From Clostridia bacterium (GTDB lineage: Bacteria > Bacillota > Clostridia > Christensenellales > Pumilibacteraceae), in NCBI GenBank assembly GCA_022791055.1, contig JAAVYI010000005.1, positions 1 to 53,825 on the forward strand: DNA of 53,825 nt, in the 5' to 3' direction. The translations under genes and the position numbers were made by a program. Under the pieces are notes generated by a model. The model was given only the letters and a program-made list of their open reading frames with translations, did no database searches and was not told the DNA's origin. This document shows positions 1-53,825 of this stretch, in pieces; the stretch's first letter is position 1; the number at the start of each line of letters is the position of its first letter.

Positions 1-162
1 GCGACGATTTATCTCCCGTTAGGCATAAAACCGTCGTCGCCTACGGCGCAAACCCTTGACAATTTGCCTGCGGCGGCATTTTTGGCTGGTTAAGACGACC
101 ACCAAAGCGAACACAAAATTTTTTAAGCCGCAGTCCGCACGGACGGCGCAAAGGAGCAGACA
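1..162. other. Left edge, no confident gene
   Basis: Frame 1 is open from the first base to a TAA at 91-93 and would encode the last 30 residues of some protein, but the peptide is not recognisable. Bases 94-162 hold only the AAGGAG (151-156) that serves the recombinase fragment starting at 163. Confidence 0.3.
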
Positions 163-276
163 ATGGAAAACGCAGTTATTTATGCACGTTTCAGTTCACA
201 CGGGCAAAACGAAATGACTATCGAGGGACAAGTTCGCATTTGCCGCGAATATGCAGAAAGTCAAGGCTACAATTGG
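163..276 (+). pseudogene. Serine recombinase, N-terminal fragment
   Basis: About 37 residues match the start of the resolvase/invertase catalytic domain: VIYARFSSHGQ carries the nucleophilic serine after the arginine, and IEGQVRICREYAESQGYN is the typical following helix. An AAGGAG lies 6 bases before the ATG. After GYN (about 271-276) the family match ends abruptly and the sequence becomes a sugar-transporter permease in another frame, so the catalytic core, DNA-binding domain and everything downstream are missing. The reading frame closes at 358-360. The join could be a real deletion or insertion scar, or an assembly error close to the contig end. Either way no working recombinase can be made. 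Confidence 0.6.
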
Positions 277-544
277 TGGCATGGTGCCGTTCTATTTGGT
301 CGTCAACTCGCTCGGCATGATCGATTCGCCGCTCGCGCTCATTCTGCCGACATGCTGTAACGCGATGAATATCGTCATGCTGCGCACCGGGATCTTGGCA
401 ATCCCCGAATCGATCATAGAGGCCGCCGAAATAGACGGCGCCGGTCCCGTGCGCACCATGGTGCGCATCGCCGTGCCGCTGAGTATGCCCTTTTTGCAAA
501 AGCATTTCGAAAAGGGCATGATCATCGGCGGCGTCAAGGAATAA
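275..544 (+). pseudogene. Carbohydrate ABC transporter permease remnant
   Basis: The residues GGMVPFYLVVNSLGMID, ALILPTCCNAMNIVMLRTG and EAAEIDGAGPVRTMVRIAVPLSMP belong to the MalG/LplC-type permease of sugar ABC transporters; EAA...G is the loop that docks the ATPase. Directly after PLSMP comes FLQKHFEKGMIIGGVKE and a stop, which is the extreme C-terminus of the same family. The roughly 70-100 residues normally between these parts are missing (join near 486-492), and the N-terminal membrane helices are lost at the recombinase junction. There is no start codon with a ribosome site of its own. This is a doubly deleted relic or an assembly artefact. Confidence 0.65.
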
Positions 545-571
545 AACGTGTCGAAAATGTACGGCGAGCGG

Positions 572-600
572 TTGCCATTTGGCGGCGGGCGTGGTATAAT
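572..600 (+). promoter_or_regulatory. Leaderless promoter of the kinase at 607
   Basis: TTGCCA (572-577), a 17-base spacer and TATAAT (595-600). The expected transcription start falls on or next to the ATG at 607, and there is no ribosome site between, so the mRNA should have no leader. Confidence 0.75.
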
Positions 601-606
601 AGCGGC

Positions 607-1119
607 ATGGGCAAAAATGTAACTTTGATCGGAATGCCGTCGGTCGGCAAGAGTACGGTCGGCAAAATTTTGGCGGAACGGACGGGGCGTCGGTTTATCG
701 ACACCGATTTTTTACTGGTCTACCGCTACGGCGCTTCGCTCTCGTCGCTGATCGGCGCATGGGGGACGGAGCAATTCATTGCGGCCGAAAGCCGATTGCT
801 TTCCGAACTGAAAGCCGAAAATGCCGTCATTTCTACCGGCGGCAGCGCGGTGTACGGCGACGCGGGAATGCAACGCTTGCAAGAAATTTCGACCGTTATC
901 TATCTGGAGGCCGACGTCGCCGCGCTTAGGCGGCGGCTGGGGAATATGCAAAAGCGCGGCGTGGTCGCGCGCAACGCCGACACGCTCGAGCAGTTATTCG
1001 ACGAGCGTCTGCCGCTGTACCGCCGCTGGGCGAATCTCACGGTGCCGATCGGGAACAGTCCCGCGTCGACCGCCGAACGGGTGATGGCCGCGCTGGCGGA
1101 GAGCGAAAACGCATTATAA
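607..1119 (+). CDS. Shikimate kinase-like protein
   Basis: 170 residues, the normal size for shikimate kinase, which phosphorylates shikimate with ATP in the chorismate pathway. Visible parts are the P-loop GMPSVGKST (residues 9-17), the acidic IDTD motif near 32-35, ISTGG near 77-81 and the arginine of the lid (KRGVVAR). The arginine that contacts the shikimate carboxylate in classical enzymes (in an FR..E motif) is not present: the matching stretch reads EQFIAAES. The protein therefore belongs to the AroK superfamily, but its substrate is not secured. DAHP synthase is encoded far away at 34494, so no aromatic operon supports the name. It stands alone with its own leaderless promoter. Confidence 0.7.
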   Translation: MGKNVTLIGMPSVGKSTVGKILAERTGRRFIDTDFLLVYRYGASLSSLIGAWGTEQFIAAESRLLSELKAENAVISTGGSAVYGDAGMQRLQEISTVIYLEADVAALRRRLGNMQKRGVVARNADTLEQLFDERLPLYRRWANLTVPIGNSPASTAERVMAALAESENAL

Positions 1120-1195
1120 CGAAATAGTAGACGTATTGAAAAAGCGCGAAGAGTATTGCATTCTTCGCGCTTTTCGTTTCTCGATCGATTGCAAT

Positions 1196-1750
1196 TCATT
1201 TGCCGAAATCGCAATGCGGTTCGTGATCGTCAACCACACCGACGGCTTGCAGATAGGCGTAAATAATCGTCGAGCCGACAAATTTCATGCCTCGCTTTTG
1301 TAAATCTTTTGATATGGTATCGGACAGCGGCGTGGTGGGGCGGATTACGCCGTCTCTATGGACGACCTGTTTGCCGTCCGTAAAATGCCATAGATAATTC
1401 GCAAACGAACCGTATTCGGACTGAATCTTGATAAATACGGCAGCATTGCCGACGGCCGCGTTGATTTTCAAACGGTTGCGAATGATAGCCTTATTTTCGG
1501 CGAGAGCGTCTTTCTTTTCTTGCGTATAGCTTGCTATTTTATGATAATCGAAACCGTCGAATGCGGCGCGGAAGGCCTCTCGCTTGTTGAGTACGCATTC
1601 CCACGTAAGTCCCGCTTGGAAACTTTCCAATAAAAGCATTTCGAAAAGATAGGCGTCGTCATAACTCGGCTTGCCCCATTCATTGTCGTGATATGCGATA
1701 TATAAGGGATTGTTCGGGTTTGCCCATGCGCATCTTTTAGGCTGTATCAT
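1196..1750 (-). CDS. tag: DNA-3-methyladenine glycosylase I
   Basis: 184 residues. Tag excises 3-methyladenine from alkylated DNA and starts base-excision repair. Diagnostic parts: CAW near the N-terminus, YHDNEWG (first zinc histidine), LESFQAGLTWECVLNKR (base-binding pocket and helix-hairpin-helix entry), and the C-terminal DDHEPHC with the last histidine and cysteine of the zinc site. Length fits the family. GGAGG lies 8 bases before the ATG. It is convergent with the kinase gene and lies 36 bases downstream of the aminopeptidase gene on the same strand, so the two are probably cotranscribed. Confidence 0.95.
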   Translation of the reverse strand: MIQPKRCAWANPNNPLYIAYHDNEWGKPSYDDAYLFEMLLLESFQAGLTWECVLNKREAFRAAFDGFDYHKIASYTQEKKDALAENKAIIRNRLKINAAVGNAAVFIKIQSEYGSFANYLWHFTDGKQVVHRDGVIRPTTPLSDTISKDLQKRGMKFVGSTIIYAYLQAVGVVDDHEPHCDFGK

Positions 1751-1786
1751 CTTCGACCTCCGAAAAAAAAGATAGCTGCTTTCGAT

Positions 1787-2974
1787 TTACCGGGCGTTTA
1801 GAACGACAGGCAGCGGGGTGGTGTAGAACGTTTGCAACGCCGTTTGCAGGTGTGCGGGCGAGGCGCTGCCGATCGTCTCGAGTGCGGCGTGCATGGCCAG
1901 TTGTGCGCAGCCGATGTCGCAGGCGGCGATGCCGGTCTGCGCGGCCGCGAGCAGGCCGAGCGTCGAGCCGCAGCGCAGGTCGGACGGGTGATAGTAGTCT
2001 TGTACCGGTACACCGGCGCGGCGGCAGATTGTTTTGACGATCGCGGCGCTCACGCCGTCGGTCGCATAGTGTGCGTGGTGCTTGACGACGATGCCGCCGT
2101 TTAAGGATACGCGGATCGCCGTGTCGGCCTTATCGGGGTGCGCCGGGTGTGCGGCGTGGGCGTTGTCGACCGACAGCGCGAACGAACGCGCCGCCGTCTC
2201 GTCATAGTCTAGCCCAAGCCGCGCGGCGATCGTTTTGAGTACGGTCGGCAACAGATTGCTCGCCGCGCCGCGCACGGTGCCGCTGCCGATCTCCTCGCTG
2301 TCGAAGAGTACGCAAACGGCAATGCCGTGCGGCTTAGCTGCGGCAATGGCGGAAGTCGAGGCGTACACGCTCAAAAGATTGTCGAGCCGCGGTGCGCACA
2401 AAAATGCATTATCGGCCCCGGCATAGAACGGCGCTTCGTCGGGTACGGCGAATAAATCGTAATCGACGACGTTTTCGGGCAGGAACTTGCCGTCGCCGCC
2501 TAAAAGCGGATATAGCTGCGTGGCGACGGCGGTCACGCCCTCGCTTGTGCCGAAGTGCGGGGCGAGCGACGGCGCGACCACGGCGAACGGACTTTTATAT
2601 AGGCTTGCCGTCAGTTTGCCGCCCTCGTCGGTGACGATACGGCCGGCAACGGTCAGCTTTCGGTCGAGAAAACTGCTTTTGATGCCGCCGCCGTAGCACT
2701 CGACGTTGAGGCGCAGCGGGTCGCCCGGTTGCACGTTTTTGATTTTGAGGCAGGGCGAATCGGTGTGGCTTTCGACGAGGTGAAAGGCCGATCCCGACCC
2801 GACCGATACGGCGACGAGCGCCGATTCGAAGTCGATAAACCGCTTGTCCCCGCGCCGCAGATCCGGGAGACTGCTTTCGCTTGCAACAAACCCGGCGCGC
2901 GACAGGATCGCGCGGGCGTTTTGCACGGCGTGAAACGGGGTGAACGATTGCGACAAAAACTCGAGTAAAGTCAT
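1787..2974 (-). CDS. apeB: M18 family metallo-aminopeptidase
   Basis: 395 residues, slightly shorter than most M18 enzymes (about 430). It should be a cytosolic two-zinc exopeptidase trimming peptides. Metal ligands and catalytic residues are visible in order: ESHTDSPCLK (His/Asp), GADNAFLCAPRLDN (Asp), FDSEEIGS (catalytic Glu and Glu ligand), ALSVDNAHAAHP (Asp) and YYHPSDLRCGSTLG (last His). AAAGGAG precedes the ATG with good spacing. It is divergent from the helicase gene, with about 110 bases between them that hold the helicase promoter. Confidence 0.9.
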   Translation of the reverse strand: MTLLEFLSQSFTPFHAVQNARAILSRAGFVASESSLPDLRRGDKRFIDFESALVAVSVGSGSAFHLVESHTDSPCLKIKNVQPGDPLRLNVECYGGGIKSSFLDRKLTVAGRIVTDEGGKLTASLYKSPFAVVAPSLAPHFGTSEGVTAVATQLYPLLGGDGKFLPENVVDYDLFAVPDEAPFYAGADNAFLCAPRLDNLLSVYASTSAIAAAKPHGIAVCVLFDSEEIGSGTVRGAASNLLPTVLKTIAARLGLDYDETAARSFALSVDNAHAAHPAHPDKADTAIRVSLNGGIVVKHHAHYATDGVSAAIVKTICRRAGVPVQDYYHPSDLRCGSTLGLLAAAQTGIAACDIGCAQLAMHAALETIGSASPAHLQTALQTFYTTPLPVVLNAR

Positions 2975-3077
2975 ACTATGCTCCTTTAAACTCTATTGTA
3001 ACGCACAGAACGGGGAAAGTCAATCGCCCGACGAAAATTTGCGGCGTCAATCTCTTTCCTTTTGCGCCGGAATGTGG

Positions 3078-3083
3078 TATACT
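3078..3083 (+). promoter_or_regulatory. -10 box of the helicase gene
   Basis: TATACT at 3078-3083. A GTG at 3085 could extend the gene but would lie between this box and the transcription start. The TTG at 3115, 7 bases after AAGGAG (3102-3107), is the more likely start. Confidence 0.55.
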
Positions 3084-3114
3084 GGTGCGGTGTACAACAG
3101 TAAGGAGAACCAAA

Positions 3115-4299
3115 TTGCTTTTTAACGAATTGAAATTAGACAGACGCATTCTCGATGCGGTGGCCAAGGAAGGCTATACGCAGCCGTCGCCCATTCAGCG
3201 GCAAGCCATTCCGCCGGCGATCGAGGGGCGCGACATTTTAGGCTGCGCGCAGACCGGGACGGGCAAGACGGCCGCGTTCGCGTTGCCGATCTTACAGCGC
3301 ATGACGTGTAACGCCGGGCGCGGCGGCATTCGCGCGCTGATCTTGACACCCACCCGCGAACTGGCGTTACAGATCGAGCAGTCGTTCCGCGCCTACGGCC
3401 GATATCTTAAGTTCCGCGTCGGCACCGTTATGGGCGGCGTCGGCATTACCCCGCAAAAAGAAATGTTAGAAAAAGGCGTCGATATTTTGGTCGCCACGCC
3501 CGGCCGACTACTCGACCTCAACGCGCAAGGGGTGGCCGATCTCGCCAAACTGGAATTTTTCGTACTTGACGAGGCCGACCGTATGCTCGATATGGGATTT
3601 ATCCACGACGTGCGCAAGGTGATAGCGCTCTTGCCGCCCAAACGGCAAACAATGTTCTTTACCGCCACTATGCCGCCCGAGATCGTGCGGCTGACCAAAA
3701 CGCTGCTGTCAAACCCCGTCGAGGTGGCCGTAACGCCCGTTTCCTCGACCGTCGACCTGACCGAACAGTCGGTGTATTTGACCGATAAAGTCAAAAAACC
3801 CGAATTGCTCATTTGGCTGCTGTCGAGCGATTTGCTCGCCGGCTCGACGCTGATCTTTACGCGCACCAAGTACGGCGCGGACAAGCTGGCCAAACGCTTG
3901 AAAAAGTCGGGCATCGACGCGCTCGCCATTCACGGCGACAAGTCGCAGGGCGCGCGACAGAACGCGCTCGACTCGTTCAAGAAGGGGCGGATCCGCGCGT
4001 TGGTTGCGACCGACATCGCCGCCCGCGGCATCGACATCGAGGACTTACCGTACGTAGTCAATTACGAGTTGCCCAACGTACCCGAAACCTACGTCCATCG
4101 GATCGGCCGCACCGGGCGCGCCGGCAAAAAGGGCGTGGCCGTCTCGCTGTGCGACTTCGACGAAAAGGAATATTTGACCGACATCGAAAAGCTGATCAAA
4201 AAGAAGATCCGCGTCGAGGAGGACAACCCGTACCCCATGGAAGTGTTCGTAAAATCCCCGCCCAAAGTCCCGCAGCCGCGCCCGTCGCGCCGCAAGTAA
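3115..4299 (+). CDS. DEAD-box ATP-dependent RNA helicase
   Basis: 394 residues from the TTG at 3115. All helicase motifs are present: Q motif (YTQPSPIQRQAIP), motif I AQTGTGKT, Ia PTRELALQ, Ib ATPGRLLD, II DEAD (VLDEADRMLDMGF), III TAT, IV LIFTRTK, V VATDIAARGIDI and VI HRIGRTGRAG. The tail after domain 2 is short and basic (ending PRPSRRK), with no RNA-binding extension such as that of DbpA. It fits the RhlE-like class of small helicases used in ribosome assembly or RNA turnover. A terminator hairpin follows at 4346-4378. It appears monocistronic. Confidence 0.93.
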   Translation: MLFNELKLDRRILDAVAKEGYTQPSPIQRQAIPPAIEGRDILGCAQTGTGKTAAFALPILQRMTCNAGRGGIRALILTPTRELALQIEQSFRAYGRYLKFRVGTVMGGVGITPQKEMLEKGVDILVATPGRLLDLNAQGVADLAKLEFFVLDEADRMLDMGFIHDVRKVIALLPPKRQTMFFTATMPPEIVRLTKTLLSNPVEVAVTPVSSTVDLTEQSVYLTDKVKKPELLIWLLSSDLLAGSTLIFTRTKYGADKLAKRLKKSGIDALAIHGDKSQGARQNALDSFKKGRIRALVATDIAARGIDIEDLPYVVNYELPNVPETYVHRIGRTGRAGKKGVAVSLCDFDEKEYLTDIEKLIKKKIRVEEDNPYPMEVFVKSPPKVPQPRPSRRK

Positions 4300-4345
4300 A
4301 GGGGATCGATGCGTTACGCTCCTTCGCGTCATTGCGAGGGAGTCC

Positions 4346-4378
4346 CGACCGCGGCAATCTGTATGCGGTCGCTTTTTT
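4346..4378 (+). terminator. Terminator after the helicase gene
   Basis: CGACCGC (4346-4352) pairs with GCGGTCG (4365-4371) and is followed by CTTTTTT. The sequence around it (4321-4360, with cattgcgaggg and gcggcaatctg) resembles a common dispersed palindromic repeat, so the terminator may sit on a repeat. Confidence 0.65.
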
Positions 4379-4455
4379 GCTACCCGGTGCCGACCTCTAC
4401 CGGTCTCATCGGGTACGTTCTAATCATTTTCTAATAAAAACTTTTGTAAAATTAC

Positions 4456-4544
4456 TTGACAGGTAGCGCGTATGGGTGTATAGTATAGCCATACTACGCA
4501 ATACAAAGTATACCGCTATGCGCTGTATCGCGTAATGCGTAGTA
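4456..4544 (+). promoter_or_regulatory. PadR operon promoter with nested palindromes
   Basis: TTGACA (4456-4461), a 17-base spacer and TATAGT (4479-4484). TAGTAT-AGCC-ATACTA (4481-4496) is a perfect inverted repeat over the -10 and start site, a likely PadR operator. A second pair, TACTACGCA (4492-4500) and TGCGTAGTA (4536-4544), overlaps it and encloses most of the leader, so the leader RNA could also fold. Confidence 0.7.
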
Positions 4545-4565
4545 AATAAACGGGAGGTAAACGGA

Positions 4566-4877
4566 TTGGATGCGCAGTTGAAAAAAGGGCTGTTAGAGGT
4601 TTGCGTCTTGGCCGCGTTGAAGCGGGAAGAGAGCTACGGATACCGAATCATAGCCGACGTGTCGCCGTATATCGAGATTTCCGAATCGACGCTGTATCCC
4701 ATATTGAAGCGTTTGGAATCGACGGGCAGCGTGACGACGCGGAGCAAAGAATACAACGGACGCCTGCGGAAGTATTACATGATCACCGAGCAGGGCAAGA
4801 AGAAGATCAGGGATTTTATCGTCGACCTCGACGAACTGGACAGAGTGTACAAATTTATTTGCAGGGAGGGCAGATAA
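4566..4877 (+). CDS. PadR family transcriptional regulator
   Basis: 103 residues from a TTG 7 bases after GGAGGT (4553-4558). The winged-helix signature is clear: LKKGLLEVCVLAALKREESYGYRI, then SESTLYPILKRLESTG and the wing RLRKYYMITEQGKKK. Short PadR proteins of this type are typically autorepressors. In Bacillota they are commonly the first gene of operons encoding HAAS/DUF1700 membrane proteins, as here: the next gene starts 3 bases after its stop. The palindromes over its promoter fit autoregulation. The inducing signal is unknown, though membrane or envelope stress is often suggested for this gene set. Confidence 0.9.
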   Translation: MDAQLKKGLLEVCVLAALKREESYGYRIIADVSPYIEISESTLYPILKRLESTGSVTTRSKEYNGRLRKYYMITEQGKKKIRDFIVDLDELDRVYKFICREGR

Positions 4878-4880
4878 GCA

Positions 4881-5522
4881 ATGACAAAATACGAATGGGA
4901 AACCGAGCTGAAAAAGAATATTCACCGCCTTCCCAAGTCCGAACAGGATAAAGCGCTCGACTATTACAACGAGCTGTTCGCCGACAAAGCCGAAAGCGGC
5001 ATGAGCGAGACGCAGATCATTTCGGAGTTCGGCAATCCGTGCGACGTAGCCGACAAGATTTTGGCCGAATACCAGTACGATCTGCGGCCGGCCGAAAGCG
5101 GCCCCGCGCCCGGCAAGGAACGGTCGGCCGACGTGTCGCCGACCCCTGCGGCCGCGCCGGTCAAGCCGGAAAAACAGCCCGCGCCGCAACCGGAAAAGAA
5201 AAAAGAAACGGTTGTCGAATCGGTCGGCATTTTTATCGGCGGCGCGTTTAAGATCGTGTTCGGTATTTTGGGCGGCGTGGCGAGCGCGTTTTTGTGGCTG
5301 GCGATCGGCATCGTCCTGGCAGTCGGGTTCTCGATGCTTTGCGGCGGCGTCGTATACATGATAACCGCGCTCGTCTCCTATACCGCCCACGGCCCGGCGC
5401 TGTTCGCGGTGCTGGGGATCGGGCTGATCAGCAGCGGGATCGGGCTGATGATCTCGCTCAACTGTAAATTGTTGTGTAAGACGGGCGCGCGCGTGACGCG
5501 CAGCTTGGTCGGGAAAAAGTAG
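4881..5522 (+). CDS. HAAS/DUF1700 domain membrane protein
   Basis: 213 residues. The first 70 form the HAAS-like helical domain (TKYEWETELKKNIHRLP, YYNELFADKAESGMSE, IISEFGNPCDVADKILAEY). A Pro/Ala-rich linker follows (about 75-108), then two long hydrophobic segments (about 118-158 and 165-195) and a basic cytoplasmic end. It belongs to a family of membrane proteins encoded with PadR regulators. A direct partnership with PadR is an inference from gene order. The gene starts 3 bases after padR and ends 12 bases before the next gene, so all are in one operon. Confidence 0.85.
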   Translation: MTKYEWETELKKNIHRLPKSEQDKALDYYNELFADKAESGMSETQIISEFGNPCDVADKILAEYQYDLRPAESGPAPGKERSADVSPTPAAAPVKPEKQPAPQPEKKKETVVESVGIFIGGAFKIVFGILGGVASAFLWLAIGIVLAVGFSMLCGGVVYMITALVSYTAHGPALFAVLGIGLISSGIGLMISLNCKLLCKTGARVTRSLVGKK

Positions 5523-5534
5523 GAGACTGCGAAC

Positions 5535-6635
5535 ATGAAAAGAATGTTGATCATTATCGGTGTAATGTGCGTCATCGCAGGCGCCGTGTCGGTTATCGGC
5601 GGCTTTGCGGCGGGCGGCTGGAATATCGCCGCGCTCGACCCCGTGCCTTCGACGCGCATGGTGTATGACAGCAAAACGGCGGGCGGGGAAGAGACGTTCG
5701 AGCAGCTCAACGCTGTCGGCGTTACGGCGCGCGGCCGCGTGCGTGTCAAGCGCGGTGCGGCGTTTGCGGTCGAGTACAGCGAGTGCGAGTACTTCCGCTA
5801 CGACGTTTCTTACGAGCAAGGGCAATTCCGCCTCGACTATGTGGAATTAAAGCCCTACGGGATCCAAATCGATCTGTTCGGCGCAGGGTCTAAAAAGTTT
5901 GCCGTCGAAGTCACCTTGCCGCAAACGGCAAAAGTCGATGTAAGCGTCGAGACCGAAAACGGGTCTGTCGGCGTTGAGTGCGGCGCGTTCGGGACGCTCG
6001 CCGTCAAGACGGCCAACGCAAGCGTGCGACTTGCCGACGTTGCGGCGGAGACTGTGACCGCAGAGACGCAAAACGCGGCTTTGCGCTTAGAGAACGTGAC
6101 GGCGGCGACCACCTTGATCGCGACGACTTCCAACGGCAGCTTGACTTGCGACAGCTGTCAAGCCGACGATCTGCGTCTGGCGACCAAGAACGGAACGGTC
6201 AAAATTTACGGCGGCCGATTCGGAGAAGGCAAGGCGTCGACGACCAACTCCTCGGTGCGCGCCTACGACCTCGAAGTCGAACGCTCGTTGCGGCTGGATT
6301 CGAACAACGGCAGCATTCGCGTCGAAGACGCGACGACGGAAAGTTTGGAAGCGATCACGTCCAATGCGTCCGTCAAGTTCTATAACGTAAAGACGGCGAC
6401 GCTTGTCGGCAAGTCGACCAACGGCGCGATCCGCGCGGAGGACGTGACCGGCGACGACATTACGTTGACGACCACCAACGGTTCTGTCAAGGGAACGATC
6501 TGCGCCCCTCGCAGCGCGTACACGGTTATCAGCTCGACCGACGGCAGCAACAATCTGACGAACGGCGGCAGCGGCGACAAAAAGTTGACCGTGACGACCA
6601 CCAACAGCAGCATCAAATTCGAGTTTGTCGGGTGA
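5535..6635 (+). CDS. Membrane-anchored DUF4097 beta-strand repeat protein
   Basis: 366 residues. An N-terminal hydrophobic segment (about 4-25) is a signal or membrane anchor. From about residue 120 to the end the chain is a ladder of short units built on (T/S)xN(G/A/S)(S/T/A)(V/I/L), for example TENGSV, TANASV, TSNGSL, TKNGTV, SNNGSI, TSNASV, STNGAI, TTNGSV and TTNSSI, spaced about 17-22 residues. This is the DUF4097 right-handed beta-helix pattern. It probably lies outside the membrane. Function is unknown. Gene order ties it to the PadR/HAAS operon. The next gene encodes a second copy of the ladder joined to a HAAS domain. Confidence 0.82.
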   Translation: MKRMLIIIGVMCVIAGAVSVIGGFAAGGWNIAALDPVPSTRMVYDSKTAGGEETFEQLNAVGVTARGRVRVKRGAAFAVEYSECEYFRYDVSYEQGQFRLDYVELKPYGIQIDLFGAGSKKFAVEVTLPQTAKVDVSVETENGSVGVECGAFGTLAVKTANASVRLADVAAETVTAETQNAALRLENVTAATTLIATTSNGSLTCDSCQADDLRLATKNGTVKIYGGRFGEGKASTTNSSVRAYDLEVERSLRLDSNNGSIRVEDATTESLEAITSNASVKFYNVKTATLVGKSTNGAIRAEDVTGDDITLTTTNGSVKGTICAPRSAYTVISSTDGSNNLTNGGSGDKKLTVTTTNSSIKFEFVG

Positions 6636-6674
6636 CGGGACGGCAACAACAATTACATTAACAGGAGACAGGAA

Positions 6675-7907
6675 ATGACGAAATGGGAATGGGAAAGCGC
6701 GTTAAAACGGCATTTGGCGCGGCTGTCGGAGGCCGAACAGGAACGCGCGCTGGGATATTATCAGGAATTGTTTGCCGATAAGGCCGAGGCCGGCATGAGC
6801 GAAACGCGCATCATCGAGCAGTTCGGCAACCCGGCCGACGTGGCCGAAAAGATCTTGGCCGAATATCAGTACGAGTTGCACACGCCGCCGTTCGACGCGC
6901 AGCCGGTCAAGGATCGGCCGCAGGCGGAGACTATGACCGCCGACGAGCCGCCGCAGAAAACGGCCAAGCGTGACATATTCGGTTTCGACGTGGGTACGGC
7001 GAGCGTATACAAGCCGGGTACGCCCATCTGCAAGATCGACGTGCAGACCGAAGGCAAAGTGACCGTTGTGCGCGGCGATACGTTGCAAATCGAATACTAC
7101 GAGAGCGACTACTATCGCTACGACTTCGAATGCAAGGACGGCGTTTTGAAAGTCAAATTTGCCGAGGTGCGGGCGCTGCCAAAGCTGATCTTCTTCGGGC
7201 TGACGGCCTGCGGGTTTGAAAAGTTGGCTTTGAAGATCGTCTTGCCGCCCGATCGCGTCGACTTGTATATCGACACCAAAAACGGCAAAGTACGCGTTAC
7301 CGACGGTCCGTTCGGCACGCTCGACGTGCGCAGTAAGAACGCGGCGATCGCCGTCGAGTCGGTCGAGGCCGAGAACTTGCAGGCGGAGACAGCCAACGGC
7401 GGCATAGCGATCAAGCGCGTCAAGGCGGGCGCGGGCAACATCGGTACGCGCAACGGCGCGATCGACGTACTCGACGCGGGATTCAGCCGCTTACACGTAC
7501 ACACGACCAATGCGTCCGTACATATCAACCGCACCAACGCGGCGGGGCTGCTGAGCGCGGGATCGACCAACGGCCGCCTGACGCTCGAACATGTGCACGC
7601 CGAGGCGGTCGAGGCGTTTACCACCAACGCCGGGATCGCGTTGGACGAGTTGATGGCGCGACTGGTAAACGCCGGCACGACCAACGGCGGCATTGCCGTC
7701 GAACGTTTGGAGGCGAGCGACATTACGCTCAAGACGACCAACGGCAGTATTCGCGGCTCGATCTGCGGCAAAAAGGCCGACTTCAGCATTACTTCGCACA
7801 ATAAAATGGGCGAAAACGATCTTATCCCGGGTGGAGAGGGAGCTTCGAAACTCAACGTCTCCACCACGATGGGAAGTATCAAACTGCGTTTCACCGAAGG
7901 GATGTAA
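6675..7907 (+). CDS. HAAS domain fused to DUF4097 beta-helix
   Basis: 410 residues. Residues 1-70 nearly repeat the HAAS domain of the protein at 4881 (TKWEWESALKRHLARL, YYQELFADKAEAGMSE, AEKILAEYQYE). After a charged linker (about 75-97) the rest is a DUF4097 ladder (TKNGKV, SKNAAI, TANGGI, TRNGAI, TTNASV, STNGRL, TTNAGI, TTNGGI, TTNGSI). No membrane segment or signal peptide is visible, unlike the two preceding proteins, so this version should be cytosolic. It combines in one chain what the two upstream genes encode separately. An AGGAGA lies about 9 bases before the ATG. Confidence 0.82.
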   Translation: MTKWEWESALKRHLARLSEAEQERALGYYQELFADKAEAGMSETRIIEQFGNPADVAEKILAEYQYELHTPPFDAQPVKDRPQAETMTADEPPQKTAKRDIFGFDVGTASVYKPGTPICKIDVQTEGKVTVVRGDTLQIEYYESDYYRYDFECKDGVLKVKFAEVRALPKLIFFGLTACGFEKLALKIVLPPDRVDLYIDTKNGKVRVTDGPFGTLDVRSKNAAIAVESVEAENLQAETANGGIAIKRVKAGAGNIGTRNGAIDVLDAGFSRLHVHTTNASVHINRTNAAGLLSAGSTNGRLTLEHVHAEAVEAFTTNAGIALDELMARLVNAGTTNGGIAVERLEASDITLKTTNGSIRGSICGKKADFSITSHNKMGENDLIPGGEGASKLNVSTTMGSIKLRFTEGM

Positions 7908-8129
7908 CTTCGGTGCGACGCTGCCCGGCGTGTGAACCGCGATTACGCCGATTACGGCCGAACTTTCTTTTTTCTATCATGTGTTTATCACATTGACATA
8001 GTATTATATAGCTAACCTCATTAGTTTCCTATCTTTGGCATATAGCTCTTGTCGCTTATCGGCGCGGGGGCTATATGTCATTTTCCGAAAGTGCGGAACA
8101 AAACCGCCCAAATCCTTGACACGGTATGA
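7908..8129. other. Intergenic stretch with one hairpin
   Basis: No gene seen. CATATAGC (8039-8046) and GCTATATG (8070-8077) form a perfect 8-bp inverted repeat with a 23-base loop. A TTGACA at 7993-7998 has no good -10 partner. Confidence 0.4.
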
Positions 8130-8135
8130 TATAAT
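8127..8135 (+). promoter_or_regulatory. Extended -10 promoter of the toxin-like cassette
   Basis: TGATATAAT (8127-8135) is an extended -10 (TGn-TATAAT). The TTGACA at 8116-8121 is too close (8 bases) to act as its -35. Confidence 0.5.
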
Positions 8136-8151
8136 AGAAGTAGGGGGCACG

Positions 8152-8180
8152 AAACGGAATCTTTGCGGTTTCCGTTTTTT
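8152..8180 (+). terminator. Terminator-like hairpin inside the leader at 8136-8216
   Basis: AAACGGAA (8152-8159) pairs with TTCCGTTT (8170-8177) and runs into six Ts. It lies between the promoter at 8127 and the ATG at 8217, so it would stop most transcripts before the gene unless read-through is controlled. Confidence 0.6.
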
Positions 8181-8216
8181 GTTGCCAAATTGACAAAGAA
8201 AAGGAGGCGTGATATA

Positions 8217-8540
8217 ATGGGCGCAGGGGGAATACCGAGCGGCGGTATTACAAAAAGATTCGGCAGGATAGGGAGTTTACCGCGATTTGGCGCAAAGCCG
8301 AATTCGAGAATCGATTTGTACAACTACGAGGGGAAACGGATTCAAAGTCGTTGGTATGATGCAAACGGGATAGCGTTCCGCAACCGGGATTATAATCATG
8401 GTGGGCAATGCGATTTTCCGCACGACCATACTTGGTCAGCTTATCGGGAAACATATATCGATGAAAACGGCAATATCGCCGCTTATATTTTTCGCAGTGA
8501 AGAACATGAAGCGCCGGATTTTTTTCATTATCCGGCTTAG
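8217..8540 (+). CDS. Orphan polymorphic-toxin-like C-terminal domain
   Basis: 107 residues from the ATG at 8217, chosen because AAGGAGG (8201-8207) lies 9 bases upstream. The core PNSRIDLYNYEGKRIQSRWY, then DANGIAFRNRDYNHGG and FPHDHTW, is a pattern I know from the C-terminal ends of polymorphic (Rhs/LXG-type) toxins. Here it stands alone, preceded only by about 25 Gly/Arg-rich residues that look like the end of a pre-toxin linker. No delivery domain or signal peptide is present. The HDH cluster is the likely active or metal site, which is an inference. The gene just downstream looks like an immunity partner. Toxic activity is not proven. Confidence 0.55.
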   Translation: MGAGGIPSGGITKRFGRIGSLPRFGAKPNSRIDLYNYEGKRIQSRWYDANGIAFRNRDYNHGGQCDFPHDHTWSAYRETYIDENGNIAAYIFRSEEHEAPDFFHYPA

Positions 8541-8551
8541 GAGATCTAGAC

Positions 8552-9052
8552 ATGGAAAAAGATTATAACCCGGTGGAATACAACAACGCTGTGCAGTGTG
8601 AGGTGTGCGGACAGCTTACCTTTGCCGACGATTACGGGAACACGGATAAATGTCCGCATTGCGGGTGGATGCAGTCCCCGGGAAATGAACTTCTTGAGCA
8701 GTGGCAAGGGATCAGCTATCCGATGTTGGTGCCGTTGTCGCGGGCGCGGGAACAGTATAAGGCCGGACAGAAATTCAAAGCGACATTCGAGGACTTTATA
8801 AACGGATTGAAGTTTTACGCGGAAATGCTGTTTTGGCATGGCGGTACTGTATATACTGTGTGCAGAAAGAGTGGCGGCGTCCGATTATCCTGTAAAGATT
8901 TTGCGGAAAGCTATGAAACAATCGAAGAATTTTATGATCATGCACATATCGGCGGTCGATTGCTGAAAGATATTTGGGTCGAGGTCGTACACCCCTGTTA
9001 TATGTATTGCGGGGACCCGGAAACCGATTACGAAGTCTCGCCGCAAGACTGA
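8552..9052 (+). CDS. Cys-rich protein, likely partner of the toxin-like gene
   Basis: 166 residues. The N-terminus holds two zinc-knuckle halves, CEVCG and CPHCGW (about residues 16-35), resembling CPCC-type Cys-rich proteins that often act as immunity proteins beside polymorphic toxins. The rest is acidic and aromatic (EEFYDHAHIGGRLLKDIWVEVV) and ends with PCYMYCGD. It starts 11 bases after the toxin-like gene and is probably cotranslated with it. I cannot place the C-terminal part in a family. Immunity function is inferred from position and the Cys motif only. Confidence 0.5.
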   Translation: MEKDYNPVEYNNAVQCEVCGQLTFADDYGNTDKCPHCGWMQSPGNELLEQWQGISYPMLVPLSRAREQYKAGQKFKATFEDFINGLKFYAEMLFWHGGTVYTVCRKSGGVRLSCKDFAESYETIEEFYDHAHIGGRLLKDIWVEVVHPCYMYCGDPETDYEVSPQD

Positions 9053-9065
9053 TAAGGAGGCGGAA

Positions 9066-9767
9066 ATGAAAGAGTTAACCGAATACGAAATACAAAAGGC
9101 CAAACATAAAAGATTGTTGGTGAGAAACGAATATAGAGGCGTAGGCAAATACGATATTCCGATTGTTTACAAACAGTCGATCGATCTAAATAAGATCGAT
9201 TTTTTGGACTATACCAAAGCAAAGCTAAACGACACTGACAATATCGATAAAACATTGCATTTTTTTATGCACGACTGGAAGTTCGACAAAGTATACGACA
9301 AGCCTTATGATGAAATAAATAAAATAATGCAGTACCATGCTGTGCTTACACCCGACTTCAGTTTATTTACCGATATGCCGCTTGCATTACAGATAGAAAG
9401 CGTATTCAAAAATCGTTGGTGCGGCGCGTATTGGCAAAGCCAAGGTTTGCGCGTTATTCCGACGGTAGCCTGGGGTGACGAACGCACGTTTGACTTTTGT
9501 TTCGACGGGGTGGAGCAAGGTGCTGTTGTTGCGGTGTGTACCTATTACCGCGAAAACTGCGAGGACGACTTTATGCCCGGTTATAACGCGATGTTGCGAA
9601 AAATAAAACCGAGTGCAGTACTCTGTTACGATGAGCCGTTTGCGGCCATGCGCGGAAACATCCGCTCATTTTTGCCGACGCAATACGCATGGACGAAAAA
9701 TCTGGATTGGAAAGAAAAAGCAAAATTTCAAATTGAAAAACATATGCGCTATATTCTACAATCGTAA
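9066..9767 (+). CDS. DUF4417 domain protein
   Basis: 233 residues with GGAGG about 7 bases before the ATG. The central part matches DUF4417, a family common in Clostridia and their phages: DFSLFTDMPLALQIESVFKNRWCGAYWQSQG, then VIPTVAWGDERTFDFCFDG and AAMRGNIRSF. Function is not known. Its tryptophan- and aspartate-rich conserved blocks suggest an enzyme fold rather than a structural protein. It follows the toxin-like pair by 13 bases and may simply ride in the same accessory operon. Base composition is lower in GC than the flanking housekeeping genes, which fits transfer. Confidence 0.75.
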   Translation: MKELTEYEIQKAKHKRLLVRNEYRGVGKYDIPIVYKQSIDLNKIDFLDYTKAKLNDTDNIDKTLHFFMHDWKFDKVYDKPYDEINKIMQYHAVLTPDFSLFTDMPLALQIESVFKNRWCGAYWQSQGLRVIPTVAWGDERTFDFCFDGVEQGAVVAVCTYYRENCEDDFMPGYNAMLRKIKPSAVLCYDEPFAAMRGNIRSFLPTQYAWTKNLDWKEKAKFQIEKHMRYILQS

Positions 9768-9818
9768 TGCACAAGCGGCCTTTTGAAAAACGGCCAAACA
9801 CAAAAGACGTCCATTTGC

Positions 9819-9849
9819 TTGACAAAAGGCGCACGGGGGGGGGTATACT
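9819..9849 (+). promoter_or_regulatory. Promoter with a nine-G spacer tract
   Basis: TTGACA (9819-9824) and TATACT (9844-9849) are separated by 19 bases, of which 9835-9843 are nine consecutive Gs. Loss of two Gs would give the 17-base optimum, so slippage in the tract could switch the downstream lipoprotein. Confidence 0.65.
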
Positions 9850-9877
9850 AATAATAGGATAATAGGAGATTTTTTGT

Positions 9878-10945
9878 ATGAAAAAATTCGCAGCATATCT
9901 TTTATCGGTAGCGGTCGTATTCGTTTGTTTGTGTTTCGTCGGGTGCGGCGAAAAAAAATACACGGACGGGCAAGGCATAGTTTATACGCTTTCCGACAAT
10001 AAATATACGGTAACTTCCGTTACGAATCGAGATGTTACGAATATAGAAATCCCCGATGCTATCGACGGTAAACCCGTTGTCGCCATAGCCCCGGCCGCTT
10101 TTTCCGAATGCGAAAAACTGAAAACGGTAATTTTTGCCGATTGTATCGAGGAAATCGGCGATAGAGCGTTTGATTACTGTGGGGATCTCGGCAATTTTAC
10201 TTTGCCGGCGAACCTTAAAATATTGGGTGCAAACGCGTTCAACGGTTGCAGGTCGATAACGGAAGTTACGGTGCCGAACGGCGTTACGGAATTGAAAGAA
10301 GGTACTTTCGGGAGTTGCGAGTCGCTTGCGAAAGTCGATTTGTCCGATGCCCTTGTTGCGATAGAAGAAAGCGCGTTTTGGAATTGTACGTCGCTCGAAA
10401 GCATAACTTTGCCGCAAAGCGTTAAAACGCTCGGCGACGGTGCATTTTACTTTTGCGAGGCGCTTGCCGAAGTCAAATTATCGGCAAATCTCACGTCGAT
10501 AGGGGCGGACGCTTTTCGGAATTGCACGTCGCTTTTGCGGATAGCCGCCGAGAGCGAAATATCCGCCTATTTCGGTTTGCCCTCGTCTGTTACGGAAATC
10601 AAAGCCGGCGCGTTTCGTGATTGTGCGAAATTGCGTTTAGCGAATATACCCGACGGCGTAGTTACGTTGGAGAGCGACGTATTTAACGGATGTGTTTCTT
10701 TGGAGACGGTTACTGTCGGTAAAAATGTTTGCAAAATAAATTCCGCCGCTTTCGGCGATTGTGCGAAACTCGTAAGCGTTTATTTGCCCGTTTCCATAAA
10801 GGAGATCGAGGACGGCGCATTTTACGGCTGTAACGGCATCTCTACAATATGTTACGCCGGCGCGGAAGAACAGTGGGACGAAATCGTGATGGAAAGTCCC
10901 GGCGGACGTTTCGATAAGTCTATTGCAGTCTTTAATTTCGACTGA
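9878..10945 (+). CDS. Leucine-rich repeat (BspA-like) lipoprotein
   Basis: 355 residues. A lipoprotein signal peptide (residues 1-24) ends in VGC, so the cysteine should be lipidated and the protein held on the outer face of the membrane. From about residue 45 there are some 11 LRR_5/BspA units of about 23 residues of the form (I/L)P..(I/V)..IG..AF..C..L..(I/V). This solenoid type is used for binding host or matrix proteins in other bacteria. The last unit ends with WDEIVM, a common ending in this family. GGAGA is upstream of the ATG. The promoter carries a G9 tract, see the separate entry. Confidence 0.85.
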   Translation: MKKFAAYLLSVAVVFVCLCFVGCGEKKYTDGQGIVYTLSDNKYTVTSVTNRDVTNIEIPDAIDGKPVVAIAPAAFSECEKLKTVIFADCIEEIGDRAFDYCGDLGNFTLPANLKILGANAFNGCRSITEVTVPNGVTELKEGTFGSCESLAKVDLSDALVAIEESAFWNCTSLESITLPQSVKTLGDGAFYFCEALAEVKLSANLTSIGADAFRNCTSLLRIAAESEISAYFGLPSSVTEIKAGAFRDCAKLRLANIPDGVVTLESDVFNGCVSLETVTVGKNVCKINSAAFGDCAKLVSVYLPVSIKEIEDGAFYGCNGISTICYAGAEEQWDEIVMESPGGRFDKSIAVFNFD

Positions 10946-10997
10946 AAAAAATTTTGAACAGGCAAGCGGACTTTTGCGAAGGGAGTCGAAAAAGTAT

Positions 10998-11026
10998 TTG
11001 CCTTTTTTTGCGGGGCGTGGTATACT
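10998..11026 (+). promoter_or_regulatory. Leaderless promoter of cca
   Basis: TTGCCT (10998-11003), 17 bases, TATACT (11021-11026), then 6 bases to the ATG at 11033. No ribosome site. Confidence 0.7.
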
Positions 11027-11032
11027 GAGGAT

Positions 11033-12373
11033 ATGAAAATCGACGTACCCAAGAGTCTTATCGATCTGATCAAAAGCGTCAAGTTCCCCGTCTACGTGGT
11101 GGGGGGCTGTGTGCGCAACAGCTTTGCCGGACTGGGCAAGACCGACATCGATCTTGCCGGCCCGATCGCGGCGACCGCGCTCGGTATCGAGCCGGAGCGG
11201 CGCGTGCGCCCTGTCAACTACCGTCTGGGCACGGCCGTCATCAAAAGCGGCCGCGACGAGTACGAATATACGCCGTTCCGTACCGAAAATTACGCGCCCG
11301 GCGGCGGGCATACCCCGGCCGAAGTCTACTTTACCACCGACATGCGTGCAGACGCGGCGCGGCGCGATTTTACGTGCAACAGCATTTATTACGATCCGCT
11401 CAAGGACGAGATATACGATTTTTACAATGGGATCGCCGACATCGAAAAACACATTCTGCGGGCGCACAACCCCAAACTGGTTTTTGCATCCGACGGGCTA
11501 AGGATCTTGCGGCTGGTGCGGCTCGCGTGCGAACTGGGCTTTAAGATCGACGGCGAGACGGCGAAAGCGGCAATGGCGCGCGCCGAATATCTCAAGGATA
11601 TTTCGCCCGAACGCAAGCGCGAGGAACTCAACCGCATTCTCGTCGCCGACACCAAGTACGGCGTGGAGAACGCGCACTATCGCGGCATGAAATTGATCGA
11701 GCGCATGGGCTTGTGGCAATACATCATTCCCGAAGTGGCCGACTGCGCCGGCGTCGAGCAAAATCCCAAGTACCATAAGTTCGACGTCATGGAACACACC
11801 TTCCGAACCGTGTTGGCCGCGCCGCCCAAAGTGCGTTTGCCGGCCTTGATGCACGACTTGGGCAAACCGTACTGCGTGCGTAACTACGGCAACATGCACG
11901 GCCACGAGGCGGCGGGCGCGAATATCGCGCGTTTCCGTTTGGGTAATACCGGCCTGCGGTATTCCAACGACAAAGTCGAGTGGGTGGCGCGGCTGGTCGG
12001 CGCGCACATGTACGACATGGCGGGGACGACGTCGGAAGCCAAAATTCGGCTGTTCGTCGCCGAAAACTTCGATATAATCGACGACCTCGTCGACCTCATC
12101 GCGGCGGATACGGCGGCGACCGGTATGCCGCATGAAGAGACCGAACACCGTTTCCTGCGCGTCAAGTGGCAGTTGATCGAGGAGAACGCGCCGACTTCGT
12201 TGGCCGATCTGGAGATCGACGGCGAGGACGTGACGGCGCGCGGCTTTAGCGGCGAGCGCGTCGGCGAAATCTTAAAAGAGTTGTTGCGCACTTGTATCAT
12301 CGATCCGCGCCTGAACAACGCCGAATGGCTACATGCCCGTTTGGATCGTATGGCGCAAAAAGAAGGCAAATGA
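11033..12373 (+). CDS. cca: CCA tRNA nucleotidyltransferase with HD domain
   Basis: 446 residues. The class II nucleotidyltransferase head is clear: VVGGCVRNSF...TDIDLAG (the GG and the DxD metal ligands), RRDFTCNSIYYDP and DGLRILRLVRLACELGF. After the neck, an HD hydrolase segment follows (MEHTFRTVL...ALMHDLGKP, HEAAGANIA), as in the family of CCA-adding enzymes and poly(A) polymerases with phosphohydrolase activity. It should add or repair the 3' CCA of tRNAs. The substrate choice between tRNA and mRNA tails cannot be settled from sequence alone. The start is leaderless. The stop overlaps the next ATG (ATGA). Confidence 0.92.
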   Translation: MKIDVPKSLIDLIKSVKFPVYVVGGCVRNSFAGLGKTDIDLAGPIAATALGIEPERRVRPVNYRLGTAVIKSGRDEYEYTPFRTENYAPGGGHTPAEVYFTTDMRADAARRDFTCNSIYYDPLKDEIYDFYNGIADIEKHILRAHNPKLVFASDGLRILRLVRLACELGFKIDGETAKAAMARAEYLKDISPERKREELNRILVADTKYGVENAHYRGMKLIERMGLWQYIIPEVADCAGVEQNPKYHKFDVMEHTFRTVLAAPPKVRLPALMHDLGKPYCVRNYGNMHGHEAAGANIARFRLGNTGLRYSNDKVEWVARLVGAHMYDMAGTTSEAKIRLFVAENFDIIDDLVDLIAADTAATGMPHEETEHRFLRVKWQLIEENAPTSLADLEIDGEDVTARGFSGERVGEILKELLRTCIIDPRLNNAEWLHARLDRMAQKEGK

Positions 12374-13185
12374 TTGCGGCAGATCTTCACATGCACTCGT
12401 ATTTTTCGGACGGGTTACTGCCGCCCGAAACGGTGGCCGAACTGGCGAAAGCCGCCGGGGCGCAGGCGGTTGCTTTGACCGATCACGACACGGCTGCCGG
12501 CGTGGCGAGCATGTGCGCCGCTTGCGAGAAGTTGGGGATCATCAATCTTCCGGGCATCGAGATTTCGACGCACGCCGGGTGCGAGGTGCATATTCTCGGC
12601 TACAACCTCGATATAGCCGACGCCGGATTGACGGTGTTTTTAGCGGATATGGCGGCGGCCAAGGAAAAGCGCATTCGCGCCATGCTCGACAAATTAGCCG
12701 CGCACGGTATGCCGCTGTCGTTCGAACAGGTCAAGGCATTTGCCGTGTCGTCGTTGTCGCGCGGCCACGTTGCGCGCGCCATGGTGGCGGCGGGATACGC
12801 GGCGGACGTCGGCGAATGCTTTGAAAAATGGCTGTATGAGGGCGGTCCGTGCTTTGTGTCCAATACGCAAGCCGCGCCGGAGACGGCGATCGAAATCATT
12901 CACGCAGCCGGCGGCGTCGCCGTACTGGCGCACCCGATGCGTATGAAGTGTCCCGACGCGCAAAAATTCGCGCTGATCGAGCGGCTTAGGAAAGCCGGTC
13001 TCGACGGGATCGAGGCCGGCTATAAAAACATGCCGACCGAAGTGACCGCGCCCTATAGCCAAGCGGCGCGCCGTCACGGGCTGTTCATCACCAACGGCGG
13101 CGACTTCCACGGCCGTTTCAGTCGTATCGTTCCGCGGCCGCTCGAGTCGGCTACCGTCAAGGCGTTAGCTCTGGAAGAAAATTAA
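12370..13185 (+). CDS. PHP domain phosphoesterase (RNase AM/TrpH-like)
   Basis: 271 residues from the ATG that overlaps the cca stop (ATGA at 12370-12373). The PHP metal-site motifs are complete: DLHMHSYFSDG, LTDHDT, PGIEIS, EVHILGYN, LAHPMR, GIEAGY and NGGDFHG. Length and motif order match the family of 3',5'-nucleoside-bisphosphate phosphatase / 5' RNA exonuclease proteins (YciV/RNase AM). Translational coupling to the tRNA CCA-adding enzyme suggests an RNA-related job, though that is inference. Confidence 0.88.
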   Translation: MIAADLHMHSYFSDGLLPPETVAELAKAAGAQAVALTDHDTAAGVASMCAACEKLGIINLPGIEISTHAGCEVHILGYNLDIADAGLTVFLADMAAAKEKRIRAMLDKLAAHGMPLSFEQVKAFAVSSLSRGHVARAMVAAGYAADVGECFEKWLYEGGPCFVSNTQAAPETAIEIIHAAGGVAVLAHPMRMKCPDAQKFALIERLRKAGLDGIEAGYKNMPTEVTAPYSQAARRHGLFITNGGDFHGRFSRIVPRPLESATVKALALEEN

Positions 13186-13193
13186 ATAGAAAG

Positions 13194-13224
13194 AAAAACG
13201 GCTGTCTTGCGGGACGGCCGTTTC
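13194..13224. terminator. Terminator between convergent genes
   Basis: AAACGGCTGTC (13196-13206) pairs with GACGGCCGTTT (13213-13223), with one G-U pair. The longer T run is on the minus strand, so it mainly ends the XRE gene at 13231-13440. Confidence 0.65.
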
Positions 13225-13230
13225 CATTTG

Positions 13231-13440
13231 TCATTCTTGACAGAGAATATAGTTTGTGTCCGCATCCAACAGCTTGCAAAGATTTGCCAAGGTGTCTAAC
13301 GCCGGCATTTTCTGCCCCAAAACATAACAGGAAATTTGTTGCGGTCGTATTCCCAAACGGTGCGCAATTTCGGTTTGCGTCATGCCGCTTTGCCGAATCG
13401 CTTCGCTAAGCCGTTCCTGTATTTGTTCGAGTGTTATCAT
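13231..13440 (-). CDS. XRE family repressor (Cro/CI type)
   Basis: 69 residues from ATG 13440 (an in-frame TTG lies one codon upstream). The helix-turn-helix is clear: IRQSGMTQTEIAHRLGIRPQQISCYVLGQKMPALDTLANLCKLLDAD. It is close to the full length of a minimal CI-like DNA-binding domain with no effector domain. It is divergent from two small Cys-rich genes. Three copies of the palindrome CACCTnnnGGGTG lie between them, so it most likely represses both directions. The AT-rich composition differs from the flanking genes. Confidence 0.85.
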   Translation of the reverse strand: MITLEQIQERLSEAIRQSGMTQTEIAHRLGIRPQQISCYVLGQKMPALDTLANLCKLLDADTNYILCQE

Positions 13441-13474
13441 CAAATCAAGTCTCCCGAGAATCGATATTTTTTAT

Positions 13475-13552
13475 ATTATATCACCTAACGGGTGTAAAAC
13501 GCTTGACTTTCACCTATTGGGTGATATATAATATGGTTACACCTGTTGGGTG
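13475..13552. promoter_or_regulatory. Divergent promoter with three operators 29 bp apart
   Basis: Three palindromes, CACCTAACGGGTG (13482-13494), CACCTATTGGGTG (13511-13523) and CACCTGTTGGGTG (13540-13552), start exactly 29 bases apart. Rightward promoter: TTGACT (13503-13508), 18 bases, TATAAT (13527-13532). The middle operator sits in its spacer and the third covers the start site. A leftward TATAAT lies at 13480-13475 beside the first operator. Confidence 0.85.
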
Positions 13553-13592
13553 AATGCCTATTTTAAAATATAGAAAAAATAAGGAGATATAT

Positions 13593-13868
13593 ATGCAAGG
13601 CAGTCAGTGTTATAAGTGTCGGTATTGTGACCGATATTATACGAAAGGAATTAAACAATTTAATAAAACAAAGTTCGGTTGGTGTTCCGAAAAAAGAGCA
13701 ATAACAGGCATACATGAAAGTTGCGGAAAATACGTCCTGCAATCGAAAAACAGAAGAGGACGTAAACTATTGGATATCAGCATAAGCGAATTGTTGATGG
13801 AAATAACAGAGATTCGCAAATTATTGGAAACGGATAGAGATGTGTCAGTCGAAAACGAAGATATGTAA
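13593..13868 (+). CDS. Small Cys-rich protein A of the XRE cassette
   Basis: 91 residues from ATG 13593, chosen because AAGGAG (13581-13586) is 6 bases upstream. The N-terminal half has Cys at about 6, 9, 12, 29 and 43 (CYKCRYCDRYYTKG, FGWCSEKRAITG, ESCGKY), a likely zinc-binding module. A basic stretch (KNRRGRK) leads to an amphipathic helix (ISELLMEITEIRKLLE), a possible coiled coil. I do not recognise a named family. The next gene encodes a shorter relative with the same Cys spacing, and the plan recurs in the protein at 22700-22957, also beside XRE regulators. Function is unknown. Confidence 0.7.
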   Translation: MQGSQCYKCRYCDRYYTKGIKQFNKTKFGWCSEKRAITGIHESCGKYVLQSKNRRGRKLLDISISELLMEITEIRKLLETDRDVSVENEDM

Positions 13869-14085
13869 ATTTTGCAATGCTTGTAAAGCCCTATATACAG
13901 TCGGGCGGTATCGATATTGGAAAACAAAATTATATTATTGCACGATCGCCGACAAAATAGTAAATGTAAAAAGTAGCTGCGCTAATTGGCACAGGAAGCA
14001 TGTAGAATATGATCTTTCTGCGCAAAGATTCGACGAGGTGGAAAATGATGTTCGAATGCTCGAAAAATATATGAAAGATTTGTAA
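13840..14085 (+). CDS. Small Cys-rich protein B of the XRE cassette
   Basis: 81 residues, starting inside the last 29 bases of protein A and so probably translationally coupled. KICKFCNACKALYTVGRYRYWKTKLYYCTIADK and SSCANW align with protein A: CxxC(D/N), a YxxG turn, TKxxxC, then SC 12-14 residues later. It ends in an acidic helix (FDEVENDVRMLEKYMKDL). The pair looks like a tandem duplication that diverged. Zn binding is inferred from the cysteines. No enzyme motif is seen. Confidence 0.65.
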   Translation: MCQSKTKICKFCNACKALYTVGRYRYWKTKLYYCTIADKIVNVKSSCANWHRKHVEYDLSAQRFDEVENDVRMLEKYMKDL

Positions 14086-14102
14086 CGGATATGAATGCCG
14101 CT

Positions 14103-15494
14103 TTACGGTTGCGGCGTTTCTTTTTGCGCGGCGAGCAAGGCCTCGCGGCGGGCGAGGATCTTTTTGAAAGTGAGCGCAAACGTCAGCGTGGTGACAATGC
14201 CGGCGGTGATGTCGGCGACGCCCTCTGCGGTAAAGATGCCGCCGGTGCTTAAAAACAGCGGCAATATGAACGTCAGCGGAATGAGCAGAATGACTTTGCG
14301 CAGTAGCGCGAGCGATATGGAGATCGCCGCCTGGTTCAAGGCCAAGAAAGCGTTTTGCAGCGCGAACTGCGAGCAAAAGAAGATCGAGCCGGCCATGAAT
14401 ATCGGCATGTAACGCTTGACGAGCGCGGTGACGGCCGGGGTCGCCGAAAAGATACGGGCGAACATTGTCGGCACGGTCAGGCTGAGCAGCCAAACGGTAA
14501 AGCAAACGACGAGCGCCGATAAAAACAGATATTTGACCGTCTTTTTGACGCGGGCGCTGTTGCCGGCGCCGTAGTTGTAACTGATCAGCGGCTGTGCGCC
14601 CATGCCCATGCCGTTTAAAGGCAGCACGATCATTTGCATGACGCTCAGCATAATGGTCAGCGCGGCCGTATAGGTTTCGTCGCCGCCGGTGTAGCGGAAC
14701 AACTGGATATTAAATACGATCTGTACCGCGCTTTCGGTGGCTTGCATGACGAACGGCGAGACCCCGAGCGCCAGCACGGGCAGCAGGGTACGCGACAGGC
14801 GCAACAGGCGCAATTTGAGGCGGATCTGGCTGCGTTTGGAAATAAAGAACACAAGCACCCAAACAAACGATGCCGCTTGCGACAGGACGGTGGCGAGCGC
14901 TGCGCCGCGCACGCCCATGCCGAAGGTATAGATGAACAGCGGGTCGAGCGCGATGTTGAGTACCGCGCCGATCGCAACGGTCGCCATGCTTGTGAGCGCT
15001 TTGCCCTGCGCCGAAATAAAGCTGTTCAGACCGAGCGAGAACAGCACGAACACCGACCCCAAGGCGTAAATTTGCAGATACGACTGCCCGTAGTCGAGGC
15101 TGGTCGCGGGCGATCCGAATGCTTTTAACAGCGGCCGCGCGGCAAAATACAGCACGAGGGTGAGCGCGACGCCGAGTAGCGCCAAGAGCGTCGCGCCGCC
15201 GTTTAAGATGCGTTCGGCCTCGTCGCGCCGCTGTTCGCCCAAACGGATCGCGGCCAACGGCGCGCCGCCCGAGCCGATCAGCGCGGCAAACGCCGTGACG
15301 ATGAGAATGATCGGAAAACACACGCCCAAGCCCGCCAGCGCGTCGGTACCCGTTTCGGGGATCGCGCCGACATACATGCGGTCGACCATATTATATAACA
15401 TATTGATCAGTTGGGCGACGACGGCGGGCAGCGCCAGTTTGACAAGTAGGCGGCCGACCGAGCCGCTGCCCAGATCGACGTTCGCGCGGCTCAT
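14103..15494 (-). CDS. MATE family multidrug/sodium antiporter
   Basis: 463 residues from the ATG at 15494, which overlaps the fumarase beta stop (ATGA). Twelve membrane helices are expected. MATE hallmarks: LVKLALPAVVAQLINMLYNMVDRMYVG in the first helix, GSGGAPLAAIRLGE, then the second-half repeat GVSPFVMQATESAVQIVFN and MGMGAQPLISYNYGAG. It is in the NorM/DinF-like cluster common in Clostridia. The substrate cannot be predicted. It is cotranscribed with the fumarase genes, which is an odd pairing; read-through rather than a shared pathway is the simplest reading. Confidence 0.9.
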   Translation of the reverse strand: MSRANVDLGSGSVGRLLVKLALPAVVAQLINMLYNMVDRMYVGAIPETGTDALAGLGVCFPIILIVTAFAALIGSGGAPLAAIRLGEQRRDEAERILNGGATLLALLGVALTLVLYFAARPLLKAFGSPATSLDYGQSYLQIYALGSVFVLFSLGLNSFISAQGKALTSMATVAIGAVLNIALDPLFIYTFGMGVRGAALATVLSQAASFVWVLVFFISKRSQIRLKLRLLRLSRTLLPVLALGVSPFVMQATESAVQIVFNIQLFRYTGGDETYTAALTIMLSVMQMIVLPLNGMGMGAQPLISYNYGAGNSARVKKTVKYLFLSALVVCFTVWLLSLTVPTMFARIFSATPAVTALVKRYMPIFMAGSIFFCSQFALQNAFLALNQAAISISLALLRKVILLIPLTFILPLFLSTGGIFTAEGVADITAGIVTTLTFALTFKKILARREALLAAQKETPQP

Positions 15495-16012
15495 TGCAAT
15501 ATAGTGTTGCCGTGTGCGTCCACGGCTACGATCAGTACAAAGTTTTCGACGGTTAGGCGGTAAACGGCCTCGCAACCCAGTTCGGCATATGCTACGCAGT
15601 CGCATTGCTTGACGCAAGACTTGATCAGCGCGGCCGCGCCGCCGATCGCCGCGAAATACACGGCCTTATTGCGCACGATCGCGTCCATGACGGTTTTGTC
15701 GCGCTTGCCTTTGCCGATCATCACCGTGTTGCCTGCGTCCAAAAGCGTCGGGGCATAGGCATCCATGCGCGCGCTGGTCGTCGGGCCGCAACTGCCGATG
15801 ATCTCGTGTTCGGCCGCCGGCGTCGGCCCGCAGTAGTAGATCGCGCTGTCACGTAAAGGGAACGGGAGCGGCGCGCCCGAGGCGAGCGCCTCGACCATGC
15901 GTTTGTGCGCGGCGTCGCGCGCGGTGTAGAGTACGCCCGAAAGCGAAACGACGTCGCCGGCCCGTAAGAAAAGGCGCTCGTCTGGGGTAAGCGGTAAAGT
16001 CAGTTGTTTCAT
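15491..16012 (-). CDS. Fumarate hydratase, beta (C-terminal) subunit
   Basis: 173 residues of the class I iron-sulfur fumarase/tartrate dehydratase C-terminal family. Signatures: GDVVSLSGVLYTARDAAHKRM, IYYCGPTPA, IGSCGPTTSARMD, MIGKGKRDK and YFAAIGGAAAL. With the alpha subunit it interconverts fumarate and malate (or a related hydroxy acid such as tartrate, which sequence cannot exclude). TAAGGAGG lies just before its ATG, and the alpha gene ends 10 bases upstream. It lies between the alpha gene and the MATE gene in one minus-strand operon. Confidence 0.92.
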   Translation of the reverse strand: MKQLTLPLTPDERLFLRAGDVVSLSGVLYTARDAAHKRMVEALASGAPLPFPLRDSAIYYCGPTPAAEHEIIGSCGPTTSARMDAYAPTLLDAGNTVMIGKGKRDKTVMDAIVRNKAVYFAAIGGAAALIKSCVKQCDCVAYAELGCEAVYRLTVENFVLIVAVDAHGNTILQ

Positions 16013-16022
16013 GCCGACCTCC

Positions 16023-16838
16023 TTACAGCACGAGCGTGCAGTGCCGCACGCTGTGGCATTGCACGTTGACCGCGACCGGCAACATGCCGATATGGGTGGG
16101 GGCGGTCAGTACGCGTGCCTCGAGCGCCGTCGTCGTGCCGCCGAACCCTTGCGCACCGATCCCCGTCGCGTTGACGGCAGAAAGAATCTCGCGTTCCAAG
16201 TCGGGCGCGGGGCGATTGTCGATCGGCTCGATGAGCGCACGCTTACTGAGTAGCGCGGCCAGCTCGAAATTGCCGCCCACGCCGACGCCGAGAACGATCG
16301 GCGGGCAGGGGTTGGCGCCGGCGATTTTGACGCAATCGACAACGCTCTCGACAATGCCGGCACGTCCGCGCGAGGGCGGCAGCATATACATGCGGCTCAT
16401 GTTTTCGCTGCCCGCGCCTTTGGCCAAAAAGTGCAGCGTCAGTTTGTCGCCCTTGACAAGCCGCACGTGCAGTACGGCGGGCGTGTTGTCGCCGGTGTTG
16501 CTCCGCGAGAGCGGATCGGCCGCGCTTTTACGCGCCGTTTTATAGGCGATACGGATCGCCGCGTCGACAGCCTCGCGCAAGCCGCGGCAGCAGACGTCCT
16601 CGCCGACGTCGGCAAACACGACCGCCAGTCCCGTGTCCTGGCAAGGGTAAGCTGCCGTCTTTTCGCAGTATGCGTCATTTTCGAGAATGGTCTGTAGGGC
16701 AAACCGCGCATGTTCGTTCGTTTCGTTTCGTAGAGCGGTTTGTAGCTGTGCCACCGTCTCCGCGTCGACGCGCCGCAAAGCCGCATCGACCGCCGCAGAA
16801 AACCGCTCGACAATCGTTTGTTGTGTGATCTCTCTCAT
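16023..16838 (-). CDS. Fumarate hydratase, alpha (N-terminal) subunit
   Basis: 271 residues from ATG 16838. The class I fumarase N-terminal domain is marked by CQDTGLAVVFADVG, NTGDNTPAVLH, GAGSENMSR, ANPCPPIVLGVGVGGNFE (iron-sulfur region) and NATGIGAQGFGGTTTALEARV. The conserved cysteines for the 4Fe-4S cluster are present (CQDTG, NPCPP), and the third may be near the C-terminus (VQCHS). It is oxygen-sensitive by family. The start is leaderless: TATACT lies 7 bases before the ATG. It is the first gene of a three-gene operon. Confidence 0.93.
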   Translation of the reverse strand: MREITQQTIVERFSAAVDAALRRVDAETVAQLQTALRNETNEHARFALQTILENDAYCEKTAAYPCQDTGLAVVFADVGEDVCCRGLREAVDAAIRIAYKTARKSAADPLSRSNTGDNTPAVLHVRLVKGDKLTLHFLAKGAGSENMSRMYMLPPSRGRAGIVESVVDCVKIAGANPCPPIVLGVGVGGNFELAALLSKRALIEPIDNRPAPDLEREILSAVNATGIGAQGFGGTTTALEARVLTAPTHIGMLPVAVNVQCHSVRHCTLVL

Positions 16839-16845
16839 GGATACC

Positions 16846-16874
16846 AGTATACCACACTGCGCCGCCGCACGCAA
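16846..16874 (-). promoter_or_regulatory. Leaderless promoter of the fumarase operon
   Basis: On the minus strand: TTGCGT (16874-16869), 17 bases, TATACT (16851-16846), then 7 bases to the ATG at 16838. Confidence 0.65.
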
Positions 16875-16911
16875 CCGAACGAAAACCCAAAAACGAATTT
16901 CGTCGAAATGT

Positions 16912-17122
16912 GGAAATGGTGCGAGTACGCACAGCGCGGATGCGGCGAACTAGCAATTTTCCGACAAGCAGGACGGCGAAGTGCTCTGCCGCATGGTGTC
17001 GGATTGGCAAAGCGCGCCGTATATCGACAAAGCGTATCAACTACGTGAAAGAACACACGACAATCGGAAACTATGTATTCGGTCTGTACGACTATCAACA
17101 AGTAGCGGAAATGATACAGTAA
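16912..17122 (+). pseudogene. Frameshifted remnant of an unknown gene
   Basis: Two neighbouring frames each hold natural-looking peptide that joins into one: FSDKQDGEVLCRMVSDWQ, SAPYIDKAYQLRE (about 16957-17053) then, after a shift, REHTTIGNYVFGLYDYQ, QVAEMIQ and a stop at 17120-17122. Farther left a third frame (NFVEMWKWCEYAQRGC) may continue it, with a TAG at 16951-16953 in the middle frame. No start or ribosome site remains. I do not recognise the family. A terminator hairpin follows directly, as expected for the end of a former gene. Confidence 0.45.
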
Positions 17123-17132
17123 GAAAATAGAT

Positions 17133-17163
17133 AAAACGGCGGCGGGGAAGCGTCGCCGTTTTT
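17133..17163 (+). terminator. Terminator after the gene remnant
   Basis: AAAACGGCG (17133-17141) pairs with CGCCGTTTT (17154-17162), ending in a T run. Confidence 0.75.
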
Positions 17164-17226
17164 GTATGTGTGGATTTACGTGAGGGCGCGATTGTGGGAT
17201 AAAACTGCGCGCGCGCGATAAAGCGC

Positions 17227-17255
17227 TTGCTTTTTTGCGGTGAATCGTATATAAT
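17227..17255 (+). promoter_or_regulatory. Leaderless promoter of walJ
   Basis: TTGCTT (17227-17232), 17 bases, TATAAT (17250-17255), 7 bases to the ATG at 17263. Confidence 0.75.
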
Positions 17256-17262
17256 AATCGAT

Positions 17263-18033
17263 ATGGGACTGAAAATTTGCTCGCTGGGCAGCGGGTCGAG
17301 CGGGAACTGCGTCTATATCGCCAGTTCTACGACGGCGGTGCTGGTGGACGAAGGTCTGCCGGTCAGCCGTATCGAAGGTTGTCTGAAAGTGCTGGGCTGT
17401 CCGAAGATCCCGGCGCTCGTCGTCACGCACGCGCACAGCGACCATATCGGGCAGGTGCCGGCCTTTGTGCGGCGTTACAACAGCGAAGTATACTGCGCGG
17501 AAGAAAGCTACCGCGAACTGATGAAAAAAGGCGTGCCGTACCATCGACTGATGCGGTTCGACGGCGATTTCTTTATCGGCGACATCACCGTTTCGCCGTT
17601 CCCGGTCAGCCACGACGTGCCGTGCCTCGGCTACGGCTTTACCGCAGGCGGCAGCAAAATTTCGGTTGCGACCGACATCGGTCACGTCACCGACAAGGTG
17701 ATCGGTCTCATGTCCGACAGCGACGTTGTTATGCTCGAGTGCAACCATGACGAATCGTTGGTGCTGGCCAATGCGAAGTACACCCAAAGCCTTAAGCGCC
17801 GCATATTGAGCGCGCGCGGACACCTGTCGAATGCGGCCTGCGCCGAGGCGGCGGTAAAACTGGCCGGCCGCGGCGTCAAGCAGATCATTTTGGCGCACTT
17901 GTCCAAAGAGAACAATTATCCCGAGCTTGCGTACAGTACCGTTGCCGATACGCTCAGCGCCGCCGGCTTTACCGACGTGGCTGTCGAGGTCGCGCCGCCC
18001 GACAAAATGACCGGATTATACGAGGTGATTTGA
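17263..18033 (+). CDS. walJ: MBL-fold hydrolase, WalJ/YycJ type
   Basis: 256 residues from the ATG at 17263. The beta-lactamase fold motifs are present: SLGSGSSGNCVYI, THAHSDHIG (the HxHxDH metal site), FPVSHDVPCLGYGF, ATDIGHVT, LECNHDE, and AHLSKENN with the last metal residue. WalJ is thought to act on DNA or in coordinating cell division with wall metabolism beside the WalKR system. Four genes follow with overlaps or very short gaps, including rlmH, so the order walJ ... rlmH known from Bacillota is kept. Confidence 0.88.
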   Translation: MGLKICSLGSGSSGNCVYIASSTTAVLVDEGLPVSRIEGCLKVLGCPKIPALVVTHAHSDHIGQVPAFVRRYNSEVYCAEESYRELMKKGVPYHRLMRFDGDFFIGDITVSPFPVSHDVPCLGYGFTAGGSKISVATDIGHVTDKVIGLMSDSDVVMLECNHDESLVLANAKYTQSLKRRILSARGHLSNAACAEAAVKLAGRGVKQIILAHLSKENNYPELAYSTVADTLSAAGFTDVAVEVAPPDKMTGLYEVI

Positions 18034-19052
18034 TGGAAACAGAACAGTCACAACAAAAAACGCTCAAAAATCGATATACGGAGGCGGACGGCAGCGCCGT
18101 CTATTTGCTCGCCGTCGTCGGCCTGTTGGCGGTCAATCTGCTTGTCGGCATCGTTGCGGGCATTGTGTCGGGAAGCGGCGGCAAAAATCCGATCGACAAC
18201 GGCTATTTCAATTACGCCGTAATGATCGTCATGCAGGCGGTCAATTTCGGCGCGGTGGCGTTGTGGCTCAAACGCAAAAACACCCGTCCCGACTATTCGC
18301 TGTATAACCGACCTTGGCTGCCGAGCCTGGCGGTCTGCGTCGTCATCGGCGTTGTCTGCCTGTTCGGGTTTTACGGCTTAGCCTATGCGTTCGAGTTGCT
18401 GCTGGAAACCTTTCATTATCAAGGGCAAACCAACATTCCGTTCAACTCGTCCGGCGAGATCGTGCTGGGTACGATCGTCACCGTGCTGATCGCGCCGTTT
18501 TGCGAAGAACTGGTATACCGCGACGCGCTGCTGTCCGGCTTAAAGCGCGGATTCCCGACCTGGGCGGCGATCCTATTGTCGGGCGCGGCGTTTTCGCTGA
18601 TGCACATGAATCCGCAGCAAACGGTCTACCAGTTTATACTGGGCTGTGTGTGCGCGGTGGTCGTCGTGTTTTCCGGCTCGCCGTGGGGCGCGATGGTCAT
18701 TCACGCGACCAATAACTTGTTGGCGGTGCTGATCGAGACGACGGCATTCGGTCCCGCATTCGGCGGCTTCATCGAGGCGATCAGCCCGAACGGCGGCATG
18801 ACGGCGCTTTGGATCATCGTTTCGGCGGTCTTAGGCGCAGGGGCGATCTTCGGGCTGGTTCTGTTAATCCGACGCTTTACGCCCGCGCCGAAAGAGCGCG
18901 AATATTTGCCGCTCGACCCGCTCAGAGAGAGCGGCGGAATGCTCGGGAAAAAGTCAGGCAAGTTGTTTTTGTGTATCGGGTTGGGCGTGTGTTTGTTGAT
19001 GTGGATCATCGTTGCCGTGACGGGCTTTTTGCCGGAGGGACTGCTTGCTTAA
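18033..19052 (+). CDS. CPBP family intramembrane protease 1
   Basis: 339 residues. The ATG overlaps the walJ stop by one base. About eight membrane helices. The CPBP/Abi active-site motifs are intact: CEELVYRDALLSGL (EExxxR), FSLMHMNP (FxxxH) and HATNN (HxxxN/B). This family contains the CAAX-prenyl protease-like glutamic proteases, and some members give self-immunity to bacteriocins or process signal peptides. A last hydrophobic helix (about 315-335) follows a charged loop. It forms an operon pair with a second member. Confidence 0.88.
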   Translation: METEQSQQKTLKNRYTEADGSAVYLLAVVGLLAVNLLVGIVAGIVSGSGGKNPIDNGYFNYAVMIVMQAVNFGAVALWLKRKNTRPDYSLYNRPWLPSLAVCVVIGVVCLFGFYGLAYAFELLLETFHYQGQTNIPFNSSGEIVLGTIVTVLIAPFCEELVYRDALLSGLKRGFPTWAAILLSGAAFSLMHMNPQQTVYQFILGCVCAVVVVFSGSPWGAMVIHATNNLLAVLIETTAFGPAFGGFIEAISPNGGMTALWIIVSAVLGAGAIFGLVLLIRRFTPAPKEREYLPLDPLRESGGMLGKKSGKLFLCIGLGVCLLMWIIVAVTGFLPEGLLA

Positions 19053-20148
19053 ATATCTATGCAAACCGGAACCGCAAAAGCGGTTTCGCACAGTGGGCAT
19101 CACGCTGTTTGCCGCCTGGTGCGGCCTGGTGCTGATGCGCATTCTGATGCGTTGGGTCAACGTCGAAAGCGACTTGGCAGCCGACGCGATTTTCACTATA
19201 CCCGTGCAGCTCGGGCTGCTGCTCGCGTTGCCGTTTCTGATGTACAAGTTTGTACTCGGCATGAACACGCGGCAGGTGCTGGAATTTTCCAACGTGCGCC
19301 GCGTCAAACCGATCTATCTGCTCTTAAGCATTCCGCTCGGCGTGTGCGTGTTCGTGGCGACGTTGGGCGTGTCGACGGTCTGGCAGTCGCTGCTGATCCT
19401 GTTCGGTTATACGCACACCTCGTCGGCGACCGCGTATCCCGACCGCTTCAACTTCGCTATGTTTTTGGCGTCGCTCATTCTGACTGCGGTGCTGCCGGCG
19501 ATCTGCGAGGAATTTGCCGTGCGCGGCGGGCTGCTGACGACGGTCAAAAACAGTTTTCGGCCGCAGACGACACTGGTCGTCATGGGCGTGTGTTTCGGGC
19601 TGTTCCACCAAAATATTACGCAGGTGTTTTACACGGCGCTGTTCGGCGCGTTCACCGCGTTTATCGCCATTCGTTTCAAGTCGATCTTGCCGACGATGAT
19701 CATACATTTTATCAACAACGGTATGAGCGTCTATCTCGACTATGCCGAGGCCTACGGCTGGTGGGGCGGCGGCTTTTTCGATTCGATCTCGTTGATGGCC
19801 GAGACCAATTTGCTGTCGCTTTTGGGGACATACGTCGTTATCGTCGGCGTCGGCGTAGGCATCGTCCTTTTGATGTTGCACCTCGATAAAAACGAAAAAA
19901 TGCAAAAGAAAAAGGAATTGATCGTAGACGGCGGATTCGACCATACCCATAACCGCGTCGTGCTGATGGGCGAGGAAAACAAGGCGCTTGTCGAGGAGGT
20001 CGGCATGGTCAAAGAGGTGTACGGCGACGCGTATACGCCCGACGAGAAGTATAAACCGACTTTGCGTGACAGCGCGTTCTATATCGGCACGATCGTGCTG
20101 AGCGTGCTGACGACGATCTTCAGTTTTATTTGGGGGTTGTTCTATTGA
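19045..20148 (+). CDS. CPBP family intramembrane protease 2
   Basis: 367 residues from a TTG 5 bases after GGAGGG (19034-19039), overlapping the previous gene by 8 bases. Motifs: CEEFAVRGGLLT (EExxxR), FGLFHQN (FxxxH), HFINN. A charged cytoplasmic insert (about 275-340, KNEKMQKKKEL...) lies between the last two helices, longer than usual. It shares fold and motif order with the upstream protein but is only distantly similar, so the pair is old. Together they occupy the position where an HtrA-type protease is often encoded between walJ and rlmH in other Bacillota. Confidence 0.87.
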   Translation: MLKYLCKPEPQKRFRTVGITLFAAWCGLVLMRILMRWVNVESDLAADAIFTIPVQLGLLLALPFLMYKFVLGMNTRQVLEFSNVRRVKPIYLLLSIPLGVCVFVATLGVSTVWQSLLILFGYTHTSSATAYPDRFNFAMFLASLILTAVLPAICEEFAVRGGLLTTVKNSFRPQTTLVVMGVCFGLFHQNITQVFYTALFGAFTAFIAIRFKSILPTMIIHFINNGMSVYLDYAEAYGWWGGGFFDSISLMAETNLLSLLGTYVVIVGVGVGIVLLMLHLDKNEKMQKKKELIVDGGFDHTHNRVVLMGEENKALVEEVGMVKEVYGDAYTPDEKYKPTLRDSAFYIGTIVLSVLTTIFSFIWGLFY

Positions 20149-20588
20149 AGAAAGTCCGTTTGATCGCGGTCGGCAAACTGAAAGAAAGCTATTTCCGCGA
20201 CGCATCGGCCGAATACGCAAAACGCATCGGCCGCTTTGCCGATTTGACGATCGTCGAAGTGCCGGAAAGCCCGACCGAGGACACCAAAGCCGAGGCGGCC
20301 GCGATCGAAAAACAATGCAAGGGCTATGTCATACTGTTCGACGTCGAGGGCGAGTCGCTGTCCAGTCCCGAATTTTCCGCGCGGCTCAGTCGCGCCTATC
20401 AAACGCACGACACCGTAAGCCTGGTTATCGGCTCTTCGCGCGGCGTCGATGACAGCATTCGGGCAAAAGCCGACTGCCGCGTATCGTTCGGCAAAGCGAC
20501 GTTTCCGCATATGCTGTTTCGCGTCATGGCGCTCGAGCAGCTGTACCGCGCGTTTTCGATCGAGCAGGGCGGCAAATATCATAAATAA
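20145..20588 (+). CDS. rlmH: 23S rRNA pseudouridine-1915 N3-methyltransferase
   Basis: 147 residues from TTG 20145, which overlaps the upstream stop (TTGA). SPOUT methyltransferase with the trefoil-knot motifs LSLVIGSSRGVDDSI (family: IGGaxG) and FRVMALEQLYRAFSIEQGGKYHK (family: LLEQiYRA...G.pYHK). N-terminus KKVRLIAVGKLKESYF is typical. It methylates pseudouridine in helix 69 of 23S rRNA. Family length is about 155-160, so it is complete or nearly so. Confidence 0.95.
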   Translation: MKKVRLIAVGKLKESYFRDASAEYAKRIGRFADLTIVEVPESPTEDTKAEAAAIEKQCKGYVILFDVEGESLSSPEFSARLSRAYQTHDTVSLVIGSSRGVDDSIRAKADCRVSFGKATFPHMLFRVMALEQLYRAFSIEQGGKYHK

Positions 20589-20635
20589 TTTTGGGACGTG
20601 CAATTCCGACGACGGGAAAGCATATCCTGTACAAT

Positions 20636-21472
20636 ATGTATACCTATCAATCCTTACAGCGCGACATCCGCTATTTGGCCTCGTCCGGGTTTGAAACCGG
20701 GTCGGTCGGCAAAAGCGTACTGGGCAACGACCTCTATTACGTTCGCATCGGCACGGGCGAGCGCCGCATCATCGTCACCGGCGGCATTCACGCCCGTGAA
20801 AACGTTTCTTCGTACACCGTCATTCGTATGGCCTACTACGCGTCGGGCAAGAAGTTCGACGGCTCGATCTACTATGTCCCCATGCTCAACCCCGACGGCG
20901 CACTGCTCCGCGAAAAAGGTCCGAGCTACGTCGGCGGCGAGCGCGAGCGCTTTCTCATCGAGACCAACGGCGGGTCGCGCGATTTTTCGCAGTGGAAGGC
21001 CAACATCAACGCCGTCGACCTCAATACCAACTTCGACGCGCGTTGGGGGACGGGAACGCAGAATATTCGACACCCCGCGCCCGCCAACTATATCGGCCCC
21101 GAACCGTTTTCCGAGCCGGAGACGCGCGCGATCGCCGCGTTCACCGTCAAGGTCGGCGCCGCCGTTACGCTCAGCTATCACGCGTTGGGGCAGGAGATAT
21201 ATTGGTATTTTTACCAGCGCAAGCACCTCGAGCGCGACCGCACGCTGGCCGAATATATCGCGCGGCAGCTTACCGGTTATCGACTGGACGGGGCGTACAC
21301 CTCGAGCGCGGGCGGTTACAAAGACTGGTGTATCGCCAAATGCGGTTTGCCGGCGTATACGATCGAACTGGTCGCAAGCGGCAAACATCCGCTGCCGCTG
21401 TCGGCCGCCGACGCCGATTTCGAGCTGAATAAGGATTTGCCGATACTGCTCACGTCTTACGACGGCATATAG
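20636..21472 (+). CDS. M14 family zinc carboxypeptidase (gamma-D-Glu-DAP type)
   Basis: 278 residues from the ATG at 20636. A TTG at 20591 would add 15 residues; neither start has a strong ribosome site, so the start is uncertain. Zinc ligands are GIHARE (His and Glu) and the His of SYHALGQEIYW; the catalytic Glu is in YTIELV; NPDGALL and DLNTNFDARWG are also family marks. Members cleave gamma-D-glutamyl-diaminopimelate bonds in peptidoglycan peptides. No signal peptide is present, so it likely recycles imported wall peptides in the cytosol. Last gene of the walJ operon. The structured element begins right after its stop. Confidence 0.85.
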   Translation: MYTYQSLQRDIRYLASSGFETGSVGKSVLGNDLYYVRIGTGERRIIVTGGIHARENVSSYTVIRMAYYASGKKFDGSIYYVPMLNPDGALLREKGPSYVGGERERFLIETNGGSRDFSQWKANINAVDLNTNFDARWGTGTQNIRHPAPANYIGPEPFSEPETRAIAAFTVKVGAAVTLSYHALGQEIYWYFYQRKHLERDRTLAEYIARQLTGYRLDGAYTSSAGGYKDWCIAKCGLPAYTIELVASGKHPLPLSAADADFELNKDLPILLTSYDGI

Positions 21473-21600
21473 CACGGCGGCGTATACGGTGCCATATACG
21501 GGCTACGTGTGCGACGAAAGCGCAGTCGAGTAGGTCAAACTACACTCCTTTGCTTTCGTCGCACCTGTTGCCCGTCTCTGCCACCGTCTCCGCCGCCGTG
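21473..21600. repeat. Structured covarying element, copy A
   Basis: 128 bases directly after the stop of the M14 gene. Outer arms CACGGCGGCG (21473-21482) and CGCCGCCGTG (21591-21600) pair perfectly. A 13-bp helix joins GTGCGACGAAAGC (21509-21521) to GCTTTCGTCGCAC (21552-21564), and inside it GTAG (21530-21533) pairs with CTAC (21540-21543) around GTCAAA. The copy at 34241-34366 keeps the architecture and the unpaired motifs GCAGTC, GTCRAA, ACTCC and CCTGTTGC, while its helices have other sequences that still pair. RNA or palindromic mobile DNA are both possible, and strand is not determined. Confidence 0.7.
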
Positions 21601-21695
21601 ACCGCTTGCGATACACGCTATGCCGCCTTGACGGATCGACGGTCGTTCTGTCATTAGAGCCAAAGACAAAACCTCATGGAAAGCAGTAAAGACCA
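21601..21695. other. Spacer with no gene seen
   Basis: No open frame or clear signal between the structured element and the first MITE-like repeat. Confidence 0.4.
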
Positions 21696-21786
21696 TTTGT
21701 CATTCCGAGCGGTACGCAAGAATGTACGCAGGCGTATAAAATAATGGATTCGCTGCGCTAGACCATGCTATCGGTGGGGTGACAAA
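21696..21786. repeat. MITE-like palindromic repeat, copy 1
   Basis: Ends TTTGTCATTCCGAGC and GGGGTGACAAA are imperfect inverted repeats. The interior GCAGGCGTATAAAATAATGG, then ATTCGCTGCGCTAGA, is shared with the copies at 21812 and 24212. Confidence 0.75.
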
Positions 21787-21811
21787 AAGTCGGTTATCGC
21801 AATATTGTCTT

Positions 21812-21913
21812 TTTGTCATTTCGAGCGTAGTCGAGTAATGTACGAAGGCGTATAAAATGATTGATTCGCTTCGCTGGATTTCTCCACTCGCTTCGCTCGG
21901 TCGAAATGACAAA
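21812..21913. repeat. MITE-like palindromic repeat, copy 2
   Basis: Perfect terminal inverted repeats TTTGTCATTTCG (21812-21823) and CGAAATGACAAA (21902-21913), with the shared interior gaaggcgtataaaatgattg. Confidence 0.8.
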
Positions 21914-21967
21914 CGGTGAAACGCTAGATGACAAAATGTGTGCTTACTCGTTTCCTTTCGAAGGTTT

Positions 21968-21996
21968 TTGACACACCTCGCAAAACGGATTATTTA
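21968..21996 (+). promoter_or_regulatory. Possible tadA promoter
   Basis: TTGACA (21968-21973), 17 bases, TATTTA (21991-21996), then AAGGAG (22014-22019) six bases before the ATG at 22026. The -10 is weak. Confidence 0.45.
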
Positions 21997-22025
21997 TATC
22001 GGACAAGCCGTAGAAGGAGAATACT

Positions 22026-22481
22026 ATGGAAGAGGAATTTATGCAACAGGCGATCGACGAGGCCAAAAAGGCGCTCGAAAACGACGACGTGCCTGTCGGC
22101 GCGCTGATCGTCAAGGACGGCCGCGTCATCGCGTCGGCGTACAATCGGCGCGAGGCCGACCGCGACGCCACCGCGCACGCCGAAGTACTGGCGATCCGCG
22201 CCGCCTGTCGGCAGTTGGGGCGGTGGAACTTGAGCGACTGCGAACTGTATGTGACGCTCGAACCGTGCGCCATGTGCGCGGGCGCGATCGTCTATGCCCG
22301 ACTGAAAAAAGTCTATTTCGGCGCTTACGATCTGCGGTTCGGCTGTGCCGGCACCGTGCATAACTTAGCTTGCGATCCCGCGCTCAACCACCGCGCCGAC
22401 GTGGTCGGCGGCGTTATGGAAGAGCCGTGCAAAAAGCTGTTGGTCGATTTTTTCGCCGACAAGCGCAAAAAGAAAAACTGA
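22026..22481 (+). CDS. tadA: tRNA-specific adenosine deaminase
   Basis: 151 residues. TadA deaminates A34 to inosine in tRNA-Arg(ACG). Zinc/active-site motifs are HAEVLAIRAA (His and the proton-shuttle Glu) and EPCAMCAGAIVYARL (two Cys ligands), followed by the substrate-binding GAYDLRFGCAGTVHNL and a C-terminal basic helix. Length is normal. It sits inside a repeat-rich, regulator-rich region but has the GC-rich codon use of housekeeping genes. It converges with the three-gene XRE operon, with the two stops adjacent at 22481/22482. Confidence 0.95.
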   Translation: MEEEFMQQAIDEAKKALENDDVPVGALIVKDGRVIASAYNRREADRDATAHAEVLAIRAACRQLGRWNLSDCELYVTLEPCAMCAGAIVYARLKKVYFGAYDLRFGCAGTVHNLACDPALNHRADVVGGVMEEPCKKLLVDFFADKRKKKN

Positions 22482-22703
22482 CTATTCGTCGCAAAGCCCC
22501 AAAAGATATTCGGCGCGTTCTTGAAACAGCGTCGCAATGCGCGCCAGCGTATCGAGGTGCGGCTGTGTCTTGCCCGTTTCGTAGTGGTTGTACGTTTTGG
22601 GCGAAATGCCCAGCCGTCGCGCCGCCTCCTGTTGGCTGATCCCCAGGCGCAAACGGCATTCTTGCAGACGCGCGGGGAAAATATCTTTCACGCAGCCGCT
22701 CAT
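22482..22703 (-). CDS. XRE family regulator 1 of the cluster
   Basis: 73 residues from ATG 22703, which overlaps the stop of the Cys-rich gene (ATGA). Helix-turn-helix LQECRLRLGISQQEAARRLGISPKTYNHYETGKTQP, then LDTLARIATLFQERAEYLLGLCDE. The AEYLLGL ending is shared with the other regulators here. It is the last gene of a leftward operon XRE - Cys-rich - XRE. Confidence 0.85.
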   Translation of the reverse strand: MSGCVKDIFPARLQECRLRLGISQQEAARRLGISPKTYNHYETGKTQPHLDTLARIATLFQERAEYLLGLCDE

Positions 22704-22957
22704 GCCTTTTTCTCCGTCAACAGCGATTCCAACCGTTCGAGTTGGTCGGCGATCTGCTTGAGATAGACAGCCGTCGATTCCAGTCGTTCGTCCTGTTCGG
22801 CCGCCTCGTTGCGCGGCGTAAAATGTCCGCACGGCGTAAACGCACGCGTCGGCAAGCATACGCATTCGCCGCAGTCGGCGCGCACGATCAAATTTTTTCG
22901 TTTGATATAGTGCGGTGTAAAATGCGCGCACTGTTCGCAAGTGAGCGGCTTTTTCAT
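22700..22957 (-). CDS. Small Cys-rich protein between two XRE genes
   Basis: 85 residues from ATG 22957 with GGAGGGA upstream. The N-terminal half is CEQCAHFTPHYIKRKN, DCGECVCLPTRAFTPCGHFTPR, six Cys in CxxC, CxxCxC and C patterns plus histidines, so probably zinc-binding. Similar CxxCxHFxxHYIK proteins are frequent in Clostridia and their prophages. The C-terminal half is a helix (STAVYLKQIADQLERLESLLTEKK). Size and plan match the pair at 13593-14085. Both its start and its stop overlap neighbouring XRE genes (ATGA), so the three are produced together. Confidence 0.75.
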   Translation of the reverse strand: MKKPLTCEQCAHFTPHYIKRKNLIVRADCGECVCLPTRAFTPCGHFTPRNEAAEQDERLESTAVYLKQIADQLERLESLLTEKKA

Positions 22958-23166
22958 GTGGTCCCTCCGTGTTGGTCTTTGAGGCCGAGCAGATAGTCGC
23001 TCGACACGCGGAAATATTTGCACAAGATAACCAGGCGGTCGACGCTCGGCAGACAACGTCCTTGTTGATAGCGGCTGAGTGTCTGCTGTGCGATCCCCGT
23101 CGCTTTCGCAACTTCGGTCTGCGTCTTGTCGCGCATCAGGATATTGAGGCGTTGGGTAAAGATCAT
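22954..23166 (-). CDS. XRE family regulator 2 of the cluster
   Basis: 70 residues. HTH: RLNILMRDKTQTEVAKATGIAQQTLSRYQQGRCLPSVDRLVILCKYFRVSSDYLLGLKD. AGGGAG lies upstream of the ATG. A leftward TATAAT at 23228-23223, overlapping the edge of the palindrome ATCTCAAA-t-TTTGAGAT, probably drives it with a leader of about 50 bases. It is divergent from regulator 3. It is the first gene of the leftward operon. Confidence 0.85.
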   Translation of the reverse strand: MIFTQRLNILMRDKTQTEVAKATGIAQQTLSRYQQGRCLPSVDRLVILCKYFRVSSDYLLGLKDQHGGTT

Positions 23167-23228
23167 GCGGTAGCTCCCTTTTTCGGATCGATAATTTGCA
23201 CCTTTTAGATCCGCATGTCTCTATTATA

Positions 23229-23278
23229 ATCTCAAATTTTGAGATTGTCAACAATTTTGTCTCAAAATATGATACAAT
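23229..23278. promoter_or_regulatory. Divergent promoter region with two palindromic operators
   Basis: ATCTCAAA-t-TTTGAGAT (23229-23245) is a perfect palindrome. GTCTCAAA-a-TATGATAC (23259-23275) is a weaker copy centred 30 bases away. The rightward -10 TACAAT (23273-23278) overlaps the second site and lies 7 bases before the ATG at 23286. Confidence 0.65.
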
Positions 23279-23285
23279 TTTTATT

Positions 23286-23531
23286 ATGGACGAGTTCAAG
23301 GACATTTTCAAACGCTTGCGGTCGGAACGGAACATCAGCCAGAGACAGGCCGGCACCATGTTGCGGGAGAGCAACAAGAAAATCAGCCATTGGGAAACGG
23401 GCTACTCGACGCCCGACCTCGACGCGATCCGCCGCATCGCGCTTGTGTTCGGCGTTTCGACCGATTATCTTTTGGGGCTGAAAGATGAGGACGGCGAGCC
23501 GATCGAAGACGGAGAGAAAGAGAAAAAGTAA
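23286..23531 (+). CDS. XRE family regulator 3 of the cluster
   Basis: 81 residues from ATG 23286, 7 bases after a TACAAT box, so probably leaderless. HTH: FKRLRSERNISQRQAGTMLRESNKKISHWETGYSTPDLDAIRRIALVFGVSTDYLLGLKDEDGEP, with a charged tail. It is divergent from regulator 2 and shares the palindromes at 23229-23275. Confidence 0.85.
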   Translation: MDEFKDIFKRLRSERNISQRQAGTMLRESNKKISHWETGYSTPDLDAIRRIALVFGVSTDYLLGLKDEDGEPIEDGEKEKK

Positions 23532-23590
23532 GCAATTTATAAAATCCAAACAGGGAAGTGTTTGCGCGCATAAAATATCATAATACAGAT

Positions 23591-23648
23591 ATAATAATAT
23601 AAGAACACTGATTTGTCAACAGAAAATATCAGTTTTCTTATATTATTA
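23591..23648. promoter_or_regulatory. 21-bp inverted repeat and leftward promoter before regulator 4
   Basis: Arms 23592-23612 and 23628-23648 match at 20 of 21 positions around a 15-base centre. The leftward strand has TTGACA (23619-23614), 17 bases, TATTAT (23596-23591), a good promoter pointing into the 3' end of regulator 3. Rightward, TATTAT (23641-23646) lies 7 bases before the ATG at 23654. Confidence 0.7.
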
Positions 23649-23653
23649 GAATT

Positions 23654-23995
23654 ATGATAAATAGGCGTTTGAAAGAACTTCGGATAGAAAAAGGGGCAAC
23701 GCAGAGAGACTTTGCAAAAGCAATCGGAGTCAGTCAAAGCGTTATATCCAACTGGGAAAAGGGGCTTAACGTTCCAAGTATCCTATTTCTGTCGGAAATC
23801 AGTCAATATTTTGACGTGTCTGTCGAATATCTCCTTGGCATAACCGACGAATGCGGTAACGCAACCGGCGTATCGCTGGATGATTTGCCGCCCGACGAAC
23901 AGCAATTACTGATGCTGTATCGAAAAGTTGATTTACATGACAAAGAAAAAATTTTGACGGCGTTAGAAGTTCTTGCGTCTACAAAGGTGAAATAA
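23654..23995 (+). CDS. XRE family regulator 4 of the cluster
   Basis: 113 residues. HTH: RRLKELRIEKGATQRDFAKAIGVSQSVISNWEKGLNVPSILFLSEISQYFDVSVEYLLGITDECGN. It is longer than the other three, with a C-terminal helical part (DLPPDEQQLLMLYRKVDLHDKEKILTALEVLAS) of the type found in phage-like regulators. The ATG follows the 21-bp inverted repeat by 5 bases and there is no ribosome site. Lower GC than its neighbours. Confidence 0.85.
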   Translation: MINRRLKELRIEKGATQRDFAKAIGVSQSVISNWEKGLNVPSILFLSEISQYFDVSVEYLLGITDECGNATGVSLDDLPPDEQQLLMLYRKVDLHDKEKILTALEVLASTKVK

Positions 23996-24049
23996 GCGGG
24001 AACATTTTATTTAAAAGGTGAAGCAAACAGTAACATTATTATTCTTTTG

Positions 24050-24147
24050 AAAAAGAGTGCAAAATCGTTATTCCGGCCTTTTGCCGCCAAAAGGCCTAGG
24101 CGAAAACCGCAAAAGAGGGGAACCCTTTCGACTGGGTTCCCCTCTCT
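24050..24147. repeat. Dispersed double-hairpin repeat, copy 1
   Basis: Hairpin 1: GGCCTTTT (24075-24082), loop GCCGCC, AAAAGGCC. Hairpin 2: AGAGGGGAACCC (24114-24125), loop of 8, GGGTTCCCCTCT (24134-24145), followed by CTTAA. Related copies lie at 24318, 30640 and 53640. Hairpin 2 may act as a terminator. Confidence 0.75.
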
Positions 24148-24211
24148 TAACTCACCCCTCCTGAACGACTTCCCTACGGGAAGCGAATCTGACGAGTTAG
24201 TAAAACCGAAC
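24148..24211. other. Spacer between repeats
   Basis: No gene or signal seen. Confidence 0.4.
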
Positions 24212-24308
24212 TTTTGTCATTTCGAGCGCAGTCGAGAAATCTAGCCGCAGGCGTATAGAATAATGGATTCGCTACGCTAGACCCCTCGGCTACGCTCGGG
24301 GTGATAAA
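24212..24308. repeat. MITE-like palindromic repeat, copy 3
   Basis: Starts TTTTGTCATTTCGAGCG, ends CTCGGGGTGATAAA, and shares the interior GCAGGCGTATAGAATAATGG plus ATTCGCTACGCTAGA with the copies at 21696 and 21812. Confidence 0.75.
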
Positions 24309-24317
24309 CGGTTATAA

Positions 24318-24454
24318 TGTTTTTGACCTATAAAGAGGATTCCAAAGACTTAGTCTTTGGCAGTTGCGGGGAGGGTGTCAAGAGGGAGGGACACAGTCTG
24401 AAGTGTCCCTCCCTTTTGCGGTTTTTGCCACGCTTTTTGGCGGCAAAAAGCGTG
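24318..24454. repeat. Dispersed double-hairpin repeat, copy 2 (inverted)
   Basis: Reads in the opposite orientation to the copy at 53640-53825. It contains the palindrome CCAAAGACTTAGTCTTTGG (24342-24360), hairpin AGGGAGGGACAC / GTGTCCCTCCCT (24383-24394, 24403-24414) with loop AGTCTGAA, and CACGCTTTTT / AAAAAGCGTG (24429-24438, 24445-24454) with loop GGCGGC. Confidence 0.78.
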
Positions 24455-24654
24455 AGTATTATTTTGTAGTCCTTTTGCTAAAAGATAACCGTTCCCTTTA
24501 GCCTGCAAAAATCCCGTGCAAGCATTTTGCACTCTTTTACAAAAGAAAATCAACATTTGCGCAAAAAGGCCGGATTTGCAAATTTCGTTCTTAAAGAAAA
24601 AGAACGAAAAAGATTATAATTCAATTAGAAACAGCCGTAAAGGCGGAAAGGCTA

Positions 24655-24683
24655 TTGACGAAGCGGCAAAACGGCAGTATAAT
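24655..24683 (+). promoter_or_regulatory. Promoter of the TIR/Sel1 gene
   Basis: TTGACG (24655-24660), 17 bases, TATAAT (24678-24683). The leader is about 13 bases and holds AAGGAG (24691-24696). Confidence 0.75.
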
Positions 24684-24703
24684 AGAGGGGAAGGAGTATG
24701 AAA

Positions 24704-27700
24704 ATGGAAGGTAAACTGTTGCGCTGTACCTTTTGCGGCGCTAAAATTCCTTACGTCGATACCGAAACCGTCGTTTGTCCGCACTGCGACAGCGTCAATT
24801 ATTTTCGCTTTGCGTCTAAGCTGGGCGAAAAGAACGACGCGGCGCAGGTCAACAATCTGCGCGCGCGGCTACATGCCTGCGTCAACGAGAAATACCACGA
24901 CTTTGCGGAGATGAAAGAGATCGCCGACGAAATTCTCAATTTGGCCGGGTACGATTTCGAGGCTAAGTATTTTTATGCGCTGGCGCTCAAGAAGAACAAT
25001 AAGCGCGGCAAGTACAACGAGTTTTTGTTGAGCAAACTCAATCTTGCGCCCAATCCCCAAAGCCTCGAGTTGGTGCTGGGCAACGTCATTCGCTATGCGC
25101 GGCAGAACGAGCGCACGGCGATCCATACCTTTATCGAGGCGAACGTTTCCGACGCGCTCGCCCGCGAGGAGTATAAGGATCGCGCCGATCGACAGATCGA
25201 GCGCTCGATCCGCGACTATCACGGCGGACAGGACGTATTCATCTGTCACAAGGCAGAGGACGGGGCGGCGGCCTGGTCGGTGGTCGACCGCCTGGAAAGC
25301 GAGGGGATCACCTGCTTTATTTCCGAACGCAACCTAGAGGATCTCGAAGTCGGCGAGAAGTTTGAAAGCGCGTTAAAAGAGGCGATTTCGTCCTGCCGCA
25401 TGTTCCTCTTCATTTCGTCGCCGCGCGCATTCCGCCGCGACGAGGACAACTACGCCATGCTGGAAGTGGCCGAGGCCGGGCGGCTGAACAAACCGCTCGC
25501 CGAATTTCGGATCGAGGCGGTCGACCGCACCGCCGAAAAGGGATCGCCCGAATATAAGACGTTCCGCGGCTGCCAGTATATCGAGGCCTATCCGCATTAC
25601 TTCGATTTGTTGGATAAGTTGAGCGAACAGCTCAAGGAAAAGCTGTCGCGTATGTCCGACGGCTCGGAGTTGGAGCGGCTCAAACGGCAGCTCGAGGCCG
25701 ACTCGCGCGTCAAGGAGGACGAGATCCGTCGGCTCAAGGACGAGCAGGAACAGACCAAAAAGCGGCTGGAGCGCATCGAGTTCGAAAAGGAAGAGGCGCT
25801 CAAAAAACTGTACGAGTTGGAACAGCAGAGTTCGGCGACCAAAAGCGAGGCGGTCGCCGACGGCGGAAACCCGACGGCCGAACGGCTGTACCGCGAGGCT
25901 GTCGAACTGGACTTTAAAGCGGAGGCGACCGAAGAGAACAAGCGCCGTGCCGTCGCGCTGTACCGCCAGGCGGCCGAACTGGGTTACGCGCCCGCTATGT
26001 TCAATTTGGGCGTCAGTTGCGAAGAGGGCGACGGGGTGGAGGCCGACGTCGCAGAGGCCAACCGTTGGTACATACTCGCGGCCGAGGCGGGACACGCGGC
26101 GGCGATGTTCAATTTAGGAAACAACTACCGCATCGGGCGGGGGCTGGCGCGCAACACCGCGCGTGCGTTCGACCTGTTCCGTCGCGCGGCAGACGCCGGC
26201 AACACCGACGCGCTGATCAATCTGGGCGTCGCATACGAGCGCGGCGAGGGTACGTCGCCCGACCCGCAGCACGCGGTCGAATGCTACAAGCGGGCGGCGC
26301 TCAACGGCTCGAGCGCGGCGGCGTACAATTTGGCGCTGTGCTACCGATCGGGCGTCGGGACGCAGAAGAGCGAGGAGCTGTTCCGCTACTGGCTGGAAAA
26401 GGCAGCCGAGGGCGGCGCGAGCGAGGCGGCAGGTCTACTGGTGGAAACGGACAAGAGCGGCGGCGACGCCGAAACGATCTATAAACGCGCTTGCGAGTAC
26501 GACTACGGCAAAAACGGCACAGTCGACAAAACGGCCGCGGCGCGGCTGTACCGACAGGCGGCCGACTTGGGCTACGCGCCGGCGCAGCTCAATTTGGGCG
26601 TCGCATACGAGTACGGCGAGGGCGTGCCGCGCGACTTGAGCCAGGCTTTCAAATGGTATGCGGCGGCGGCCGAGGCGGGCAACGCCATGGCGCAGTGCAA
26701 TTTGGGGTACTGCTACTATACCGGCAGCGGCGTGGCGCGCGACTTGAGCAAGGCGATCGTTTGGTATCGCCGCGCCGCCGACAACGGCAACGCGCGCGCG
26801 TACAACAATTTGGGCTACTGCTACGAACACGGCGAGGGCGTGCCGAAAAATCTCAAGCGCGCGTTCGACTGCTACAAGACGGCGGCGCAAAAGGGCGATA
26901 CCGACGGTGCGGGCAATGCGGCCTGGTGCTATGAGTCGGGGCTGGGTGTGGCGGTCGATCTTGTCAAAGCGCGCGAGTGGTACGCGATCGGCAGAGAAAA
27001 GGGAATCGAACGGGCGGCGCGCGGATTCGAGCGCGTCGACGGCAAACTGATGCTGTGTTCGGCGGCGGCCGGCGAGCTGTACAAAAAGGGTTGCAAGCTC
27101 GACTTCGGCGACGGCGTCAAGCAGAATAAGGGCAAGGCGGTCGAACTGTACGCCCGCGCGGCCAAAGCGGGTTGCGTGCCGGCGCAGTACAATTTGGGCA
27201 TTTGTTATCTCGAGGGCAAGACGCCCGACTATCCCAAAGCGCTCGACTGCTTTATGCGCGCGGCCGAAAAGGGACACGTCAAAGCGTCGCTGTGGGCGGG
27301 GCAGTTGTTTGAAAGAGGACAGGGGACGCCGGTCAATCTCAAGACGGCGGCCGCCTATTACGCGCAAGCGGCGCGGGCGGGCGACGGCGAGGCGCAGCGG
27401 CGGATTGCCGGTCTGTACGAGCGCGGCATGGGCGTGGCTTACGACTTAAATAAGGCCTTCAGTTGGTATCGGCGTTCGGCCGGGAACAACTGCGCGCAAG
27501 GGCTCGTAGGCTTAGGCAACTGCTACGCCGAGGGCAAAGGGACGGTCAAGGACGGGCAACTTGCGTTCGACAGCTACAAGCGCGCCGCCGATCTGGGCGA
27601 CGCGACCGCCATGCTCAACTTAGGTTGCTGCTATCATAACGGGATCGGCGTACAGCCCGACCGCGAGGAAGAGATCGCCTGGTACTCTAAGGCGGTCGAC

Positions 27701-27847
27701 GCCGGTTGCGCGGCGGCCTGCTATAACCTGGGCTATGCCTACGAGGAAGAGGGCGACGCGTCCCGCGACCTGGCGCGACGCGCCTATGAAAAAGGGGCGC
27801 GCTTAGGCGACGAGAGTTGTAAGCGTAAACTGGAACTTTATCAGTAA
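24704..27847 (+). CDS. Zinc-ribbon / TIR / Sel1-repeat protein
   Basis: 1047 residues from ATG 24704. The ATG at 24698 is only one base after AAGGAG, while 24704 is 7 bases after it. Order: zinc ribbon (about 5-30, RCTFCG...CPHCDS); helical region (35-165); TIR domain (about 170-290: DVFICHKAEDGAAAWSVVDR, ITCFISERNLEDLEVGE, CRMFLFISSPRAFRRDED); charged coiled coil (about 312-385); then about 16 Sel1-like repeats (A..NLG..Y..G.GV..D...A..WY..AA..G) to the end. TIR domains of this sort are NAD-cleaving or signalling modules, and Sel1 solenoids bind proteins. A cytosolic sensor-effector, possibly phage defence, is an inference; no partner effector is seen. Confidence 0.88.
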   Translation: MEGKLLRCTFCGAKIPYVDTETVVCPHCDSVNYFRFASKLGEKNDAAQVNNLRARLHACVNEKYHDFAEMKEIADEILNLAGYDFEAKYFYALALKKNNKRGKYNEFLLSKLNLAPNPQSLELVLGNVIRYARQNERTAIHTFIEANVSDALAREEYKDRADRQIERSIRDYHGGQDVFICHKAEDGAAAWSVVDRLESEGITCFISERNLEDLEVGEKFESALKEAISSCRMFLFISSPRAFRRDEDNYAMLEVAEAGRLNKPLAEFRIEAVDRTAEKGSPEYKTFRGCQYIEAYPHYFDLLDKLSEQLKEKLSRMSDGSELERLKRQLEADSRVKEDEIRRLKDEQEQTKKRLERIEFEKEEALKKLYELEQQSSATKSEAVADGGNPTAERLYREAVELDFKAEATEENKRRAVALYRQAAELGYAPAMFNLGVSCEEGDGVEADVAEANRWYILAAEAGHAAAMFNLGNNYRIGRGLARNTARAFDLFRRAADAGNTDALINLGVAYERGEGTSPDPQHAVECYKRAALNGSSAAAYNLALCYRSGVGTQKSEELFRYWLEKAAEGGASEAAGLLVETDKSGGDAETIYKRACEYDYGKNGTVDKTAAARLYRQAADLGYAPAQLNLGVAYEYGEGVPRDLSQAFKWYAAAAEAGNAMAQCNLGYCYYTGSGVARDLSKAIVWYRRAADNGNARAYNNLGYCYEHGEGVPKNLKRAFDCYKTAAQKGDTDGAGNAAWCYESGLGVAVDLVKAREWYAIGREKGIERAARGFERVDGKLMLCSAAAGELYKKGCKLDFGDGVKQNKGKAVELYARAAKAGCVPAQYNLGICYLEGKTPDYPKALDCFMRAAEKGHVKASLWAGQLFERGQGTPVNLKTAAAYYAQAARAGDGEAQRRIAGLYERGMGVAYDLNKAFSWYRRSAGNNCAQGLVGLGNCYAEGKGTVKDGQLAFDSYKRAADLGDATAMLNLGCCYHNGIGVQPDREEEIAWYSKAVDAGCAAACYNLGYAYEEEGDASRDLARRAYEKGARLGDESCKRKLELYQ

Positions 27848-27860
27848 GAAACGATACCTG

Positions 27861-27890
27861 CGGGCGGCCGATCCGGTCGTCCGTTTTTTT
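27861..27890 (+). terminator. Terminator after the TIR/Sel1 gene
   Basis: CGGGCGGCCG (27861-27870) pairs with CGGTCGTCCG (27874-27883) with two G-U pairs, followed by seven Ts. Confidence 0.75.
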
Positions 27891-27971
27891 ATCGTTCGCT
27901 TAAAAGCGAGACGCTTTGGCCGAACAAAAAAAAGTTCGGCGAATTTGCTATACAAGCGGCGGCGAAAATGG

Positions 27972-27977
27972 TATAAT
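27972..27977 (+). promoter_or_regulatory. Leaderless -10 of the HGSNAT-like gene
   Basis: TATAAT at 27972-27977, then 7 bases to the ATG at 27985. The -35 is unclear (TTGCTA at 27945-27950 is 21 bases away). Confidence 0.6.
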
Positions 27978-27984
27978 AACGACA

Positions 27985-28848
27985 ATGAAAGTATTGTTGG
28001 GAAAACGCGAACGCGGCAGAGTTTGGGAATTGGACGTACTGCGCGGCATTGCCGTGCTGGCCATGGTTTTCGATCACCTGATGTTCGATTTCAGCACGAG
28101 CTTGCACCCGCAGTACGGCATGTTCGAAAATTTGGGCGGCAACCGCTTTATGTCTTGGCTGTACCGTGTCGGGCTTGCGTTTGAGATGAGCGCGTTCCGC
28201 GAGTACGCGCACTACATTTTCGTGTCGCTGTTTCTCATACTGGTCGGCATCAGCTGTACGTTCTCTAAGTCCAACGGCAAGCGCGCGTTCATGGTCGGAT
28301 ACGTGGCGACCGGTATCTATCTTGCGACGGCGCTGCTCGTATCGCTCGACTTTCTCGACGAGCCGATCGTGTGGGGTATTTTGCAAAACATCACGTTCAA
28401 TATCGTGCTGTATATGACGGTCGAAGCGATCTGCCGTAACCGCTACTTTATGTTGGCCGTCGGCTACGTCTTTATCATCGGCGGCATCGCCATCGACTGG
28501 ACGAACATACAGCACATTCCGCCTATGCCGCACGGCCTGAATTGGTGGCAGCGGTTTTGTTGGATGTTAAAAGGCCCGTTCGCCAACGTGGTGATGGGGA
28601 CGCAGTGGTACGGCTCGGATTATTTCGGGATCTTACCGTGCGCAGGCATGACGCTTGTCGGCGGATATATCGGCAAGACGTTCTACGCTGCGCGCCGCTC
28701 GCTGCTACCAAAACTCGACGGGCGATGGACGGTCCCGTTCAAGTGGGTAGGCCGTCACGCGCTTTTGTGGTACGCCGCGCACCAACCGCTGACCATGCTG
28801 ATTACCGCGCTGTTGGGGCTGCTGTGCGGCCTGAAATTGGCGTTATAA
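27985..28848 (+). CDS. HGSNAT-like (DUF1624) membrane acyltransferase
   Basis: 287 residues. After a basic N-terminus the first helix carries WELDVLRGIAVLAMVFDHLMFD, the signature of the heparan-alpha-glucosaminide N-acetyltransferase catalytic family (PF07786); the histidine after FD is the presumed acetyl carrier. Seven to eight membrane helices follow. The final part (KWVGRHALLWYAAHQPLTMLI) is also typical. In bacteria these proteins are presumed to move acetyl groups across the membrane onto surface glycans, but substrates are unknown. The start is leaderless. Confidence 0.8.
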   Translation: MKVLLGKRERGRVWELDVLRGIAVLAMVFDHLMFDFSTSLHPQYGMFENLGGNRFMSWLYRVGLAFEMSAFREYAHYIFVSLFLILVGISCTFSKSNGKRAFMVGYVATGIYLATALLVSLDFLDEPIVWGILQNITFNIVLYMTVEAICRNRYFMLAVGYVFIIGGIAIDWTNIQHIPPMPHGLNWWQRFCWMLKGPFANVVMGTQWYGSDYFGILPCAGMTLVGGYIGKTFYAARRSLLPKLDGRWTVPFKWVGRHALLWYAAHQPLTMLITALLGLLCGLKLAL

Positions 28849-28889
28849 GAAATTTTACCGAAGAATAAAAACCCAAGTACAAGGAGACA

Positions 28890-28919
28890 ATGATTTACGT
28901 ATGTACACCATGGATATAG
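28890..28919 (+). other. Possible nine-codon upstream reading frame
   Basis: ATG at 28890, four bases after AAGGAG (28881-28886), encodes MIYVCTPWI and stops inside the synthetase gene. The synthetase ATG at 28901 lies 14 bases from the same AAGGAG, longer than ideal, so the short frame may compete with or couple to it. Confidence 0.35.
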
Positions 28920-30511
28920 ACGTTTCGCTGTATCGGGCGCTTGCAAACGGCGCCGCCCGCGTGCCGGCCTCGGCGCCCGCGCTGTATTATAAAGGAAAGG
29001 CGTTTTCCTATGGAACGCTGCTGCGGTCGATCGACCGACTGGCCGCAGGTTTGGTGCGGCTGGGTGTGCGGTCGGGCGACGCGGTGACGATCTGTATGCC
29101 CAACACGCCCGAAAGCGTGTGCGCGCTGTACGCAGTCAACAAAATCGGCGCGGTGGCGCATTTGGTTCACCCGTTGGCGCCGCAAAAGCAGTTGGCGCGC
29201 TTTATGGAAAAGGTGTCGAGCGTGCTTTTGATCACGCTCAATATCAACCTGCGGCAGTATGCGCCTTTGGCCGCGCAACTGAAGTTGGGTATTGTTTCCG
29301 CGTCGCCGGCGCAGTCGCTGGGCGCGCTCAAGCGGCGGCTGTTCGATTTTGCCAACCGAAAAGACATCGTTAAATGCGGGATCGACTACGCCCGACTGCT
29401 CAAAAAGGACGGCGTTGCGGAAGAAACGGCGACGCCCGACGCGGCCGTCTACTTGCACAGCGGCGGCACGAGCGGCGAGCCGAAGGTCATTGCGCTCTCG
29501 TCTGCTGCCGTCAATGCGCTCGTCGCCAAAGCGCCGCACATTCTCAGCTTTATGGACAAGCTCGAAGGCACGTCGATGTTGGCCGTGTTGCCGACATTCC
29601 ACGGGTTCGGGTTGGCGATGGGCGTACACGCGCCGCTCGTTTGGGGCGCGGTGGCGGCCTTGATGCCCAAGTTTTCGACCAAGGAGACGATCGACCTGAT
29701 CGAGCGCGGCCGACTCAATTATCTGATCGGCGTGCCGGCGCTCTACGAGGCGCTTTTGAAAAACCCGCGGTTTTGCGGCGAAAAGCTCAAAAACGTGCGC
29801 ATTGCTTTTATCGGCGGCGACAGCGTGATGCCCGACCTGTTGGAGCGGTTCAATGCGCGCATGGCCGAGGGCGGCAGCAGCGCGCGGCTGTTCGAGGGCT
29901 ACGGGCTGACGGAGACGGTCACCGTGTGTAACGTCAATCTGTTCGACGCGGTGCGCGCCGGCAGCGTCGGCAAGCCGCTGCCGGGGATCGACGTGCGCAT
30001 TGTCGATGATTCCGGCGCGGAGGTGCCGACGGGCGAGACGGGCGAAATTTGGATCGCCGGCGACACGCTGATGAACGAATATTTGGGTGCGGCCGAAGAG
30101 ACGGCCGAAGCCTTTGCCGATTTGGACGGCGTAAAGTACGTGCGCACGGGCGACGCCGGGTGCGTCGACGCGGACGGATTTTTGTATTTCAAACAGCGGA
30201 TCAAGCGCATTATCAAAATCGCGGGGATCAGCGTGTACCCGTCGGAAATCGAGGCGGTCGCCTCGTCACTCGGGATCGAAGAGGCCTGCGCCGTCGAGGG
30301 CAAAAACGATATGGGCAAAACGACCGTCGAGCTGTATCTGTATACAAGCGGCGCCCGTCCGTCGGCCGAACAGGTGCGCCAAACGATACTCGAATCGCTG
30401 GGGAAATACGCCGTGCCGACGGTGGTCGAATACCTCGAAACCCCGTTCCCGCGCACCCTCGTCGGCAAGGTCGACGTCAATGCGTTCTTGCGGCAAAAGA
30501 AAGGGACGTAA
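28901..30511 (+). CDS. AMP-forming acyl-CoA synthetase-like enzyme
   Basis: 536 residues of the ANL superfamily, which activates carboxylic acids as acyl-AMP. Core motifs: YLHSGGTSGEPKVIALS (P-loop), FHGFGLAMGVH (A4/A5 region), FEGYGLTETVTVCN (A5), YVRTGDAG (A7), KQRIKRIIKIAGISVYPSEIE (hinge and A8) and the catalytic lysine near the end in TLVGKVDVNAF (A10). There is no carrier domain. The acid could be a fatty or aromatic acid and cannot be named. It follows the HGSNAT-like gene by 52 bases on the same strand. A strong hairpin terminator follows. Confidence 0.87.
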   Translation: MYTMDIDVSLYRALANGAARVPASAPALYYKGKAFSYGTLLRSIDRLAAGLVRLGVRSGDAVTICMPNTPESVCALYAVNKIGAVAHLVHPLAPQKQLARFMEKVSSVLLITLNINLRQYAPLAAQLKLGIVSASPAQSLGALKRRLFDFANRKDIVKCGIDYARLLKKDGVAEETATPDAAVYLHSGGTSGEPKVIALSSAAVNALVAKAPHILSFMDKLEGTSMLAVLPTFHGFGLAMGVHAPLVWGAVAALMPKFSTKETIDLIERGRLNYLIGVPALYEALLKNPRFCGEKLKNVRIAFIGGDSVMPDLLERFNARMAEGGSSARLFEGYGLTETVTVCNVNLFDAVRAGSVGKPLPGIDVRIVDDSGAEVPTGETGEIWIAGDTLMNEYLGAAEETAEAFADLDGVKYVRTGDAGCVDADGFLYFKQRIKRIIKIAGISVYPSEIEAVASSLGIEEACAVEGKNDMGKTTVELYLYTSGARPSAEQVRQTILESLGKYAVPTVVEYLETPFPRTLVGKVDVNAFLRQKKGT

Positions 30512-30533
30512 AACGCAACTTCAAATAAATACC

Positions 30534-30573
30534 AAAATTGCGTCTTTTTAAAAGAAAAAAGACGCAATTTTTG
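30534..30573 (+). terminator. Terminator after the synthetase gene
   Basis: AAATTGCGTCTTTT (30535-30548) pairs with AAAAGACGCAATTT (30557-30570) and runs into Ts; it works in both directions. Confidence 0.8.
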
Positions 30574-30639
30574 CGTTAATCGTTTGCTAAAAAGACGCAA
30601 GGACAAAGGGTTGCTATTCTTTTGCAAAAGAGAGTAAAA

Positions 30640-30890
30640 CGGAGTTCCGGCCTTTTGCGTCTGAAGGGAAAGTTAATCTTTTAGCAAAAGCCCGATAAAA
30701 TATCCTCACCTTTTGCCGCCAAAAGGTGAGACCAAAACAGTACAAGAGGGGGGGGACACTTCAGACTGCCCCAGGTCGCAATTACAAATTGGGCGCTTTG
30801 GCTACAAAATGTCCCCCGGACATTTTGGGAGCGTCGCGCCCTCCTCCTTACGTCCGCCTAGGCCTTTTGGCGACAAAAGGCCGGAAATTC
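30640..30890. repeat. Dispersed double-hairpin repeat, copy 3 (damaged)
   Basis: The hairpin CTCACCTTTT (30705-30714), GCCGCC, AAAAGGTGAG (30721-30730) is intact. The second hairpin starts (AGAGGGGGGGGACAC then TTCAGACT, to about 30775) but its right arm is replaced by unrelated sequence. A further GGCCTTTTGGCGACAAAAGGCC-type hairpin lies near 30860-30885. No gene is seen in 30574-30985. Confidence 0.7.
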
Positions 30891-30985
30891 GGTTCTCGTT
30901 CTTTTTCAAAAGAGCAGCAATTCTTTAAAAAACAAAAAGACCGTATATAAGTTTTCCGTGCTTTTTTAAAAAGCCGAAATAGTTT

Positions 30986-31942
30986 CTATTCATTCTTTTG
31001 AAAGCCGCGGCCGAATACTTCACTTGTCGAGGTGAGGTAGGCGAACGTATCGGGATAGCGGCGAATGATCTTTTGGAATTGTGCGATCTGACGGCGGCGC
31101 ACGATACAGATGAGCAGCGACTTTTCGTCTTGCGAATACATGCCGACCGCCTCGACTTTGGTCACGCCGCGGTGCAATTTTTCCATCAGTTCCGCCGACA
31201 GTTCGTCGCCGTGCGTGGTGATGACCTCGAATTTGACGGCCGACTTGAAGCCGTTTAAGATAAAGTCGCAGGCGCGCGCCGATACGAACATTTCGACGAA
31301 CGCGAGCAGTACGGGCGTCAATTTGTAATCGTATACGAAGAACGAGGCCAAAACGACGACCGAATCGAGCGCGAAGATAAACCAGCTGACGCCGGCGGTT
31401 TTGTATTTGCGTTGAATGATGGTGGCGATGATGTCGGTGCCGCCCGAACTGCCGCCGGTCTTAAAGAGAACGGCCAAACCGGTGCCGCCCATCAGGCCGC
31501 CGGCTACAGCCGCCAAAATATGTTCTTCGGAATATGTAAAGAAGTTGATTTTTTCAAACAGCATGAGCGACAAACTGGAGACGGCCAGCGAGACGCCTGT
31601 TTTGAGCGTGAACATTTTGGAGATGAAAAAGAACGCGACGACGAGTAGCGGAATGTTGATCGCAAACAGGAAAATACCGGAGTTCCAGCCGGTCACGTAG
31701 GTCAGTATCGTCGCGATGCCGGTTACGCCGCCGGGCGCGAAGTGGTTGGGGTTGATGAACGAATGAATGGCGATAGCGCGTAAGAAACCCGACAGCAACA
31801 GCAAAACCCACATGACGATTTGACTGCGCACCTGCGTAGCCGTCGGCTTTTTGCGTTTGGGCGTCTCCGATTGCGTAGGAATCGACTGTTCGACGGTTTC
31901 GGTCGGCTGTTCGGCCGTTTCGGGCGTAAGATTTTCGCTCAT
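30986..31942 (-). CDS. YitT family membrane protein
   Basis: 318 residues from ATG 31942, which overlaps the DUF815 stop (ATGA). A polar Glu/Thr/Pro-rich N-terminal 35 residues precede five to six membrane helices (FINPNHFAPGGVTGIATILTYVTG, GGLMGGTGLAVLFKTGGSSGGTDIIATII), then the cytosolic DUF2179 domain (ITTHGDELSAELMEKLHRGVTKVEAVGMYSQDEKSLLICIVRRRQI). This is the standard YitT/DUF161 plan; function is poorly known. The N-terminal extension is longer than usual. Confidence 0.9.
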   Translation of the reverse strand: MSENLTPETAEQPTETVEQSIPTQSETPKRKKPTATQVRSQIVMWVLLLLSGFLRAIAIHSFINPNHFAPGGVTGIATILTYVTGWNSGIFLFAINIPLLVVAFFFISKMFTLKTGVSLAVSSLSLMLFEKINFFTYSEEHILAAVAGGLMGGTGLAVLFKTGGSSGGTDIIATIIQRKYKTAGVSWFIFALDSVVVLASFFVYDYKLTPVLLAFVEMFVSARACDFILNGFKSAVKFEVITTHGDELSAELMEKLHRGVTKVEAVGMYSQDEKSLLICIVRRRQIAQFQKIIRRYPDTFAYLTSTSEVFGRGFQKNE

Positions 31943-33111
31943 AAGTCCTCCGTAGATAGACCGCGCTTGATACGGCTCTCGAGTATATCGGCCAGTTGCC
32001 GCGCCGCCCGCGGACTGCGCCCGCCTTTTCTGAGCGCCCAGCGTTCGGCCATGGCAGCCAGTTTTTGCGGCTCGACGGTCACGTTGCGATCGGCCAAAAT
32101 GCCCGACAGGATCGACAGAAATTCCGGTTTGGTCGGCGCCATAAAGGTGATCGTCAGTCCGAATCGGTCGGATAGGGAAAGCTGTTCTTCCATGGTGTCG
32201 GCCGCGTGCAGATCGTCGCCCAGTCGGTCGGAATGATTTTCCTTTAAGATGTGGCGGCGGTTTGTGGTCGCGTAAATCAGCATGTTGTCGGACTTGCTGA
32301 CAGACCCCTCGAGCGCGGCTTTTAAAGACGCGTAATCGTCGGAGCGCGACTCGAACGCCAAGTCGTCGATAAACAGAATGAATCGCAAGTTTCCGCGTAT
32401 CGCCTGCGCGATCAGCGGCAGGTCGCAGATCTCGCGCTTGTTGAGTTCGATCAGCTTCAGCCCGCGCTCCTTTAGTTCGTTGAGCACCGCTTTGACCGTA
32501 CTCGACTTGCCGGTGCCGCGGTCGCCGTACAAAAGCACGTTGTTGGCCGGCAATCCCTCCAAAAAGCATAGCGTGTTGTCGAGAACGGCGGCGCGCTCCT
32601 CCTCGTATTCCTTGAGGTCGGTCAACCGGATCGGGTCGACGGTCGAAAGCGGGATCAATCGCTTTTGTGCGCCGTCCCAGCCGAACGCGCAGCTTTTTCG
32701 GAATATGCCGCTGCCCGTGCGCTGTCGCTCCGATAGAATCTCGTCGGCGGAGAACGGCCGCGCCGTGCCGCAGGAAAGGGCAGGCAGGTCGGCGGCAATG
32801 TCCTTGAGCGCGGCGAAGTCGGCTGCGGTCAGCCGCGACAGCTTGTACAGTACGTCCAGTTCGCGCTCGAACTCGGCGCGGGTCTTGTCGGTGACGGTAA
32901 ACGCAGCGTTTAAGATCGCCTCGCGCATATATGCGGTCGCGTCGTCGGTGCGGTTTTCGGCGGCCAACGCGCGCCAGTAGTCGGCGTACTGCTCGGCAGG
33001 ATCGCCCGCGCCGCAGCATAGGCGCATCAGTGCGGTTACGCCTGCGTCGCGGCGAACGTCGGCTAATAGCGCGATTCCGCGGCACATGGCGGATAAATGG
33101 TACTCGTTCAT
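31939..33111 (-). CDS. DUF815 AAA+ ATPase
   Basis: 390 residues. Walker A LLYGDRGTGKSSTVKAVLNEL, Walker B RFILFIDDLAFE, sensor 1 LIYATTNRRHI and arginine-finger region DRFGLTITFMAP identify the DUF815 family of single-domain AAA+ ATPases. The N-terminal 180 residues are a helical domain of unknown role. Its partner is unknown in general, and here it is coupled to a YitT protein. The start is leaderless (TATAAT 6 bases before the ATG). Confidence 0.9.
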   Translation of the reverse strand: MNEYHLSAMCRGIALLADVRRDAGVTALMRLCCGAGDPAEQYADYWRALAAENRTDDATAYMREAILNAAFTVTDKTRAEFERELDVLYKLSRLTAADFAALKDIAADLPALSCGTARPFSADEILSERQRTGSGIFRKSCAFGWDGAQKRLIPLSTVDPIRLTDLKEYEEERAAVLDNTLCFLEGLPANNVLLYGDRGTGKSSTVKAVLNELKERGLKLIELNKREICDLPLIAQAIRGNLRFILFIDDLAFESRSDDYASLKAALEGSVSKSDNMLIYATTNRRHILKENHSDRLGDDLHAADTMEEQLSLSDRFGLTITFMAPTKPEFLSILSGILADRNVTVEPQKLAAMAERWALRKGGRSPRAARQLADILESRIKRGLSTEDL

Positions 33112-33117
33112 ACCGTA

Positions 33118-33146
33118 ATTATATTATTTTCGCGAAAAATAGTCAA
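33118..33146 (-). promoter_or_regulatory. Leaderless promoter of the DUF815 gene
   Basis: Minus strand: TTGACT (33146-33141), 17 bases, TATAAT (33123-33118), 6 bases to the ATG at 33111. Confidence 0.8.
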
Positions 33147-33152
33147 ACGAAA

Positions 33153-33181
33153 TTGACAAGTCGGCGCAAAGAGAGTATACT
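33153..33181 (+). promoter_or_regulatory. ilvC promoter
   Basis: TTGACA (33153-33158), 17 bases, TATACT (33176-33181). Leader of about 45 bases with AAGGAG (33216-33221). Its -35 is only 6 bases from that of the divergent DUF815 promoter. No attenuator or T-box features are seen. Confidence 0.8.
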
Positions 33182-33229
33182 TATATACAATCTGATAAAT
33201 CGCTAAAGCAACATGAAGGAGTAAAATAG

Positions 33230-34240
<1,011 letters not shown>

Positions 34241-34370
34241 TTGCGGCGGCGTATAGCGGCGCGCTAAGCCGCTACGTGCAATCAAACGCCGCAGTCCTGT
34301 ACGTCGAAGTACACTCCCGCGCCGTTTGATTGCCTGTTGCGACTTATCGCACCACTCTCCGCCGCCTCAC
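34241..34370. repeat. Structured covarying element, copy B
   Basis: Starts directly after the ilvC stop. GGCGGCG (34245-34251) pairs with CGCCGCC (34360-34366); TAGCGGC (34254-34260) with GCCGCTA (34268-34274); GCAATCAAACG (34278-34288) with CGTTTGATTGC (34323-34333); and inside it TGTAC (34298-34302) with GTACA (34309-34313) around GTCGAA. Compared with copy A the long helix has a different sequence but stays perfectly paired, while GCTACGTG, GCAGTC, ACTCC, CCTGTTGC and CTCCGCCGCC are kept. Confidence 0.7.
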
Positions 34371-34416
34371 CTTGTCCGCATGAAAGGTTGCGGAAAACCG
34401 TTTTCAATGCTTGACG

Positions 34417-34446
34417 ATTCCCACTCTGTATGCGAGTGGGAATTTT
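34417..34446 (+). terminator. Terminator-like hairpin before the DAHP synthase gene
   Basis: ATTCCCACTC (34417-34426) pairs with GAGTGGGAAT (34434-34443), ending in TTTT. A second stem, GGCGGG (34457-34462) with CCCGCC (34471-34476), lies just before AAGGAG (34479-34484). Could end ilvC transcription or act as a leader structure for the next gene. Confidence 0.6.
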
Positions 34447-34493
34447 CAAAACGTAGGGCGGGCGCTTGCTCCCGCCGCAAGGAGTAAAACACT

Positions 34494-35483
34494 ATGATCA
34501 TTATCATGAAGCCGAATGCGGGCGAGAAGGAGATCGAAAACGTCGTCTCGATCGTGCGCGGGAAAGGGCTGGACGTCAATCTTTCGCAAGGCAAGGAAGT
34601 GACCGTCATCGGCGTGATCGGTGACAAGACCAAGCTAGACGGCAGCAACGTCGAGATCGCGCCGGGCGTCGAAAAGGCTGTGCCGCTGACCGAAAGTTAC
34701 AAGTTGTGCAACATCAAATTTCACCCCGAGCCGACGGTGGTGCGCTGCGGCGACGTTCGGATCGGCGGCGGGGCGACAGTCATTGCCGGTCCGTGTGCGG
34801 TCGAAAACGAACAGCAGATGCTCGAGACGGCCCGCGGCGTCAAGGCCGCGGGCGCACATATCTTACGCGGCGGCGCGTACAAGCCGCGCACTTCGCCGTA
34901 CTCGTTCCAAGGCTTAAAAGAAGAGGGCTTAAAGTTGCTTAGAAAGGCGGCGGACGCGGCGCATATGCCGTGCGTGACCGAAGTCATCGACTTCGACAGT
35001 CTCAAAACGGCCTGCCGCTATGTCGATATGCTGCAAATCGGCGCGCGCAACATGCAAAACTTCGAGCTTTTGAAAGAGGCAGGACACGCCGGCGTTCCCG
35101 TCGTGTTAAAGCGCGGCATGTCGGCAACCATCGAGGAGTGGCTGAACGCCGCCGAATATATTCTCGCGTCCGGTTGCCGTGAAGTGGTGCTGTGCGAGCG
35201 CGGGATTCGCACGTTCGAGCGCTCGACGCGCAATACGCTCGACATTGCCGCCGTACCCGTGTTGAAGGCGAAAACGCATTTGCCGGTCATCGTCGACCCG
35301 TCGCACGCGGCCGGGGTGCGGGCGTACATTCCCGCGCTGACGCGGGCGGCTTTGGCGGCCGACGCCGACGGCGTGATGATCGAAGTGCATAATAATCCCG
35401 CTTGCGCGCTGTCCGACGGCGATCAGTCGTTGGATATTGCACAGTTCGCCGACCTTATGGCGTCGATCCCGTGTCTGAAGTAA
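34494..35483 (+). CDS. aroF: 3-deoxy-7-phosphoheptulonate synthase
   Basis: 329 residues, the AroA-I beta (KDO8PS-like) DAHP synthase of Bacillota, first step of aromatic synthesis from PEP and erythrose-4-phosphate. Residues 1-65 form the ferredoxin-like regulatory domain (MIIIMKPNAGEKEIENV...), which mediates feedback control in relatives. The barrel has VIAGPCAVEN, RGGAYKPRTSPYSFQG, EVIDF, LQIGARNMQNFELLKE, VVLKRGMSATIEEWLNAAEYI, CERGIRTFE and PVIVDPSHAAG. All metal and PEP residues expected are present. The start of the next gene overlaps its end by 13 bases. Confidence 0.95.
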   Translation: MIIIMKPNAGEKEIENVVSIVRGKGLDVNLSQGKEVTVIGVIGDKTKLDGSNVEIAPGVEKAVPLTESYKLCNIKFHPEPTVVRCGDVRIGGGATVIAGPCAVENEQQMLETARGVKAAGAHILRGGAYKPRTSPYSFQGLKEEGLKLLRKAADAAHMPCVTEVIDFDSLKTACRYVDMLQIGARNMQNFELLKEAGHAGVPVVLKRGMSATIEEWLNAAEYILASGCREVVLCERGIRTFERSTRNTLDIAAVPVLKAKTHLPVIVDPSHAAGVRAYIPALTRAALAADADGVMIEVHNNPACALSDGDQSLDIAQFADLMASIPCLK

Positions 35484-36433
35484 AAGCGGTTTGCCTCGAC
35501 CTCGGCTCGACGGTGCTGAAAGCCGCTTATGTCGAACACGGCCGCGCGGTTTCGTATGCTACGGCCGGCAATCCGCAGGCGGCGATCTGCGCCGACGTCA
35601 TGGGGCGCACGCAGGTCGCGCCGCAGTTGTATACCAAAACGGCCGACGCGATCAACGCGCTGATCGGGCGGCTGACCGACCGCGCCGATCGACTGATCGT
35701 TACCGGCAATACCGTCATGTTGCATATTTTGTTGCGGGTCGATCCGGTCGCCATGGGCGTCTATCCGTATACGCCGCAATTTTTGGGCGCGCAGCGAACG
35801 TCGGGCGCGGCGTTGGGGCTGCAAGCCGTCGCGGTCGAAACGCTGCCGTGCGCGTCGGCCTTTATCGGCGCGGATATTGCGGCCGGCTTTACCGCTTGCG
35901 TGCCGCCCGACGAAACGGCGCTGTATATCGATTTGGGGACCAACGGCGAAATCGTGTTGCAACGCGGCGGGCAGTTGTACTGTTGTTCGACGGCGGCGGG
36001 CAGCGCGTTCGGTCCGACCGCCTCCGACTATATCGCCCTCGTGTACGCGCGTTTACAGGCCGGGCAGTTGAACAAAAACGGCGACCGCGGCACGCAACCG
36101 CTACAGCTTGCCAAAGCGGCGATCGCGGCCGGGATCTTGACCTTGTGCGACCGCGCGGCCGTGCCGCTGTCGGCGATCGAGCGCGTGTACTTGGCGGGCG
36201 GCGTGACCGTTACCCCGCAAGCGGCGCGGGCGATCGGCTTGTTGCCGAAGGCGCTACCGGACGCGACCGACGTCGGCAACGGCAGTCTCAAAGGCGCGAT
36301 ACAAGCGGCCGCCGATCCCGCGTTTGCCGCGCGCGTCGACGCATTCGCGCAAAAAGCCGTCACCGTGCTGCCGTCGCTCGACCCCGCGTTTGAAAAAACA
36401 TACTTAAATTGTATTCCCCTTTGTCCCGTATAG
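35471..36433 (+). CDS. Solo DUF4445 (ASKHA) protein without a ferredoxin domain
   Basis: 320 residues from GTG 35471, overlapping the DAHP synthase gene. It matches the ASKHA ATPase part of RACo-like activators (DUF4445): AVCLDLGSTVLKAAYV, VTGNTVMLHILLRVDP, GADIAAGFTACV, ALYIDLGTNGEIVL and CSTAAGSAFGPT. Full-length relatives (about 500-600 residues) carry an N-terminal 2Fe-2S domain and reactivate corrinoid methyltransferases. Here that domain is absent and no corrinoid gene is nearby. It may serve another activation role or be a leftover. C-terminus is intact (AGGVTVTPQAARAIGLLP). Confidence 0.75.
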   Translation: MSEVKAVCLDLGSTVLKAAYVEHGRAVSYATAGNPQAAICADVMGRTQVAPQLYTKTADAINALIGRLTDRADRLIVTGNTVMLHILLRVDPVAMGVYPYTPQFLGAQRTSGAALGLQAVAVETLPCASAFIGADIAAGFTACVPPDETALYIDLGTNGEIVLQRGGQLYCCSTAAGSAFGPTASDYIALVYARLQAGQLNKNGDRGTQPLQLAKAAIAAGILTLCDRAAVPLSAIERVYLAGGVTVTPQAARAIGLLPKALPDATDVGNGSLKGAIQAAADPAFAARVDAFAQKAVTVLPSLDPAFEKTYLNCIPLCPV

Positions 36434-36480
36434 AGATATGTGCGCTTACACATAATACGAATACAAGGAGGGAACACAAC

Positions 36481-36636
36481 ATGACGAGATTAAACTCGGG
36501 CGAGATCGCGCCCAAGACCGGCGAATATAACGTCGTCGCGTCCAACGGCCGCGTAATCGGCACCGTTCACGTCAAAAAGGGCGACAGAATGCCCCCGACG
36601 CAGAGCAGCAACAACCATTTCGAAATCGGCGAATAA
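36481..36636 (+). CDS. Small YjzC-like protein
   Basis: 51 residues from ATG 36481 with AAGGAGGG upstream. SGEIAPKTGEYNVVASNG, then VHVKKGDRMPPTQSSNNHFE, resembles the YjzC family of small Bacillota proteins (pattern G..AP..G.Y.......GD..P). Function unknown. It has its own strong terminator and is probably well expressed. Confidence 0.7.
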   Translation: MTRLNSGEIAPKTGEYNVVASNGRVIGTVHVKKGDRMPPTQSSNNHFEIGE

Positions 36637-36651
36637 CCCGCCTACTTACCG

Positions 36652-36692
36652 AAAAGACCGAAACGCTTACAATAAGTGTTTCGGTCTTTTTT
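36652..36692. terminator. Bidirectional terminator
   Basis: AAAAGACCGAAAC and GTTTCGGTCTTTT pair around a short loop, followed by TTTTTT. It separates the YjzC-like gene from the convergent gene at 36712. Confidence 0.88.
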
Positions 36693-36711
36693 ATAGAGTA
36701 TTTCGCCGACA

Positions 36712-37419
36712 TTACGCCCGCCACAGTACGATTTTGCAAGTTTGTCCCGTCGGCAGTGTGTCGACCGAAAGAATCGTGTTTTCGGCGCGCGCTGCGATGT
36801 GTGCGATCAACGGGCTTTCGGCACATGCGCGAAACGTCAGTGCGGAGACGTCCAACCAGCTTGTTAGCGGCGAGCCCGCAAAGGCGGCAAACGCCGCGCC
36901 GCAATCGATGTTGACTGCGTTTGCGTCGCCTTTGACCGTATACAAATAGGGAGGCCTGTCGTTGCCCGTATCTTCGGGATCATCGGCGGGGGCTGCGCAG
37001 TACAGCATACGCAAAGTCGGATCGGCTAACCGTTCAAACGCCTGTATGCCTTCCGCTTCGATACCTTGTACCGACAGCAGCCGCGTCGTGCGACCGTCAT
37101 GCAACAAAATTTCGTCGGCAAGCACTTTCCGAAACAAAAATTTGCAAACGGCCGCGGCGTCTTTGTCGGTGTCGGGGTCGACGATGATTCGGGTGTTTAT
37201 GCCGCTTTGCGCGTCGCACGCGCTGTGACAGAAATATTGTGCGCCCAGCATAAACAGATAGCGCGGCGACTGTTGCAAAAACCGAATCGCTTTTTCTTCG
37301 GACGCTTTCGTCATGTTGCGCAAGGCGTCGAACCCGTCGGGACGAAAATGCGCTACGGGAGAAACCGCTTGTAAAGCCGCGACTTTCCTTTCATGCGGAA
37401 TGGGACTAAAAACGTTCAA
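36712..37419 (-). CDS. Unrecognised 235-residue protein
   Basis: Starts at TTG 37419 with AAGGAG about 8 bases upstream. No membrane segment or signal peptide. The N-terminal part (KAIRFLQQSPRYLFMLGAQYFCHSACDAQ) and an acidic segment (IIVDPDTDKDAAAVCKFLF) do not match a family I know. It follows the DUF1848 gene by 54 bases on the same strand, so they probably share a transcript. No function is proposed. Confidence 0.65.
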   Translation of the reverse strand: MNVFSPIPHERKVAALQAVSPVAHFRPDGFDALRNMTKASEEKAIRFLQQSPRYLFMLGAQYFCHSACDAQSGINTRIIVDPDTDKDAAAVCKFLFRKVLADEILLHDGRTTRLLSVQGIEAEGIQAFERLADPTLRMLYCAAPADDPEDTGNDRPPYLYTVKGDANAVNIDCGAAFAAFAGSPLTSWLDVSALTFRACAESPLIAHIAARAENTILSVDTLPTGQTCKIVLWRA

Positions 37420-37473
37420 GATACAATCTCCTTAGTCGTATAGAAACGTCGTTGCACAATGCGTGCAAAAGGT

Positions 37474-38421
37474 TTATTCCCCGTCGAATAGGGAGACTTG
37501 GCGGCCGGTTGACTTGAGAAACGACGTTTGGTTGCCTTGCGTGATCTCGTCGGTCGGGCGTAGAGTTCCGAGAAGAATGGGGGAATGCGGGTCGTGCGAT
37601 TTGTAATTGTCGGCCGCCTTTTGCGGGCTTTGGTTGGCGTAACAGTATTTACAGCCGTTCAAACAGGTATCGTAGGCGCCGATGTCGCGGCTTTCGATAC
37701 AGTGGCAGCCTTGGCGCAAACCTTTGTGTTTCAAACTTTTAAATTCGCAGCCGTTGGCCGCGCCCAAAATCTCCGGCGTGGCGCAACCCGATCGGGCAAT
37801 GCCGAACCGGGAATAGTCGCCGTTTGTGCCGCAGGTCTGGATCGGCAAGCCGTACCGCGCGGCCGTGCTGCCCAAAATTTCGGCGATCTTCATTTTGTCG
37901 GCTTCGGTAAACGGCACGATCTCGGGCATGTTGGTCGCCAACTTTTTATACATTTCGACGAACGAGAAAATACAGCGGTCGATATAGGGCGCGACCTTAG
38001 CCGCGATATGCTCGAATGTCTTTGCGTGGACGTCGATCGTATATTGTTTCGTCAACAATACGGGATCGTATCGCCAGGTGACTTTTTGTTTGCCGACAGC
38101 CTTCGACAGCGCGATCAGCGTCTCGATACTCTCGTCGATCGACGGTACGCCCGGCTCGACGTCCTTGCCGTAGGCGGTGATCGTGTAATGAAAGTACGTG
38201 CGGTATTTGTCGGTAATTTCGTGTAGCCGCGGCAGTATGGGCGCGTAGTTTTTCGAGCAGAACAATACGGCGTCGATCTTATCGGGGCTAAGCTCGTACC
38301 GCGTCACTTTGTTGGGGAACAGCGGATTACGGGCATACACGAACCCTTCTTCGAATCGGCGCAAAAGCCATTCGCCGAAATATTGCGCGGTGTCCGTCCG
38401 CGCGCCTGTGTTGAGAATCAT
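37474..38421 (-). CDS. DUF1848 protein with C-terminal Cys cluster
   Basis: 315 residues. The family is recognised by SGARTDTxxxxxEW-type N-terminus (NTGARTDTAQYFGEW), VYARNPLFPNKVTRYELSP, IDAVLFCSKNYAPILP, HYTITAYG and the C-terminal CHCIESRDIGAYDTCLNGCKYCYANQ with CxC and CxxxCxxC cysteines. The Cys cluster suggests a 4Fe-4S cluster. The fold is thought to be radical-SAM-like, but the reaction is unknown. The ATG follows a TATAAT by about 20 bases with GGGGG in between. Confidence 0.85.
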   Translation of the reverse strand: MILNTGARTDTAQYFGEWLLRRFEEGFVYARNPLFPNKVTRYELSPDKIDAVLFCSKNYAPILPRLHEITDKYRTYFHYTITAYGKDVEPGVPSIDESIETLIALSKAVGKQKVTWRYDPVLLTKQYTIDVHAKTFEHIAAKVAPYIDRCIFSFVEMYKKLATNMPEIVPFTEADKMKIAEILGSTAARYGLPIQTCGTNGDYSRFGIARSGCATPEILGAANGCEFKSLKHKGLRQGCHCIESRDIGAYDTCLNGCKYCYANQSPQKAADNYKSHDPHSPILLGTLRPTDEITQGNQTSFLKSTGRQVSLFDGE

Positions 38422-38551
38422 TGTTGCGCCCCCGTTCTTTTATTATAAGCATACCGTATCGGCAGGGCATTGTCAAGGGAACATTCCGATTTGCCGAAAA
38501 ATCATAAGTAAAACGACTGCGGGGCGGCGAAAAAAGGTTTCGGCCAAAAGG

Positions 38552-38581
38552 TTGACATTTGGCGCGCGTATGCGGTATAAT
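38552..38581 (+). promoter_or_regulatory. Leaderless promoter of the gene at 38588
   Basis: TTGACA (38552-38557), 18 bases, TATAAT (38576-38581), 6 bases to the ATG at 38588. Confidence 0.8.
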
Positions 38582-38587
38582 AAACAA

Positions 38588-40141
38588 ATGGAAGTTATCA
38601 GTTCACAGGCATTGTGGAAGGACTACGACAGGAAGTCCCTGCCGCTGAACGAAAGTATCGTTTCGGAAAAGACGGAAAACGGTATCAGCGAAACGAGGCT
38701 GTATTTTTCGGGCGCGGCGGCGTCCGACGGCATTACGCGCATTTTTGCGCGTTTGGTGCGTCCCGACATAAACGAGCGTCTGCCCGTTGTTATCGTTATG
38801 GGGGACTTGTACGACGATGTGGACAAGACGACGTTTGCCGAAGCCTGCGGCCGCGCCGTTTTGTATGTCGATTATTCGGGCGAAAAGAAAGCCGAACGGT
38901 TTACCATGTATCCCGAAAGTATGTCCTACGCACAGCCGGAAGGCGATCTCGAAACGCTCGACGACGTGCCGGCCGCGCCGCAAAAAACATGCTGGTACGC
39001 ATGGACGACGGTATTGCTGCGCGCCGTTACATACGCCGAAAGCCGCGACGACCTCGACCCGAACGCGATCGCCGCAGTCGGGATCGGTACGGGCGCAAGC
39101 GCGGTATGGAAAGCCGCGGCAGTCGGGGCGATCAAGTGCGGCGTCGTGATCAACGAGTTCGGCGGCCGCGTGGAGGATACCGGATTCCGCGCCGCGCTCG
39201 ACAGCGTGTCGTATGCCGCGCACGTGACCGTGCCGGTGCTGTCGCTGTGCTGCTCCAATGCGTTTCGGCAGTCGCTCGACGAGGTGAACGAGACGGTGGC
39301 CGTGGGCGAACATTGTTTGATTAACGTGCGTCCGCGCGCGTTTCGCGGCGTCGACACGTGCCAGACGCAGACCGTGCGGCTGTTTTTACAGACCGCGCTC
39401 GCCGGCGGCGAACTGCCGACACCGCCCAAAATTTCTTTGCGCGGGTCGGAAGGCGCGCTGTACTGCGAGTTGACCGTAGACGGCGAGATCGAAGAGGCGC
39501 GACTGTACACGGCCAATTCGACGCAGGCGCCCGAAATGCGCAACTGGCAAAAAACAGGTATGCAAACGCTGGGCGAGGGGCAATACTTTGCGCGGGTGGT
39601 CGTGCACGACGCGACTTCGCCGGTCTATGCCTTTGCGTGGGTTTCTTATAAGAACGGCATGACGCTGTGTTCGCCGATGAACGAAGTCACGCCGTCGGCG
39701 CTCGGGATCAAGGGCGCGGAATGCGGGAAAAACCGCTTGATTTACGACGGCGACATGGGCGTCGACGACTGGATCGCCGGCGACGGCGGCGAGGCCGAAG
39801 TGGCCGAAGGCCCGTTCGGTATCAGCGGTGTCGGCGCAGACGAGGCGCTTTACACGTTCAAGCTGAGCGACTGGGCGTATCGGGGCGAGCCGGGTTACGT
39901 CTTGCAAATGCTGGTGTATTCGGAAACCGACCAGGAAATTGCCGTCAAATTATTGACCAAAGCGGGCGAAGTGTATTTTGCGTTGCGCAGCTTAAAGCGC
40001 AACGACGGTTGGGTCAAACTCAACTTCGACGTACACGATTTTAAATCGGGCAAAGGAACGCTCGACAGCTGGGATCGCGTCGCTACCGTTCGTCTGACGT
40101 TCAGCGGCCGCGTCATCATCAGCAATATGCTTTGGGTGTGA
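38588..40141 (+). CDS. Alpha/beta-hydrolase-like protein with jelly-roll C-terminus
   Basis: 517 residues. Residues about 50-280 follow an alpha/beta-hydrolase plan (LPVVIVMGDLYDD, DLDPNAIAAVGIGTGASAVWKAA, TVPVLSLCCSNAF), as in dienelactone or acetyl-xylan esterases. At the nucleophile elbow the sequence is GIGTG, so the expected serine of GxSxG is missing. Residues about 375-517 look like a carbohydrate-binding-type beta sandwich (DGDMGVDDWIAGDGGEAEVAEG ... LDSWDRVATVRLTFSG). No signal peptide, so it is cytosolic. It may be a pseudoenzyme. It is followed closely by DUF951 and signal peptidase genes. Confidence 0.55.
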   Translation: MEVISSQALWKDYDRKSLPLNESIVSEKTENGISETRLYFSGAAASDGITRIFARLVRPDINERLPVVIVMGDLYDDVDKTTFAEACGRAVLYVDYSGEKKAERFTMYPESMSYAQPEGDLETLDDVPAAPQKTCWYAWTTVLLRAVTYAESRDDLDPNAIAAVGIGTGASAVWKAAAVGAIKCGVVINEFGGRVEDTGFRAALDSVSYAAHVTVPVLSLCCSNAFRQSLDEVNETVAVGEHCLINVRPRAFRGVDTCQTQTVRLFLQTALAGGELPTPPKISLRGSEGALYCELTVDGEIEEARLYTANSTQAPEMRNWQKTGMQTLGEGQYFARVVVHDATSPVYAFAWVSYKNGMTLCSPMNEVTPSALGIKGAECGKNRLIYDGDMGVDDWIAGDGGEAEVAEGPFGISGVGADEALYTFKLSDWAYRGEPGYVLQMLVYSETDQEIAVKLLTKAGEVYFALRSLKRNDGWVKLNFDVHDFKSGKGTLDSWDRVATVRLTFSGRVIISNMLWV

Positions 40142-40142
40142 C

Positions 40143-40346
40143 ATGCTGGCGGAATGCGGCGAAATCGTCACGCTGAAGAAAAAGCACCCCTGCGGGTCGA
40201 CGCGGTTCGAAGTCGTCCGCACCGGCGCCGACTATAAACTGCGCTGCTGCGGCTGCGGCAGTACGGTCATACTCGACCACGACACGTTGAAAAAGAGACT
40301 GCGGGGCAAGGAGGAGCGGAGCATTGGCGAAAAAGAAAGGAGCTGA
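40143..40346 (+). CDS. DUF951 small zinc-binding protein
   Basis: 67 residues. DUF951 pattern: VTLKKKHPCGSTRFEVVRTGADYKLRC, then CGCGSTVILD; three to four cysteines in the CG...RCxxCG arrangement. The family is widespread in Bacillota, often beside ychF or chromosome-segregation genes; function is unclear. The C-terminal 20 residues are highly charged and overlap the start of lepB. Confidence 0.85.
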   Translation: MLAECGEIVTLKKKHPCGSTRFEVVRTGADYKLRCCGCGSTVILDHDTLKKRLRGKEERSIGEKERS

Positions 40347-41049
40347 AACGGTCTTTACCGACCGCAAGCTGACGGGCGAGCGGGACGAGGATAATCCTTA
40401 CGTGACCTGCGCGCTGTACTTTCTGGTGGCGCTGATGAGTTTGCTGCTGATCTTGGTGGTGTTTGTGGCCATGTGCGAGGTCAACGGCACCAGTATGCGC
40501 GATTCGTACCAACACGGCGACAATATTTTGATGTATCGCTTTGCTAAATCCTTCAAGCACGGCGACGTGATCGTATTCGATATCGAGGAGGCGGGCGAAA
40601 AGGATCGGCTGATCAAGCGCGTGGTCGGCATCGGCGGTGACGAGCTGGTGTTTGTCAAGAGCGGCAAGAATGCCGAAGGCAAGGATACGGCGATCATGTA
40701 CCGCAAGGACGCCGGTGCCGATTCGTTTGTCGCGGTTGACGAGGACTATATTCTCGAAAGCATGTTATACGAAAAGCTCAATGTGGACAAACTCAAAGGC
40801 AAGATCGCCGAGAACACCACGGCGGAAGAGTTGAACCGTTGCAAAATTCAGGTCGACCAAGGGTTTTTGTTCGTTATGGGCGACAACCGCAACGACTCGA
40901 AGGACTCACGCGTATTCGGCGCGGTGACGGAGGCGTCGGTCGTCGGAAAAGAAATTTTCCATTTCACGCAAGGTTCGCTTTTGGAAAAGATTATGCTGCT
41001 CATATTCGGCTCGCCCAAGCAAGCGAGTCTGTTGCCGATATATCTGTAA
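40324..41049 (+). CDS. lepB: Signal peptidase I
   Basis: 241 residues from TTG 40324. One N-terminal membrane helix (about 28-50), then box B NGTSM with the catalytic Ser, RLIKRVVGIGGDELVF with the catalytic Lys, and box E VMGDNRNDSKDSR. Box B has MRDS where MxPT is usual, which is uncommon but tolerated in some Bacillota. It cleaves signal peptides of exported proteins outside the membrane. An insert (about 120-175) separates the Lys and box E regions. Confidence 0.9.
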   Translation: MAKKKGAETVFTDRKLTGERDEDNPYVTCALYFLVALMSLLLILVVFVAMCEVNGTSMRDSYQHGDNILMYRFAKSFKHGDVIVFDIEEAGEKDRLIKRVVGIGGDELVFVKSGKNAEGKDTAIMYRKDAGADSFVAVDEDYILESMLYEKLNVDKLKGKIAENTTAEELNRCKIQVDQGFLFVMGDNRNDSKDSRVFGAVTEASVVGKEIFHFTQGSLLEKIMLLIFGSPKQASLLPIYL

Positions 41050-41067
41050 ACAAGGAGGGAATCTCTT

Positions 41068-41916
41068 ATGGTGAGAATCACAACCGACTCGACGGCCGAC
41101 CTCGGCGAACTGTTTGCCGCGCGCGGCATCGAGGTCATGCCGCTGATCGTGACGCTCGACGGAAACGAGTATTTGGACGGCGTGGATATTCAGCCCGACG
41201 ATATTTTCCGCACGTATAACGAAAAGAAATTGCTGCCCAAAACGGCGGCGCGCAGCAAAGAGAACTTCAAGGAATTTTTCTCGAAGTTGGTAGCCGCCGG
41301 CGACGAAGTCGTGCATATCAATCTGTCGTCGAAGATCAGCATGACGCATGAAAACGCCAAGGCCGCCGCGGCCGAACTCAAAGGCGTCTATGTCGTCGAC
41401 AGTCTCTCGCTGTCGTCCGGCACCGGGCTTTTGGTGCTGTACGCCGACGATCTGCGGCAAAAAGGACTTTCGGCCGACGAGATTTATAAACTGGTTTCGG
41501 CGCGCGTGCCCGCAGTGCAAGCGTCGTTCGTCGTCGATACCATGGAATATTTGCACAAGGGCGGCCGTTGCAGCGGCGTGACCCGCTTTGTTGCCAGCGT
41601 GCTCAAAATCAAGCCGACGATTTTGGTCAAGGACGGCGCAATGACGGTCGGCGCCAAGTATATGGGCGCGTTTGACAAAAGCATTTTAAAATACGTCGAC
41701 AATACGCTGCGCGAGTTCGACACACCCGACTTGACGCGCATTTTCGTTACGCATTCTTACGCCGCACCCGAAACGGTGGCTGCGGTCAAGGCGCGCGTCG
41801 CCGAACTTAAACCGTTTGCCGAAATCATCGAAACGGTCGCGGGATCGACCATCACCAGCCACTGCGGCAAAGGCACGCTGGGCATTCTCTATCTCAACGA
41901 CGGCGGACAAGCATAA
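41068..41916 (+). CDS. DegV family fatty-acid-binding protein
   Basis: 282 residues with AAGGAGGG before the ATG. DegV marks: RITTDSTADLGEL, FRTYNEKKLLPKTAARSKENF, HINLSSKISMTHENA, DSLSLSSGTGLLV, LHKGGRCSGVTRFVASVLKIKPTI, HCGKGTLGILYL. Relatives (FakB) present bound fatty acids to FakA for phosphorylation and entry into phospholipids. Whether this is a true FakB cannot be told here; fakA is not in the window. Confidence 0.92.
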   Translation: MVRITTDSTADLGELFAARGIEVMPLIVTLDGNEYLDGVDIQPDDIFRTYNEKKLLPKTAARSKENFKEFFSKLVAAGDEVVHINLSSKISMTHENAKAAAAELKGVYVVDSLSLSSGTGLLVLYADDLRQKGLSADEIYKLVSARVPAVQASFVVDTMEYLHKGGRCSGVTRFVASVLKIKPTILVKDGAMTVGAKYMGAFDKSILKYVDNTLREFDTPDLTRIFVTHSYAAPETVAAVKARVAELKPFAEIIETVAGSTITSHCGKGTLGILYLNDGGQA

Positions 41917-42026
41917 AGGCCGCGCGAATCGTAAGGGAGAGATGTCGTTTGCATGTGCGAAGGCGGGGCAAAAAGCGGCGTGTAAACTTTTTCACAGGAA
42001 TTTCATCACGAATTTGGGGAAAAGAC

Positions 42027-42055
42027 TTGAATTTCGGTGGAATACGCGATATAAT
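42027..42055 (+). promoter_or_regulatory. Promoter of the transglutaminase-like lipoprotein
   Basis: TTGAAT (42027-42032), 17 bases, TATAAT (42050-42055), then AGGAGTGT and ATG at 42064. The AGGAG lies before or at the expected start site and only 3 bases from the ATG, so translation is probably leaderless or nearly so. Confidence 0.65.
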
Positions 42056-42063
42056 AGGAGTGT

Positions 42064-44643
42064 ATGAAAGCGAAACGTTTTTCTTTTGCCGCGGCCGGTG
42101 CGCTGGCGGTTGCAACGATTTTGGCATGTACCGTTCTTGCGGGGTGCTTTATGTTTCCGACCGTCGGCGGCGGCCGGGTCAGTTCGATTGCCTTCAACGA
42201 GCGATTGATCGAACTGGAGATCGGACAGAGTAAGGAAATTACGGCGTCGATGGTGACGGTCAGCCCGAAGTATGCGGCCGACAAAAGTTTTTATATCGTG
42301 TCGGACGATGATGCCGTCGTTTCGGTGACGGGCGACCGCACGCTTAACGGCATCGGCTACGGGCAAGCCACCGTAACGGCGGTGTCTACGGCCAACGAGC
42401 AAGTGCGCGGGACGGCGATCGTTCGGGTAAACTATGCGTCGGACGTGTCGATGACGCTGACGACGCAGGGCGGCACGGTGACCGACAGCGGCATCGTCAT
42501 TGCCTCGACCGCGCAAAGCGAGCGCATCGAAATGGCGTGTTCGCTATCGGCCGGCGCCGATCCGTCGATGCAAGCGACCTGGAGCGTCAACGGCGCGACG
42601 GTGGAATCGTCGGCGCTTACATATATGTACGACACGCCGACGACGCCGGGCGAATATACGGTGACATGTACGTTAGACAACGATTTGTGCCAAAGCGTCG
42701 CCGTGCGCGTGTTCGATCCCTTTATGTCGACGCCCGAAAGCACGGCGGTCGGCACGCTCGAGCAGACGGACAACTATACGCCGGTCATGCTGTCCGGCAT
42801 TACCGACCTGCCCGCCGACAATCCGCAGCCGGTTTGCGACTGGTACATCAACGGTCGGTACACGGGAACGGGGCAGTACGTATTTGTGCCGCAACAGGCG
42901 GGCGAATATATCATTACGTGTAAGATCAACGGCATTGCGGCCGCGGTCAACGGCGCCGATTATGCCGTCGTGCGTGCCTACGGCAGTCTCACGCCGACCA
43001 ATCTCTTTGTCGATTACGATAACTGCTACCCGAACGTCTATGTCCGTTGGGACGATCCGGGCGTTTTACTCGATTACGAAGTCAAGGTAAACGGCAAGAC
43101 GTACCGCTCGACCAACCGCGCCGACCGCGATCTGTTTTCCGACGCAACGTTCGACGCGAGCAAGATCGTCGACATTTTCGCGGGCGCCGAAATTTCGGTG
43201 CGCTCGCTGGGCGACGACGGGCTGTATACCGAAAGCGAAACGGCGACGGCCGTCACGCTCGAGGCGGTGCCGACGGCGGCGCGCGCCTATTTGTCCGAGC
43301 GGTTTTACGACGGCGCGCGCAACTACTACATTGTCGACGACGCCGAATTTAACGAGGCCTATGCGGCTATGCTGTTATTCCGCCGCGACGAAAGCAACGT
43401 TTCGATGAAAACGTTTATTGCGTATGACCCGGGGAAAACGGCGATGGACATGGCGCGACGCGCGTCGAACATGTCGCAGTTTACCGGCTCGTACTTCATT
43501 TCGGCCGAGGCAACGGCGGTCTCCAAAAATTCGGAAGTGAGCGTCAGCGTCCGCTGCGCGACCGTCAACCGTCCGAGCGCGTATACCGGCGCAGGCGGGC
43601 AGAACGACCGCAACGCCGCGCTCAACGCGCTCAGACCGCACGTCAACTACGACGAGGAAAAGCAGCGCGCGGCCGATTACCGATTCCCGATCGACGACAT
43701 TGCGCAGTCGGTCAAAGTGCAGACCAGCGAAGAGTTGTACTATGTGGCGGAATGCGGATTCCGTCCCGTACCCGACAGCGGCAGCAGCGCCGATCGGATC
43801 TATCGCGCCGCGCGCAGTGCGTTGCTGTCGATCATCACAGAGGACATGACCGACGTCGAAAAGGCGCACGCCATTTACGATTACGTCATGTGGAAGGTGG
43901 TCTACGACAACGAAGTGTTGCGGATCGGGTCGACCGAGCAAAGTGTCAAATACGCCGCGTATTATCTCGAAGGCGTGTTCGGCACGCGCGAAGCGCCGTT
44001 CGCCGTGTGCGACGGCATTGCCAAAGCGTACTCGCTGCTATGCAATATCGAGGGGCTGCCTTGCGTGCGCATTGCCGGCACGGCGTACACGGGCGGCGGT
44101 TGGGGAGGTCACGCCTGGAATAAGGTCTGTGTCGACGGGGCATGGTATAACGTCGATTGCACCTGGGGCGACTACACCATGGGACTGCGTAATAACCGCG
44201 GGCAGATCGTGTACCGCGAAATGGCGACGCACGAATATTTCTTAAAGACCGATGCCGAGTTTGCGCTCGACCACCGCGAGGACACGCCCAACGACTTCCC
44301 GCGCTCGACCGACGTCGTATATAATGTGTACAACGAAAAGATCGCCTTTAACGGCGGCAACGTCGATTTCTATATCATGTCGACCGGCGCGGCCTTGCGC
44401 GACGAACTCAATACGTTGGTCGATTATACCGTTTCCGTCATTCCGAAAAGTTCGTTTACCATCGGCACTACCGTCACGGTGACGGGATATTTCGGTATCG
44501 AGATCCGCATTGCCGATTCGCTCGCCGCGTCTGTCGAGGCGGACAATATCGGCACGATTGTAAACGCGCGCCTTAAGGCGCACAACGTGCGCGGCAGTTT
44601 CCTCGAAACCACCGGCGGCGGCATTATTTTGATCACATTATAA
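42064..44643 (+). CDS. Transglutaminase-like lipoprotein with Ig-type domains
   Basis: 859 residues. Lipoprotein signal ending LAGC (Cys near residue 27). Residues about 35-125 form a bacterial Ig-like (BIG_2) domain (IAFNERLIELEIGQSKEI), followed by two or three more beta-rich Ig/fibronectin-like domains (to about 530). The transglutaminase core is about 580-740: VEKAHAIYDYVMWKVVYDN, FAVCDGIAKAYSLLCNIEG (catalytic Cys), GGHAWNKVCVDGAWYNVDCTWGD (His and Asp). A further beta domain ends the chain. Catalytic triad is complete. It is likely a surface protease or cross-linking enzyme; substrate unknown. Confidence 0.85.
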   Translation: MKAKRFSFAAAGALAVATILACTVLAGCFMFPTVGGGRVSSIAFNERLIELEIGQSKEITASMVTVSPKYAADKSFYIVSDDDAVVSVTGDRTLNGIGYGQATVTAVSTANEQVRGTAIVRVNYASDVSMTLTTQGGTVTDSGIVIASTAQSERIEMACSLSAGADPSMQATWSVNGATVESSALTYMYDTPTTPGEYTVTCTLDNDLCQSVAVRVFDPFMSTPESTAVGTLEQTDNYTPVMLSGITDLPADNPQPVCDWYINGRYTGTGQYVFVPQQAGEYIITCKINGIAAAVNGADYAVVRAYGSLTPTNLFVDYDNCYPNVYVRWDDPGVLLDYEVKVNGKTYRSTNRADRDLFSDATFDASKIVDIFAGAEISVRSLGDDGLYTESETATAVTLEAVPTAARAYLSERFYDGARNYYIVDDAEFNEAYAAMLLFRRDESNVSMKTFIAYDPGKTAMDMARRASNMSQFTGSYFISAEATAVSKNSEVSVSVRCATVNRPSAYTGAGGQNDRNAALNALRPHVNYDEEKQRAADYRFPIDDIAQSVKVQTSEELYYVAECGFRPVPDSGSSADRIYRAARSALLSIITEDMTDVEKAHAIYDYVMWKVVYDNEVLRIGSTEQSVKYAAYYLEGVFGTREAPFAVCDGIAKAYSLLCNIEGLPCVRIAGTAYTGGGWGGHAWNKVCVDGAWYNVDCTWGDYTMGLRNNRGQIVYREMATHEYFLKTDAEFALDHREDTPNDFPRSTDVVYNVYNEKIAFNGGNVDFYIMSTGAALRDELNTLVDYTVSVIPKSSFTIGTTVTVTGYFGIEIRIADSLAASVEADNIGTIVNARLKAHNVRGSFLETTGGGIILITL

Positions 44644-44660
44644 AAATCGGACGAAATAAA

Positions 44661-44696
44661 AAAATTCCCGTATTCGTAACGGATACGGGAATTTTT
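44661..44696. terminator. Bidirectional terminator
   Basis: AAAATTCCCGTAT (44661-44673) pairs with ATACGGGAATTTT (44683-44695). It separates two convergent genes. Confidence 0.88.
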
Positions 44697-44721
44697 GTTT
44701 TGTGATTACGTTCGATGCCTA

Positions 44722-46539
<1,818 letters not shown>

Positions 46540-46569
46540 TTGACATGTCGTGGGATAAAGGTGTATACT
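46540..46569 (+). promoter_or_regulatory. Promoter of the PhnP-like gene
   Basis: TTGACA (46540-46545), 18 bases, TATACT (46564-46569). The short palindrome GTGTGTCACAC follows in the early leader. Confidence 0.7.
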
Positions 46570-46607
46570 GTGTGTCACACGGTTATATAAAAAGAGAGTA
46601 AAGACAT

Positions 46608-47438
46608 ATGGAGATCAAGATACTGGGAAGCGGCGGGGGCGAAGGGTATCCCGCACTGTTCTGCGAGTGCGCGCATTGCAAGGCGGCAAGACGTGCGGGC
46701 GGCAAGAGTTTGCGTTCGCTCAGTCAGACGCTTATCGACGGCAAACTGCTCATCGACCTGCCGGCGGCGACGCACGCGCACTGCCTGGCCGGAGGGTTTA
46801 GTTTAGGCCATGTCGAACATTTGTTGATCACGCACACGCACGCCGATCATTACGTACCCGAAATACTCGACACGCGCGGCGGCTGCTTTGCGCACAACAT
46901 GGCGGCGGAAAAAATGCATATTTACGGCAATAAGGACGTCAAGCGCCGATTCGAAGGGACGTTCGCGCTGTTCCCGATCGGGTCGGAAATCCGCGAAAGT
47001 ATGGAGTTGCACGTCGTGCAAGCGTTCGAACCCTTTACGGCGGGCGAATACAAAATTACCCCTATCAAGGCGTGCCATGCGTTCGACGAGGACGCCCTCA
47101 ACTATATCATCGACGACGGCAAAAAAGCGTTGCTGTATTTGGTCGACAGCGGGTATCCGTATGCCGAGACACTGGCATTCTTGCAAGGCTACGGCAAGAA
47201 GTTCGACTGCGTTATCATGGACGCGACCATGGGCGACAACTACTACAAGGGACACATGAACTTCGAGGAAAACAAGAAGTTGAAAGCGTATCTGACGGAA
47301 GGCATGTGCGACGCAAAAACAAAATTCGTCGTCACGCATATCACGCACAACCATGCCGGCACGCACGAGGACGTGGAAAAGATTTTCGCAGACAGCGGCA
47401 TTGCCGTTGCTTTCGACGGCTACACGGCAAAATTCTGA
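46608..47438 (+). CDS. MBL-fold hydrolase, PhnP-like
   Basis: 276 residues. The N-terminal LGSGGGEGYPALFCECAHCKAARRAGGKSLRS has the Cys triplet (CxCxxC) typical of PhnP-like phosphodiesterases with a structural zinc. Active-site THTHADHY, then KACHAFDEDALNY, LVDSGYP and THITHNHAGTHED. PhnP cleaves cyclic ribose phosphates, but the wider family acts on other cyclic phosphates. No phn genes nearby, so the substrate is open. Monocistronic, ending at a hairpin terminator. Confidence 0.85.
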   Translation: MEIKILGSGGGEGYPALFCECAHCKAARRAGGKSLRSLSQTLIDGKLLIDLPAATHAHCLAGGFSLGHVEHLLITHTHADHYVPEILDTRGGCFAHNMAAEKMHIYGNKDVKRRFEGTFALFPIGSEIRESMELHVVQAFEPFTAGEYKITPIKACHAFDEDALNYIIDDGKKALLYLVDSGYPYAETLAFLQGYGKKFDCVIMDATMGDNYYKGHMNFEENKKLKAYLTEGMCDAKTKFVVTHITHNHAGTHEDVEKIFADSGIAVAFDGYTAKF

Positions 47439-47460
47439 AATACCGATACGATACAACACA

Positions 47461-47493
47461 AAAACAAGCGTGATCGAATCGCGCTTGTTTTTT
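47461..47493 (+). terminator. Terminator after the PhnP-like gene
   Basis: AAAACAAGCG (47461-47470) and CGCTTGTTTT (47482-47491) pair, with an inner GAT/ATC, followed by TT. Confidence 0.8.
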
Positions 47494-47564
47494 CGTGTTT
47501 GCAGCCGTGCATCACCGCCGAAAAAATAAATTTTGCCAAATTTGCAAAAATAGCCGCCGCGAAC

Positions 47565-47612
47565 TTGACGGGGGGGGGTAATGGTATATACTTTTGACAA
47601 GACGTATATACT
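47565..47612 (+). promoter_or_regulatory. Second poly-G promoter
   Basis: TTGACG (47565-47570) is followed by a G run; counting the last base of the -35 the tract is nine Gs (47570-47578). TATACT (47587-47592) is 16 bases away. GTATATACT recurs at 47604-47612, exactly 20 bases after its first copy, and TTGACA (47594-47599) lies between. Confidence 0.6.
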
Positions 47613-47635
47613 GTAATGAATAAGGAAGGTGCGGT

Positions 47636-48637
47636 GTGAAGAAACGGCTTGCGGCGATAGTGTCGTTGATTGTGATAGTGTGTGGGTGCGGCGCCTGTCG
47701 GGGCGGCGTAGCGCCGACACAGGGGCAAATCGCGGTCGTAGCCGTTTCGCAGCAGACGTATGCCGACGCTGAGCAAGCCGTCAAGGCCTATGTGACCCAT
47801 GAACTGCGTTGCACGGAAACGGTGCGCGTACAAACCGTGTGGGGCGACATCATCGAGCAGCAACGCGAATCGATCGGCGCGTCGTATATCGGGCATACGC
47901 GACTGGCCGCGGTTTCTGTCGACGAACTGGCGCTCGACGCGCCGCAAAAGCGCGCGATTCGGTCGGTCGAGCGTGTGGCGGTGCGCGCACGGATTCGACT
48001 GCTCGACCGACCGGAGTCGGCGGCAACCGAAATCCGACAGACGGCATACATTCTGACCTATGCCGATTTGCGCTATGCCTATCTTGTGTCCGACCCCGTT
48101 CCGGGGGAACGCTGGACAAACAGCGACGTAAAGCGTCTGACCGATTGCGGCGCGTTCGCGCGCGTTGCGTACAGCGTTTTTTGCGAGACGATCGACGCGC
48201 AGGGGAATATGTCGTTTGCAGAGGCTTATCAAACCGCACTGACGCCGACGGCTGTCTATCGGGCGACGTACACAAGCCGCGAAAATTTCGACGATCTCCG
48301 CCCCGACAGCGAACGCTATGTTTTGCCGACCGCCGACGGCACGCTTGCCATCGAAAAGCAAGGCGGCGCCTGGACGCAAGCCGCGAGCGGGCAAGAGACA
48401 TTCGCCGAATGCGTGCGCGAAACGCTGCGCGCCATCGCGCAAACGGTGGCGGGCGCGGTCGCCTTTGTTGCGACGGAGACGGGCGCGCAGCGCGAGCATG
48501 TCACCGTAACGACCGCCGACGGCAAGCTGCGGACGGTGACGGAAACCGCTATAGACCGCTCGTCGCGCACCGAATATACCTTTTCCGACTGGGGTACGGC
48601 GACGTTAAAAATCCCCGATTTTTCGGGCGCAAACTAA
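47636..48637 (+). CDS. Predicted lipoprotein of unknown function
   Basis: 333 residues from GTG 47636, with AAGGA upstream. Signal segment KKRLAAIVSLIVIVCGCGAC; one of the cysteines is the probable lipidation site. The rest is an alternating strand/helix pattern with no motif I recognise. The protein would face outward. Its promoter holds a G9 tract like that of the LRR lipoprotein at 9878, which suggests that the two surface proteins may be switched in the same way. Confidence 0.7.
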   Translation: MKKRLAAIVSLIVIVCGCGACRGGVAPTQGQIAVVAVSQQTYADAEQAVKAYVTHELRCTETVRVQTVWGDIIEQQRESIGASYIGHTRLAAVSVDELALDAPQKRAIRSVERVAVRARIRLLDRPESAATEIRQTAYILTYADLRYAYLVSDPVPGERWTNSDVKRLTDCGAFARVAYSVFCETIDAQGNMSFAEAYQTALTPTAVYRATYTSRENFDDLRPDSERYVLPTADGTLAIEKQGGAWTQAASGQETFAECVRETLRAIAQTVAGAVAFVATETGAQREHVTVTTADGKLRTVTETAIDRSSRTEYTFSDWGTATLKIPDFSGAN

Positions 48638-48651
48638 AATTTGTCGACAAC

Positions 48652-48688
48652 AAAAAAACAGGCATTTCGGTCGAAAGCCTGTTTTTTT
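48652..48688. terminator. Bidirectional terminator
   Basis: AAAAAACAGGC and GCCTGTTTTTTT pair around 48664-48676, between convergent genes. Confidence 0.88.
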
Positions 48689-48699
48689 ATCGGGCGATC

Positions 48700-50241
48700 T
48701 CAGTCGCCTTTGATGTCGAGTATTTTGGGGCATATCTCGCCGGCAAACTCCTTTTCGTGGCTGACCAAGATGAGCGCGCCGGGATAGGCCAAAAGCGCTT
48801 TTTTGAGCGCGTCTTTGGCGCGCACGTCGAGGTGATTGGTCGGCTCGTCGAGGATCAGCAGATTGCTTTCGGTGTTGTTGAGTACCGCCAGTTTGACGCG
48901 CACCTGCTCGCCGCCCGACAGATTGCGGATCGGCTTGGTGGCGAGGTCGTTTTTGATCCCGACGGCAGCCAGGGCCGCGCGCACCTTTTTGGTGTCGTAG
49001 CGAGGAAACCGTCCCGAAAAGTAGGAGACGGCCGTCTCGTCGGGATTGGGGAAATTGAGATCCTGCTCGACGTAGCCGAGCTTGACGAACGGATGAAATT
49101 TGAACCCGCCGCCGAGCGGCGCCAAAAACCCGGTCAGCGTTTTCAACAGCGTCGTTTTGCCGATACCGTTGGTACCGCGGATCCACAGCTTGGTTTCCGA
49201 GTCCATACTGAGATCGAAGGGCGGCAGCAGCGGGTCGGTGTAGCCGATTTGCAACCGATTGACGGCGATGATCTCGCGCGTGTGCAGGGCGGTGTAGGGG
49301 AAGGAAAATTCGGCCTCGTATACGGTCGTCGGCTTTTTGATCAGCTCCATTTTCTCCAGCTGCTTTTTGCGCGCGTTGGCCATGCCCGCAGTTGCGGCGC
49401 GCGCCTTGTTGCGGTTTATGTAGTCCTCCATGCGCTCGATCTCGCGCTGCTGGCGCAAATAGCTTTCCTCGTACTGCTTGCGATTCATTTCGGCCTGCGC
49501 CGTGTACTGGCGGTAGTTGCCGCTGTATTTTTTGATCTGTCCGTTTTCGATACTGACGATGCACTTCGACACCTTGTCCAAAAAATCGGTGTCGTGCGAA
49601 ATGACCATGAACGTCCCCTTGACCGTGTTGAGATATTCGACCAGCCATGCGATATGCTCGATGTCGAGGAAGTTGGTCGGCTCGTCCAACAGCATCATGT
49701 CCGGCTCGCTTAAAAGCAGCTTGCACAGCATCAGTTTCGCGCGCATACCGCCCGACAGTTCGGCGACCGGGGTATCGTACCCGTAGCGGCCGACGCCCAA
49801 ACCGTTGGCTACCTTTTTGATCTGTGCGTCGAGGTCGAAAAACCCGGCGTCGGTCAGCGTCTCCAGCATACGGTTGGCTTTGTTGATGAGCGCGTCTAAG
49901 TCCGCGCCCGGTTCGTTCATCTTTTCGTATGTCGCCTCCATGCGCGCGTTGAGTTCGTACAAATGCGCAAAAGACGTTTGCAAATATTCCATCACCGTTT
50001 GGCTGCGGTCGATGTCGGCGTGCTGGTCGAGATAAGCGCGGCGGACGTTGCCTGTCCAAAGCACTTCGCCGTCGTCCTGCGGGATCTTGCCGCTGATGAT
50101 ATTGATGAACGTCGACTTGCCCGCGCCGTTTAATCCGACAACGCCGATATGCTCGCCGTTGTTGATCGTCAAATCGGCCTTGTCGAACAGCAGTTTGCCG
50201 TCGAACGTGTGGGTCAAGCCCTTGATGTCGAGTATGCTCAT
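48700..50241 (-). CDS. ABC-F family ATPase (YbiT-like)
   Basis: 513 residues with two ABC domains and no membrane part. Domain 1: GVVGLNGAGKSTF, LSGGMRAKLMLCKLLLSEPDMMLLDEPTNFLD. Linker about 240-310 is charged and helical (MNRKQYEESYLRQQREIERMEDYI). Domain 2: WIRGTNGIGKTTLLK, LSGGEQVRVKLAVLNNTESNLLILDEPTNHLD. This is the YbiT-like class of ribosome-associated ABC-F proteins, which ease translation through difficult motifs; some relatives give antibiotic resistance. It is last of the pepV-like, trxA, ABC-F set on the minus strand. Confidence 0.93.
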   Translation of the reverse strand: MSILDIKGLTHTFDGKLLFDKADLTINNGEHIGVVGLNGAGKSTFINIISGKIPQDDGEVLWTGNVRRAYLDQHADIDRSQTVMEYLQTSFAHLYELNARMEATYEKMNEPGADLDALINKANRMLETLTDAGFFDLDAQIKKVANGLGVGRYGYDTPVAELSGGMRAKLMLCKLLLSEPDMMLLDEPTNFLDIEHIAWLVEYLNTVKGTFMVISHDTDFLDKVSKCIVSIENGQIKKYSGNYRQYTAQAEMNRKQYEESYLRQQREIERMEDYINRNKARAATAGMANARKKQLEKMELIKKPTTVYEAEFSFPYTALHTREIIAVNRLQIGYTDPLLPPFDLSMDSETKLWIRGTNGIGKTTLLKTLTGFLAPLGGGFKFHPFVKLGYVEQDLNFPNPDETAVSYFSGRFPRYDTKKVRAALAAVGIKNDLATKPIRNLSGGEQVRVKLAVLNNTESNLLILDEPTNHLDVRAKDALKKALLAYPGALILVSHEKEFAGEICPKILDIKGD

Positions 50242-50258
50242 GATTGGTTCCTTTTTCT

Positions 50259-50298
50259 ACGCAAAAGCAAAGCAGTCTGTTGCCGATTGCTTTTGCGT
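50259..50298. repeat. Inverted repeat between trxA and the ABC-F gene
   Basis: ACGCAAAAGCAA (50259-50270) and TTGCTTTTGCGT (50287-50298) are a perfect 12-bp pair. No T run follows on either strand, so it is not a standard terminator. It may protect or attenuate the transcript between the two genes. Confidence 0.6.
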
Positions 50299-50352
50299 TC
50301 CGTGTTAAAAATAGGGTTGTCTCGTAAGGCGGTGCGACGGCCGCCGCATAGG

Positions 50353-50655
50353 TCAGATATTTAACAGACGCTTTAATTCGTCGAGGCTTTGCGTGCCGAC
50401 GGCCTTCGCCTTTTGCTCGCCCTCTTCGAATACGATCAGCGTCGGGATCGAGCGCACGCCGAAACGCATCGCCAGTTCCTCGTTGTCGTCTACGTTGACC
50501 TTTGCGACCTTGACACCGGGCGCTTCTGCCTCGAGCGTTTCGAGAATGGGCGCTTGCGCGCGGCACGGGCCGCACCAGGGCGCCCAGAAGTCGACGATGA
50601 CCTTGCCGCTGCCGATCGTTTCGTTGAAATTGTTTTGATTGAGTTCGGTTGCCAT
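50353..50655 (-). CDS. trxA: Thioredoxin
   Basis: 100 residues. VIVDFWAPWCGPCRAQAPILETL has the WCGPC redox site, and RSIPTLIVFEEG the cis-proline. Cytosolic disulfide reductase, slightly short (usual 104-109) but complete. It starts 29 bases after the M20 gene. No thioredoxin reductase gene in the window. Confidence 0.95.
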   Translation of the reverse strand: MATELNQNNFNETIGSGKVIVDFWAPWCGPCRAQAPILETLEAEAPGVKVAKVNVDDNEELAMRFGVRSIPTLIVFEEGEQKAKAVGTQSLDELKRLLNI

Positions 50656-50684
50656 ATTCGTTTTCTCCTATAAAATAACGATTG

Positions 50685-52070
50685 TCAATATAAAGTGTCG
50701 AGGGCTTTGACCGCCTCGAAATAGATGTCGCCTAATTGAAACAGATGATCGACGGCGATACTTTCGTCGACGTTGTGGATCGCCGTTTCCTCGCCGGGGA
50801 AAGCCGGGCCGTAGGCGATCGCGTTGGGCAGTTCGCGCGCGTAAGTGCCGCCGCCCGTCTTAACCGTGTACCCTTCGTTGCCGGTGACTTTCGTATACAC
50901 TTTCAGTAGCGTTTGCACCAGCGGCGACGCTTCGGGAATGAACAGACTTTTGGTAAACTGGATCGTCTCGAACGTGCAATCGCCGATACGCGCCGCAACC
51001 GCCGTATCGATGCGGTCGGCGTCGAACGAGGCGGGGACGCGGAAGTCGAGCGAAAGCGTAAGCGTTTTGCCGTCGAATGCGGCCGTGCCGACGTTCATCG
51101 TCAGCGCGCCCGAGGCGTCCTCGGCGGCGATGCCCAGTTTTTCGGGCGCGAGCGGGGAGAGCAGATATTCGTTCATCGCCTTGAGCGTAGCGCTTTTGCC
51201 CTCGAACAGCGGCTCGAGTACGGCGTATAACACGGCGAGCGCGTTGACGCCCTTTTCCGGTTCGGATGCGTGTCCCGCTACGCCGTCGGCGGTGATCGTC
51301 AGCCCGTTGTCGTCGACAATGCCGAACGATCGCCCCTCATAACCGTAGGTAACGAGATTTTCAAGTACGGCCGGCAGGCGGAACAGCTTACTTAGATCGC
51401 CGCCCGTGGCTTTACGGATCTTCGCCGCGACCGCGCTTTCTTTGAGCGTGACCGACGCGGACGACGGCACCACGTTAGGGCGCACGCCGGCGGTGACGGC
51501 CGCTACGTTGTCGGCAAAAAAGGCGTCGCAGGGGAACGCGCAATGCACTTGCTTGATCGTCTTTTCGCTGTTGATGACCGGGAAATCGGAATCGGGCGTC
51601 AAGGATACGACGGGAATTTCGCCGTGTTTACGGTAGTGCTTCATGCACGCCGAGCCGTTTTCTTCGTTGCAGCCGACGATCAGCCGAATGCGATGCTTGA
51701 GCGGGACGCGCTCGTCTTTTAAGCGCTTCAGCATGTGCAGGCATACGACGGCAGGCCCCTTATCGTCGGCCACGCCGCGGCCGTATGCGCGGCCGTTTTC
51801 GATCGCCAGGCGGAAAGGGGGATTGCTCCAGCCTTTGGGGTCGGCCGGCACAACGTCGAGATGCGCCAGGATACCGATACAGCTGTCGCCCGCGCCGTAT
51901 TCCGCCCAGCCGCAGTAGCCGTCCAACTCGCCGCTGCTAAGCCCGAAGTCTTTTGCTTTTTGCAAAAACCAGTCGAGCGCGGCGCGCGGCCCCGTCCCGA
52001 ACGGCGCGTGCGGCTGCGGCGCGCCCATCACGCTTTCGATTGCGATCAATTCCGCCAAATCGTTTAACAT
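50685..52070 (-). CDS. M20 family dipeptidase (PepV/Sapep-like)
   Basis: 461 residues. Two-metal M20 site: GILAHLDVVPA (His), RGVADDKGPAVVCLHMLKRL (Asp), VGCNEENGS (catalytic and ligand Glu), SLTPDSDFPV (Asp), and ETAIHNVDESIAVDHL near the end (His). The lid domain lies in between (about 190-340). PepV-type enzymes cut dipeptides with broad specificity in the cytosol. It is first of the leftward set and divergent from gltX. Confidence 0.9.
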   Translation of the reverse strand: MLNDLAELIAIESVMGAPQPHAPFGTGPRAALDWFLQKAKDFGLSSGELDGYCGWAEYGAGDSCIGILAHLDVVPADPKGWSNPPFRLAIENGRAYGRGVADDKGPAVVCLHMLKRLKDERVPLKHRIRLIVGCNEENGSACMKHYRKHGEIPVVSLTPDSDFPVINSEKTIKQVHCAFPCDAFFADNVAAVTAGVRPNVVPSSASVTLKESAVAAKIRKATGGDLSKLFRLPAVLENLVTYGYEGRSFGIVDDNGLTITADGVAGHASEPEKGVNALAVLYAVLEPLFEGKSATLKAMNEYLLSPLAPEKLGIAAEDASGALTMNVGTAAFDGKTLTLSLDFRVPASFDADRIDTAVAARIGDCTFETIQFTKSLFIPEASPLVQTLLKVYTKVTGNEGYTVKTGGGTYARELPNAIAYGPAFPGEETAIHNVDESIAVDHLFQLGDIYFEAVKALDTLY

Positions 52071-52087
52071 AACCTATCCTCGTTTGA

Positions 52088-52161
52088 TTGCTTTATTTTT
52101 CCCGTTGTGCTACAATCATATAAGCGAAAACGGAGATTTTCGTTTGCTATAGTATAGCAAA
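52088..52161 (+). promoter_or_regulatory. gltX promoter and 19-bp palindrome
   Basis: TTGCTT (52088-52093), 17 bases, TACAAT (52111-52116). The perfect palindrome TTTGCTATA-G-TATAGCAAA (52143-52161) lies in the leader, 30 bases before the ATG. No T-box features are visible. Confidence 0.6.
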
Positions 52162-52190
52162 TTTACGTCAAATTGTCAATCGGAGGCACT

Positions 52191-53600
52191 ATGGTAAGAA
52201 CAAGATTTGCGCCCAGTCCGACGGGGTACTTGCATATCGGCGGCTTGCGTACCGCGCTGTACGCCTATCTGTACGCGCGTAAAGCGGGCGGCAAGTTCAT
52301 TTTGCGCATCGAGGATACCGACCTCGAGCGCTATGTCGACGGCGCCGTCGAGATCATTTACCGCACGCTCAAAGAGGCGGGTTTATCTTACGACGAGGGG
52401 CCGGACGTCGGCGGCGATTACGGGCCGTATGTGCAATCGGAGCGCAAAGAGATCTATCGGAAATATGCGCAGCAGCTACTCGACAGCGGCGACGCATACG
52501 TTTGTTTTTGCAGCAAAGAGCGGCTCGAGCAGATCCACAAGGACGGGGCGACCAAGTACGACAAGCACTGTTTGCACTTGCCGCGCGAGGAAGTCGAGCG
52601 CCGCATTGCTGCGGGCGAGCCGTACGTCATTCGGCAGAACGTGCCGCTGACTGGGAAAACGACCTATACCGATCTGGTGTTCGGCGACATCACCGTTGAC
52701 AACAAGGACTTAGAGGACAATATATTGATCAAGTCGGACGGCTTACCGACTTACAATTTCGCCAACGTCATCGACGATCATTTGATGGGGATCAACGTCG
52801 TCATTCGCGGCGTCGAGTACCTGTCGAGTACGCCCAAATACAACCTATTATACCGTGCGCTCGGGTGGGAGCTGCCGCAGTACATTCATTTGCAACCGAT
52901 CATGCGCGACGCGCAGCACAAGCTCAGCAAACGCCACGGCGACGCCAGCTACGAGGACTTTATCAAAAAAGGCTACTTGAAAGAGGCGATCGTCAACTAT
53001 ATCGCGCTGCTCGGCTGGAGTCCGAAAGACAACCGCGAAAAGCTGTCGCTCGACGAGATGATCGAGCTGTTTTCGCTCGACGGGATCAGCAAATCGGCGT
53101 CGATTTTCGACGAAGCGAAAATGCGCTGGCTCAACGGCCAGTATATCAAAGAGCTGTCGGACGAGGCGTTCTACGAGAAAGCCAAACCGTTTTTGGAAAA
53201 GTGCGACTACCTGAAAGGATTCGACCTGCGCTACTTGGCGGGGTTGTTAAAAGGCCGCACCGAAGTGTTGAGCGACGTGGCCGATTTGACTGCGTTTATC
53301 GACAAGTTCGACGGCTTCGACCTCGATCTGTTTTGTAACCAAAAGTGGAAAACCGACCGCAACACGGCGTCCGCCATGCTGCCCGATTTGTTGCCGCTTT
53401 TAGACGCCGACGACTTGCACGCCGCGCTCGAAACCTACGCCGCCGAACGCGGCTACAAAAAGGGGCAAGTGCTTTGGGTCTTCCGCATTGCGATCACCGG
53501 TTCCGCCGTCACCCCCGGCGGCGCCACCGAAATGAAAGAATTATTAGGCGCCGCGCGTTGCAAAGCGAGAATAGAGGAAGTGTTAAAAAGGTTAAAGTAA
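52191..53600 (+). CDS. gltX: Glutamyl-tRNA synthetase
   Basis: 469 residues from ATG 52191, with GGAGG four bases upstream. Class I synthetase charging tRNA-Glu (and, where GatCAB is used, tRNA-Gln). RFAPSPTGYLHIGGLRTALY carries the HIGH motif, IEDTDLERY, DVVIRG-type VVIRGVEYLSSTPKYN, and KLSKRHGDASYEDF is the KMSKS loop. C-terminal anticodon-binding helices end at VLKRLK. Length is normal. Confidence 0.97.
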   Translation: MVRTRFAPSPTGYLHIGGLRTALYAYLYARKAGGKFILRIEDTDLERYVDGAVEIIYRTLKEAGLSYDEGPDVGGDYGPYVQSERKEIYRKYAQQLLDSGDAYVCFCSKERLEQIHKDGATKYDKHCLHLPREEVERRIAAGEPYVIRQNVPLTGKTTYTDLVFGDITVDNKDLEDNILIKSDGLPTYNFANVIDDHLMGINVVIRGVEYLSSTPKYNLLYRALGWELPQYIHLQPIMRDAQHKLSKRHGDASYEDFIKKGYLKEAIVNYIALLGWSPKDNREKLSLDEMIELFSLDGISKSASIFDEAKMRWLNGQYIKELSDEAFYEKAKPFLEKCDYLKGFDLRYLAGLLKGRTEVLSDVADLTAFIDKFDGFDLDLFCNQKWKTDRNTASAMLPDLLPLLDADDLHAALETYAAERGYKKGQVLWVFRIAITGSAVTPGGATEMKELLGAARCKARIEEVLKRLK

Positions 53601-53639
53601 ATTATATAAAAAGGCGTTAATCGGTTTCCCGAACTTTTG

Positions 53640-53825
53640 CGGGCTAAAGGGACGATAGTCTTTTAGCAAAAGACCGATAAAATATCCTCACCTTTTGCCG
53701 CCAAAAGGTGAGACCAAAACCGTACAAGAGGGGGAACACTTCAGACTGTGTTCCCCCTCTTATAAATCTCCCCCTCGCAACTGCCAAAGACTAAGTCTTT
53801 GGAATCCTCTTTAAAGGTCAAAAAC
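53640..53825. repeat. Dispersed double-hairpin repeat, copy 4, at the right edge
   Basis: CTCACCTTTT / AAAAGGTGAG (53687-53696, 53703-53712) with loop GCCGCC; AGAGGGGGAACAC / GTGTTCCCCCTCT (53727-53739, 53748-53760) with loop TTCAGACT; and palindrome CCAAAGACT-a-AGTCTTTGG (53784-53802). The final 60 bases are the reverse complement of 24318-24375. The contig may stop here because the repeat is multicopy. Confidence 0.8.

Follow-up and report, generated by a model that had tools for sequence, protein, structure and literature searches.

Integron attC sites are imperfect hairpins of variable sequence that follow a gene's stop codon, and it is their bottom strand that is folded and recognized. 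In enterobacteria, the 127 bp ERIC (or IRU) and the 168 bp YPAL (or RU-2) are described as mobile repeats, and ERIC is reported to be co-transcribed with its neighbours (PMC2229807). The hairpin family described here, which we call E1, resembles both in size, in its intergenic location and in forming a long stem-loop, as far as that description goes (PMC2229807). It is also like the REP sequences (GTAG/CGTC), which are described as lying near the 3′ end of the upstream ORF and at a variable distance from the downstream one, with termini that often provide the stop codon (PMC3733652). The pneumococcal BOX, RUP and SPRITE elements are, like E1, small folded interspersed repeats, and in the account cited here SPRITE elements also lie near gene 3′ ends (PMC3049150).

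The window copies and the E1 family

Two copies of E1 lie in the window, by which we mean the whole stretch of 53,825 nt that was analyzed. Copy 1, a hairpin of about 128 nt at 21473..21600, is matched by the covariance model at 21472-21600 on the minus strand with 144.8 bits. Copy 2, at 34241..34367, has the same architecture with other helix sequences and is matched at 34241-34369, again on the minus strand, with 126.7 bits; note that the two copies are themselves two of the three sequences from which the first covariance model was built. We refer to the strand of the covariance models as the modelled strand, which in the window is the minus strand, and to the strand of the flanking genes as sense. 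The initial annotation had placed the copies at 21473-21600 and 34241-34366, with common unpaired motifs, two different but perfectly paired inner helices, and apical stems of GTAG/CTAC in one copy and GTAC/GTAC in the other, all of which a check of the sequence bears out, with copy 2 ending at 34366/7. It had read the fold on the plus strand: the hairpin stands, but the conserved strand is the minus one. Specifically, the minimum free energy of copy 1 is −86.6 kcal/mol on the minus strand against −78.7 kcal/mol on the plus strand, and that of copy 2 is −86.1 against −64.6 kcal/mol, while the z values of the folds relative to dinucleotide shuffles are −9.6 and −10.7 for the minus strands and −9.4 and −5.9 for the plus strands.

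The annotation had also noted that both copies start near a stop codon, and each in fact begins directly 3′ of a TAG. By sequence and gene model, copy 1 abuts the TAG at 21470..21472 (plus strand), which ends a gene at 20636..21472 (plus strand) whose translation looks like an M14-type zinc carboxypeptidase; the next gene, at 22026..22481 (plus strand), presumably encodes a TadA-type deaminase. Copy 2 abuts the TAG at 34238..34240 (plus strand) of a gene at 33233..34240 (plus strand), whose product we take to be the ketol-acid reductoisomerase IlvC, and is followed by a gene at 34494..35483 (plus strand) whose translation looks like a DAHP synthase. Between copy 2 and this last gene, at 34405-34460, there is a hairpin with a short T-run that looks like a terminator by eye. 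Copy 1 also has another interspersed repeat (GTCATTNCGAGCG...) next to it, at 21692-21917 and at 24216, with 17 motif matches in 295 kb of the same genome.

A third copy was found in the window's own genome (G000) by a simple pattern. The model built from the three copies gives 106 matches at E values up to 1 in the 2.17-Mb genome, both strands counted. After fetching the surroundings and keeping the better strand for each place, 121 matches reduce to at least 69 places, which take in short, long and weak copies; some copies may be missed, because 150 of the 342 candidates in this genome were scored. Most copies are about 128 nt long, with a few long (211–214 nt) or short (74 nt). E1 thus has many dispersed copies and is too short to code for a transposase, as is typical of a MITE or small mobile palindromic repeat.

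A second covariance model, built from 44 copies from five genomes, recovers E1 from 47 of 74 genomes of the taxonomic family, representing 13 of its 18 genera. In a sample of 297 genomes from the order, 61 have the element; these are spread over 12 families, some by one weak match. Several copies from other families, inspected by eye, retain the GGAGA/UAUAC of the outer loop and the GTAC of the apical stem and differ in the middle. Because the loops are kept and the stems rewritten, a plain sequence search sees little of E1: a plain pattern run against a named genome collection met one stretch, 'Clostridia bacterium PG1894_211'. Two candidates were discarded along the way. One locus (L004) matched the first pattern, probably by chance, as it is coding sequence by eye and the model does not find it; another (L053, in G043) matched model R1 and not R2, and its sequence is unlike E1.

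The nearest neighbour of a copy is in the same genus for 56 of 60 copies from G000 and for all 43 copies from the genus g18, while the few copies of genera g2 (4), g5 (2) and g12 (2) have their nearest neighbours in the window's own genus or in g18. Mean identity is 0.61 within the own copies, 0.74 within g18 and 0.59 between the two. The pattern fits lineage-specific expansion, most clearly in g18.

Searches of Rfam at the gathering score with the window and 12 further loci gave no matches, and a relaxed threshold gave only seven sub-threshold matches to unrelated families. Nor was E1 met in viral, phage and plasmid collections, where one copy or narrow patterns served as the query and the negatives are therefore weak. 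The titles and abstract openings searched in the literature contained no element of E1's description.

Other repeats occur in or beside E1. A repeat of about 85 nt with three hairpins (GGGCGCGACGCGGCGGCAC...) is nested in five copies (L090:2040-2251, L091:6114-6327, L087:2257-2470, L065:945-1155 and L072:~1987). It has 14 exact sites in G000 and is found on its own or within other hairpins as well, at several sites near contig ends; it is a second structured repeat family. The possibility that this insert belongs to a complete form of E1 was rejected, since it is a separate repeat that occurs elsewhere too. In L209, L190 and L215 (genomes G072, G070 and G073) a piece of about 90 nt (GGGCAACCAAATGTTGCACG...) replaces one arm of the inner helix; the piece has 12 sites in five g18 genomes, and sister species carry ordinary E1 at matching sites. 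At L003:1306-1463, an 83-bp tandem duplication ends in the left arm of an E1 copy.

Fold, covariation and the selected strand

In an alignment of the first three copies that was made without reference to structure, two-sided changes occur at 21 of 46 pairs, compared with 1–3 when the partners are slid and a mean of 7.2 in shuffles. In the 44 copies of the second model, 97.3% of the cells are paired. Two-sided change is seen at 39 of 45 pairs (14–24 for slid partners, a mean of 28.1 for shuffles); doubly changed cells number 453 (48–75 slid, 142 on average in shuffles), values that none of 500 shuffles reaches. These counts lean towards the modelled structure, to which the 44-copy alignment was fitted. 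The shuffles do not correct for relatedness among the copies; the slid control preserves it. Selection on structure, which the initial annotation had proposed, is strongly supported by the sequence comparison: it draws on both sets of two-sided changes and on the strand-specific G-U excess described below. Further copies without covariation had been named as the observation that would tell against the proposal, and the further copies do covary.

Bases in the loops vary little or not at all. Invariant in all 44 rows are A12 G13, T123, T125, A32, C34 A35 G36, C102 G103 and A105. In the outer loop, A12 G13 A14 (44, 44 and 43 of 44) stands opposite T123 A124 T125 (44, 43 and 44), and a second copy of this AGA/TAT motif occupies columns 24-26 and 111-113 (34–42 of 44). 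The inner loop has A32 (A/G)33 C34 A35 G36 opposite C102 G103 (T/C)104 A105. The AG steps thus fall at columns 13, 25 and 36, a spacing of 11–12 that is close to one helical turn.

The two strands of a hairpin can be told apart by their mismatches, as a G-U pair on one strand is an A-C mismatch on the other. On the modelled strand the ratio of G-U to A-C is 233:31 over the 69 own copies, about 7:1; the better strand of each copy was picked by model score, which possibly favours G-U, but the loop motifs that also drive this choice are independent of G-U. The ratio is 201:29 in 62 own copies and 32:2 in the seven of opposite gene orientation, so that the excess goes with the element whatever the direction of the genes. 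In g18 it is 161:25 over 43 copies, i.e., the 45 known there less one near-duplicate and another that has a large insert. Folding energies point the same way: with RNA parameters the modelled strand is lower in 68 of 69 own and 39 of 43 g18 copies, and with DNA parameters in 68 of 69 and 41 of 43, respectively. Because the excess sits on one strand whichever way the copy is oriented, it is the fold of that strand that is selected, and the recognized form would be a single folded strand, either ssDNA or RNA. In most copies this strand is antisense to the flanking genes, which makes a simple role in mRNA less likely.

Gene ends and insertion sites

Genes around the copies were predicted with a home-made codon-usage finder. 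On these predictions, 59 of the 69 own copies lie between co-directional genes with the modelled 3′ end towards the 3′ end of the upstream gene, seven are reversed, with the modelled 3′ end 18–29 nt before a start codon, and three are undecided or divergent. Of the 66 gaps that hold E1, 65 are co-directional, compared with 146 of 170 gaps without it (p = 0.0037); none of the 66 is convergent against 12 of the 170, though convergent gaps are rare in this genome anyway. A predicted gene end lies at most 60 nt away for 55 copies, and 47 of these are placed at −6 to +2 of the stop codon, with peaks at −6/−5 (23 copies) and at −1 (13 copies). For the same 55 copies, the stop codon is inside E1 in 31, shared with it in 14 and before it in 10. 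In g18, 34 of 45 copies have the main orientation and three are predicted between convergent genes, while at least eight of the 45, judged by eye, start just past the T-run of an intrinsic terminator and not at a stop codon. The family and the order supplied 26 further loci; among the 21 inspected, 14 have a gene 3′ end at −16 to +7.

No target motif was found in the flanks of E1 in its own genome; in g18 one flank carries a weak AGCC and the opposite flank is rich in A. We also considered whether the far flank generally repeats the gene end in inverted form and rejected this, since the mean score equals the null and one of the 69 copies stands out. That copy is L091:1999-2126, whose far flank is an 11-bp inverted copy of the end of the neighbouring gene, beyond chance.

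Sites can also be compared between genomes. From G001, a genome of the same genus, twenty stretches (236 kb) were fetched. The two genes flanking E1 are adjacent in G001 for 12 of the 69 copies, and E1 is absent from all 12 gaps. The end of the upstream protein, compared with its G001 counterpart for the 11 of these copies that lie at the end of the upstream gene, falls at the identical residue in seven, within one residue in nine and within four in all 11. G001 contains at most one weak E1 match (one in one search, none in another), so that, judged by this pair alone, E1 may have been lost in G001. Within g18, one site is filled in three of ten genomes, and the other seven lack E1, two of them having other sequence instead. 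The genomes G073 and G074, which are 85–98% identical in aligned stretches, differ at sites where junctions can be read: of two polymorphic sites aligned, one permits a duplication of 2–3 bp (TA or GTA) and the other none, and a third junction (L219) has no target-site duplication.

The L219 copy is present in G074 only: eight sister genomes were aligned and lack E1, and the model finds none at any of nine matching loci, so that by parsimony this is a gain. In the closest relative, G073, the genes at this site overlap (ATGA). In G074, read by eye, the order is upstream gene, a TGA supplied by E1, the hairpin, AAAGGAGG, and an ATG in frame with the old start. A tail of the form TGACA(A)RGGAGG occurs five times in 437 kb of own and g18 sequence, each time 10–11 nt beyond an E1 end (3/3 and 2/2 by source), though these 437 kb were chosen for E1 and give a limited background. 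The sequences downstream of the tail are unrelated by eye, and the tail therefore appears to belong to that E1 subfamily. The window copies are of the commoner kind, which lacks it.

In contrast to such a gain, two or three species have E1 in common at many g18 sites. Nine comparisons between copies that occupy matching sites, not all of them independent, give 64 two-sided paired changes and 20 one-sided changes that keep G-U; 11 changes go towards A-C, and another 21 cells are broken. L154 and L173 form the cleanest pair, with five two-sided changes, one to G-U and none broken. Together, these numbers indicate that the fold is maintained and yet that copies decay. In several of the nine comparisons the copies differ enough in sequence that re-insertion at the same place is a possible alternative.

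Explanations and comparison with known repeats

Many copies, empty sites and an insertion private to one species argue for a mobile element. The initial annotation had named two possibilities, a new structured RNA and a hairpin-type mobile element. The second is well supported by these results; for an RNA product, which is a candidate reading, Rfam gives no gathering-score match. We consider it probable, from sequence comparison, that E1 is a family of non-autonomous mobile hairpins of the MITE/REP kind, likely moving in trans as a folded strand and carrying no enzyme of its own. The selected strand would fold into a long stem, modelled with 45 pairs. A putative recombinase or transposase would grip this stem by the invariant internal loops, which in its outer half follow one another at about one helical turn. 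This enzyme would insert E1 at the 3′ ends of cistrons, where the element would complete or supply the upstream stop; one subfamily would add a Shine–Dalgarno sequence, joined in one case by an ATG in frame. With these signals on board, both neighbours would stay translated and the insertion would be tolerated. A more far-reaching version, which we put forward tentatively, would make E1 the first translation-aware mobile element to be described. Its folded single strand would home to the ends of cistrons and bring stop codon, hairpin, ribosome-binding site and start codon as a set, so that it could enter overlapping co-translated genes and leave both working.

Three enzyme types were considered as movers, and the presence of none tracks E1. 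The Y1 transposase domain (Y1_Tnp) is below the cut-off in the own genome and absent from copy-rich G005 and G021 and from G002, but is present in 17 of 37 genomes searched, including copy-rich G012, G019 and G020. The reverse transcriptase domain (RVT_1) has no matches in G000 and G070–G074 and one match each in copy-rich G005, G012, G021 and G036; possibly a reverse transcriptase was once present and has since been lost. The integron integrase (TIGR02249) is over the cut-off in none of the 74 genomes, and its sub-threshold matches occur in 68 of the 74 and likewise in all 14 control genomes. An autonomous relative was not encountered among the sequences examined.

The lack of a mover among these three types counts against a mobile hairpin, as does the lack of a clear target-site duplication at the three junctions. 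So do the convergent placements predicted in g18 and the own flanks without a target motif. The Shine–Dalgarno tail functions in the sense mRNA, but in those copies it is the other strand whose fold is selected. Once landed, a purely selfish element would have no need of compensatory change in place, as seen at the g18 sites shared between species, although such change could also come from re-insertion, from one copy being copied onto another or from mobility that continues.

Such change at matching sites, e.g., L154/L173, is what would be expected of a cis-acting intercistronic hairpin in mRNA that adjusts the stability of the message or the translational coupling of the two genes it separates, a role described for ERIC copies. 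The co-directional gaps, the many copies at stop codons and the Shine–Dalgarno tail of one subfamily fit this explanation as well. We nevertheless consider it unlikely: outside the seven reversed copies, the sense strand has 201 A-C mismatches and only 29 G-U pairs, the strand opposite the modelled one folds worse in all but one of the own copies, and at least eight of the 45 g18 copies, by eye, are placed just past a terminator. The strand-specific G-U excess and the conserved unpaired motifs could instead reflect a multi-copy gene for a trans-acting non-coding RNA, transcribed from the selected strand. To this we give little credence, because Rfam has no gathering-score match in the window and 12 loci, the copies differ between close species, and the 30 bases on either side have no conserved motif in the own genome and hence no shared promoter there.

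Covariation could also be a matter of mutation mechanics and not of selection, if template switching within the palindrome copied one arm from the other. The inverted gene end at L091:1999 is what copying from a fold-back would give, and L069:3620 is a second, weaker case (p = 0.01). However, the mean score over the 69 copies is 4.33 against 4.37 for the null, the mismatched loops are invariant although copying would heal them, and a 7:1 excess of G-U on one strand is not expected, all of which makes this quite improbable. Least probable of all is a REP-type palindrome mobilized by a Y1 (RAYT) transposase. REPs likewise sit close after stop codons and often supply the stop, as far as they are described (PMC3733652), and Y1_Tnp occurs in some copy-rich genomes. 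This domain is below the cut-off in the own genome and absent from G005, G021 and G002, and E1 measures 128 nt instead of 20–40. The initial annotation had named identity to a known IS200/REP-type palindrome as an observation that would refute its reading; Y1 transposases do not follow E1.

A mobile hairpin of the kind we favour would be well suited to testing how gene ends are read by such an element and how the stop and start signals that insertions carry can make them harmless inside operons. It would also offer a strand-resolved target, rich in covariation, for finding a recombinase that recognizes structure.

How E1 differs from the known systems is specific to each. The bottom strand is the folded and selected one in E1 as in attC, judging by the G-U to A-C ratio and by the lower fold in 68 of 69 copies. 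However, integron integrases are over the cut-off in none of the 74 genomes, and E1 is scattered among resident genes and not arranged in cassette arrays, with orthologous genes existing without it. YPAL has empty and filled sites too, and its targets span or adjoin dyad symmetry, which may be compared with the E1 copies past terminators (PMC2229807). For ERIC and YPAL, the passages cited here mention none of E1's compensated variable stems, fixed loops, selection on one strand and subfamily-specific Shine–Dalgarno tail (PMC2229807). The REP unit is 20–40 bp and common between convergent ORFs, whereas E1 is 128 nt and occupies no convergent gap among 66 in its own genome, though three of 45 g18 copies are predicted in such gaps; its CGTAG lies at an inner loop and not at the foot of the hairpin, where REPs have GTAG or CGTC. 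SPRITE is described as an 18-bp duplex with a U-rich tract, and BOX and RUP as having terminal inverted repeats and target-site duplications (PMC3049150); in E1, one junction of three permits a duplication of 2–3 bp. On sequence grounds E1 would be a MITE/REP-like element of a new variety.
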